Positions 1-37,447 of a stretch of DNA of 37,447 bases are shown here, piece by piece. The stretch's first letter is position 1. The number at the start of each line of letters is the position of its first letter. The position numbers and the translations under genes are program-made. Source of the DNA: Bradyrhizobium sp. (GTDB taxonomy: Bacteria > Pseudomonadota > Alphaproteobacteria > Rhizobiales > Xanthobacteraceae); assembly GCF_030693485.1 (NCBI RefSeq), contig NZ_JAUYAN010000013.1:1-37447 (forward strand). Reading direction: 5' to 3'. The notes under the pieces were generated by a model. It did not search any database, had not been told where the DNA came from, and was given only the letters and a program-made list of their open reading frames with translations.

Positions 1-302
1 CCGGTGTCGGTGCCGGGCACGAAGTTGGCGATGATCTCGACCTGTCCGAGCGAATCGCTGGTGGATTCGAAGTTCAGGATGCCGTTGGCGCCGTTCAGCT
101 CTTCCTCGATCAGCCGCGTCACGCTGTTGTAGAGGTTTTCCGGCGAGGCGCCGGGATAGCTGGTCGAGATCGAGATCGAGGGCGGCGCGATGATCGGATA
201 CTGCGCCACCGCGAGCAGCGGTATCGAGATGGCGCCCACCAGACAGATGAACAGCGCAACAACCCAGGCGAAGATCGGCCTGTCGATAAAGAAGCTGGGC
301 AT
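1..302 (-). CDS. RND efflux transporter permease (HAE1/AcrB family), N-terminal part
   Basis: The first 100 or so residues of an inner-membrane RND multidrug pump; the gene runs off the left edge of the window. The ATG is at 302. The N-terminus reads MPSFFIDRPIFAWVVAL, the hallmark first transmembrane helix of AcrB/MexB-type HAE1 pumps, followed by QYPIIAPPSISISTSYPGAS, the conserved start of the porter domain. It begins only 6 bp after the stop codon of the membrane-fusion protein gene, so the two are surely one operon. By family knowledge the protein is a proton-driven trimer that passes substrates to the fusion protein and an outer-membrane channel; substrates cannot be read from the sequence. 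Confidence 0.95.
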   Translation of the reverse strand, partial: MPSFFIDRPIFAWVVALFICLVGAISIPLLAVAQYPIIAPPSISISTSYPGASPENLYNSVTRLIEEELNGANGILNFESTSDSLGQVEIIANFVPGTDT

Positions 303-308
303 CAATCG

Positions 309-1511
309 TTACCGGCGCGCTTGCTTGGTCTGCCTTGCCATTGCCGTGTCGGCCGAGGCGTCGCCTTCGGTAAACAGCTGTGGCCTGACCTTGTCGCCGG
401 CGGCGAACTTCTGGAAGCCCTCGACCACGACCTTGTCGCCGGCCTTCAGCCCCTCGGTCACGAACCACTGGCCGTCCTGCATCGATCCGGTGCGGACGGG
501 CTGCACCACGACGCGGTTGTCGTCCTTGATCACGAACACTTCGCTGCCGCCGCCGCTGTTGCGCTGGATCGCCTGCTGCGGCAGGGCGATGGCATCGTTG
601 TCGATGCCCTGCTCGATCAGCACGCGGACATACATGCCCGGCAACAATTCGCGTTTCGGATTGGGAAATTCGCCGCGCAACGTCACCTGCCCGGTATGGG
701 CATCCACCCTGGCGTCCGAGAACAGCAGTTTGCCGGGCGTCGCGTAGACCGTGCCGTCATCCAGCACCAGGCGAACCCTGGCCATGCCGGGCGCGATGCG
801 ATCGAGTTCGCCGCTTTCCAGCGAGCGCCGGAGTTGATTCATTTCGGTGACCGATTGGGTGAAATCGGCATAGATCGGATCGAGTTGCTGGATGGTCGCC
901 AGATTGGTCTCGTTCTGCACCACGAGCGCGCCTTCGCTGACCAGCGCCGCGCCGACCACGCCATGGATCGGGGCGCGGATCGTGGCGTAGCTCAGATTGA
1001 GCCTGGCGCGCGCGACCTCCGCCTTGCGTCCCTCGACCTCGGCCTCGGCCTGGCGCATCGCGCCGATGGTTTTTTCGTTCTCGGCCTCCGAGGTGGCTTT
1101 CTGGCTCGTCAGGGTAGCGATTCGCCGCGCCTGCTGTGACGCCTGGTCGAATGCAGCAACGGCCTTGGCGAGCGCTGCCTCGCTGGACTGCACTTCGACC
1201 TCGAACGGCTGCGGATCGATCTGGTAGAGCGGATCGCCGGCCTTGACCTCGCTGCCATGATTGAACAGGCGCTGGATGACGATGCCGGAGACGCGCGGAC
1301 GCACGTCGGAAACCCGGGTCGGCGCGACGCGCCCCGGCAATTCGCGCACCAGCGCGCGTGATTGTGGTCTGATGGAGACGATGCTGACTTCCGGGTCGGG
1401 CGTCTGGGACGCTGCGACCGCCGAGGAAGGTTCGTTGCATCCCGCGAGAAGTGGCGCCATTGCAGCCAACATCAAGGCGATGCCCGCCGACCGCTTGCGA
1501 AATGAAGTCAT
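309..1511 (-). CDS. RND efflux periplasmic adaptor (membrane-fusion lipoprotein)
   Basis: A 400-residue HlyD/AcrA-type adaptor linking the inner-membrane RND pump to an outer-membrane channel. The chosen ATG at 1511 puts a basic-hydrophobic signal sequence directly before a lipobox, LLAGC, with the lipidated Cys at residue 25; the open frame continues upstream to 1598, but that extension is hydrophilic and would bury the signal. Visible elements are the lipoyl/barrel-sandwich part (GRVAPTRVSDVRPRVSGIV, then HGSEVKAGDPLYQIDP), a long alpha-helical hairpin rich in Ala, Glu and Gln, the second lipoyl half (YATIRAPIHGVVG) and the beta-barrel domain with PGMYVRV. It is the first gene of the efflux operon, 6 bp ahead of the pump gene. 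No local repressor gene is present; a palindrome at 1612-1626 may be its operator. Confidence 0.95.
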   Translation of the reverse strand: MTSFRKRSAGIALMLAAMAPLLAGCNEPSSAVAASQTPDPEVSIVSIRPQSRALVRELPGRVAPTRVSDVRPRVSGIVIQRLFNHGSEVKAGDPLYQIDPQPFEVEVQSSEAALAKAVAAFDQASQQARRIATLTSQKATSEAENEKTIGAMRQAEAEVEGRKAEVARARLNLSYATIRAPIHGVVGAALVSEGALVVQNETNLATIQQLDPIYADFTQSVTEMNQLRRSLESGELDRIAPGMARVRLVLDDGTVYATPGKLLFSDARVDAHTGQVTLRGEFPNPKRELLPGMYVRVLIEQGIDNDAIALPQQAIQRNSGGGSEVFVIKDDNRVVVQPVRTGSMQDGQWFVTEGLKAGDKVVVEGFQKFAAGDKVRPQLFTEGDASADTAMARQTKQARR

Positions 1512-1611
1512 GAAAGGTCGCCCCAAGTTTGAGATTCTGCGCGGATCGCGTTTCCACGGGCGCGGCGTCGCGATGACACTGCGTTCTATCGGAGGCAAGG
1601 TAGGGCACTAT

Positions 1612-1626
1612 TGTTGCAATGCAACA
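1612..1626. promoter_or_regulatory. 15-bp palindrome, possible operator of the efflux operon
   Basis: TGTTGCAATGCAACA is a perfect inverted repeat with 7-bp arms about one central base, lying about 100 bp upstream of the adaptor start codon at 1511. Size and symmetry suit a dimeric repressor of the TetR/AcrR kind, which commonly control RND operons. Binding is inferred; no regulator gene is next to it in this window. Confidence 0.45.
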
Positions 1627-1696
1627 CGTTTCGCGGCGGCCCAATGTCACACACGCTATCGCATTGAAAAAACAGTATTTTATTCTTCTCACTGGA

Positions 1697-1726
1697 TCGT
1701 GAATCGGTTGCGATTCCGGTTCACGA
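1697..1726. repeat. Imperfect inverted repeat between efflux and cfa genes
   Basis: Arms of 11 bp (TCGTGAATCGG and CCGGTTCACGA) pair with one mismatch around an 8-base loop; the inner part GAATCG/CGATTC can also pair. It lies 84 bp beyond the stop of the cfa-like gene on the minus strand, so it could form a hairpin at the end of that transcript, but no U-tract follows directly. Terminator, operator or repeat relic cannot be separated by eye. Confidence 0.4.
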
Positions 1727-1809
1727 TTTTGGGTTCCACGACGCCGGCTTCGAACACGCCGTTTATTATTTAACGAGGCAGCAAACGGCCAGATTGTTGA
1801 GCGTCGCGT

Positions 1810-2844
1810 TCAGACCGGCTCCACCGCCTTCATCCGGTAATGGCTGATGCCCCATTCACTGCCTTCGGCGTAACCGAACAGGCCCGATGTGGCCAGGAAG
1901 AACCAGCGCCAGCGCCGCATCCACAGCGGCGTCGCGTTGCCATATACGCCGCGCAGGACGGCTTCGATTTCGTCGCGGTGGGAATCGAAATTGGCGAGCC
2001 AGTCGAGCGCGGTGCGCTGATAGTGCGTGCCGCTCCAGCGCCATTCCTTCTCGACCTCGAACAGATCGGCATATTGCCGGACCAGATGATGGCTCGGCAT
2101 CACGCCACCGGTGAAGAAATGCTGCGCGATCCAGTCCTCGCCGTCGGCGCGGTCGAACCGGTAGGCGCCCGAGCGATGGGTGAAGATATGCATGAAGAAG
2201 CGCCCGCCGGGCTTGAGCCATGACCGCACCCGAACCATCAATTCGCGCCAGTTCATCATGTGTTCGAACATTTCAACCGACACGATGCGGTCGAACTGCT
2301 GCCCCGGATCGAAGACGTTCATGTCGGCGGTGATCACCCGAAGATTCTGCAATCCGCGCGATGCCGCCTCGAGCTCGATATATTCCCGCTGCGACTGCGA
2401 ATTCGATACTGCGGTGATCTCGGCGTTGGGAAACCGCCGCGCCATCGACAGCGCCAGCGAGCCCCAACCGCAGCCGAGTTCGAGGATCGCCTGCCCGTCC
2501 ATGAGATCGGCGTGCTCGATGGTCTGGCGCAGCGCTTCTTCCTCGGCCTCCTGCAGCGTGGACGCGGGCTCCTTATAGAAGCATGAGGAATATTTGCGAT
2601 TCGGGCCCAGCACCTGGGCGAAAAACGCCGCCGGCACTTCATAGTGCTGGGCATTGGCCTCATTGGCGTGCTCGGCGATAGCGCGCGTCGCCATGTCAGC
2701 GGCAAACGATGCGTCGCTCTCCGCGTTGCCGCTGGCGAGACGTGTCGCGGTGCGCGAGCACAGCCGCTGGATCGCGGCGCGAATGATGACGTCGGGCAGC
2801 GGCATCCGTTCGGCGGTACCGATCATTCTGGACACGAAGCTCAT
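1810..2844 (-). CDS. SAM-dependent methyltransferase, cyclopropane-fatty-acid synthase family
   Basis: A 344-residue cytoplasmic enzyme of the CFA/mycolic acid cyclopropane synthase family, which adds a methylene or methyl group from S-adenosylmethionine to unsaturated acyl chains of membrane phospholipids. Seen: an N-terminal segment matching the lipid-side signature (NAQHYEVPAAFFAQVLGP, residues 64-81), SAM-binding motif I LELGCGWG at 121-128, and the EMFEHM motif at 191-196 typical of these enzymes. The length is shorter than E. coli Cfa (about 380), close to the rhizobial homologues. The ATG at 2844 is preceded by GAGAAGAG; the open frame extends upstream only into the antisense of the DUF1295 gene. 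It lies 58 bp downstream of DUF1295, with a palindromic repeat in the gap. Whether the product is a cyclopropane or another methylated acyl chain is not visible. Confidence 0.9.
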   Translation of the reverse strand: MSFVSRMIGTAERMPLPDVIIRAAIQRLCSRTATRLASGNAESDASFAADMATRAIAEHANEANAQHYEVPAAFFAQVLGPNRKYSSCFYKEPASTLQEAEEEALRQTIEHADLMDGQAILELGCGWGSLALSMARRFPNAEITAVSNSQSQREYIELEAASRGLQNLRVITADMNVFDPGQQFDRIVSVEMFEHMMNWRELMVRVRSWLKPGGRFFMHIFTHRSGAYRFDRADGEDWIAQHFFTGGVMPSHHLVRQYADLFEVEKEWRWSGTHYQRTALDWLANFDSHRDEIEAVLRGVYGNATPLWMRRWRWFFLATSGLFGYAEGSEWGISHYRMKAVEPV

Positions 2845-2866
2845 GTGACCGCTCTCTTCTCGTTGA

Positions 2867-2908
2867 GCATGATCTTTTCCGAAAACCGGTCTCCACGTTT
2901 GATCATGC
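2867..2908. repeat. GCATGATC-type intergenic palindromic element, copy 1
   Basis: A 42-bp element bounded by GCATGATC and GATCATGC, with a core GAAAACCGGT followed by a ctccac stretch. A second copy lies at 5959-6003 in the opposite orientation. It separates the DUF1295 and cfa-like genes and actually supplies the last codon and the stop codon of DUF1295. Elements of this form are common between genes in Bradyrhizobium-type genomes (established knowledge, from memory). Confidence 0.8.
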
Positions 2909-3715
2909 TTGCGGCGGCAGCGGAAAGAACATGCTGGTGCGTGACTGGTACTCGCGATAGCGCTCGCCGCGCGAACGCAGCATCTGCTGCTCCAGCGGCG
3001 GGATGCCGGTGACGTGCACCAGGATCCAGTACATGAAGACCGGCGCCAGCAGACTGGCCCAGCCCCACGGATAGAACAGCGGATCCGCAACCGGGATCGC
3101 GATGACTGGATAGGCCAGCCAGCCGAACCATTGGAAGAAATAGTTCGGATGCCGCGACCACCGCCACAGCCCGACATCGCAGACCCGGCCCTTGCTGGCG
3201 GGATCGCTGCGGAATTTTTTCAGTTGAGCATCGGCCAGCGCTTCGCCGGCAATACCGACGAGAAGGATCAGCACGCCGAGATAATCCTGCGGGCGCAGCG
3301 CCTCGGCAGGAAACCGCGCCGCGACGAAGATCGCAAACACCAGCGGGATCGAACCGAGCGCCTGGTTCTGCAGGAAAACGAACATCCGGCGGGGCGAATC
3401 GACACCCCATTCCCGGGCGAAGGCGGCATAGCGGGGGTCATCGGTGATTCCCGCCGTTCGCACCGCAATATGAGCGCCGAGCCGCAGCGACCAGAGCGCC
3501 ACCAGGGCCGCGACCAGCCATTGCCTGGCGTTCGGCGGGCTGCCCGCCACCGGCCACAGCGCGGCTCCGGCGCCGACCAGGCCGATGGCGAAGGTCCAGA
3601 TCGTATCGACCCAGCCGGAATTGCCCGTGCGCTGTTGCACGAGCCAGGCGCCAGCCATCAGCACCGACAGCGACATTGCGATGGCGGCCAGCATCCCGAG
3701 ATACAAAATGGTCAT
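2903..3715 (-). CDS. DUF1295 integral membrane protein (steroid reductase/ICMT-like fold)
   Basis: A 270-residue polytopic membrane protein of the DUF1295 family, related to steroid 5-alpha-reductase C-terminal and isoprenylcysteine methyltransferase-like proteins. Hydrophobic helices are visible near residues 2-25, 35-57, 66-84, 112-132, 145-160 and 196-236. The family motif SRHPNYF lies at 187-193 and the C-terminal PLEQQMLRSRGERYREYQ at 240-257. The ATG at 3715 has an AGGGA ribosome site about 7 bases ahead. It is transcribed just before the CFA-type methyltransferase, an arrangement repeated in many proteobacteria and suggesting a joint job in membrane lipid modification, possibly as a reductase; the chemistry is not proved by the sequence. 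Its stop codon sits inside the GCATGATC repeat. Confidence 0.9.
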   Translation of the reverse strand: MTILYLGMLAAIAMSLSVLMAGAWLVQQRTGNSGWVDTIWTFAIGLVGAGAALWPVAGSPPNARQWLVAALVALWSLRLGAHIAVRTAGITDDPRYAAFAREWGVDSPRRMFVFLQNQALGSIPLVFAIFVAARFPAEALRPQDYLGVLILLVGIAGEALADAQLKKFRSDPASKGRVCDVGLWRWSRHPNYFFQWFGWLAYPVIAIPVADPLFYPWGWASLLAPVFMYWILVHVTGIPPLEQQMLRSRGERYREYQSRTSMFFPLPPQA

Positions 3716-3884
3716 GCGAAATCCCTGATATCCGCGCTAGACATCGAGCTTTGATGAACTACGCTCCAACCAAGCTCCGGTTTCACCCGGGGTTCCACAG
3801 TCCACCCCGAATCACCGCGTATCTGAGCTTTTTTCCCGGTCCCGCTGTGCCATATTCAGGACCGAGACCGGTTGCTCGCAACGG

Positions 3885-4895
3885 ATGACACCGAAAATGG
3901 CTTCAGGCCCCTCTTCCCGCTCCACGATGGAGACTGAACTGAACAAACTGTCCTCGCCCCGGATTTTCCTGGTGCGGATGGTGGTGTTCCTGGTGCTCTG
4001 CTCGCTGCTGCTGGTGGTGCTCTACAAGCAGATCATGGCCGCGTTTTTCGCCAATCCGGGGCTCAACGCGCTGATCGGCGCGGTGCTGCTGATCGGCATC
4101 ATCCTGTCGTTCCGGCAGGTGGTCCGGCTCTATCCGGAGGTCGCCTGGGTCAACAATTTCCGGATCTCCGATCCCGGCCTCGCAGTCGACCGGCACCCCA
4201 CTTTGCTGGCCCCGATGGCGGCGATCCTCGGCGGCGAGCGCACCGGGCGGATGACGATCTCGCAAACGACCATGCGGCACTTGCTGGATTCGATCGCGAC
4301 AAGGCTCGACGAGGCTCGCGACATTTCCCGCTATATGACCGGCCTCCTGGTCTTCCTGGGGCTACTCGGCACCTTCTGGGGCCTGATCGAGACCGTCGGC
4401 TCGGTCGGCAAGGTGATCGACGGCCTCAAGGTCGGCGGCGACGCCGGTTCGCTGTTCGACACCCTCAAGGAGGGGCTGGCCGCGCCGCTGAGCGGCATGG
4501 GCATTTCGTTTTCGTCATCGCTGTTCGGTCTCGCCGGGTCGCTGATCCTCGGCTTCCTCGACCTGCAATCGAGCCAGGCCCAGAACCGCTTCTATACCGA
4601 CCTCGAGGACTGGTTGGCCTCCACGGTGCGCGAATATACCCGCGAGGGCACCGGTGGCCCGGGCGGCGAGTTGCAGGCCGCGGTCGAACGGTTGCGGCTG
4701 ACCCTCGAAGAGGGCGGCGCCAGCCGCGGCACCACCGCGGCGATGGCCAACCTCGCCGAGGCGATTCAGGGCCTGGTCACGCATATGCGGACCGAGCAGC
4801 AGATGATCCGCGAATGGGCCGACGGCCAGGGCGAGCAGAACCGCGAGATCAAGAAACTTCTCGAGCGGATCGCGCGCCAGCCCGAGAAGAGTTAG
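3885..4895 (+). CDS. MotA/TolQ/ExbB-like proton channel protein
   Basis: A 336-residue inner-membrane protein with the stator/energiser fold. Four transmembrane helices are visible near residues 28-47, 60-78, 150-170 and 204-226; the last two carry the family signature (LGLLGTFWGLIETVG and GMGISFSSSLFGLAGSLILG). A cytoplasmic stretch lies between helices 2 and 3, and a long charged helical tail (260-336) ends the protein. By family knowledge five copies surround two B-subunits and turn proton flow into rotation or force. The ATG at 3885 is used; an in-frame ATG at 3897 is an equally possible start and neither has a strong ribosome site. It is followed after 30 bp by its MotB-like partner. No flagellar or TolA/TonB gene is nearby, so the output is unknown. 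Confidence 0.9.
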   Translation: MTPKMASGPSSRSTMETELNKLSSPRIFLVRMVVFLVLCSLLLVVLYKQIMAAFFANPGLNALIGAVLLIGIILSFRQVVRLYPEVAWVNNFRISDPGLAVDRHPTLLAPMAAILGGERTGRMTISQTTMRHLLDSIATRLDEARDISRYMTGLLVFLGLLGTFWGLIETVGSVGKVIDGLKVGGDAGSLFDTLKEGLAAPLSGMGISFSSSLFGLAGSLILGFLDLQSSQAQNRFYTDLEDWLASTVREYTREGTGGPGGELQAAVERLRLTLEEGGASRGTTAAMANLAEAIQGLVTHMRTEQQMIREWADGQGEQNREIKKLLERIARQPEKS

Positions 4896-4925
4896 CGAAG
4901 CGTTTTCAAGAACAGAAAGAAGCTT

Positions 4926-5957
4926 ATGGCCCTCGCCCGTGCCCGCCGCAACGAAACCGGATTCAACTACTGGCCGGGCTTCGTCGACGCGCTGTCGACG
5001 CTGGTGCTTTCGATCGTGTTCCTGCTGTCGGTATTCCTGGTGGTGCAGTTCTTCCTGTCGCAGGAGGTCACCGGCAAGGACAAGGCGCTGGAGCAGCTCA
5101 ACGCCAAGCTGGCGCAGCTCAGCGAAATGCTGTCGCTGGAAAAACTCGGCAAGCTCAATCTCGACGACCAGCTGTCGCAGCTCCGAGCGGGGCTGGCCTC
5201 GGCGGAATCCGAACGCGACCGCGTCAAGGGCCTCTATGACGGTCTCGCCGGCGCCGGCAGCGACGCCGCCGGCCGCGCCAGCGAACTCAACAAGGCGCTG
5301 GATTCCGAAAAGCAGGTGACGTCGCGAGCGCTGGCGCAGATCGAGGTCTTGAACCAGCAGATCAGCGCGCTGCGCCGCCAGCTGGCGGCGCTGGAGGAAG
5401 CGCTCGAGGTGTCGGAGAAGCGCGACCGGGAATCGCAGGGGCGGATCGCCGATCTCGGGCAGCGGCTCAACGTGGCGCTGGCGCAGCGGGTGCAGGAACT
5501 GTCGCGCTACCGTTCGGAATTCTTCGGCCGCCTGCGCGCCATTCTCGGCAACCGTCCGGACATCCGGATCGTCGGCGACCGTTTCGTGTTTCAGTCTGAG
5601 GTATTCTTCGACACCGGACAGGCCCTGCTGCTGTCCGAAGGCCGCGCCGAGCTCGACAAGCTGGCGAGCGCGCTGACCGAGCTGGACAAGCAAATTCCCG
5701 CCGAGATCGCCTGGGTGCTGCGGGTCGACGGCCATACCGACGTGCGGCCGATCCTGAACAGCCCGGTGTTCAAGTCGAACTGGGAATTGTCGTCGGCGCG
5801 CGCGATCTCGGTGGTGCAGTACCTGGTTTCGCTCGGCGTGCCGGCCCAGCGGCTGGTCGCGGCCGGCTTTGCCGAATTCCAGCCGCTCGACACCGCCACG
5901 ACAGAAGAAGCCTACAAGCGCAACCGCCGCATCGAACTGAAGCTGACGGAACGGTAG
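4926..5957 (+). CDS. MotB/OmpA-like peptidoglycan-binding partner of the proton channel protein
   Basis: A 343-residue protein with one N-terminal transmembrane helix (about 18-45), a long periplasmic coiled coil (50-195) and a C-terminal OmpA domain (215-343). The helix is preceded by FNYWPGFVDALST; Asp21 matches the proton-carrying Asp of MotB/ZorB proteins. OmpA motifs seen are VDGHTD (268-272), NWELSSARA (285-293) and NRRIELKL (333-340). It therefore should anchor the upstream channel subunit to peptidoglycan. The two genes form an operon with a 30-bp spacer carrying AGAAAG before the ATG. The pair resembles ZorAB of Zorya defence and MotAB, but no Zorya effector or flagellar gene adjoins; I take it as an envelope motor of unknown role. 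The coiled coil would hold the OmpA domain well above the membrane. Confidence 0.9.
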   Translation: MALARARRNETGFNYWPGFVDALSTLVLSIVFLLSVFLVVQFFLSQEVTGKDKALEQLNAKLAQLSEMLSLEKLGKLNLDDQLSQLRAGLASAESERDRVKGLYDGLAGAGSDAAGRASELNKALDSEKQVTSRALAQIEVLNQQISALRRQLAALEEALEVSEKRDRESQGRIADLGQRLNVALAQRVQELSRYRSEFFGRLRAILGNRPDIRIVGDRFVFQSEVFFDTGQALLLSEGRAELDKLASALTELDKQIPAEIAWVLRVDGHTDVRPILNSPVFKSNWELSSARAISVVQYLVSLGVPAQRLVAAGFAEFQPLDTATTEEAYKRNRRIELKLTER

Positions 5958-5958
5958 G

Positions 5959-6003
5959 GCATGATCCCGAAAAGTGGGCACCGGTTTTCGGATCAGATCA
6001 TGC
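5959..6003. repeat. GCATGATC-type intergenic palindromic element, copy 2
   Basis: A 45-bp element bounded by GCATGATC and GATCATGC with the core CCGAAAAGTGGGCACCGGTT, the inverse of copy 1 at 2867-2908. It starts 2 bp after the stop codon of the MotB-like gene and ends 22 bp before the acetyltransferase, so it would be folded in any shared transcript. Confidence 0.85.
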
Positions 6004-6025
6004 CCCAAATAAGAATCGCGAAGCG

Positions 6026-6475
6026 ATGACAGAGACGTTTCAGCTGCGCCCCTATCGCGACGAGGACGAGGACGCCGCGATCGCGCTGTGGCTCGAGACC
6101 TGGCGGCTCGCCTATCCCTCGATCGATTTCGACGCCCGCGTGGACTGGTGGCGCGAGCGCTGGCGCAATGAGCTGGTGCCGAAGGCAGCGATTGTTGTTG
6201 CCGAACAGGCCGGCGCGCTGGCTGGTTTCGTCACTATCGACGCATCAGGTTATCTCGACCAGTTGGTGGTCGCTCCCGATCGCTGGGGGTCGAGGCTCGC
6301 CACGACTCTCGTCGATGAAGCGAAGCGCCTGTCATCCGATGGCGTCACCTTGAAGGTCAATGCGGACAATGCCCGCGCCATCCGCTTCTACGAGCGCAGC
6401 GGATTTGTTCATGCGGGAGAGGATGTGAACCCGGGGTCGAAGCGATTGGTGCTGAAGATGGCGTGGAAGCCGTAG
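6026..6475 (+). CDS. GNAT family N-acetyltransferase
   Basis: A 149-residue GCN5-related acetyltransferase. The typical fold elements are in order: an N-terminal strand with FQLRPYRDEDEDAAIALW, a central strand IVVAEQAGALAGFVTID, the acetyl-CoA segment LDQLVVAPDRWGSRLATTLV in which the usual RGxGxG/A loop is loosely kept (RWGSRLA), and the C-terminal NADNARAIRFYERSGF. The family transfers acetyl from acetyl-CoA to an amine on a small molecule or protein; the substrate is not deducible. It lies in the same direction as the MotAB-like pair, 68 bp beyond it, with a palindromic repeat between, and may or may not share their transcript. The ATG at 6026 is the first in frame. Confidence 0.9.
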   Translation: MTETFQLRPYRDEDEDAAIALWLETWRLAYPSIDFDARVDWWRERWRNELVPKAAIVVAEQAGALAGFVTIDASGYLDQLVVAPDRWGSRLATTLVDEAKRLSSDGVTLKVNADNARAIRFYERSGFVHAGEDVNPGSKRLVLKMAWKP

Positions 6476-6487
6476 CTGCCTGCGCTC

Positions 6488-6625
6488 CCTCTCCCGCTTG
6501 CGGGGGAGGGCTGGGGTGGGGGTGCTTCAGCAGGTTCAGTCTGGGCGATTGTTACCGGCGCAGACTGAGAGAATTCCCCCACCCGCCGCGCTTCGCGCGT
6601 CGACCTCCCCCGCAAGCGGGAGAGG
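6488..6625. repeat. Long intergenic inverted repeat with 22-bp perfect arms
   Basis: The arms at 6488-6509 and 6604-6625 are exact reverse complements over 22 bp (core CTCTCCCGCTTGCGGGGGAG), and each arm itself contains a smaller palindrome around CCGCTTGCGG. The loop is 94 bp and contains GCGCTTCGCGC. It fills the gap between two convergent genes (acetyltransferase and ABC exporter), so it may act as a two-way transcription stop. This is a recurrent repeat type in Bradyrhizobium-like genomes. Confidence 0.85.
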
Positions 6626-6637
6626 TAAGAGAGAAAC

Positions 6638-8497
6638 TCACACCCCCTCGAACTGCAACCTCGCCAGCCTGGCATATAGCCCGCCCGCCGCGACCAGCTC
6701 GGCGTGCGTGCCCTGTTCGACGATGCGGCCCTGGTCCATCACCATGATGCGGTCGCAGGACAATACGGTGGCGAGCCGGTGCGCGATGACGAGCGTGGTG
6801 CGGTGGCGCATCAATTCTTCCAGCGCGGTCTGCACCAGCGTCTCGCTCTCGGCATCGAGCGACGAGGTCGCTTCGTCGAGCAGCAGCAGCGGCGCATCGC
6901 GCAGGATCGCGCGCGCGATCGCGATGCGCTGGCGCTGGCCGCCCGACAGCGTCACGCCGCGCTCGCCGAGTTGTGACTCGAAGCCGCCCGGCAGCCGGCG
7001 GATGAATTCGCTGGCATGGGCGAGATCGGCCGCGTGCTCGACTTCGGCATCGGTCGCATCCGGCCGGCCGAAGCGGATGTTGTCGCGCGCGGAAGCCGCG
7101 AACACCACGGAATCCTGCGGCACCAGCGCGATGCGGGCGCGCAACTCGCGCGGATCGGCCGCCTTGACCGGCACGCCGTCGAACGAGATGGCGCCGGAAG
7201 CCGGATCGTAGAATCGCAGCAAGAGATGAAACAGCGTGCTCTTGCCGGCGCCCGACGGGCCGACGATGGCGACCTTCTCGCCCGCACGCACGGTCAGCGA
7301 AACGCCGTCGACCGCCAGCGCATCCGGCCGGGTCGGATAGGCGAAGCTGACATTGTCGAAACCGACATCGCCCCGCGCCGGCACCGGCATCGCGCGGGGC
7401 GATGCCGGTGCTGATATCGCCGACTTGACGCGGAGAATTTCAAACAGGCGTTCGGAAGCGCCCGACGCCGCCGACACCTCGCCCCAGACCTCGCTGAGCT
7501 GGCCGAGGCCAGCGGCGGCGAATGCCGCATACAGCACGAACTGGCCGAGCCGGCCGGGCGTGATCGAGCCGGACAGCACGTCGTTCGATCCGACCCACAG
7601 GATCGCCACCACGCTGGAGAACACGATGAAGATGATGACGGCGGTGAGAACCGCGCGCGCCCGGGTCGAACTGCGCGCCGCCGCATAGGACTGTTCGACC
7701 TCGCCGCCGAACCGCGCATTGGCCAGCCCCTCGCTGGTATAGGCCTGCACCGTTCTGATCGCGCCGACCAGTTCGGAAGCATAGGCGGTGGCGTCCGCCA
7801 GCGTATCCTGGGCGTTGCGCGACAGCCGCCGCACCCAGCGTCCGAACGCGACCAGGGGAATCACGATCACCGGAATCGCCAGCAGCACGAAGCCCGACAG
7901 ACGGGGGCTGGTGATCACCATCATCGCGGTGGCGCCGATGAACAGCATCATGTTGCGCAGCGCGATCGAGACCGAGGCGCCGACCGCCGATTTGATCTGG
8001 GTGGTATCGGCGGTCAGCCGCGAGATCAGTTCGCCCGAGCGCGCGGAATCGAAGAACGCCGGCGACAGAGAGATCAAATGGGCGAACACGTCGCGCCTGA
8101 GATCGGCGACGATGCGCTCGCCGATGGTCATGACCAGGTAGAACCGCGCCGCACTGGCGCCGGCCAGCACCGCGACCAGCGCGATCATCACGCTGAAATA
8201 GGAATTGATCATCGCGATGCCTTCGGGCGTGAAGCCGAAGTCGATCATCCGCCGCACCGCGATCGGCACCAGCAGGGTGGTGATCGCCGCGATGGTCAGC
8301 GCAATGAAGGCGAGCGTGGCGCGGCCGCGGTAGCGCGCCACATAGGGCATCAGCGCCAGCAGCGGACGAAGCCGCGCGCTGCTCTTGGCCGGCAGTTCCG
8401 CGAGTTCGGCCTCGATGGCAGGGACATCGGCGCCCGCCGGATCGTGCCGCGGCGGCGTCTCGCCGCGCCGCTCTTCAAGCCGTTCCACTGCGCTCAT
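6638..8497 (-). CDS. ABC transporter, fused transmembrane and ATP-binding domains (MsbA/ABCB type exporter)
   Basis: A 619-residue half-transporter that works as a homodimer in the inner membrane. Residues 1-50 are a charged cytoplasmic leader, 55-340 the six-helix ABC membrane domain, 375-619 the ATPase. Motifs are intact: Walker [10 protein letters not shown] (413-421), signature LSGGQ (517-521), Walker B LLLLDE (537-542) and the H-loop His573. Order and length match MsbA/ABCB exporters of lipids or drugs; the cargo is unknown. The ATG at 8497 is preferred because the open frame upstream to 8662 is poorly conserved-looking and overlaps the divergent promoter region of rpmE; only a weak ribosome site is seen. 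A possible EcfG-like promoter lies at 8546-8570. Confidence 0.9.
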
Positions 8498-8545
8498 GAG
8501 ATCCGGACCAATCGCTTTGCCAGCCACCAGATAGGCCCAGCCGCC

Positions 8546-8570
8546 GACGCTGGCAAATCCGGCAGGTTCC
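8546..8570 (-). promoter_or_regulatory. Weak sigma-EcfG-like promoter match upstream of the ABC exporter
   Basis: On the minus strand GGAAC is followed after 16 bases by CGTC, one base off the general stress consensus GGAAC-N16/17-CGTT. It ends 48 bp before the start codon at 8497. The mismatch falls in the important final T, so this is only a candidate. Confidence 0.25.
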
Positions 8571-8697
8571 TCATCCGGGATCCTACGGTTCAGCGCGTTC
8601 CCCGGCTTGTTTTGAGGGCCCTGCTGCGTTATAGAGCGGCCCAAATCCGTCCCCACAGCCATCGATAGACAGGCGCCGGCGCGCCGAAGGATCTGCC

Positions 8698-8925
8698 ATG
8701 AAAGCCGAAATTCATCCGCAATATCATATGATTACGGTCGTCATGACCGATGGCACCGAGTACCAGACCCGCTCCACCTGGGGCAAGGAAGGCGAGAAGC
8801 TGAACCTTGATATCGATTCCAAGTCGCACCCGGCCTGGATCGGCGGCGCCCAGCAGATGCTCGACCGCGGCGGCCGCGTGTCCCGGTTCCAGAAGAAGTT
8901 TTCGGGCTTCCTCAAGAAGGATTGA
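8698..8925 (+). CDS. rpmE: 50S ribosomal protein L31
   Basis: A 75-residue ribosomal protein of the large subunit, bridging the two subunits near the central protuberance. The family pattern is clear: KAEIHPQYH at the N-terminus, TRSTWG in the middle and [11 protein letters not shown] near the end. The four Cys of the zinc-binding form are absent (DIDSKSHP where zinc forms have Cys), so it is the zinc-independent type, usual for alphaproteobacteria. The ATG is preceded by GAAGGA. It is a single-gene unit, divergent from the ABC exporter and closed by an intrinsic terminator at 8962-8988. Confidence 0.97.
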
Positions 8926-8961
8926 GCCTTTCAGACTCCGTCTCAAGGCGGGAGATCAGAC

Positions 8962-8988
8962 CGCCCCGGCTCGCGCCGGGGCGTTTTT
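8962..8988 (+). terminator. Intrinsic terminator of rpmE
   Basis: A perfect 9-bp GC-rich stem (CGCCCCGGC / GCCGGGGCG) with the 4-base loop TCGC is followed by TTTTT, 36 bp after the rpmE stop codon. It also separates rpmE from the convergent DMT transporter gene. Confidence 0.95.
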
Positions 8989-9004
8989 CGTTGGCCAAGC
9001 CTGT

Positions 9005-9844
9005 TCAGAACCTCCAGCCTACGCAGCCGGCGGCGCCGGCGGCGATGATGCAGCACGCCGCGATCCGCCACTCCGTCAGGCGCTCGCCCAGGAATGCGGC
9101 GCCGAGCAGAGCAGCGAACACCACGCTGGTTTCACGCAACGCCGACACCGCGCCCATCGGGTTCGCCTGCATCGCCCAGATGATGGCGCCATAGGCGCCA
9201 AGCGAAATCAGCCCGCCGCTGGCCGCCTTGCCGACTTCAGACAACGGTACGGCGAACGCCGCGCGCCGGCCGCGCGCCAGAAGCCAGATCGGCACAGCCA
9301 GGAAGAACGCGAACATGCCGCCGGTATAGGAAATCCAGTTGCCGGAGACCCGCACGCCGAGACCATCGACAATGGTGTAGGCGGCAATGCTGACGCCGGT
9401 CGCCAGCGCCGCCGGCAGATTCATCGCATGCAGTCTTCCCCTGGCAGCCGCCAGCATGAAAATTCCCGCACACACCAGACCGATGCCGACGGTGCCGACC
9501 AGGTTCATCCACTCGCCCGCGAGCAGGCTGCCGCCGAGCGCGATCAGCGCCGGCGAGGAGCCGCGCGCCACCGGATAGGTCTCGCCGAGATCGCCGCTGC
9601 GATACATCCGGACCAGCAGCGCGTTGTAGACCAGATGGATCAGCCCCGAGGCCACCACGTAAGGTGTGCTCGCCCATGACGGCAGGCCGGCGAACGCCAT
9701 CATCGCGACGCCGGCGATACCGACCGTGACGTTCATGATCAGCATCGACTGCGCGCGATCCGCGCCGCCGCGCAGCAAGGCATTCCAGCCCGCGTGCAGC
9801 AACGCGGCCGACAGCACCAGCGCGATGGAAAAAGAGGTCAGCAA
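9005..9844 (-). CDS. DMT/EamA-family membrane transporter
   Basis: A protein of about 279 residues with roughly ten hydrophobic helices in two similar halves, the layout of EamA drug/metabolite transporters. Seen: an N-terminal helix with LHAGWNALLRG, a motif typical of this family's first half, and near the end GAVSALRETSVVFAALLGAAFLGERLTEW, the equivalent of the second half's conserved region. There is no ATG at a sensible place; TTG at 9844 with GGAATGAG about 8 bases ahead fits best. The substrate is unknown; the family exports amino acids, sugars or metabolites. It follows rcdA by 62 bp on the same strand and probably shares its transcript. Confidence 0.85.
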   Translation of the reverse strand: MLTSFSIALVLSAALLHAGWNALLRGGADRAQSMLIMNVTVGIAGVAMMAFAGLPSWASTPYVVASGLIHLVYNALLVRMYRSGDLGETYPVARGSSPALIALGGSLLAGEWMNLVGTVGIGLVCAGIFMLAAARGRLHAMNLPAALATGVSIAAYTIVDGLGVRVSGNWISYTGGMFAFFLAVPIWLLARGRRAAFAVPLSEVGKAASGGLISLGAYGAIIWAMQANPMGAVSALRETSVVFAALLGAAFLGERLTEWRIAACCIIAAGAAGCVGWRF

Positions 9845-9906
9845 GGCCGGCTCATTCCATGCCGGCGATCGGTGCGTGCGGCCTTCGCACGCGGCCGGCT
9901 CCGGCC

Positions 9907-10428
9907 TCAGCCGCTCTGACGCTCGAACGCCGCCTTCAGGCGATTGAGCTGCGGCACCAACGGATTGCCGATCGGGGCGCGTTCGGCCGCGGGCGCATGG
10001 ATCGTGGTATCGAGGCGGCGGACCTTGGTCTGCAGCGCCATCGAGCGGCCAATCAACTCCTGCAATTGCAGCGGCAGCTTTGCGATGATGTCGTCCGGGC
10101 CGGGGTCGGCGGCCGAGAGCTTGACCTTGGTCTTTTCGCGGTTGGCCTGGGTCAGCGTCATCTCGCCTTCCTTGACCGCTCGGTGCAGCAACAGCCATGA
10201 CGCCAGTTGCATAAGGCGTGTGGTCAGCCGCATGCTTTCGGTGGCGTAAGTCAGGCTGACGGAACGGTCGAGCGCCTTCGCCTCGGTGCGGCCGTCGCCG
10301 TCGAGATAGGCCGCGGTCTCCTCGACCAGATCCATGCCTTCGCGGAACAAGGTTCCGAACGCCGCCGAGTTGGTGAGCCTCTCGCTGAACTGCACGAGAG
10401 CGGTTTCGCCTTGCGAACGGTCGGACAT
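9907..10428 (-). CDS. rcdA: RcdA-like protein (DUF1465), regulator of CtrA degradation
   Basis: A 173-residue all-helical soluble protein of the DUF1465 family. In Caulobacter the family member RcdA works as an adaptor with CpdR and PopA that brings the cell-cycle regulator CtrA to the ClpXP protease. Seen here are the family's long helices (VSLTYATESMRLTTRLMQLASWLL, residues 57-80, split by Met and Leu heptads) and MTLTQANREKTKVKL (90-104), plus a loosely structured C-terminus. The ATG at 10428 has GAGGCG ahead; an upstream in-frame ATG at 10446 adds six residues without a better ribosome site. It lies just downstream of the candidate small RNA at 10559-10685 on the same strand and upstream of a DMT transporter. 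No clear paired TTAA CtrA site is visible in front of it. Confidence 0.88.
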   Translation of the reverse strand: MSDRSQGETALVQFSERLTNSAAFGTLFREGMDLVEETAAYLDGDGRTEAKALDRSVSLTYATESMRLTTRLMQLASWLLLHRAVKEGEMTLTQANREKTKVKLSAADPGPDDIIAKLPLQLQELIGRSMALQTKVRRLDTTIHAPAAERAPIGNPLVPQLNRLKAAFERQSG

Positions 10429-10558
10429 GGTTAACGCCTCACGCAACTGTTCAAGCCGTCGCTGGCCGCCGGCTTATGATGAACAAATCATTACGCGCCG
10501 GCCGACGAGAGTCCAGCCGCAAGCGTTTTTATGGTTTCCAGCGAGGTACCGCGACGCC

Positions 10559-10590
10559 AAAAAAAAGAGCCGCCATTTCTGGCGGCTTTT
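10559..10590 (-). terminator. Intrinsic terminator of the candidate small RNA (possibly active both ways)
   Basis: A perfect 8-bp stem AGCCGCCA / TGGCGGCT with a 4-base loop (10568-10587) is followed on the minus strand by C and then eight T (10566-10559). On the plus strand the same stem is followed by TTTT only. It is a strong minus-strand terminator where no protein gene ends, which points to a non-coding transcript. Confidence 0.93.
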
Positions 10591-10685
10591 GAAGTTGATA
10601 ACAGGGAGGCGTCAAACAGAGTGGACAGGAGCCACTCGGTGTCCAAACAAGGACGATTTAAGTCATAATCGAGAAAGCTTAATGG
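10559..10685 (-). ncRNA. Candidate sigma-EcfG-controlled small RNA, about 125 nt
   Basis: No gene covers 10429-10875, yet the minus strand holds a complete transcription unit: a perfect EcfG promoter at 10692-10716, then about 125 nt, then a strong intrinsic terminator. The RNA can fold into an early hairpin (CGATT at 10671-10667 with AATCG at 10658-10654), a middle hairpin (GGACA with TGTCC, or alternatively GTGG with CCAC, which exposes a CUCCU loop near 10631-10625), a single-stranded part with CCTCCC near 10608, and the terminator stem. An exposed CUCCU is an anti-Shine-Dalgarno motif common in alphaproteobacterial regulatory RNAs. No start codon with a ribosome site and a reading frame lies inside it. 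The layout recalls the stress-induced GsrN RNA of Caulobacter, but homology is not shown. The 5' end is estimated from the promoter. Confidence 0.72.
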
Positions 10686-10691
10686 ACCGTA

Positions 10692-10716
10692 AACGAACGG
10701 TTTTGTTGACGGTTCC
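10692..10716 (-). promoter_or_regulatory. Sigma-EcfG (general stress response) promoter of the candidate small RNA
   Basis: On the minus strand GGAAC (10716-10712) is followed after exactly 16 bases by CGTT (10695-10692), a perfect match to the known alphaproteobacterial EcfG/SigT/RpoE2 consensus. The start of transcription would be near 10685, placing it in front of the hairpins and terminator at 10559-10685 and not near any start codon. Confidence 0.75.
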
Positions 10717-10784
10717 TTTGCCTTGTCGGCCATTGGCAGAGGCCGGTGATGTCTCGTGCCCCGGATGCAGTACAGCGCGCCTTT

Positions 10785-10847
10785 CTCTCAACTCGTCGTC
10801 CCGGACAAGTGAGCGTAGGAGCGCCGATCCGGGACTACGGATGAGAG
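10785..10847. repeat. Intergenic inverted repeat in the rcdA-DUF1192 gap
   Basis: Outer arms CTCTCA/TGAGAG and inner arms GTCCCGGA/TCCGGGAC (10798-10805 with 10828-10835) form one nested imperfect palindrome of 63 bp. It lies between the small-RNA promoter and the DUF1192 gene; together with the RNA unit it accounts for most of the 446-bp gene-free stretch 10429-10875. A dispersed repeat of the Bradyrhizobium type is the likely identity. Confidence 0.65.
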
Positions 10848-10875
10848 ATCGAACTCAACTCTCTACGTCTTGTTT

Positions 10876-11067
10876 CTACGTCTTGAAAAAACTGTTCGCC
10901 GCATCCTTCGACGCGCGCTTTTTGGTCGTCGCCGCCTGCAGCCGCTCGATCTCCTGTTGCATCAGCGCGATGCGTTCGGCCAGTTCCTCGACCGACAACA
11001 GCGACAGGTCCTGCCCGATCTCGTGGGTGACTTTCTTTCTCGGTCTGTCGTCGTCCTCGGCGGCCAT
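10876..11067 (-). CDS. DUF1192 small protein
   Basis: A 63-residue protein of the DUF1192 family. It begins MAAEDDDRPRKKVTHEIGQD, then has one amphipathic coiled-coil helix SVEELAERIALMQQEIERLQ (25-44), and ends in a Lys/Ala-rich tail with the family's SFFKT terminus. Its function is unknown; the small size and single coiled coil suggest a partner protein. It is divergent from the quinone oxidoreductase gene with a 102-bp shared promoter region, an arrangement I recall as usual in rhizobia. The ATG at 11067 has only a weak ribosome site (GGGGT). Confidence 0.85.
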   Translation of the reverse strand: MAAEDDDRPRKKVTHEIGQDLSLLSVEELAERIALMQQEIERLQAATTKKRASKDAANSFFKT

Positions 11068-11169
11068 GTGTTCTACCCCGTGCTCGACCCTCAGAGAGGC
11101 GGTTGCCAGCCCGAGCGCGGCTGGCTAATCAGGTGCATCTTAATTTCCCGCATTGCCCAAGGAAACACC

Positions 11170-12171
11170 ATGGAAAAGCTCCCCGCGCAAATGACCGTCG
11201 TCGGTATCAGCAAGCCCGGCGGTCCCGAGGTGCTGATCCCCGAGACCCGCGCGCTCCCGGTGCCCGGCCCCGGCGAAATCCTGGTCAAGGTGCTGGCAGC
11301 GGGCGTCAACCGTCCCGATGTCGCGCAACGCTCCGGCGCCTATCCGCCGCCGCCCGGCGCCAGCGACCTGCCCGGCCTTGAGATTGCAGGCGAAGTTGTT
11401 GCGCTCGGCGCCGGCGCCGTCAGGCACAAGCTCGGCGACAAGGTGATGTCGCTGGTGGCCGGCGGCGGCTACGCGCAATATTGCATCGCGCAGGATGCGC
11501 AAGCGATGGCGGTGCCGCCTGCTCTGTCGATGCAGGAGGCCGGCGCCATCCCGGAAACCCTGATGACGGTCTGGCACAATGTGTTCGAGCGCGGCGCGCT
11601 CAAATCAGGCGAGACGCTGCTGATCCATGGCGGCTCCTCCGGCATCGGCACCATGGCGATCCAACTGGCAAAAGCGCTCGGCTCCAAAGTGATCGTCACC
11701 GTCGGATCGAAGGACAAGGCCGACGCCTGCACCAAACTCGGGGCCGACCTTGCGATCAACTACAAGACCGAGGACTTCGTCGAAGCCACGAAGAAAGCGA
11801 CCAATGGCGCCGGCGCCAATGTCATTCTCGACATGGTCGGCGGCGATTACATCGACCGCAATTACGATGCCGCCGCGGTCGACGGCCGCATCGTCCAGAT
11901 CGCATTCCTGAGCGGGACGCCCAAGGCCACCGTCAACTTCTCCAAGGTGATGGTAAAGCGGCTGCTGCACACCGGCTCGACGCTGCGGCCCCGTACCAAT
12001 GCGGATAAGGCAGCGATGGTCGCCGCGATCGAGGCCAAAGTGATGCCATTGTTGCGCGACGGACGCGTCAAACCGGTCATGGACAGCACATTCCCGCTGG
12101 AAAAGGCCGCCGACGCCCATCGGCGCATGGAGACCAGCGAACATATTGGCAAAATTGTGTTGGCGGTTTAA
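11170..12171 (+). CDS. NAD(P)H:quinone oxidoreductase, zinc-free MDR family (PIG3-like)
   Basis: A 333-residue medium-chain dehydrogenase/reductase of the quinone oxidoreductase branch. Seen: the N-terminal GroES-like domain with AGVNRPDVAQRSGAYPPPPG (44-63), typical of the PIG3/QOR group; the nucleotide-binding loop IHGGSSGIG (152-160) with no catalytic zinc Cys set; and a C-terminal region with RRMETSEHIGKIVL. The family reduces quinones with NADPH in the cytoplasm. The ATG at 11170 has AAGGAA ahead. It is a single gene divergent from DUF1192 and is followed after 95 bp by the c-di-GMP gene on the same strand, probably with its own promoter. Confidence 0.92.
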   Translation: MEKLPAQMTVVGISKPGGPEVLIPETRALPVPGPGEILVKVLAAGVNRPDVAQRSGAYPPPPGASDLPGLEIAGEVVALGAGAVRHKLGDKVMSLVAGGGYAQYCIAQDAQAMAVPPALSMQEAGAIPETLMTVWHNVFERGALKSGETLLIHGGSSGIGTMAIQLAKALGSKVIVTVGSKDKADACTKLGADLAINYKTEDFVEATKKATNGAGANVILDMVGGDYIDRNYDAAAVDGRIVQIAFLSGTPKATVNFSKVMVKRLLHTGSTLRPRTNADKAAMVAAIEAKVMPLLRDGRVKPVMDSTFPLEKAADAHRRMETSEHIGKIVLAV

Positions 12172-12266
12172 CGCTGTTGCGCAATGCGCAGCCGGAAACC
12201 CTTTGATTTCCCTCACTTTCATGTCATTTATCGCGCAACGCCGGTCGACCAGCTTCGCCCGGACAT

Positions 12267-15167
12267 ATGGCTGATTGCGGAGAACTGACATTGCGTCTGA
12301 TCAGGTGCCTTGCGCCCCTCGCGCTGGGCCTCATGATTGTTGCCGCCGCGCCTCCGGCGCGCGCTGTCGACGCGGTCAGCGTTCGCAGCGACGCGCCTGC
12401 GATCGATCTTACCGCAATCCTGAATCATCAGCGCAGCGACGCCGACCGCATCCAGGTTTCCACCGCACCGGGCACCGACGGCATCGTCCGCCGCATCGAA
12501 GTCCGCGCCCGCGAAGGCGGCCAGAACTGGGTGGTGTTCGCGCTCGCCAACAACACCGACGACCAGCTCGACCGCCTGATCGTGGCGCCGCATTATCGCA
12601 TCGTGTCGTCGGGCCTGTTGTGGCCCGACCTCGGACTGTCGCGCATCGCCACCATCACGCCCTCGACCGGCGACCGTCCCGAACGGCAGGAGAGCGCGAC
12701 CGCGGACATCTTCCGCATCACGCTCGATCCCGGCGCCGTCATCACCTTCGTCGCGGAATTGCGCACCGATAAATTGCCCCAGCTCTATCTGTGGGAGCCG
12801 GACGCCTACAAGGACAAGGTCAATTCGTTCACGCTGTACCAGGGCATCGTGATCGGCATTTCCGGCCTGCTGGCGCTGGTGCTGACCATCCTGTTCGTGG
12901 TCAAGGGCAGCATCATGTTTCCTGCCGCCGCCGCACTGGCATGGGCGGTGCTGGTCTATATCGGCGTCGATTTCGGCTTCTGGGGCAAGGTGCTCGACAT
13001 GTCGAACAACGCCGAGCGCGTCTGGCGCGCGGCGGGCGAAGCGATCCTGGCCGCGACGCTGCTGGTGTTCCTGTTCGCCTATCTCAACCTCAGCCGCTGG
13101 CATGTACGCTATTCCCACATCACCGTGGGCTGGCTGACCTTCCTCGGCTCGCTGGTGGCGCTGGCGCTGTTCGATCCCGCGGTCGCCTCCGGCATCGCGC
13201 GGATGTCGCTGGTGCTGATCGCGTTCGCCGGTTTTGCCCTCATCGTCTATCTCTCGACCCACGGGTTCGATCGCGCGGTGTTGTTGATCCCGACCTGGTT
13301 CCTCCTCGTGGTCTGGGTGATTGCGGCCGGCATGACGGTGGCGGGCTCCGTTACCAACGATATCGTCGGTCCTGCCCTGCTCGGCGGCCTCGTGCTGATC
13401 GTGATGCTGATCGGATTTACCGTCATGCAGCACGCCTTCGCGGGCGGCGGCGCCACCACCGGCGTGGTCTCCGACGTCGAGCGCCGGGCGCTGGCACTGA
13501 CCGGCTCCGGCGACCTGATTTGGGACTGGGACGTTTCGGCCGACAAGGTCTTCACCAGTCCCGAGACCGAGCAACTGCTCGGCCTCAAGCGTGGCATGCT
13601 GGAAGGCCCCGCCGCGAAATGGCTCGAGGTGCTGCACCCGCTCGACCAGGACCGTTTTCGCGCGGCCCTCGACAGCGTGCTCGACCAGCGCCGCGGCCGG
13701 CTGGTACAGGATTTCAGACTGCGCACGCCGGACGGCCACTTCATGTGGTTCGCGCTGAAAGCGCGCCCAGTGGTCGGGTCCGACGGCGAGGTTTCCCGCG
13801 TGGTCGGAACGCTGACCGACGTCACCGAAGCCAAGAACGCCGAAGAGCGCATGCTGCACGATTCCGTGCATGACAATCTCACCGGCCTGCCGAACCGGAA
13901 ATTGTTCATCGACCGCCTAGGGGCCGTCGCCAACTTCGCCAAAACCATCCCGAACCTGCGGCCGACGCTGATGGTGATCGATCTCGACCGCTTCAAGCAA
14001 GTCAACGATTCCGTCGGAATCGCGGTCGGCGATTCCATCCTGCTGACGCTGGCGCGGCGGCTGACCCGCATCCTCAAGCCGCAGGACACGCTGGCCCGGC
14101 TGGCCGGCGACCAGTTCGGCCTGATCTTGATGTCGGAGCAGGATCCGGCGCGCATCACCGCTTTCGCCGAGACCATCCGCAAGACCATCCGCGCCCCGAT
14201 CGCCTTCAACGACCGCGAGATCTTCCTGACCGCCTCGATCGGCCTCGCACTGTCCGATCCGCAGACGCAATTGTCCGACGAGATCATCAAGGATGCCGAA
14301 CTGGCGATGTACCATTCCAAGCGGATCGGTGGCGACCGCATCGACGTCTACAAGCCGGCGATGCGCGCGCGCAAGACCGACCGGCTAACGCTGGAATCCG
14401 AACTACGCCGCGCCATCGAGCGCGAGGAAATCACCATCCTGTATCAGCCGATCGTGCGGCTGGAAGATCGCTCGATCGCCGGCTTCGAGGCTCTGGCGCG
14501 CTGGGACCATCCGAAGCTCGGCCGGATGTCGCCGGTGGAATTCATCTCGATCGCCGAGGAAATCGGCCTGATCGTCGATCTCGGCATGTTCGTGCTGGAC
14601 CAGACCGCCAAACAGCTGGCGATCTGGCAGCGCGCGATGCGTTCGCGCGAGCCGATCTTTGCCAGCGTCAACGTCTCGTCGCGCCAGTTGCTGCGGCACG
14701 ATCTGATCCACGACATCCGCACCGTGCTGTCGCGCTCCTCGGTGGCCCGCGGCACGCTGAAGCTGGAATTGACGGAATCGCTCGTGATGGAGAATCCGGA
14801 GCACGCCGCCCAGATGCTGACGCGCATCCGCGAACTCGGCACCGGGCTGTCGCTGGACGATTTCGGCACCGGCCATTCCTCGCTGGCCTATCTGCAGCGC
14901 TTCCCGTTCGACACCATCAAGATCGACCAGTCCTTTGTGCGCACCACCAGCCGGGGCACCCGCCCGGTGATCCTGAAATCAATCATCGCGCTGGCGCACG
15001 ACCTCGGCATGGACGTGGTGGCGGAAGGCGCTGAGACCGACTCCGACGCGGTTGAGCTCTATCAGTTGGGCTGCGAATACGCCCAGGGTTTTGCCTTCGG
15101 CGAGCCGATGGACGCCGACGCCGCGATGCGGCTGTTGACGGAAGAGCGGCTGGAGGCGGCGAGCTAG
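12267..15167 (+). CDS. Seven-helix membrane sensor with PAS, degenerate GGDEF and EAL domains
   Basis: A 966-residue c-di-GMP signalling protein. Order: signal sequence (1-33), periplasmic domain (34-185), seven transmembrane helices (about 190-388), PAS/PAC (405-525), GGDEF-type domain (530-700), EAL domain (710-960). The GGDEF signature is AGDQF (613-617): the first Gly and the catalytic Glu are changed, so cyclase activity is unlikely. The EAL domain keeps FEALARW (740-746), NVSS (802-805), ELTES (834-838), LDDFGTG (863-869) and AEGAET (919-924), so it should hydrolyse c-di-GMP. The broken cyclase domain may serve as a GTP-sensing regulator, as known for other such hybrids. The periplasmic-plus-seven-helix layout resembles 7TMR-DISM receptors. 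The start at 12267 lacks a clear ribosome site; nearby in-frame starts cannot be excluded. Confidence 0.93.
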   Translation: MADCGELTLRLIRCLAPLALGLMIVAAAPPARAVDAVSVRSDAPAIDLTAILNHQRSDADRIQVSTAPGTDGIVRRIEVRAREGGQNWVVFALANNTDDQLDRLIVAPHYRIVSSGLLWPDLGLSRIATITPSTGDRPERQESATADIFRITLDPGAVITFVAELRTDKLPQLYLWEPDAYKDKVNSFTLYQGIVIGISGLLALVLTILFVVKGSIMFPAAAALAWAVLVYIGVDFGFWGKVLDMSNNAERVWRAAGEAILAATLLVFLFAYLNLSRWHVRYSHITVGWLTFLGSLVALALFDPAVASGIARMSLVLIAFAGFALIVYLSTHGFDRAVLLIPTWFLLVVWVIAAGMTVAGSVTNDIVGPALLGGLVLIVMLIGFTVMQHAFAGGGATTGVVSDVERRALALTGSGDLIWDWDVSADKVFTSPETEQLLGLKRGMLEGPAAKWLEVLHPLDQDRFRAALDSVLDQRRGRLVQDFRLRTPDGHFMWFALKARPVVGSDGEVSRVVGTLTDVTEAKNAEERMLHDSVHDNLTGLPNRKLFIDRLGAVANFAKTIPNLRPTLMVIDLDRFKQVNDSVGIAVGDSILLTLARRLTRILKPQDTLARLAGDQFGLILMSEQDPARITAFAETIRKTIRAPIAFNDREIFLTASIGLALSDPQTQLSDEIIKDAELAMYHSKRIGGDRIDVYKPAMRARKTDRLTLESELRRAIEREEITILYQPIVRLEDRSIAGFEALARWDHPKLGRMSPVEFISIAEEIGLIVDLGMFVLDQTAKQLAIWQRAMRSREPIFASVNVSSRQLLRHDLIHDIRTVLSRSSVARGTLKLELTESLVMENPEHAAQMLTRIRELGTGLSLDDFGTGHSSLAYLQRFPFDTIKIDQSFVRTTSRGTRPVILKSIIALAHDLGMDVVAEGAETDSDAVELYQLGCEYAQGFAFGEPMDADAAMRLLTEERLEAAS

Positions 15168-15288
15168 AGCCGGGTACGGTTGGTACACTTGTGCTGCTCC
15201 ACTACTAATGCTCGTACCCCGCGAAAGCGGAGGGCTCCTGTGCGCCGCGGCCTTTCGATTTCCATCAGTTGCGCCTCTGGAATACTGG

Positions 15289-15310
15289 ATCACCCGCTTT
15301 CGCGGGTGAT
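15289..15310. repeat. Intergenic hairpin, part of a dispersed repeat
   Basis: A perfect 9-bp stem ATCACCCGC / GCGGGTGAT with loop TTTC lies in the gap between two convergent genes. The flanks (CTGGAATACTGG before it, GACACC after it) match a repeat form often seen between Bradyrhizobium genes. It follows the EAL gene by about 120 bp; it has no U-tract. Confidence 0.6.
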
Positions 15311-15350
15311 GACACCTTGAGGTGTTGCGGACATCTCGCAACGAATGACC

Positions 15351-15599
15351 TCACTTCATCTTCTTGAACCGCACGCTCTTGCCATCCGCCAGCCTCGTCG
15401 CGATATAGCCGCCGGCGAGGCAGGCTTCCCGCTGCGGCATCTTTTCCTGCGGGCTGCGCAGCGTTTCCCACCACGAGGCGCGGTGCGCCGCGCGCGGCAG
15501 TGCGGCGTCGATGATCTCCTCGATCTTTTCGAAGCTCAGCACGAATTCAGGCAGCGTCTGCTTTTTCAGGTAATCGCGCAGCGGGTCGTAGTCGTTCAC
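15351..15599 (-). CDS. Small conserved protein of unknown function
   Basis: An 82-residue soluble protein. I do not recognise a named family with certainty. Visible: MNDYDPLRDYLKKQ at the start, then VLSFEKIEEIIDAALPRAAH, then HRASWWETLRSPQ and a C-terminal AGGYIATRLADGKSVRFKK. This order (Leu-rich helix, LP, WW, basic strand ending VRF) recurs in small uncharacterised bacterial proteins. The start is GTG at 15599 with GAGGA six bases ahead; the ATG two bases upstream is out of frame. It is divergent from the diguanylate cyclase gene and convergent with the EAL gene, so it sits between two c-di-GMP genes without visible link. Confidence 0.72.
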   Translation of the reverse strand: MNDYDPLRDYLKKQTLPEFVLSFEKIEEIIDAALPRAAHRASWWETLRSPQEKMPQREACLAGGYIATRLADGKSVRFKKMK

Positions 15600-15727
15600 A
15601 TTTGTCCTCGGTAAAGGTGGAACTTTGCCGGTTCCGGCAACGAATCGTTAACTCATTACCGCGTCGCTGTCGCCACTTAAGCCTGCGGCAACGAAACCCG
15701 TGCATGCAGGAGTATTGGGAGCGAACC

Positions 15728-17212
15728 ATGCGATTTGGATGGCGCAAGGAGGTGGCCAGGCGGCCCTGGCGCCTGTCGGTGAAATTGCTCATCGTCTCGT
15801 CGGTGGCGACGATGGTCGGCTTCTCCGCGATTTGCGCCAACGTCATGCTCGACATGCGCCGCGGCGAGGAAGCGCTGGCGCGCCAGATGCTGGAGAACCT
15901 CGCATCCGGCGTCGATTCCGATATCAGCCGCAATATCGAACTCTACGACCTGTCCCTGCGCGCCGCCGCCAGCGGCATGATCCTGCCGGAGATCAAGCAG
16001 GTCAGCAAACCGATCCTGCACCTGATCCTGTTCGACCGTGCCGCAGGCGCCAAGCACTTCGGCGCGCTTCAGGTGTTCGATGCCGCGGGACGGCTGACGA
16101 TCGATGCCTCGACGCTCGATCCGCCGCCGGAAAATCGCGGCGACGAGGAGTATTTTCGGGTCCATCGGGAAAATCCCGATACCGGCCTTTTCATCAGCAG
16201 GCCGATGCTGCACCGCGGTGCCTACGCCATCGTGCTCAGCCGGCGCATCACCGGCGAAGACGGAAGCTTTCTCGGCGTGGTCGCGGGCTCGATCCGCTTC
16301 AGCTATTTCCACGATCTGTTCGGCCGCCTGAGCCTCGACCCGGACGACACCATCACCGTGCTGCGCCGCGACCGCACCATCATCATGCGTCGACCGTTCG
16401 ACCTCGATATCATCGGCAGGAATCTGCCGGACCGGACCAGCTGGAATCCGGCCAACATGAATAGCGGATGGTATGCGGGGGCGGGCCCGGTAGATCCGAT
16501 ACCGCGGCTGTGGGTGAGGCATAACGGTACCGGTCCGTTCATCGTCGTGGTCGGAAAGCCGCTGGAAAGCATCCTGAACCTGTGGCGGACGGAAGCAATC
16601 CGGATCGCCGCGATCATGGCGGCGCTGATCCTGTTCGTGCTCGGCGTGACACTGTTTCTCGCTCGCGAAATCGGCCGCCGCGCGCAGGCCGAGGACAAGC
16701 TTGAGGAGCTCGCGACAACCGACGCGCTCACCGGATTGACCAACCGGCGCAAGTTCGACACCTCGATCGACCTAGAATGGCGCCGCGCCACGCGGCAGAA
16801 AACCCCGATCGCGATGCTGATGATCGATGCCGACCATTTCAAGGTCTACAACGACACCTTCGGACATCAGGCCGGCGATGAGGTGCTGATCGGCATCGCC
16901 ATCTGCATCTCGGATTCGCTGCGGCGCGCCGGCGATTGCGCCGCGCGTTACGGCGGCGAGGAGTTTGCCGTGCTGCTGCCGGCGTTCTCGGCCGAGCAAG
17001 CGCTGGCGGTGGCCGAAGCCATCCGGCTGAAGGTCGAGCAATGGTCCGAGCACACCAGCGTCAGCATCGGCGTCGCCAGCCTGACGCCCGACGTCACCCA
17101 GGAATGTTCCGAACTGATCGGAGCCGCCGACAAGGCGCTTTACGCCGCCAAGGCCGGCGGCCGCAACCGCTGCGCGGTGGCGTCGGTGCCGAAATTGTCG
17201 CTGGTAGCTTAG
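15728..17212 (+). CDS. Membrane diguanylate cyclase with periplasmic Cache-like sensor and GGEEF domain
   Basis: A 494-residue enzyme making c-di-GMP from two GTP. Transmembrane helix 1 at 18-38, a large periplasmic sensor at 39-288 of double-Cache/PDC appearance (EEYFRVHRENPDTGLFISRP at 140-159), helix 2 at 290-312, then a GGDEF domain at 325-485. The active site is intact: GGEEF at 409-413, preceded five residues earlier by RAGD (400-403), an allosteric I-site RxxD for product inhibition. The start ATG at 15728 has GGGAG seven bases ahead; a frame continues upstream but without a ribosome site. The gene ends 7 bp before the convergent galU. What the sensor detects is not visible; such domains commonly bind small organic ligands. 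Confidence 0.94.
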   Translation: MRFGWRKEVARRPWRLSVKLLIVSSVATMVGFSAICANVMLDMRRGEEALARQMLENLASGVDSDISRNIELYDLSLRAAASGMILPEIKQVSKPILHLILFDRAAGAKHFGALQVFDAAGRLTIDASTLDPPPENRGDEEYFRVHRENPDTGLFISRPMLHRGAYAIVLSRRITGEDGSFLGVVAGSIRFSYFHDLFGRLSLDPDDTITVLRRDRTIIMRRPFDLDIIGRNLPDRTSWNPANMNSGWYAGAGPVDPIPRLWVRHNGTGPFIVVVGKPLESILNLWRTEAIRIAAIMAALILFVLGVTLFLAREIGRRAQAEDKLEELATTDALTGLTNRRKFDTSIDLEWRRATRQKTPIAMLMIDADHFKVYNDTFGHQAGDEVLIGIAICISDSLRRAGDCAARYGGEEFAVLLPAFSAEQALAVAEAIRLKVEQWSEHTSVSIGVASLTPDVTQECSELIGAADKALYAAKAGGRNRCAVASVPKLSLVA

Positions 17213-17219
17213 GTAGCCG

Positions 17220-18101
17220 TCACTTCTCCAGATAGTGCTTCATCTCCGCCCGCAAGCCCTCGCGCAAATCCGCTCTCGCCATGCCGAAGGCGATGTTGGC
17301 CCGGAGGAAGCCTGCCTTGGAGCCGCAATCGTGCCGCTCGCCCTCGAACTCCACGCCGTAGAAGCTTTGCCTCCTGGCGAGCCCGATCATCGCATCGGTG
17401 AGCTGGATTTCGCCGCCAGCGCCGCGCTCCTGGGTTTCAAGTATCCTGAAAATCTCCGGCTGCAGGATGTAGCGGCCGGTGATCGAGAGATTGGACGGCG
17501 CGGTGCCCTGGGGCGGCTTCTCCACCATGCCGTCGACCTCGAACATGTTGCTGCCGTGTCGCTTGCCGACGCCGCAGATGCCGTATTGGTGGGTGAGATG
17601 GGCCGGCACTTCCTCGACCGCGATCACGTTGGATTTCTCCCCGAGCTTGTTGGCGGCCTCGATCATCTGCTTCAGGCAGCCCGGCGTGTTCAGCACCAGT
17701 TCGTCCGGCAGCACCACCGCGAACGGCTCGTTGCCGACGATATCGCGCGCGCACCACACCGCGTGGCCGAGGCCGAGCGGCGCCTGCTGCCGGGTGAAAC
17801 TGGTGGCGCCTGCGGCGGGCTGGTCGCGCGCCAGGATCTCGATCTCGGCCTTCTTGTTGCCACGCGCCGACAGCGTGGTGTCGAGTTCGAACATGCGGTC
17901 GAAATGATCCTCGATCACGCCCTTGTTGCGGCCGGTGACGAAGATGAAATGTTCGATGCCGGCCTCCTTGGCCTCATCGAACACATACTGGATCAGCGGC
18001 TTGTCGACGATGGTCAGCATTTCCTTCGGCATCGCCTTGGTGGCGGGCAGAACGCGGGTGCCGAGGCCGGCGACCGGAAAGACGGCTTTGCGGATTTTCA
18101 T
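17220..18101 (-). CDS. galU: UTP-glucose-1-phosphate uridylyltransferase
   Basis: A 293-residue cytoplasmic enzyme making UDP-glucose from UTP and glucose-1-phosphate, the donor for exopolysaccharide, LPS and glucan synthesis. The N-terminus carries the family signature [20 protein letters not shown] (7-26). Further seen are the substrate-binding [16 protein letters not shown] and [11 protein letters not shown] segments and the C-terminal [10 protein letters not shown]. Length is normal. The ATG at 18101 agrees with the family start although no good ribosome site precedes it. On the minus strand GGAAC-N16-CCTT at 18223-18199 is a weak EcfG-like match some 100 bp upstream. The gene is convergent with the diguanylate cyclase, with only 7 bp between stop codons and no terminator visible there. 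Confidence 0.96.
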
Positions 18102-18358
18102 GAGGGGGCGGAATGCCTTTGCGGGAGCGTGGGGAAAAGCGAGCCTGTGAAACGAGCGTTTTGGCCGCACGTTGGTAACCGGTTTGCAGCCGGGAACAAA
18201 GGCGGATGTATGATGATGGTTCCCCGATATTCCCTTGAAAGTCCCTTGGCCTGCCTGCAAACAGGCAAGAAGCAAAATCCGGCCTTTGCTATTGGAAACC
18301 GTGGCAGGGCCTTCTGGCCCGGGGATGAGCGGCACAACAATTTCGGGAACGACGGGAC

Positions 18359-19762
18359 ATGCGGCGGATGGGACCATCGAGATTGAACCGGGCCGGCGCG
18401 GTCGCATTTGCTGCGACGCTCTTGCTTGCCGGCGAGGCCATGTTCGGCAAGGCCTTGGCCCAATCCTCCGGCGGCGGGCTTCCCAACCCGTTCGGCAACA
18501 TGTTCTCCGGCCAGAAGTCCGCAGCGCCGGCGCCGGCGCAAACTGGCTCCAGCGCCAGCAGCACCCCGTTGCCGTGGACCGGCGAGGACGGCGCCTCGGG
18601 CCATCCCGCCATGACGGCATCCGCCATCCGGGAGGCGGCGGCGAATTTCAACAATTGCGTCGCCGGCATGTGGCCTGACGCCGCCAAGCGCAACATTTCG
18701 CAGGCCAGTTTCCAGCGCTTCACCGCCGGGCTCGCGCCCGACCTGCGCATCATGGACCTGATGGATTCGCAGCCGGAATTCACCAAGTCGGTCTGGGATT
18801 ACCTCGACATTCTCGTGAACGACAACCGCATGGCCACGGGCCGCGAGGTGCTCGCCAGATACAAGCCGCAGTTCGACGCGGCGGAGAAAGCCTACGGCGT
18901 CGACCGCTACATCATCGCCTCGATCTGGGGCATCGAGTCGAATTATTCGACGATGATGGGCGATCGCAGCGTGCTGAATTCCACCGCGACGCTGGCCTGC
19001 ATCGGCCGCCGCCAGAAATATTTCAGGGACGAATTCCTCTCGGCGCTGGAAATCCTGCACCGCGGCGATTTGCGCCCCGAACAGTTGCGCGGTTCCTGGG
19101 CCGGCGCGTTCGGCCCGACGCAGTTCATGCCGACCTCGTTCAAGCGCTTTGCCGTGGACGCCGACGGCGATGGCCGCCGCGACGTGGTCGACAATCCCGC
19201 CGACCTTATCGCCTCGACCGCGAACAACCTGAAAAAGTCCGGCTGGCAGGCCGGCCAGACCTTGGGCTTCGAAGTCGTGATGCCCAAAAACTTCAACTAC
19301 ATGCTGGCCGATCGCGCCAGGGCGATGACAATCGCACAATGGGGGCAGCTCGGGCTCACCCGCGCCGATGGCAAACCTTTACCGGATCCGGCCGAAAAGG
19401 CCTATCTGCTGGCCCCGGCCGGCGCGGAGGGGCCGGGCTTCCTGATGCTACAGAACTTCCGGGTGATCATGAAATACAACCCGGCCGAGGCCTATGCGCT
19501 GGCGATCGGCCATTTCGCCGACCGGCTGCGCGGCGGCGCGCCGTTTGTGCAGCCCTGGCCGCGGCAGGAACGCACGCTGTCACGCTCCGAGCGGCTGGAA
19601 CTGCAGCAGCTTCTGGCCCAGCGCGGCTTTTATCGCGGCACCCCGGACGGCCAGTTCGGCGGCCATACCCGCGAGGCCCTGCGCGGCTTCCAGGCCTCGA
19701 TCGGGGCGCCAGCGGACGGATTTGCCTCCGCCGGCGTGCTGGAGCGGCTCAGGGGCCGGTAA
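18359..19762 (+). CDS. Lytic murein transglycosylase, MltB/SLT_2 family, with peptidoglycan-binding domain
   Basis: A 467-residue exported enzyme that cleaves peptidoglycan glycan strands to anhydro-muropeptides. A signal sequence covers about residues 1-35 (cleavage near ALA-QS), followed by a low-complexity linker, the SLT_2 catalytic domain (95-390) and a C-terminal PG_binding_1 domain (408-463). The catalytic Glu is E193 in [12 protein letters not shown]; the family segments [17 protein letters not shown] (245-261) and DADGDGRRD (267-275) are present. No lipobox is present, so it is probably soluble in the periplasm, unlike E. coli MltB. The ATG at 18359 follows GGGAACGACGGGAC. It is divergent from galU and followed by the DUF459 gene on the same strand. 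Confidence 0.94.
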
Positions 19763-19908
19763 AAAGTTGCGTCGGACCGGCAAAACTAACCTTGATCGGG
19801 ATATTTCCGGACCGATCTTGACGGAGGCGGCCAATGCCCGGTTTATGGCGGGAAATCTGCCCGCTTGCGGCCTGATTCCGCTATTATAGCGATGGCCTGA
19901 TCCTGAAA

Positions 19909-21603
19909 TTGCGATCGATCCGAATGCAAAAGCCGAAGTCCTTTTTCCGGGTGTGCACCGAAAGCGGTCCGCTGATCGCGTTGGCGGTTGCGGGCGCGTT
20001 GCTGGTCGCGATCGTCGGGCCGGCATCGGCGCAGTTTTTCAATTTTGGCGGACCGCCCCGGCAGGCGCCGCCGCAGCGTGGCGGTGGCGGCGGCTGGTTT
20101 GGCGGCGACCTGTTTGCACCATTTCAACAGCCGGCGCCGCAGCGGCCGCAGGATTCCTCCCGGGCGCCGCCGTCTCCGAAACGCGACGCGGCGATCGTTC
20201 CGGAGCGCAACTTGCTGGTGCTCGGCGACGCCATGGCGGACTGGCTCGCTTACGGTCTTGAGGATGCCTATTCCGAACAGCCGGACATGGGCGTGATCCG
20301 CAAGCACAAGACCGTCTCCGGCCTGATCAGGTACCAGCCAAGGGGCGAGCCTGCCGACTGGGCCGCCGCGGCGAAAGGCATCCTGGCCGGGGAGAAGCCG
20401 GATGCCATCATCGTCATGCTCGGGCTCAACGACCGCGCCGCGATCCGCGAGCCGGTAGCCGACAAGTCCAAGAAAGAGGGCGACAAGAAGGATTCGCGCG
20501 CCAAGAGCGATATCAAGGGCGATATCAAGACCGACGCTAAACCGGGCGATGCGAAGCCTGCGGCGAAGCCGGATGATGTGGCCGACGCCAAGGCGAAAAC
20601 CGAGAGCAAGCCGGCCGATGCCGAAGCCGATGATGCCGACGCCGATGTGCCGTCGATCGTCGCGCCGGAGAAAAGCGGCCGCGCTGGCGGTCTCCATGAG
20701 TTTCGCGATGAGCGCTGGGTCGAACTTTACGTCAAGAAGATCGAGGAGATGATCGCCGTCGTGAAGTCAAGGGGTGTCCCGGTGCTGTGGGTCGGCCTGC
20801 CCGCGATTCGCGGCCCCAAGGCAATGTCGGACGCGCTGTTCCTCAATTCGCTCTATCGCGACGCCGCTGGCAAGGCCGGCATCACCTATGTCGACGTCTG
20901 GGACGGATTTGTCGACGAAGCCGGCCGCTTCCTGCAGCAGGGCCCCGACTTCGAAGGCCAGATCCGCCGGCTGCGTGCCGCTGACGGCGTCTATTTCACC
21001 AAGGCCGGTGCGCGCAAGCTGGCGCATTATGCCGAGCGCGAGATCACCCGGCTGATGGCGGCGCGTTCCGGGCCGATTGCGTTGCCGTCCGAACCCGCGA
21101 CCCCCGATGCCAACGCGCTGCCCGGTCAACCGGCGCCGCGCCCGCTGGCCGGACCGATCGTGCCGCTGGTGGCCTCCTCCGTCGGCACCGATCAATTGCT
21201 CGGCGGTCCCGGGTCGCGACCAGCCACAGTCGATGCACTGGCGGCACGTACGCTGGTCAAGGGCGAGCCGTTGGCGCCTCCCGCCGGCCGCGCCGATGAT
21301 TTCGCCTGGCCGCGCCGCGAGGTCGGCCGTGAACAGGCCAAGGGTGATACGCCGGTAGCGTCGACAGCGCCGGATAGCACAGTGGCCGCTCCGGCAGCCG
21401 CGACGCCAAAGCCGGTGGTCAAAAGGCTCCGTCCGGCACAATCAGAGCCGCCGGCAATAGGGAATTTCTTCGGGTTTGGTGCAGCACCACGCCAGGTGGT
21501 GCCACCGCCGCCCCCACCGCGTGGGCCGTTCGCTCCGGCGACCCCGCGTCCGCCGGGCAATGTCGGGCGCTCCGCATCAGCACCCGGCGTATTCGCACGC
21601 TGA
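19909..21603 (+). CDS. DUF459 SGNH-hydrolase-like exported protein, catalytic residues replaced
   Basis: A 564-residue exported protein. Signal/anchor helix 22-41 (cleavage near ASA-Q), Pro/Gly-rich linker, then a DUF459 SGNH-like domain (about 98-385) and a 180-residue Pro/Ala-rich tail ending in a poly-Pro run. The block I motif reads GDAMADW (106-112): the nucleophile position of GDS is Ala. Block III GLND (172-175) is kept. The C-terminal DxxH block reads DGVY (359-362), so the His is Tyr. With two catalytic residues missing, esterase activity is unlikely and a binding or structural role is more probable. Residues 182-262 are a Lys/Asp/Ala-rich low-complexity insert within the domain. It follows a lytic transglycosylase gene after 146 bp, so a cell-wall role is plausible. 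The start could also be the ATG at 19924. Confidence 0.88.
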   Translation: MRSIRMQKPKSFFRVCTESGPLIALAVAGALLVAIVGPASAQFFNFGGPPRQAPPQRGGGGGWFGGDLFAPFQQPAPQRPQDSSRAPPSPKRDAAIVPERNLLVLGDAMADWLAYGLEDAYSEQPDMGVIRKHKTVSGLIRYQPRGEPADWAAAAKGILAGEKPDAIIVMLGLNDRAAIREPVADKSKKEGDKKDSRAKSDIKGDIKTDAKPGDAKPAAKPDDVADAKAKTESKPADAEADDADADVPSIVAPEKSGRAGGLHEFRDERWVELYVKKIEEMIAVVKSRGVPVLWVGLPAIRGPKAMSDALFLNSLYRDAAGKAGITYVDVWDGFVDEAGRFLQQGPDFEGQIRRLRAADGVYFTKAGARKLAHYAEREITRLMAARSGPIALPSEPATPDANALPGQPAPRPLAGPIVPLVASSVGTDQLLGGPGSRPATVDALAARTLVKGEPLAPPAGRADDFAWPRREVGREQAKGDTPVASTAPDSTVAAPAAATPKPVVKRLRPAQSEPPAIGNFFGFGAAPRQVVPPPPPPRGPFAPATPRPPGNVGRSASAPGVFAR

Positions 21604-21615
21604 GCATCAGTCGCG

Positions 21616-21725
21616 CGTCATTCCGGGGCGATGCCAAGCATCGAACCCGGAACCTAGCTGCAGTAGCTCTGCTTGATAATCTCGCGATTCCGGGTCTGCG
21701 CCTGTCGGCGCACCCCGGAATGACG
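21616..21725. repeat. GTCATTCCGGGG-type intergenic inverted repeat, copy 1
   Basis: Outer arms CGTCATTCCGGGG (21616-21628) and CCCCGGAATGACG (21713-21725) are exact reverse complements; inner arms ACCCGGAA/TTCCGGGT give a nested cruciform. It fills the gap between two convergent genes (DUF459 and CsbD-like). A related element occurs at 26609-26709. Confidence 0.85.
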
Positions 21726-21733
21726 AGATCCCC

Positions 21734-22102
21734 TCAATACCGCCAGCGCGGCGGCGGACGGCGCGGCGGGCGCGTCATCAGCAGCGCCAGCGCGAAGCCG
21801 ATGCCGCCTGCGATCAGCAGCGCACCCAACGGATTGTCCTGCACTCTCTTCGCCACGGCTTCCGACCCCTCACGCAGGGTCTCGCCGCTGTTCTCATAGG
21901 CGTCCTTGGCAAGACCGGCGGCGGCATCGGTGGCATCGCGCGCGGCATCCTTGGCCTGGCCGTACAGGTTCTGCACCGTGCCCGCTGCCTCGCGAACGCG
22001 ACCTGAAGCCTCGGTCTGGGCATCGCCGGTGATCTTGCCTGCGGCACCCTCGACCTTACCGGCGAAATCCTTGGCCGTTCCGGCAATTCGATCCTTGTCC
22101 AT
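21734..22102 (-). CDS. CsbD-like stress protein with C-terminal membrane helix
   Basis: A 122-residue protein. The N-terminal part (1-60) is CsbD-like: DKDRIAGTAKDFAGKVEGAAGKITGD, repeated AGK/G motifs of a small stress protein family. The C-terminal part (80-110) has EAVAKRVQDNPLGALLIAGGIGFALALLM, the NPLGALLIAGGIGFALA membrane anchor typical of ElaB/YqjD/DUF883 proteins that tether ribosomes in E. coli, followed by an Arg/Pro-rich end. So the protein joins a CsbD-type soluble part to a membrane anchor. The ATG at 22102 has a strong AGGAG ribosome site. An EcfG-like promoter at 22136-22160 fits stress induction. Function beyond stress association is unknown. Confidence 0.85.
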   Translation of the reverse strand: MDKDRIAGTAKDFAGKVEGAAGKITGDAQTEASGRVREAAGTVQNLYGQAKDAARDATDAAAGLAKDAYENSGETLREGSEAVAKRVQDNPLGALLIAGGIGFALALLMTRPPRRPPPRWRY

Positions 22103-22135
22103 CGTGTTTACTCCTGAGCTGATTCTCGCGGAGCT

Positions 22136-22160
22136 AACTGACGAAACCCGCTCCGGTTCC
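22136..22160 (-). promoter_or_regulatory. Sigma-EcfG-like promoter of the CsbD-like gene
   Basis: On the minus strand GGAAC (22160-22156) is followed after 16 bases by AGTT (22139-22136), one base from the EcfG consensus GGAAC-N16-CGTT with the final TT kept. It ends 33 bp before the start codon at 22102, and CsbD-type genes are common general-stress targets. The -35 motif lies inside a 16-bp palindrome, GCTCCGG-tt-CCGGAGC (22150-22165). Confidence 0.5.
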
Positions 22161-22185
22161 GGAGCCCTTTCGTTTCGCGAAAAAT

Positions 22186-22920
22186 CTACAGGATGAGCCC
22201 GCCGTCGACGATCAACGTTTGCCCGACGATGTAGGACGACAGCGGCGAGGCCAGGAACAATGCAGCGCCCGCCATGTCGGCCGGCGTACCCAGCCGCTTC
22301 AGCGGGATCCGTTCGATCGCGCCCTCGAGCCGCTTTGGATTGGCCGTCGTCACCTTGGTCATCTTGGTATCGACCAGCCCGGGCGCGATGCCGTTGACGC
22401 GAATGCCGTCCTCGGCCCATGCCTGCCCGAGTGTCCGGGTCAGGCCCATGGCGCCGGTCTTCGAGGCGTTGTAGGCCGGATTGCCCTTTGTCGAGTGATA
22501 GGCGGCGGTCGAACTGACGATGATCAGCGAGCCCTTCGCTGCGCTCAGCATGTCATGGAATTTGCCGGCGCAGGCCATCAGGCTCATCAGGTTGACCTCG
22601 AGCACCTTGCGAAATCCGTCCATTTCGAATTCGCCACGCCGGTAGATCACCGCACCCTGCGCCAGCACCAGCACATCGAGCCGGTCGAACGACGGCTTGA
22701 AATTCGCGATCGCCTTGGGATCGCCGACGTCGAGCCGCGTGTAATCCAGACCATCGAGAACCGATCCTTCATCCGGCGAATAGTCCTTTGCCGAAGCACG
22801 GGTGCCGCAGACATGCACGCGCGCGCCCCTGGTGCGAAACGCCTGGGCGATGCCGTTGCCGATACCGCTGGAGCCGCCGACCACGAGAATCTGCTTGGCC
22901 CTGAAGTCCAGTTCGTTCAT
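22186..22920 (-). CDS. SDR family oxidoreductase
   Basis: A 244-residue short-chain dehydrogenase/reductase. Cofactor loop GGSSGIGNG (15-23); catalytic Ser in IIVSSTAAY (133-141), Tyr150 and Lys154 in YNASK; C-terminal VDGGL. The usual NNAG motif is replaced by LAQGA (86-90), a variant seen in some SDR groups. The LDV and CGTRAS segments suggest NADP(H) use (Arg41 after the second strand), which is inference. The ATG at 22920 follows GGGGAGG at good spacing; a GTG just before it is possible. It is divergent from the next SDR gene at 23023 with a 102-bp gap. The substrate is unknown. Confidence 0.9.
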   Translation of the reverse strand: MNELDFRAKQILVVGGSSGIGNGIAQAFRTRGARVHVCGTRASAKDYSPDEGSVLDGLDYTRLDVGDPKAIANFKPSFDRLDVLVLAQGAVIYRRGEFEMDGFRKVLEVNLMSLMACAGKFHDMLSAAKGSLIIVSSTAAYHSTKGNPAYNASKTGAMGLTRTLGQAWAEDGIRVNGIAPGLVDTKMTKVTTANPKRLEGAIERIPLKRLGTPADMAGAALFLASPLSSYIVGQTLIVDGGLIL

Positions 22921-23022
22921 CACGCGCCTCCCCCGTTTTCTTGCCCGGTTTGACCTCTCTGGGGATCGGTGCCAGCCTTGTCAATCCTGCAAGCCCGCAG
23001 CCTCATCCCCAGCGAGTCTCCG

Positions 23023-23802
23023 ATGTCCGAATTCAAACAACTCAGCCGCTCGGTCAAGGGATTGACCGTTCTCGTCACCGGCGCGGCCAGCGGCATGGGC
23101 CGCGCCACCGCGCTGGTGTTCGCGGCCGAAGGTGCCAACGTCGCGGTCACCGACCTCACCGCCGAAGGAACGCAGGCGGTGGCCGAAGAAATCAAGGCGC
23201 GTGGCGGAACGGCAAAGGCCTGGACGCTTGATGTCGCCAGGCCGGACGACATCATCAAGGTCGTCAACGAGGCCGCAGCGGCGTTCGGCTCCCTCGACAT
23301 CATCATCAACAATGCCGGCCTGTCGCTGCGCGCCGCCATCGACGCCGACGGCTATGAAGCGGCCTGGGACAAGGCGCTGGCGGTAATGCTGACGGCGCAT
23401 CCGCGTATCATCCGTGCCGCGTTGCCGCATCTGCGCGAATCGAAGAACCCGCGGATCGTCAATATCGCCTCCACCGAAGCGCTCGGTGCTACCGCGACCA
23501 ATAGCCCCTATGCCGCGGCAAAGGGCGGCGTCACCAGCCTGACGCGCGCGCTCGCGGTGGAACTCGGCCGCGAGGGGATCACGGTGAATTGCATCTGCCC
23601 GGGCCCGATCCGATCGGCGATCACGGAGCGGATTTCGGAGGAGCACAAGACGATCTACGCCAAGCGCCGCACCGCGCTCGGCCGCTACGGTGACCCCGAG
23701 GAAGTCGCCCACATGACGCTGAGCCTGTGTCTGCCGGCGGCGTCGTTCCTGACCGGCGCGGTGATCCCGGTGGACGGCGGCCTGATGGCCCGGAATGCGT
23801 GA
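23023..23802 (+). CDS. SDR family oxidoreductase
   Basis: A 259-residue classical short-chain dehydrogenase/reductase. Cofactor motif TGAASGMGRA (19-28), structural NNAG (96-99), catalytic Ser150 in NIASTEAL, Tyr163 and Lys167 in YAAAK, and PGPI (193-196) after the catalytic helix. An Asp in VTDL (42-45) at the end of the second strand suggests NAD(H) preference. The ATG at 23023 is chosen as the family start; the open frame runs upstream to 22969. It is followed 103 bp later by a TfdA/TauD-like dioxygenase on the same strand, so the two may act in one catabolic route. The substrate is unknown. Confidence 0.92.
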   Translation: MSEFKQLSRSVKGLTVLVTGAASGMGRATALVFAAEGANVAVTDLTAEGTQAVAEEIKARGGTAKAWTLDVARPDDIIKVVNEAAAAFGSLDIIINNAGLSLRAAIDADGYEAAWDKALAVMLTAHPRIIRAALPHLRESKNPRIVNIASTEALGATATNSPYAAAKGGVTSLTRALAVELGREGITVNCICPGPIRSAITERISEEHKTIYAKRRTALGRYGDPEEVAHMTLSLCLPAASFLTGAVIPVDGGLMARNA

Positions 23803-23905
23803 GGGCGGGCATGCGCCTGCTGGCGTTGACATCATCCGGTCAGGGAGTAGTTTTTTGCCCAACAGGGCGGAATAACCGCCCGTCCCGATCAGGAGAAAAC
23901 GCGCC

Positions 23906-24793
23906 ATGGCCATCACCATCCGGCAGCTTCATCCGCATTTTTTCGGCGAGGTATCCGGCGTTGACCTGCGCAAGCCGCTAACGCCGCAGGAGGCCAGGGA
24001 GATCGAGGCCGGCATGGACAAATACGCCGTGCTGCTGTTCCGCGACCAGAACATTACCGACGAGCAGCAGCTGGCGTTCGCGCTGAATTTCGGCGAACGG
24101 GAAAATCCGCGCGGCGGCAGTGTGGTCAAGCCGGAGGATTCGCGGCTGCAGACCGGGCTTAACGACGTCTCCAACCTTGGCAAGGACGGCAAGCCGCTGC
24201 CGCGCGACAGCCGCGTCAATTTGTTCAACCTCGGCAATTGCCTGTGGCATTCCGACAGTTCGTTCCGCCCTATTCCGGCGAAGTTCTCGCTGCTGTCGGC
24301 GCGCGTGGTCAACCCGAAGGGCGGCAACACCGAATTCGCCGACATGCGCGCGGCCTATGACGCGCTCGACGACGAGACCAGGGCCGAAATCGAAGACATG
24401 ATCTGCGAGCATTCGCTGATGTATTCGCGGGGTTCGCTCGGCTTCCTCGATTACACCGATGAAGAGAAGGAGTTGTTCAAGCCGGTGCTGCAGCGGCTCG
24501 TGCGCACCCATCCGGTGCACGGCCGCAAGTCGCTGTATCTGTCGTCGCATGCCGGCGCCATCAAGGGCATGACCATGCCGGAGGCGCGGCTGTTGCTGCG
24601 CGACCTCAACGAGCACGCCACCCAGCCCGCTTTCGTCCACGTTCACAAATGGAAGCTGCATGATCTCGTGATGTGGGACAACCGCCAGACCATGCACCGC
24701 GTCCGCCGCTACGACCAGTCGCAGCCGCGCGACATGCGCCGCGCCACGGTGGCCGGCACTGCCCCGACGGTGGCACAGCAGGCGGCGGAGTAG
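23906..24793 (+). CDS. Fe(II)/2-oxoglutarate dioxygenase, TauD/TfdA family
   Basis: A 295-residue non-haem iron enzyme that couples 2-oxoglutarate decarboxylation to substrate hydroxylation. The iron triad is complete: His115 and Asp117 in WHSDSSF and His264 in TMHRVRRYD; the 2-oxoglutarate Arg is R279 in MRRATV. The stretches HSDSSF, SARVV, GGNTEFADMRAAYDAL and VMWDNR-MHR-RRYD follow the pattern of TfdA, the 2,4-D dioxygenase, more closely than TauD as far as I can judge from memory. It may thus act on an aryloxyalkanoate-like compound or another carboxylate; this is inference. The ATG has AGGAG about 10 bases ahead. It lies downstream of an SDR gene on the same strand. Confidence 0.92.
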   Translation: MAITIRQLHPHFFGEVSGVDLRKPLTPQEAREIEAGMDKYAVLLFRDQNITDEQQLAFALNFGERENPRGGSVVKPEDSRLQTGLNDVSNLGKDGKPLPRDSRVNLFNLGNCLWHSDSSFRPIPAKFSLLSARVVNPKGGNTEFADMRAAYDALDDETRAEIEDMICEHSLMYSRGSLGFLDYTDEEKELFKPVLQRLVRTHPVHGRKSLYLSSHAGAIKGMTMPEARLLLRDLNEHATQPAFVHVHKWKLHDLVMWDNRQTMHRVRRYDQSQPRDMRRATVAGTAPTVAQQAAE

Positions 24794-24800
24794 CGACCTC

Positions 24801-24937
24801 GTCGTCCCCGCGAACGCGGGGACCCATACTCCGTGCCATCTCTTGTTAAACGAGATCGTCGATAAAGCACGATGTAGCAACCATCATGCTCACAATAGCC
24901 TACCGGGATTATGGGTCCCTGCGTTCGCAGGGACGAC
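24801..24937. repeat. GTCGTCCCCGCG-type long inverted repeat
   Basis: Two 28-bp arms (24801-24828 and 24910-24937) are reverse complements with two mismatches; each arm contains its own hairpin (CCCCGCGAACGCGGGG and CCCTGCGTTCGCAGGG). The 81-bp centre is AT-richer than the surroundings. It fills the gap between the convergent dioxygenase and YqgE genes and may stop transcription from both sides. A dispersed repeat of Bradyrhizobium-type genomes. Confidence 0.88.
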
Positions 24938-24971
24938 AGCTGGGATGTGTCACGCTTCGGCGCAAAATCGC

Positions 24972-25625
24972 CTAGGCATGCCCCGCTTCATTCGACAACA
25001 TTCCCGGATCGATCCCGATCTTGCGCAGTGCGCGCAGGTATTTTTCCTCGACGTCGCGGCCGAAGATCAGGTCCGGATCGGCGGAGCAGTGCAGCCAGCC
25101 ATTGTCCTGGATTTCGGTCTCCAGCTGTCCCGGCGCCCATCCGGCATAGCCGAGCGCGAGGATCGCGTGCTTCGGGCCGGCGCCCCTGGCGATCGCCTTG
25201 AGAATGTCGACGGTCGCGGTCAGGCAAATGCCTTCGTCGATCTGCAGCGTCGCATCCTTGATGAAGAAATCGCTTGAATGCAGCACGAAGCCGCGGCCGG
25301 TCTCGACCGGACCGCCTTTCAGCACCTTCATGCTCTCGGCGTTTTCAGGCAGCTTGATCTGGTCGGCCTTCTTGATGATGTCGAGTTGCACCAGCAATTC
25401 GGGAAAGTCGATGCTGCCGGCCGGGCGGTTGACGATGATCCCCATGGCGCCTTCGGACGAATGCGCGCAGAGATAGATCACCGAACGCTCAAAGCGCGGA
25501 TCGCCCATGACGGGCATCGCGATCAGCAACTGACCGTCGAGATAGCCTTGATTGGACGAATTATCGCCCGCGCCGGCAACAGCTTGGCGGCGAGCCGTCC
25601 TCGGTCTTTTGCCTTCAGGGTCCAT
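24972..25625 (-). CDS. YqgE/AlgH family protein (DUF179)
   Basis: A 217-residue protein of the YqgE/AlgH family, whose role is still unclear (named for an alginate-regulation link in Pseudomonas). Family motifs: [24 protein letters not shown] split over residues 28-51, then [30 protein letters not shown] and the [14 protein letters not shown] segment. Compared with the usual 185-190 residues, there is a charged N-terminal extension of about 25 residues ([13 protein letters not shown]). The ATG at 25625 is used; a TTG at 25631 is in frame; neither has a strong ribosome site. It is divergent from the DsbD-domain gene, with 135 bp between. Confidence 0.93.
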
Positions 25626-25760
25626 CCGCAAAGGACTCTCGTGTTAATGGCCATCCTGATATTGGGTGGGCGTTCTGTCAATCAAGCACCGCGCCGTTTT
25701 TCGTGCCGCATCACAAGCAATTCAATGGTTTAAGGGCCAGCCAGCCTGTAAAGACGTGTC

Positions 25761-26600
25761 ATGACCGTCATAGTTCCCCTGCGGGCCGCGCTCGGCCTGG
25801 CCGCTGCCGTATTCGTGTCGTCCCTGGCGGCCGAGGTCCACGCCGGGGATTCCTCGCCCTGGCAGCGGGACAGCCACTCCGCGGTCCGGCTGCTGGCGGG
25901 CTCGCGCAGCGGCGCGGTGCTGCTGGGCGGTATCGCGTTTCAGCTGCAACCCGGCTGGAAGACCTATTGGCGGACGCCCGGCGATTCCGGGGTGCCGCCG
26001 CGCTTCGATTTCTCGAGATCGGACAATGTCGAAGCCGTCACTGTGCTGTGGCCGGCCCCGATGCAGTTCGATGACGGCGCCGGCGGTCAATCAATCGGCT
26101 ACAAGAGCCAGGTCGTGCTGCCGCTGCGGATCGTCGCCAGGAACGCCGACAGACCGGTGACGCTGCGCGCCGATATCCACTACGCGGTCTGCGAAAAACT
26201 CTGCATTCCCGTCGAGGCCAGGGCCGAGCTCGCTTTCACCAGTGTGGCCAGCACCGAGGACAGCGCGCTGGCCGCCGCCCTCGACGCCGTGCCGAAGCCC
26301 GCCACCGTCGGCGATCCCAACCCGCTGACCATCCGCGACGTCAAACGCGACGGCAAGGCGAACGTGCTGGTCGACGTGGCCGTGCCCGATGCGCGCGAAG
26401 TCAGCATATTCGTCGAGGGGCCGACGCCCGACTGGGCGCTGCCGATTCCGAAACTGATCGAGGGCGGATACCCCGGGGTCAAACGATTCGGCTTCGAACT
26501 TGATGGCCTGCCGGTGGGCGCGAAGCCCGAGGGCGCCGCGCTCAAATTGACACTGGTCGGCGGCGACCGGGCGTATGAGTTCAATGTGAACTTGAACTGA
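25761..26600 (+). CDS. Stand-alone DsbD N-terminal (DsbC/D-binding) domain protein, exported
   Basis: A 279-residue periplasmic protein with a signal sequence (1-28, cleavage near VHA-GD). The sequence matches the N-terminal domain of the thiol:disulfide interchange protein DsbD: GIAFQLQPGWKTYWRTPGDSG (57-77, given here in outline), GYKSQVVLPLRI, and the active-site loop HYAVCEKLCIPVE with Cys144 and Cys148 in a CxxxC arrangement. The membrane and thioredoxin domains of DsbD are absent, so another protein must supply reducing power. By family it should pass electrons to periplasmic thiol proteins, for instance in cytochrome c or disulfide handling. It is a single gene between YqgE and a repeat. 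Confidence 0.88.
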   Translation: MTVIVPLRAALGLAAAVFVSSLAAEVHAGDSSPWQRDSHSAVRLLAGSRSGAVLLGGIAFQLQPGWKTYWRTPGDSGVPPRFDFSRSDNVEAVTVLWPAPMQFDDGAGGQSIGYKSQVVLPLRIVARNADRPVTLRADIHYAVCEKLCIPVEARAELAFTSVASTEDSALAAALDAVPKPATVGDPNPLTIRDVKRDGKANVLVDVAVPDAREVSIFVEGPTPDWALPIPKLIEGGYPGVKRFGFELDGLPVGAKPEGAALKLTLVGGDRAYEFNVNLN

Positions 26601-26608
26601 CCCGAAGG

Positions 26609-26709
26609 GTCATTCCGGGGCGCGCGATGGCGCGAACCCGGAATCTCGAGATTCCCCGGCGCGCAATTGCGCGCCTTTGGCCTGGTGCTCACGCACCATC
26701 CCGAATGAC
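26609..26709. repeat. GTCATTCCGGGG-type intergenic inverted repeat, copy 2
   Basis: It opens with GTCATTCCGGGG and closes with CCCGAATGAC, with inner palindromes AATCTCGAGATT and GGCGCGCAATTGCGCGCC. It is the same family as 21616-21725, with a slightly decayed right arm. It begins 9 bp after the stop codon of the DsbD-domain gene. Confidence 0.8.
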
Positions 26710-26806
26710 AGCGGTCGTGGTGACCCAACCGAATCTTAACGAATAGTTGATAGGCCCTGACATCGCCGCGCGGCGCGCGGCTTCAGGGATTTTCGCTGTG
26801 GCCGTG

Positions 26807-28174
26807 ATGGACACTGAAACCGTACCCGCTCCGCCCGCAGGCCCGACCGCGCGGCTGCGCGCGATGCTCGGCCGCCTGCTCGGCGGCACGCACGAAGCCT
26901 CCGTCACAAAACGTCTAGCCGGCACCGTGTTCTTCATTCGCGTCGTCAGCGCGGCGATGGCGTATCTGTCGCAGATCCTGCTGGCGCGCTGGATGGGCGG
27001 CTCGGACTACGGCGTCTATGTCTATGTCTGGACCTGGGTGCTGCTGCTCGGCAGCATGATGGATTTCGGCATTTCGGCGTCGGCGCAGAAGATCATCCCG
27101 GAATGTCGCGCCAGCGGCGACACCGCGCTGCTGCGCGGCTTCCTGTCCGGCAGCCGCTGGATGACCCTTGTCGTTTCCGCCATCGTCTCGGCGCTGCTGG
27201 CGGGCATCATAAAAGTGCTGTCGCCATGGCTCGATCCGAATTCGATTGTGCCGTTGTACATCGGCTGCATCACGCTGCCGGCCTTCGTGGTCGCCAATGC
27301 CCAGGACGGCATCGCGCGCTCGCATGACTGGATGCGGCTCGGCCTGATGCCGCAATTCATCGTGCGGCAGTCGCTGATCATCGGCTTCACGGCCGGCGCC
27401 TTCGCGCTCGGCTTCGACCTCGGCGCCACCGCCGCGATGCTGGCCAGCGCCGCCGCGGTATGGATCGCCATGATCGGGCAGATGATCGTGCTGAACCGCC
27501 GGCTCCGCCGCCATGTCGAACCCGGCCCCAAGGCCTACAATTTCCGCGGCTGGCTCGCGGTCTCGCTGCCGATCCTGCTGGTCGAGAGCTTTTATCTGCT
27601 GCTGTCCTATACCGACGTGCTGGTGTTGCAGCAGTTCCGCTCATCCGAGGAAGTCGGCGTCTACTTCGCCGTCGTGAAAACGCTGGCGCTGGTGTCCTTC
27701 ATTCACTACGCGATGTCGGCGACCACGGCGCACCGCTTTGCGGAATATAACGCGCTAGGCGACAAGGCGCGGCTGTCGGCCTATGTCGCGCATGCGATCA
27801 AGTGGACGTTCTGGCCGTCGCTGGCCGCGACCATCGTGCTGCTGGCATTGGGCAAGCCGCTGCTGTGGCTGTTCGGACCACAATTCGTGGTCGGCTACGA
27901 CATCATGTTCATCGCCGCCATCGGCCTCGTGGCGCGCTCGGCGATCGGCCCGGTCGAGCGGCTGCTCAACATGCTCGGCCACCAGATGATCTGCGCGCTG
28001 GCCTATGCGCTGGCATTCGTGGCGAACCTGGTGCTCTGCATCTTGCTGGTGCCGAAATTCGGCGGTCACGGCGCGGCGGCCGCCACCTCGATCGCGCTGG
28101 TGTTCGAAACCGTGCTGCTGTTCTGGATCGTGCGGAAGCGGCTCGGGCTTCACGTGCTGGCGTTCGGGAAGTAG
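26807..28174 (+). CDS. Wzx-like polysaccharide flippase/oligosaccharide transporter
   Basis: A 455-residue inner-membrane protein with about 12-14 hydrophobic helices. The N-terminal helix pair FFIRVVSAAMAYLSQILLARWMGGSDYGVYVYVW (split near residues 42-75) is the typical start of Wzx/RfbX flippases, where ARWMGGSDYGVY is the conserved first loop. The family moves lipid-linked sugar units across the inner membrane for O-antigen, exopolysaccharide or related polymers. No glycosyltransferase or polymerase gene adjoins in this window, so the polymer is unknown. The ATG at 26807 is used; a TTG at 26747 and GTGs at 26798 and 26804 are in frame and possible, as ribosome sites are weak. It is followed by the toxin-antitoxin pair. 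Confidence 0.9.
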   Translation: MDTETVPAPPAGPTARLRAMLGRLLGGTHEASVTKRLAGTVFFIRVVSAAMAYLSQILLARWMGGSDYGVYVYVWTWVLLLGSMMDFGISASAQKIIPECRASGDTALLRGFLSGSRWMTLVVSAIVSALLAGIIKVLSPWLDPNSIVPLYIGCITLPAFVVANAQDGIARSHDWMRLGLMPQFIVRQSLIIGFTAGAFALGFDLGATAAMLASAAAVWIAMIGQMIVLNRRLRRHVEPGPKAYNFRGWLAVSLPILLVESFYLLLSYTDVLVLQQFRSSEEVGVYFAVVKTLALVSFIHYAMSATTAHRFAEYNALGDKARLSAYVAHAIKWTFWPSLAATIVLLALGKPLLWLFGPQFVVGYDIMFIAAIGLVARSAIGPVERLLNMLGHQMICALAYALAFVANLVLCILLVPKFGGHGAAAATSIALVFETVLLFWIVRKRLGLHVLAFGK

Positions 28175-28222
28175 CTGAGCAGCACGGTTGGAATGGGCGT
28201 CCTTTAATGATATGGCTTTCCC

Positions 28223-28456
28223 ATGACCACGGACCTGAAACACCTATTGGATCGCGTTCAGACTTGGCCTGAAGAGGCACGAGACGAACTCGTTGCCGTT
28301 GCGAACCAGATCGAAAGCGAATTGAAAAGCCGGGTTTATATCGCTACGCAAGATGAGTTGCGGGTCATAGACGCCGCAGTGGCCTCTATCGATAGAGGGG
28401 AAATCGCGACCGATGCCGAAATCAAGGCGGCCTTTGCCAAATTCCGTTCGGCATGA
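28223..28456 (+). CDS. Putative antitoxin of a RelE/ParE-type toxin-antitoxin pair
   Basis: A 77-residue acidic helical protein. Residues 1-35 (HLLDRVQTWPEEARDELVAVANQIE) and 48-77 (IDAAVASIDRGEIATDAEIKAAFAKF) are typical of small antitoxins that pair with ParE-type toxins, including the ending AEIKAAFAKF. It overlaps the toxin gene by 4 bp (ATGA), the usual translational coupling. By family it would bind and neutralise the toxin and repress the shared promoter. Base composition is lower in GC than the neighbours, which suggests transfer. The promoter lies within the 48-bp gap after the flippase gene. Confidence 0.85.
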   Translation: MTTDLKHLLDRVQTWPEEARDELVAVANQIESELKSRVYIATQDELRVIDAAVASIDRGEIATDAEIKAAFAKFRSA

Positions 28457-28743
28457 AACTCGTCTATTCGCGGCGAGCGCTTGCTGACCTCGGCGAGATT
28501 GCGACTTACTATTCAGTCAGTGCGAGCCCCGCGATAGCTCAATCCATTGAGCGCCGACTGAGTGATGTTATGGAACGCATTTGCCGCATCCCGGAAGCGG
28601 CGCCACTCGTTTCACAACGTTCGCAAATCCGCGTGGTTACCGTCGTCCGCTACCCCTACCGCATCTTCTACCGCGTGCGCGACGACGCCGTTGAAATCTT
28701 GCATATTCGACACACGTCGCGGCGGTCACTGATGGGAATTTGA
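28453..28743 (+). CDS. RelE/ParE family toxin
   Basis: A 96-residue protein of the RelE/ParE superfamily. Seen: N-terminal MKLVYSRRALADLGEIATYYS, a strand-helix start typical of ParE; central IERRLSDVMERICRIPEAAPLV; and the C-terminal strands VVTVVRYPYRIFYRVRDD followed by VEILHIRHTSRR. The RYPYRIFYRV and HIRHTSRR pattern is closest to ParE-type toxins (gyrase targets) rather than the mRNA-cleaving RelE. It starts within the antitoxin stop codon and ends 32 bp before the convergent 3-hydroxybutyrate dehydrogenase gene. Codon use is less GC-rich than neighbours. Confidence 0.9.
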   Translation: MKLVYSRRALADLGEIATYYSVSASPAIAQSIERRLSDVMERICRIPEAAPLVSQRSQIRVVTVVRYPYRIFYRVRDDAVEILHIRHTSRRSLMGI

Positions 28744-28775
28744 CGGTTTCAGACGGATGTCCTGTCCCGTCCTCC

Positions 28776-29564
28776 CTACCCCGCGGTCCAGCCGCCGTCG
28801 ATCGACAGATTGCTGCCGGTGATCTGCGCCGCGTCGTCGCCGCAGAGGAACAGCGCCAGGGCGGCGACCTGCTCCGAGGTGACGAACTCCTTGGTCGGCT
28901 GCGCTTGCAGCAGCACGTCGCGGATGACCTGCTCCTTGGTCAGGTCACGCGCCTTCATGGTGTCGGGAATCTGCTTTTCCACCAGCGGCGTCCACACATA
29001 GCCCGGTGAGATGCAGTTGCAGGTGATCTTGTGGGTCGCCAGCTCCAGCGCCACGGTCTTGGTAAGACCGGCGATGCCGTGCTTGGCCGACACGTAGGCC
29101 GACTTGAACGGCGAGGCGACCAGCGAATGCGCCGAGGCGGTGTTGATGATGCGGCCCCAGCCGCGCTTCTTCATGCCGGGCACCGCGGCGCGAATGCCGT
29201 GAAACGCCGAGGACAGGTTGATGGCGATGATCGCGTCCCATTTCTCGATCGGAAAATCCTCGACCGGCGACACGAACTGGATGCCGGCATTGTTGACGAG
29301 GACGTCGACCGAACCGAAGGTGCCTTCGCCGAGCGCGACCATGCCGGCGATCTCGGCGGGCCTGGTCATGTCGGCCGGCGAATGCACCGCCTTGACCCCG
29401 AAATCGGTCTCGATGGCGGATCGTTCCTTCTCGATGTCGGACGGCGCGCCCATACCGTTGAGAACGATATTGGCACCGGCGCCGGCGAAGGCGCGCGCAT
29501 ATGCCAATCCGATGCCGCTGGTCGAGCCGGTCACAACCGCGGTCTTGCCTGTCAAAATACCCAT
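28776..29564 (-). CDS. bdhA: 3-hydroxybutyrate dehydrogenase
   Basis: A 262-residue SDR enzyme that interconverts (R)-3-hydroxybutyrate and acetoacetate with NAD, a step in use of polyhydroxybutyrate. Seen: TGSTSGIG (12-19), NNAG (91-94), catalytic Ser144 in INTASAHS, Tyr157 and Lys161 in YVSAKHG, and the bacterial BDH-type stretches NGMGAP, SPGYVWTPLVEKQIPD and the C-terminal SIDGGWTAG. The ATG at 29564 follows AAGGAG with 8 bases spacing; an in-frame GTG at 29573 overlaps the ribosome site. It is 5 bp downstream of the patatin-like gene and forms an operon with it. Confidence 0.93.
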   Translation of the reverse strand: MGILTGKTAVVTGSTSGIGLAYARAFAGAGANIVLNGMGAPSDIEKERSAIETDFGVKAVHSPADMTRPAEIAGMVALGEGTFGSVDVLVNNAGIQFVSPVEDFPIEKWDAIIAINLSSAFHGIRAAVPGMKKRGWGRIINTASAHSLVASPFKSAYVSAKHGIAGLTKTVALELATHKITCNCISPGYVWTPLVEKQIPDTMKARDLTKEQVIRDVLLQAQPTKEFVTSEQVAALALFLCGDDAAQITGSNLSIDGGWTAG

Positions 29565-29569
29565 TCGCT

Positions 29570-30742
29570 TCACTCCTTTTTTTCGTCGAGAGCGCCGTCC
29601 CTCGCGAGATCATAAGCCACCATGGTTTCGCCGGTTTGCGGCCGATGCAGCGTATCCCTGTGGCGCATCGACAGATGAACGTCGCGCTCGCCGGCTCCCC
29701 AATGTTCGACCATGCCGACACGTGAGAAATCGTAATCCTTCGAGGAGGATTCATGGCTCTTGCTGCGGTAGATCAGATGCACCACCGTGACCGTGCTCTC
29801 CTTGGTGGCTTCACAAAGGATATCGACCGACGGATCGTTCCTGAGATAGTCCGGCAACTTGCCGATCAGCTCGCGCAACGCCTTGCGGGTGTTGTGAACC
29901 TGCCGGTTCTTGTCGGTGTTCATGCGGGTGCGGCTGGAGAAGCGGATATCCTTTTCGCGCTCGGCGGCTTCGAGCAAAGACGCCGGAAGTTCGCCCCGCG
30001 CGCTGAACAGGTCGACCTGGAAGATCAGGAGATCGCGACTGGTTTCCTCATCCAGTACGTAATCGAGCGGCGTGTTGCAGGCGATGCCGCCGTCCCAGAA
30101 ATGCTCGCCGTCGATCGCGACCGAGGGGAAGCCCGGCGGCAGGGCGCCGGATGCCTTGATGTGCTCCGGACCGATCCTCTTGCCGAGCTTCTTCATCCCG
30201 TAATTGTCGAAATACTTGAAATTGCCCGATGCGACGCCGACGGTGCCGACGCTGAGCCGCGTCTTGCCGTCGTTGATGCGGTCGAAATCGACCAGCCGCT
30301 CCAGCGTCTTCCTCAACGGCGCGGTGTCGTAATAGCTCTGCGACTGCGGGCTGCCCTGCGGCCACAGCGGCGCCGGCGGGACCCGCGGCGTGAAGAAGCC
30401 GGGAACGCCGAAGGTGGCGATCAACGCCGCGCTGGTCTCGTTGAACAGCGACCGCGCGCGGTCTGACTTGCCGACCGGATTCCACGGCACCGGCGAGGAG
30501 ACCAGCTCCCAGAATTCCTTCAGACGCTCCACCCGCTTCTCGCGCGGATTGCCGGCGATGATCGCGGCGTTGATGGCGCCGATCGAGATGCCGGCAATCC
30601 ATTCCGGCTCGAAATCATGGTGGCACAGCGCCTGATAGGCGCCGGCCTGATAGGAGCCGAGCGCGCCGCCGCCCTGCAGAACCAGCACGCGCTGAGCTTC
30701 TGCGGGCGTCCTGGCCGGCGCGGGATGGGGATGATCCGTCAT
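29570..30742 (-). CDS. Patatin-like phospholipase with DUF3734-type C-terminus
   Basis: A 390-residue serine lipase of the patatin family. The catalytic dyad is complete: GGGALG oxyanion loop (24-29), GISIG with Ser53, and DGG with Asp217. The region after about 270 (RTRMNTDKNRQVHNTRKAL, then VHLIYRSKSHESSSKDYDFSR) matches the extra domain found in alphaproteobacterial members. The family cleaves acyl esters of phospholipids or, in some cases, stored polyesters. Its close coupling to 3-hydroxybutyrate dehydrogenase (5 bp spacing) suggests a role in lipid or polyhydroxybutyrate turnover; that is inference from context. The protein has no signal sequence. The ATG at 30742 is the first in frame. 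Confidence 0.92.
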   Translation of the reverse strand: MTDHPHPAPARTPAEAQRVLVLQGGGALGSYQAGAYQALCHHDFEPEWIAGISIGAINAAIIAGNPREKRVERLKEFWELVSSPVPWNPVGKSDRARSLFNETSAALIATFGVPGFFTPRVPPAPLWPQGSPQSQSYYDTAPLRKTLERLVDFDRINDGKTRLSVGTVGVASGNFKYFDNYGMKKLGKRIGPEHIKASGALPPGFPSVAIDGEHFWDGGIACNTPLDYVLDEETSRDLLIFQVDLFSARGELPASLLEAAEREKDIRFSSRTRMNTDKNRQVHNTRKALRELIGKLPDYLRNDPSVDILCEATKESTVTVVHLIYRSKSHESSSKDYDFSRVGMVEHWGAGERDVHLSMRHRDTLHRPQTGETMVAYDLARDGALDEKKE

Positions 30743-30836
30743 GATCCTCGATCGAACATCAAGAAAGCCGATGTACCGTGGCGGCAGTTGGCGACGGCGT
30801 CAATCGGCCAGGCCGCCGTTGCGGATCACGCCGCGG

Positions 30837-31346
30837 TTATCGTTTTTCGGATGATGCAAGAATGAGCGTCCAGAACACCTTGTATTTGGTGTTCGGAGCA
30901 TAGGTCGCCGCGATGCCTAAATTTGCGACACCGTTCTTCAGCATGTTGGCCTTGTGCGGCGGCGAGTCGCGCCAGCCCGAAAAGGCCTCCGCCATGGTGT
31001 GGTAACCGGCGGAGACGTTCTCAACCGCCACCGTCGCGGGATAGCCCGATGCGTTCAGGCGTTTCGCCAGCGGCCCCTTGACGTCGTGGTCGAGCTTGTT
31101 GCGGCTGGCCATGGCCTGCGACTGCTGCTCGGCGAGCTTCATCAAATCGGGATCGACCGCCACGGCGCCGAGACCATTATTCTGCCGGTAGAGCGATATC
31201 ATCGAGGCCGCCGCCTGCGGATCGAGCCGCGCACCGCCACTGGCCATGCTGCGATACATGGTGGGCTGCTCGGTAACAGGAGCAACGTCCGCAGCACAGC
31301 CGCCCAGCGCCAGCAGCCCGATAATCGCGACCGTCGCGCGCATCAT
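30837..31346 (-). CDS. CAP (SCP-like) domain lipoprotein
   Basis: A 169-residue exported protein. Signal and lipobox: ATVAIIGLLALGGC with the lipidated Cys at residue 17. The CAP domain follows, with family motifs LDHD, AENVSAGYHT-like VENVSAGYHTM, and GWRDSPPHKANML. Function of bacterial CAP proteins is mostly unknown; some bind lipids or act at the cell surface. The start ATG at 31346 is preferred because GGGGAA lies at good spacing before it; an ATG at 31361 adds five residues but has no ribosome site. It is upstream of the patatin operon by 94 bp and downstream of cysA by 68 bp, on the same strand as both. Confidence 0.88.
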   Translation of the reverse strand: MMRATVAIIGLLALGGCAADVAPVTEQPTMYRSMASGGARLDPQAAASMISLYRQNNGLGAVAVDPDLMKLAEQQSQAMASRNKLDHDVKGPLAKRLNASGYPATVAVENVSAGYHTMAEAFSGWRDSPPHKANMLKNGVANLGIAATYAPNTKYKVFWTLILASSEKR

Positions 31347-31414
31347 TCGAAGGTTCCCCATGGAAGGGTTGTTGCACAGGAACCGTGGCTGAATGGTGAA
31401 CGGCGGGGGCGTTT

Positions 31415-32461
31415 TCAGTCCTGTCCCGCAAAAATCCGGTAGCGGCGGGGGTGCAGACTCACGATATCGCCGGACTGCAGCTCGCGGTCCCGCGGCGCAT
31501 CGATCTCGATCACGGTGGTGCCCTCGCCCGCCGAGAGCGCCACCTCGGCGCGCTGGATCGGGCCGAAGGTGCGGACATGCCGCACCGCCCCCTCGAACGC
31601 GCCGCTGCCGGGCACGCCGATCGCCATGTCGTGGCGGCGGACGAACAGTCTCGAGGCCCCGGACGTGACGCCATCCGCTGATATGTTCAAGGGCTTGCCG
31701 CCGAGCTCAACGTTGCCGTCGCGCACCTCGACCGGCAGCACGATGGATTCGCCGATGAAGCTGTGCACGAACGCGGTCGCCGGATTGTCGTAGACGTCGC
31801 CGGGCGTTCCGATCTGCTCGATGCGGCCCTTGTCCATCACCACCACCCGGTTGGCGACTTCGAGCGCCTCTTCCTGGTCATGGGTGACGAAGATCGAGGT
31901 CACGTTGATTTCTTGATGCAGCGAGCGCAGCCATTGCCGCAGCTCCTTGCGCACCTTGGCGTCGAGCGCGCCGAACGGCTCGTCGAGCAGCAGGATGCGA
32001 GGCTCGATCGCCAGCGCCCGGGCCAGCGCAATGCGCTGGCGCTGGCCGCCGGACAGCTGGCTCGGGTAGCGACCGGAAAGCCAGTCGAGCTGCACGAGAT
32101 CCAGCAATTCCTTGACCCGGGTGCGGATCGCGGCCTCGTCCTTGCGAACCGCACGCGGCTGCACCCGCAGGCCGAAGGCGACGTTCTCGAACACCGTCAT
32201 GTGGCGGAACAGCGCGTAGTGCTGGAATACGAATCCGACATGGCGCTCGCTGGCGCCGTGCGCCAGCGCGTTTTCGCCGTCGAACGAAACCTCGCCGGCG
32301 TCGGGCCAGTCCAGACCGGCAATGATCCGCAGCAGCGTGGTCTTGCCCGAGCCTGAAGGCCCGAGCAGCGCCACCAACTCGCCATTGGCGACTCTCAGGT
32401 CGACATTGTCGAGCGCGGCGAACGTGCCGAATTTCTTCACGATGTTCTTGACTTCAATCAC
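31415..32461 (-). CDS. cysA: Sulfate/thiosulfate ABC transporter ATP-binding protein
   Basis: A 348-residue ATPase that powers sulfate import through CysTW. Walker [10 protein letters not shown] (34-42), signature LSGGQ (136-140), Walker B ILLLDEP (156-162) and H194 are intact. The [22 protein letters not shown] segment with HMTVFENV is the CysA-type Q-loop region. Residues after 235 form the TOBE-like regulatory part. It overlaps the end of cysW by 8 bp. It is the last gene of the sbp-cysT-cysW-cysA operon; a CAP lipoprotein gene follows after 68 bp. Confidence 0.97.
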
Positions 32462-33320
32462 CAGGTAGCTGTCCTTCGTCCAGATGCCGCTCGAGAATGG
32501 TCTTCGCCACCAGTGTGATCAGCGCCAGCATGGCCAGCAGCGAGGCGATCGCGAACGCCGCCACGAACTGATATTCATTATAGAGGATTTCGACCAGTAG
32601 CGGCATGGTGTTGGTCTCGCCGCGAATATGCCCCGATACCACCGACACCGCGCCGAACTCGCCCATCGCCCGCGCGTTGCACAATAGCACGCCGTAAAGC
32701 ACGCCCCATTTGATATTGGGCAAAGTGACGCGGAAAAAGGTCTGCAGGCCGGAGGCGCCGAGCGAGATCGCGGCCTCCTCCTCCTGGGTGCCCTGCTCCT
32801 GCATCAGCGGTATAAGCGCCCGCGCGACGAACGGAAAGGTCACGAAAATGGTGGCCAGCGCAATGCCGGGCACCGCGAACAGGATATGGACGTCATTCGC
32901 CTGCAGCCACGGCCCCAAAAAGCCCTGCGCGCCGAACAGCAGCACGAACACCAGGCCCGAGATCACCGGACTGACCGAAAACGGCAGGTCGATCAGCGAG
33001 ATCAGGAAGGTCTTGCCGCGAAAGTCGAATTTCGCGATGGCCCAGGCCGCGATCACGCCGAACGCCAGATTGAGGCCGACCGAGATCGCCGCCACCATCA
33101 GCGTCAGTTTGATGGCGGACAGCGCCTCCGGCTCCGACAGCGCCGCGAAAAAAGCGCCAATCCCCTTCGAGAAGGCCTGCGTAAACACCACGACCAGCGG
33201 CAGCACCACGAATACGGTAAGGAAGGTCACGGCAATCGCAATGATGACGACGCGAATGATTTTGGGCTCGGTCCGCAGATCCTCCCGTGCCGTACTCATT
33301 GAAACTTGCGGCTGATTCAT
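32454..33320 (-). CDS. cysW: Sulfate ABC transporter permease CysW
   Basis: A 288-residue inner-membrane permease with about six helices and the binding-protein-dependent transport domain. The ATPase-coupling loop is [22 protein letters not shown] (split near 178-199), with the EAA motif. The CysW-like stretch [20 protein letters not shown] and the [21 protein letters not shown] segment identify it within the family. The ATG at 33320 follows AGAGGCGG. It starts 11 bp after cysT and overlaps cysA by 8 bp. Confidence 0.96.
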
Positions 33321-33331
33321 TTCATCCGCCT

Positions 33332-34171
33332 CTAATACGCCGGGGTGCGGGTTTGCGCCCAGCGTTGCAGGCGATTGACCGCGAAGATGATCAGGAACGA
33401 TGCCACCAGCATGACGACGGCGATCGCGGTGGCGTCGGCATAGCGGAATTCCGAGAGCCGGATCACGATCAGGAGCGGCGCGATTTCCGACACGTTCGGC
33501 AGATTTCCGGCAATGAAGATCACCGAACCGTATTCGCCGACCGCGCGCGCGAAGGCCAGCGCAAATCCGGTCAGCAGCGCCGGAACCAGGCTCGGCAGGA
33601 TCACCCTGGAGACCGTATTCCAGCGGTTGGCGCCGAGGCTGGCGGCGGCTTCCTCGATTTCGGCGTCGAGATCGATCAGCACCGGCTGCACCGTCCGCAC
33701 CACGAAGGGAATGCCGATGAAGATCATCGCGACAAAAATGCCAAGTGGCGTGAACGCCACCTTGATGCCGAGTTCGGCCAGCGGCGCGCCGAGCCAGCCC
33801 TTTTCCGCAAACAGCGAGGTCAGGGCAACGCCGGCCACCGCGGTCGGCAGCGCAAAGGGAACATCGACGATGGCGTCGAAGATCCGGCGGCCCGGAAAAC
33901 GGTACCGCACCAGCGCCCAGACGATGATCGTTCCCATCACCAGATTGACGATGGCGGCGGCGAAGGCGAGGCCGAACGAGATCTTCAACGCATTCAGGGT
34001 GCGGCGGCTGGTGAGGATGCTCCAGAACTGGTCGAAGCTGAGCTCAAAGCTCTTGAGGAACAGGCCCGCGAGCGGAATCAGGATGATGACGGAGAGCCAT
34101 GTCAGCGTCAGTCCCATGGTGAGACCAAACCCCGGCAGGCTGCTGCGCGGCCCCGCTTCTCCCCTGCTCAC
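33332..34171 (-). CDS. cysT: Sulfate ABC transporter permease CysT (CysU)
   Basis: A 279-residue inner-membrane permease, partner of CysW. Seen: LTWLSVIILIPLAGLFLKSF as first helix, the FPGRRIFDAIVDVPFALPTAVAG segment specific to CysT-type permeases, and the EAA loop EEAAASLGANRWNTVSRVILP. The start is GTG at 34171 with AGGGG ahead; an ATG at residue 19 is less likely because it lies at the edge of the first helix. It begins 26 bp after the sulfate-binding protein gene. Confidence 0.96.
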   Translation of the reverse strand: MSRGEAGPRSSLPGFGLTMGLTLTWLSVIILIPLAGLFLKSFELSFDQFWSILTSRRTLNALKISFGLAFAAAIVNLVMGTIIVWALVRYRFPGRRIFDAIVDVPFALPTAVAGVALTSLFAEKGWLGAPLAELGIKVAFTPLGIFVAMIFIGIPFVVRTVQPVLIDLDAEIEEAAASLGANRWNTVSRVILPSLVPALLTGFALAFARAVGEYGSVIFIAGNLPNVSEIAPLLIVIRLSEFRYADATAIAVVMLVASFLIIFAVNRLQRWAQTRTPAY

Positions 34172-34197
34172 AATGCCCCCTGCTCCCCTCGGCCAGA

Positions 34198-35214
34198 TCA
34201 GTTCTTGTAGATCTGGTCGAAAATGCCGCCTTCGGCGAAGTGTTCCCTCTGCGCCTTGGTCCAGCCGCCGAAAATGTCGTCGATCGTGAACAATTCGACC
34301 TTGGCAAAGGATTTCTCGTATTCTTTCGCAATTTCCGGATCGCGCGGACGATAGGAGTTGCGTGCGGCAATTTCCTGACCTTCCCTGGTATACCAGTACT
34401 TAAGATAGGCCTCGGCCGCGGCGCGGGTGCCCTTCTTGTCGGCGACCTTGTCGACCACGGAGACCGGCGGCTCCGCCAGGATCGACATCGGCGGCGCGAC
34501 GATCTCGAACTTGTCCTTGCCGAATTCGCGCTGGGCCAGAAACGCCTCGTTCTCCCAGGCCAGCAGCACGTCGCCGACGCCGCGCTCCACGAAGGTGACG
34601 GTCGAACCGCGCGCGCCGGTATCGAGTACCGGTACGTTGGTGTAGAGCGCCTTGATGAACTCGGCGTTCTTCGCCTCATCGCCGCCATAGGCCGTATTGG
34701 CCCAGGCCCAGGCGCCGAGGTAGTTCCAGCGCGCCCCGCCCGAGGTCTTCGGGTTCGGGGTGATCACCTCGACGCCGTCCTTGATCAGGTCGCCCCAATC
34801 GGCGATGGCCTTCGGGTTGCCCTTGCGCACCAGGAACACGATGGTCGAGGTGTAGGGGGTCGAATTGTTCGGCAGTTCGGCGCGCCAGTCCGCGTTCAGC
34901 AGTCCGGACCTTTCGGCAATGGCGTCGATGTCGCCTTCGAGCGCCAGCGTCACCACGTCGGCCCCCAGCCCGTCGATCACCGACTGCGCCTGCTTGCCCG
35001 AGCCGCCATGGCTCTGCTCGATGGTGAGGGTGTTCCCCGTCGTGTCCTTCCAGTGCCTGGCGAAGGCGTCGTTGAACTGTGAGTAGAGCTCACGGGTCGG
35101 ATCGTATGAGACGTTGAGCAGCGTCTGGTCCGCAGCCCGCACGGTCACGATACCGGCAATCCCGAAGGCGGCAACCAGGCCGCCAAAGGCCAGAAGTCTC
35201 GCAGCGCTCTTCAT
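34198..35214 (-). CDS. Sulfate ABC transporter periplasmic binding protein
   Basis: A 338-residue exported solute-binding protein, first gene of the sulfate uptake operon. Signal sequence 1-28 (cleavage VRA-AD). Family motifs: [63 protein letters not shown], and the C-terminal [10 protein letters not shown]. It belongs to the Sbp/CysP group and hands sulfate (perhaps thiosulfate) to CysTW. The ATG at 35214 has GGGGGA at good spacing; the open frame runs upstream to 35334 without a signal sequence there. The 185-bp upstream gap holds a 12-bp palindrome GCGCTGCAGCGC (35288-35299); I see no recognised riboswitch. Confidence 0.95.
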
Positions 35215-35350
35215 CACGTCCCCCAGCTGAAGAAACTGATGATACTCTAGCGGTCCAGTCGGCATTAACAAGGAAGCAACCATGCGCGCGCTGCAGCGCA
35301 GGAGAAAAAGCTTTCCGGCAATCTGGTGCGCCACAACCGTTCGTTGCCTT

Positions 35351-35377
35351 GCCGGCCGGTAGTCAGTTGAGGCCGGC
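35351..35377. repeat. Short inverted repeat downstream of the unknown exported gene
   Basis: Arms GCCGGCC (35351-35357) and GGCCGGC (35371-35377) pair around a 13-base loop. On the minus strand it lies 23 bp after the stop codon at 35400 and could end that transcript, but it has no U-tract. Confidence 0.35.
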
Positions 35378-35399
35378 CCTGCGGCGCGACGGAAGGACT

Positions 35400-35963
35400 T
35401 CAGTTGTTGGGAACGATGAAATACGCGCCGTTGACGACCTGGATCGTATAGGCCTTGCCGGGCTGCAGCGAGGTAGTCGTCACCGTGCTGCCCGAGGCGA
35501 TTTCCGCCACAGCGGTGGCGCCAGCCGCCAGCTTGCGGGAATAGCTCTCAGTGGCATCAATAGTGACCACGGCCGGAACGCCACCGATGGTCAGCCGCAG
35601 TCCAAGCGTGAAGGGCTGCGGGTTGTCGAGCCGAATTTCATCGTCTGCTACGGCCGGGGCGGGAACATACGCCCCAAGACCGGGAGTCCGATAGCGGCAG
35701 GTTCCGTCTGGGCAATACAGCTTTTTCAGCATCTCGCTGTCGAGAACATACGGACTCATTTCGGGAAGCTGATAGTGCTCCGGCAACTGGGTGTGCTCCG
35801 GTATCTGGAGCTTTCCTAGGTAGTTGTATTTTCCCAGGTCGGCGTCGTCGCCGAATGCCTGGCTCGGTAGCTCGAACGTTTGCCAGCCTTCCCTGCCCCC
35901 ATCCTGGGCGGCGACGGCCCCCGGCAGGCACAGGGCAACGACCAGCAACCAGCCGCGGATCAC
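35400..35963 (-). CDS. Exported protein of unknown function
   Basis: A 187-residue protein I do not recognise. It has a signal sequence ([15 protein letters not shown], cleavage near residue 19-20), then an acidic region with a repeated PEH/LPE pattern ([16 protein letters not shown], about 54-69), a Cys pair in YCPDGTCRY that may form a disulfide, and a beta-rich C-terminal half with alternating Val/Thr/Ile ending IVPNN. The start is GTG at 35963, overlapping the stop of the upstream gene by 4 bp (GTGA), so translation of the two should be coupled. No known domain is visible. A periplasmic or surface role in a complex with the upstream membrane protein is inferred from coupling. Confidence 0.78.
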
Positions 35964-36511
35964 TTCACCACCTTTGCCGTCTTGTCGTCGTCGCGGTTCT
36001 CTCCGGGGGGCTGCGACTCGTCCTGCTTGTCGAGCTTGCCGAAGATGTAGCCCACGATGGTGCCCAGCAGCGCATAGACCGGAGCGGCCTGCTTGTCGGA
36101 ATACCCCGCCGCAATCAGGAAAAGCGCTGCGAAGACGATCACCACCACAATGAAGGCCCGGGTGAACTCGGGCGTCATGACCTTGCCCCAACCCATGACC
36201 ATCAATGCCACCAATGTCGCCACGAGGGTGGCGACGGTCATGATGACGATGATCTGCTCGAACGGCGTCTTGAAGGTGACCCATGCGGTCGGGGCGTCGG
36301 GCAGTCCGGTGCTGAACGATCGGCCTTCCAGCGTTTCGACAAGCGTTGCGGGGCCGACCTGCGGCTGCTCGACCACTGGAGCCGGGTTCGACGGAATTTC
36401 CACCCCGTCGCTCTGTGCCACCAGAAACTCGGGCGCAGCAGCCTGCGCAAGACAGGACGCAAATATCCCGATCAGAAAGACAAACAAAGCCGTCGATACG
36501 ATGCGGAACAT
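35960..36511 (-). CDS. Membrane protein of unknown function, coupled to the exported protein
   Basis: A 183-residue protein I do not recognise. It has a signal sequence (1-25, cleavage AQA-AP), a periplasmic segment rich in Pro, Gln and Val (26-84), then three hydrophobic helices at 85-107, 117-136 and 143-159 (APVYALLGTIVGYIFGK), and a charged tail (160-183) with many Asp, Lys and Glu. The ATG at 36511 is used; a GTG at 36544 is in frame but would place charged residues before the signal. It overlaps the next gene by 4 bp. It lies 84 bp beyond purU on the same strand. Confidence 0.78.
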   Translation of the reverse strand: MFRIVSTALFVFLIGIFASCLAQAAAPEFLVAQSDGVEIPSNPAPVVEQPQVGPATLVETLEGRSFSTGLPDAPTAWVTFKTPFEQIIVIMTVATLVATLVALMVMGWGKVMTPEFTRAFIVVVIVFAALFLIAAGYSDKQAAPVYALLGTIVGYIFGKLDKQDESQPPGENRDDDKTAKVVK

Positions 36512-36595
36512 CTTGTGTGCCCGATGTAGCCATGCCCATGGCACAATACATCAAGCGACGACGTTGGCCGTTCGTATGAATACTGAAGCGGTCGC

Positions 36596-37447
36596 CTACC
36601 CGAATACCACCGTCTTGCGGCCGTTCAGCATCACCCGGTTCTCGAGGTGCAGCTTCACGGCCCGCGCCAGCACGCGGCTTTCGATGTCGCGGCCGGCGGC
36701 GATCAGGTCGTCGGGGCTCATGGCGTGGGTCACCCGCGCCGTCTCCTGCTCGATGATCGGGCCCTCGTCGAGTTCCGGCGTCACGTAGTGCGCCGTGGCC
36801 CCGATGATCTTCACGCCGCGCTCGTGCGCCTGGTGGTAGGGCTTGGCGCCCTTGAACGATGGCAGGAAAGAGTGGTGGATGTTGATGATCTGCCCGTAGA
36901 GCCGCGTCGCGAAGCGGTCCGAGAGGATCTGCATGTAGCGCGCCAGCACCACCAGATCGGCGCCGGTCTGGTGGAACAGATCGATCACCGCATCTTCCTG
37001 CGCCGCCTTGTTGGCCTTGTCGACCGGCAGCACGTGATAGGGAATGCCCTCGAAATCAGCGGTGCGCCGGCTGTCCTCGTGGTTGGAGACAATCGCCGCC
37101 ACCTCGGCATCGAGCCAGCCGACCTTGATCTGGTAGAGCAGGTGCAGCAGAGCGTGGTCGAACTTGCTGACCATCACCAGCACCTTCTTCTTCTTGGCCT
37201 CGCTCACCAGCGTGGTGCGCATGCCGAAGCGCTCGACCGCCGGCTTCAGCCCGCGCTCGACGGCGTCGCGATCCACCCCATCGGGGGCGGTGAAGGCCAG
37301 CCGCATGAAGAAGGTGCCGGTTTCCTGGTCCCAGAACTGGTTGGATTCCGCGATGTTGCAACCGAGGCCCGCCAGCTCCGTCGTCACCGCCGCAACAATC
37401 CCCGGCCGGTCGGCACAGGAGAGGGTGAAGATGAACTTGGCAGACAT
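36596..37447 (-). CDS. purU: Formyltetrahydrofolate deformylase
   Basis: A 283-residue enzyme that hydrolyses 10-formyltetrahydrofolate to formate and tetrahydrofolate. The N-terminal ACT domain (about 1-85) has the motif CADRPGIVAAVTTELAGLGC (11-30); the C-terminal formyltransferase-fold domain carries NIHHSFLPSFKGAKPYHQA (189-207) and ELDEGPIIEQ (225-234), with the catalytic Asn189, His191 and Asp227 in place. The ATG falls exactly on the right edge of the window, so the gene appears complete but its ribosome site is not visible. Confidence 0.96.
   Translation of the reverse strand: MSAKFIFTLSCADRPGIVAAVTTELAGLGCNIAESNQFWDQETGTFFMRLAFTAPDGVDRDAVERGLKPAVERFGMRTTLVSEAKKKKVLVMVSKFDHALLHLLYQIKVGWLDAEVAAIVSNHEDSRRTADFEGIPYHVLPVDKANKAAQEDAVIDLFHQTGADLVVLARYMQILSDRFATRLYGQIINIHHSFLPSFKGAKPYHQAHERGVKIIGATAHYVTPELDEGPIIEQETARVTHAMSPDDLIAAGRDIESRVLARAVKLHLENRVMLNGRKTVVFG

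Follow-up and report, generated by a model that had tools for sequence, protein, structure and literature searches.

The window analysed here, a stretch of 37,447 nucleotides from Bradyrhizobium sp. (contig NZ_JAUYAN010000013.1), carries on its minus strand a DUF1192 gene (10876-11067; Pfam PF06698, E 7e-27), an rcdA-type gene downstream of it (DUF1465; 9907-10431; Pfam PF07323, E 2e-58), and between the two, on the same strand, a small RNA (sRNA) gene. This gene gives a covariance-model match to BjrC1505 (Rfam RF02356) on the minus strand at 10700-10560, scoring 135.7 bits versus a gathering threshold of 50 and spanning the whole model (positions 1-140), and it is the only RF02356 match in the source genome. 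It shares sequence, structure and full model length with BjrC1505, and nothing essential differs. The minus-strand gene at 10559-10655 is a real small RNA of a family already in Rfam, and the RNA itself is not new. Madhugiri et al. 2012 is the source paper for BjrC1505, with the RNA reportedly detected by RNA blot in Bradyrhizobium. The Rfam entry for RF02356 describes BjrC1505 as an alphaproteobacterial sRNA; a table in PMC6337395 also enters it for Herbaspirillum, a betaproteobacterium, an assignment that is possibly spurious.

A first-pass annotation of the same DNA had proposed a small RNA gene that stands alone and ends in a terminator of its own, and in which nothing protein-like fits. 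Both points hold, the former through the RF02356 match, the covarying stems and the stem followed by T8, and the latter through a Pfam scan of 33 frames of the window (short frames excluded), where an 80-aa frame on the sRNA strand and a 264-aa frame on the opposite strand are both without a match. Near the sRNA gene, at 12267-17209 of the window, two adjacent cyclic-di-GMP enzymes (GGDEF-EAL and GGDEF) are also encoded.

The comparison with relatives draws on 158 loci, of which 58 came from searches of the source genome, its taxonomic family and its order, and 100 were chosen across genera and families among the better-scoring matches listed, weaker members thus being missing. Column frequencies were taken from 151 of them (158 minus one with a differing anchor and six duplicates), a MAFFT alignment from 147 of the 151 (L016, L020, L023 and L025 were left out), and a model-fitted alignment from 100 loci with 101 matches. 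The sRNA region folds at -39.4 kcal/mol (z -3.61), with none of 200 shuffles equally stable, and the structured body seen in the first pass is confirmed both by this stability and by stems that covary in relatives.

All parts of the body lie on the minus strand. Hairpin 1 (GUCC/GGAC; 10641-10654) has a UUGUUU loop and is paired in 94.1% of cells, and hairpin 2 (GAGUGG/CCACUC; 10619-10637) has CUCCU in its loop and is paired in 99.1%; each has both-sided change at all 6 of its model pairs. The intrinsic terminator (10559-10587) consists of a perfect 8-bp stem (10587-10568) with a GAAA loop, then a single C and T8 at 10566-10559, and helix 3, which it forms, covaries at 8 of 9 pairs; the perfect stem followed by eight T was correctly read from the sequence, save that one C stands between them. 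Covariation is strong in both hairpins and in the terminator. Both-sided changes occur at 14 of 21 pairs in the MAFFT alignment of 147 sequences, with the structure hand-written from the sequences (shuffled mean 5.6, 0/500 as high), and at 20 of 21 pairs in the model-fitted alignment of 101 matches (shuffled 8.7, 0/500 as high), an alignment that leans towards the structure and includes one chance match (L047:546-642). Stem covariation in relatives, which had been suggested as a check, is found on two alignments. An RNAalifold consensus was tried as the model structure and rejected; it held only 8 pairs, MAFFT having misaligned hairpin 1 and the terminator, and the hand-written structure took its place.

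Between hairpin 2 and the terminator lies an unpaired, near-invariant linker, UUUGACGCCUCCCUGU (10601-10616, minus strand), which resembles an anti-Shine-Dalgarno sequence. Among the 101 aligned matches, identity is 97-100% at 14 of its 16 positions and 94% and 92% at the remaining two, and GACGCCTCCCTGT is exact in 151 of the 158 loci; the linker UUUGACGCCUCCCUGU is altered in Sinorhizobium and in a Methylobacterium record. The proposal that CUCCU sits in a loop and acts on ribosome sites stands in part: CUCCU is in the loop of the 10637-10619 hairpin, but this loop is variable in class-level loci outside the order, and the invariant element, a C-rich anti-ribosome-site stretch and the best conserved part of the RNA, is the linker CGCCUCCCUG.

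The covarying structure begins at about 10654, and the primary transcript (the BjrC1505 core) probably runs on the minus strand from about 10655, one base 5′ of hairpin 1, to 10559, a length of 97 nt, since a conserved CtrA-type box and a -10-like TATGAC sit just 5′ of this predicted start. Over the first 44 or so positions of RF02356 (window 10700-10657), several consensus pairs are non-standard here, and the same stretch carries the box and the -10-like element; the model probably includes promoter DNA at its start. Of the hairpins read in the first pass from about 125 nt (at least two), those corresponding to hairpins 1 and 2 and the terminator covary, but a hairpin using the first 40 nt is probably wrong, because that stretch behaves as a promoter and several of its Rfam pairs are non-standard. 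The 5′ end at about 10685 that the same annotation implied is probably wrong as well, with the conserved box and -10-like element in this stretch and the covarying structure starting only at about 10654.

RF02356 is present in 218 of 248 genomes of the taxonomic family, 245 of 297 of the order and 30 of 289 of the class; 14 control genomes were without a family match. The 30 class-level genomes comprise three from the same order (the source genome included) and 27 from outside it, 12 of the 27 scoring above gathering, and the class-level loci used here come from 20 of the 30 genomes, two of these in the same order. An exact-core scan of named genomes gave, among the matches listed, Bradyrhizobium, Afipia, Nitrobacter, Mesorhizobium, Phyllobacterium, Roseibium, Bosea, Ancylobacter, Chelatococcus and others. 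Five genomes (G037, G032, G078, G097 and G235) have two or three family matches each, not one.

The gene neighbourhood is widely shared: of 158 loci, 135 have the DUF1192 gene upstream and 155 have rcdA (DUF1465) downstream, in both cases on the strand of the sRNA, and the gap between sRNA and rcdA ranges from 104 to 1170 nt. At class level rcdA was detected at 11 of 20 loci; one of the other nine is cut by a contig end, and at four (L280, L281, L282 and L284, from other orders) a different large frame starts 315-381 nt after the linker, with the RNA, the linker and the CtrA-type box kept. By eye, the downstream frames at these four loci are similar to each other and resemble a Cys/Met metabolism enzyme. 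Because the RNA is kept without rcdA in some genomes, it is best read as trans-acting and not simply as an rcdA leader. A further element, TATGGTTTCC on the plus strand (window 10530-10539), recurs between the sRNA and rcdA in several Bradyrhizobium-type loci, and is possibly part of rcdA's own promoter.

The CtrA-type box TTTACGGTCCATTAAG (TTWA-N7-TTAA; 10678-10693, minus strand) lies over the -35 region and, in its TTTA-N7-TTAA form, differs by one mismatch from TTAA-N7-TTAA; one CtrA consensus is given as TTAA-N7-TTAAC (PMC7200025). With at most one mismatch, TTAA-N7-TTAA is found in 155 of the 158 loci (55 perfect), starting 45-110 bases before the linker, versus about 5% in order-1 resampled sequence and, when six 80-bp segments elsewhere in these loci serve as controls, 0-19 of 158; the counts come from related, non-independent genomes and from the better-scoring matches. 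It is likewise present in 17 of 17 same-genus loci, and in 19 of 20 class-level loci versus 1 of 20 in a control segment. The columns of 151 loci give the consensus RTTWAC-N6-TTAAGCTTTC, followed by TATTAC at a distance of 26 bases from where the box starts, the position at which the source genome has the -10-like TATGAC (10662-10667, minus strand). A loose -10-like pattern at +25 to +27 occurs in 88 of 151 loci, a figure that stands without a control, and this looseness is counted against the CtrA-promoter reading. The family consensus TTWAC-N6-TTAAGC with at most one mismatch is expected 0.03 times in the window, the pattern having been drawn from the family and the estimate being post hoc. 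CtrA is encoded in the source genome, at 84% identity over 226 aa to the Caulobacter CtrA sequence. The sRNA promoter looks likely to be controlled by CtrA, a bacterial cell-cycle regulator, and not by EcfG; we infer its CtrA dependence and start site, as we do the antisense action and targets discussed below.

The first-pass annotation had instead read a perfect EcfG promoter, GGAAC-N16-CGTT (10692-10716, minus strand), driving a general-stress small RNA that would be a functional counterpart of Caulobacter GsrN. The motif is present, perfect, at 10716-10692, but its frequency is no higher than chance: GGAAC-N16/17-CGTT has 100 sites in the genome versus 116 for the reversed pattern, and 0.66 are expected in the window, where 50 of 100 shuffles carry one. 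Its conservation had been named beforehand as a point on which the proposal would turn, and in relatives it is lost, being perfect in only 2 of 158 loci. Some signal does favour it: 20 of 158 loci carry the motif with no more than one mismatch, where the rate in resampled sequence (2.2%) would give about 3.5. Among the class-level loci, 2 of 20 carry it at this level. The CGTT overlaps the left edge of the CtrA-type box, a constrained half-site (the G of CGTT falls on a column with 44% G and 42% A among 151 loci), and an RNA started from this motif would have its 5′ end some 30 nt ahead of the covarying body. Nor is the locus near stress-response genes: sigma-factor, NepR and response-regulator families are absent from the 33 window frames scanned with Pfam, and the sRNA has DUF1465 and DUF1192 as its neighbours, not ecfG, nepR or phyR, adjacency to which was used to choose GsrN candidates outside Caulobacteraceae, the Bradyrhizobium candidate having been chosen for its proximity to the stress locus (PMC5869019). 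GsrN resembles BjrC1505 as a stand-alone alphaproteobacterial RNA with a C-rich pairing element, but its described features – an EcfG/SigT promoter, a 5′ loop with six C and a typical position near the stress locus, if distal in C. crescentus (PMC5869019) – are none of them conserved in BjrC1505, whose loops are UUGUUU in hairpin 1 and CUCCU-containing in hairpin 2; the two are set apart by description, not by sequence. The proposed counterpart of GsrN fails on both locus and loop, and we regard a stress RNA transcribed from GGAAC-N16-CGTT as very unlikely. Given its number in the genome, the shuffled windows and the related loci, we reject the motif as the main promoter and consider it a chance match. 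GGAAC at the matching offset is nonetheless somewhat above controls (9 of 158 loci; 0-2 at each of four control offsets), which makes a second, lineage-local promoter conceivable, with CtrA acting everywhere and an EcfG promoter added in some Bradyrhizobium-like species. The own genus fits such a double input, in that the EcfG-like motif is perfect in 2 of 17 genomes and within one mismatch in 11 of 17, nine of these differing only at the first G, while the CtrA-type box is in all 17; yet the near-matches are explicable by shared ancestry, and the spacing would lengthen the RNA by a 5′ portion that looks like promoter and does not covary, which leaves this arrangement quite unlikely.

A CtrA-type box beside rcdA raises a different alternative. 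In Caulobacter, rcdA is itself reported among the CtrA-activated genes and the CtrA-bound start sites (PMC4433202, PMC4287350), and the box could therefore serve rcdA, with the RNA a cis-acting leader or attenuator that starts at the box and whose terminator sets read-through into the gene. The near-universal order of sRNA and rcdA on one strand agrees with this, as do, in Sinorhizobium, a CtrA motif predicted 5′ of a start site of rcdA (PMC3616915) and, in agrobacteria, several rcdA start sites with CtrA sites further upstream than in Caulobacter (PMC10469942). We nevertheless judge it unlikely. The terminator stem and T-run are kept across the family, the gap to rcdA varies more than tenfold within the range given above, and rcdA went undetected near nine class-level loci, four of which have another large frame in its place. 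Furthermore, S. meliloti CtrA ChIP-seq is described as placing CtrA in the rcdA promoter region with rcdA unaffected by CtrA depletion (PMC4433202), and in Hyphomonas the RcdA gene is reportedly not under CtrA control. A box of this kind does not by itself separate activation from repression, and its position near -35 permits either sign, so CtrA could also repress the sRNA, which would then be made when CtrA is absent. The column frequencies in 151 loci show no separate recognisable -35 conserved between the box and the -10, a pattern that fits activation better, and repression seems to us improbable. Activation of a trans-acting RNA by CtrA is the reading that we carry forward.

The S. meliloti record bears on the published CtrA signal near rcdA. 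Its DUF1192-DUF1465 gap holds a diverged homologue of the sRNA (34.8 bits with our own model and 27.2 with the Rfam model, below gathering) with a perfect TTAA-N7-TTAA box and an altered linker that retains CUCCCUGUU. We infer that part of the S. meliloti signal may belong to a BjrC1505-type RNA. Counting against this assignment are a second TTAA-N7-TTAA box in the same record (L330:1839-1853), which lies between the sRNA homologue and rcdA and hence nearer to rcdA, and the activation and binding of rcdA by CtrA in Caulobacter. The record itself (L330; CP090106.1), of 3.7 Mb and labelled plasmid pSymB, has rcdA and rpmE and so may be a mislabelled chromosome.

Candidate targets were sought in 41 genomes as sites complementary to 10 bases of the linker followed by ATG. 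The pattern gave mostly unrelated genes (90 loci with sites examined, 58 with a usable frame), and the most recurrent ortholog group was a protein of 142-143 aa with two CBS domains, with a site before the start in 6 of the 41 genomes (G000, G011, G014, G017, G035 and G038, the G011 copy having an internal stop); three related solute-binding-type proteins and then one pair were the next groups. The ribosome-binding site of the CBS gene bears the linker-complementary CAGGGAGGCG at L347 (G000:C266:5385-5900) and in the orthologs L350, L356, L363 and L442, in several genera. Within the family, complementarity of at least 7 bases precedes the CBS start in 33 of the 47 genomes that have the sRNA and in none of the 6 that lack it, versus 2 of 66 for DUF1192 and 29 of 187 for mixed genes (the 15 listed include 4 uncaught CBS starts and 6 rcdA starts); in this comparison the six genomes found by the pattern are circular, the genomes lacking the sRNA are few and may form a clade, and shared ancestry may contribute. 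Outside the family the figure is 3 of 29 parsed (30 loci), with no pattern there. The two-CBS-domain gene is the best candidate target, and a lead with real confounders.

Pairing with rcdA was also considered. Its ribosome-binding region, GTGAGGCGTTAACC, about 15 bases before the start at 10431, is complementary to the linker over 7 bases (10 with one G-U), and at least 7 bases of such complementarity (GAGGCGU before the start) occur in 49 of 68 family loci, a feature that is not kept across the order. Over 155 loci the rcdA-linker duplex has a median of -16.0 versus -12.1 for shuffled sequence, 17% of shuffles reaching it; the DUF1192 control gives -13.4 versus -13.1 shuffled. With the duplex only weakly above shuffled, we do not claim rcdA as a target of the sRNA. 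In the ctrA leader of the source genome, inspection by eye found no strong match to the linker.

Among the known RNAs that are close by description is Caulobacter CcnA (PMC8959179), which like BjrC1505 is non-coding and presumed to be CtrA-activated, and which directs a C-rich pairing loop at ribosome-binding sites; it differs in lying at the replication origin and in having a CCCC loop, and the comparison is one of description, not homology. Six non-coding RNAs are also listed among the CtrA-bound cell-cycle transcripts of Caulobacter (PMC4287350), and together with CcnA they give a CtrA-driven C-rich RNA a precedent. The Sinorhizobium sRNAs EcpR1 and GspR (PMC4414408, PMC5928217) similarly belong to the alphaproteobacterial cell-cycle network, but are at other loci (downstream of pleD-divK, and between SMc03844 and SMc03845) and have other pairing motifs, and the available portions of those two papers mention no CtrA-type promoter for either. 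Membership in suhB/MmgR (RF00519), SorX (RF02784) or SorY (RF02651), which share a CUCCCU element followed by a GC-rich terminator, is not proposed; all score below gathering (suhB 22.1 versus 41 in the window; at best 31.3 for suhB, 32.4 versus 46.6 for SorX and 34.8 versus 111 for SorY), and unrelated families score alike in the window.

Taken as a whole, we think it probable that this is a BjrC1505 gene activated by CtrA, giving a trans-acting RNA of about 97 nt whose linker blocks ribosome-binding sites. Phosphorylated CtrA would bind the TTTA-N7-TTAA box at 10693-10678, replacing a normal -35, and recruit RNA polymerase to TATGAC, such that the RNA (10655-10559) would be made in cells with active CtrA. 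Judging from the anatomy, hairpins 1 and 2 and the terminator would display the single-stranded linker GACGCCUCCCUGU, which would mimic the anti-Shine-Dalgarno sequence of the ribosome, with specific flanks added, and would pair in trans with G-rich ribosome-binding sites (complement ACAGGGAGGCGUC) and block or lower translation. The broader proposal, about which our confidence is evenly balanced, is that BjrC1505 forms an RNA arm of the CtrA circuit in Rhizobiales and part of the wider Alphaproteobacteria, its linker masking ribosome-binding sites of mRNAs that in the Bradyrhizobium family include that of the CBS-domain protein.

As comparative results from sequence, the predicted CtrA-type promoter and the near-invariant linker are strong, and the accessible part of the open-licence literature holds nothing on the control or function of BjrC1505, these two features included. 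The locus also illustrates how an EcfG motif of textbook appearance can arise by chance next to the real promoter. If the proposal is true, a small RNA is fired by CtrA from beside rcdA, the gene of CtrA's own degradation adaptor, which would explain how CtrA is bound upstream of Sinorhizobium rcdA without controlling it. If the CtrA reading is right, BjrC1505 would be a very broadly conserved RNA within the CtrA network, and a role for it in the cell cycle becomes testable.
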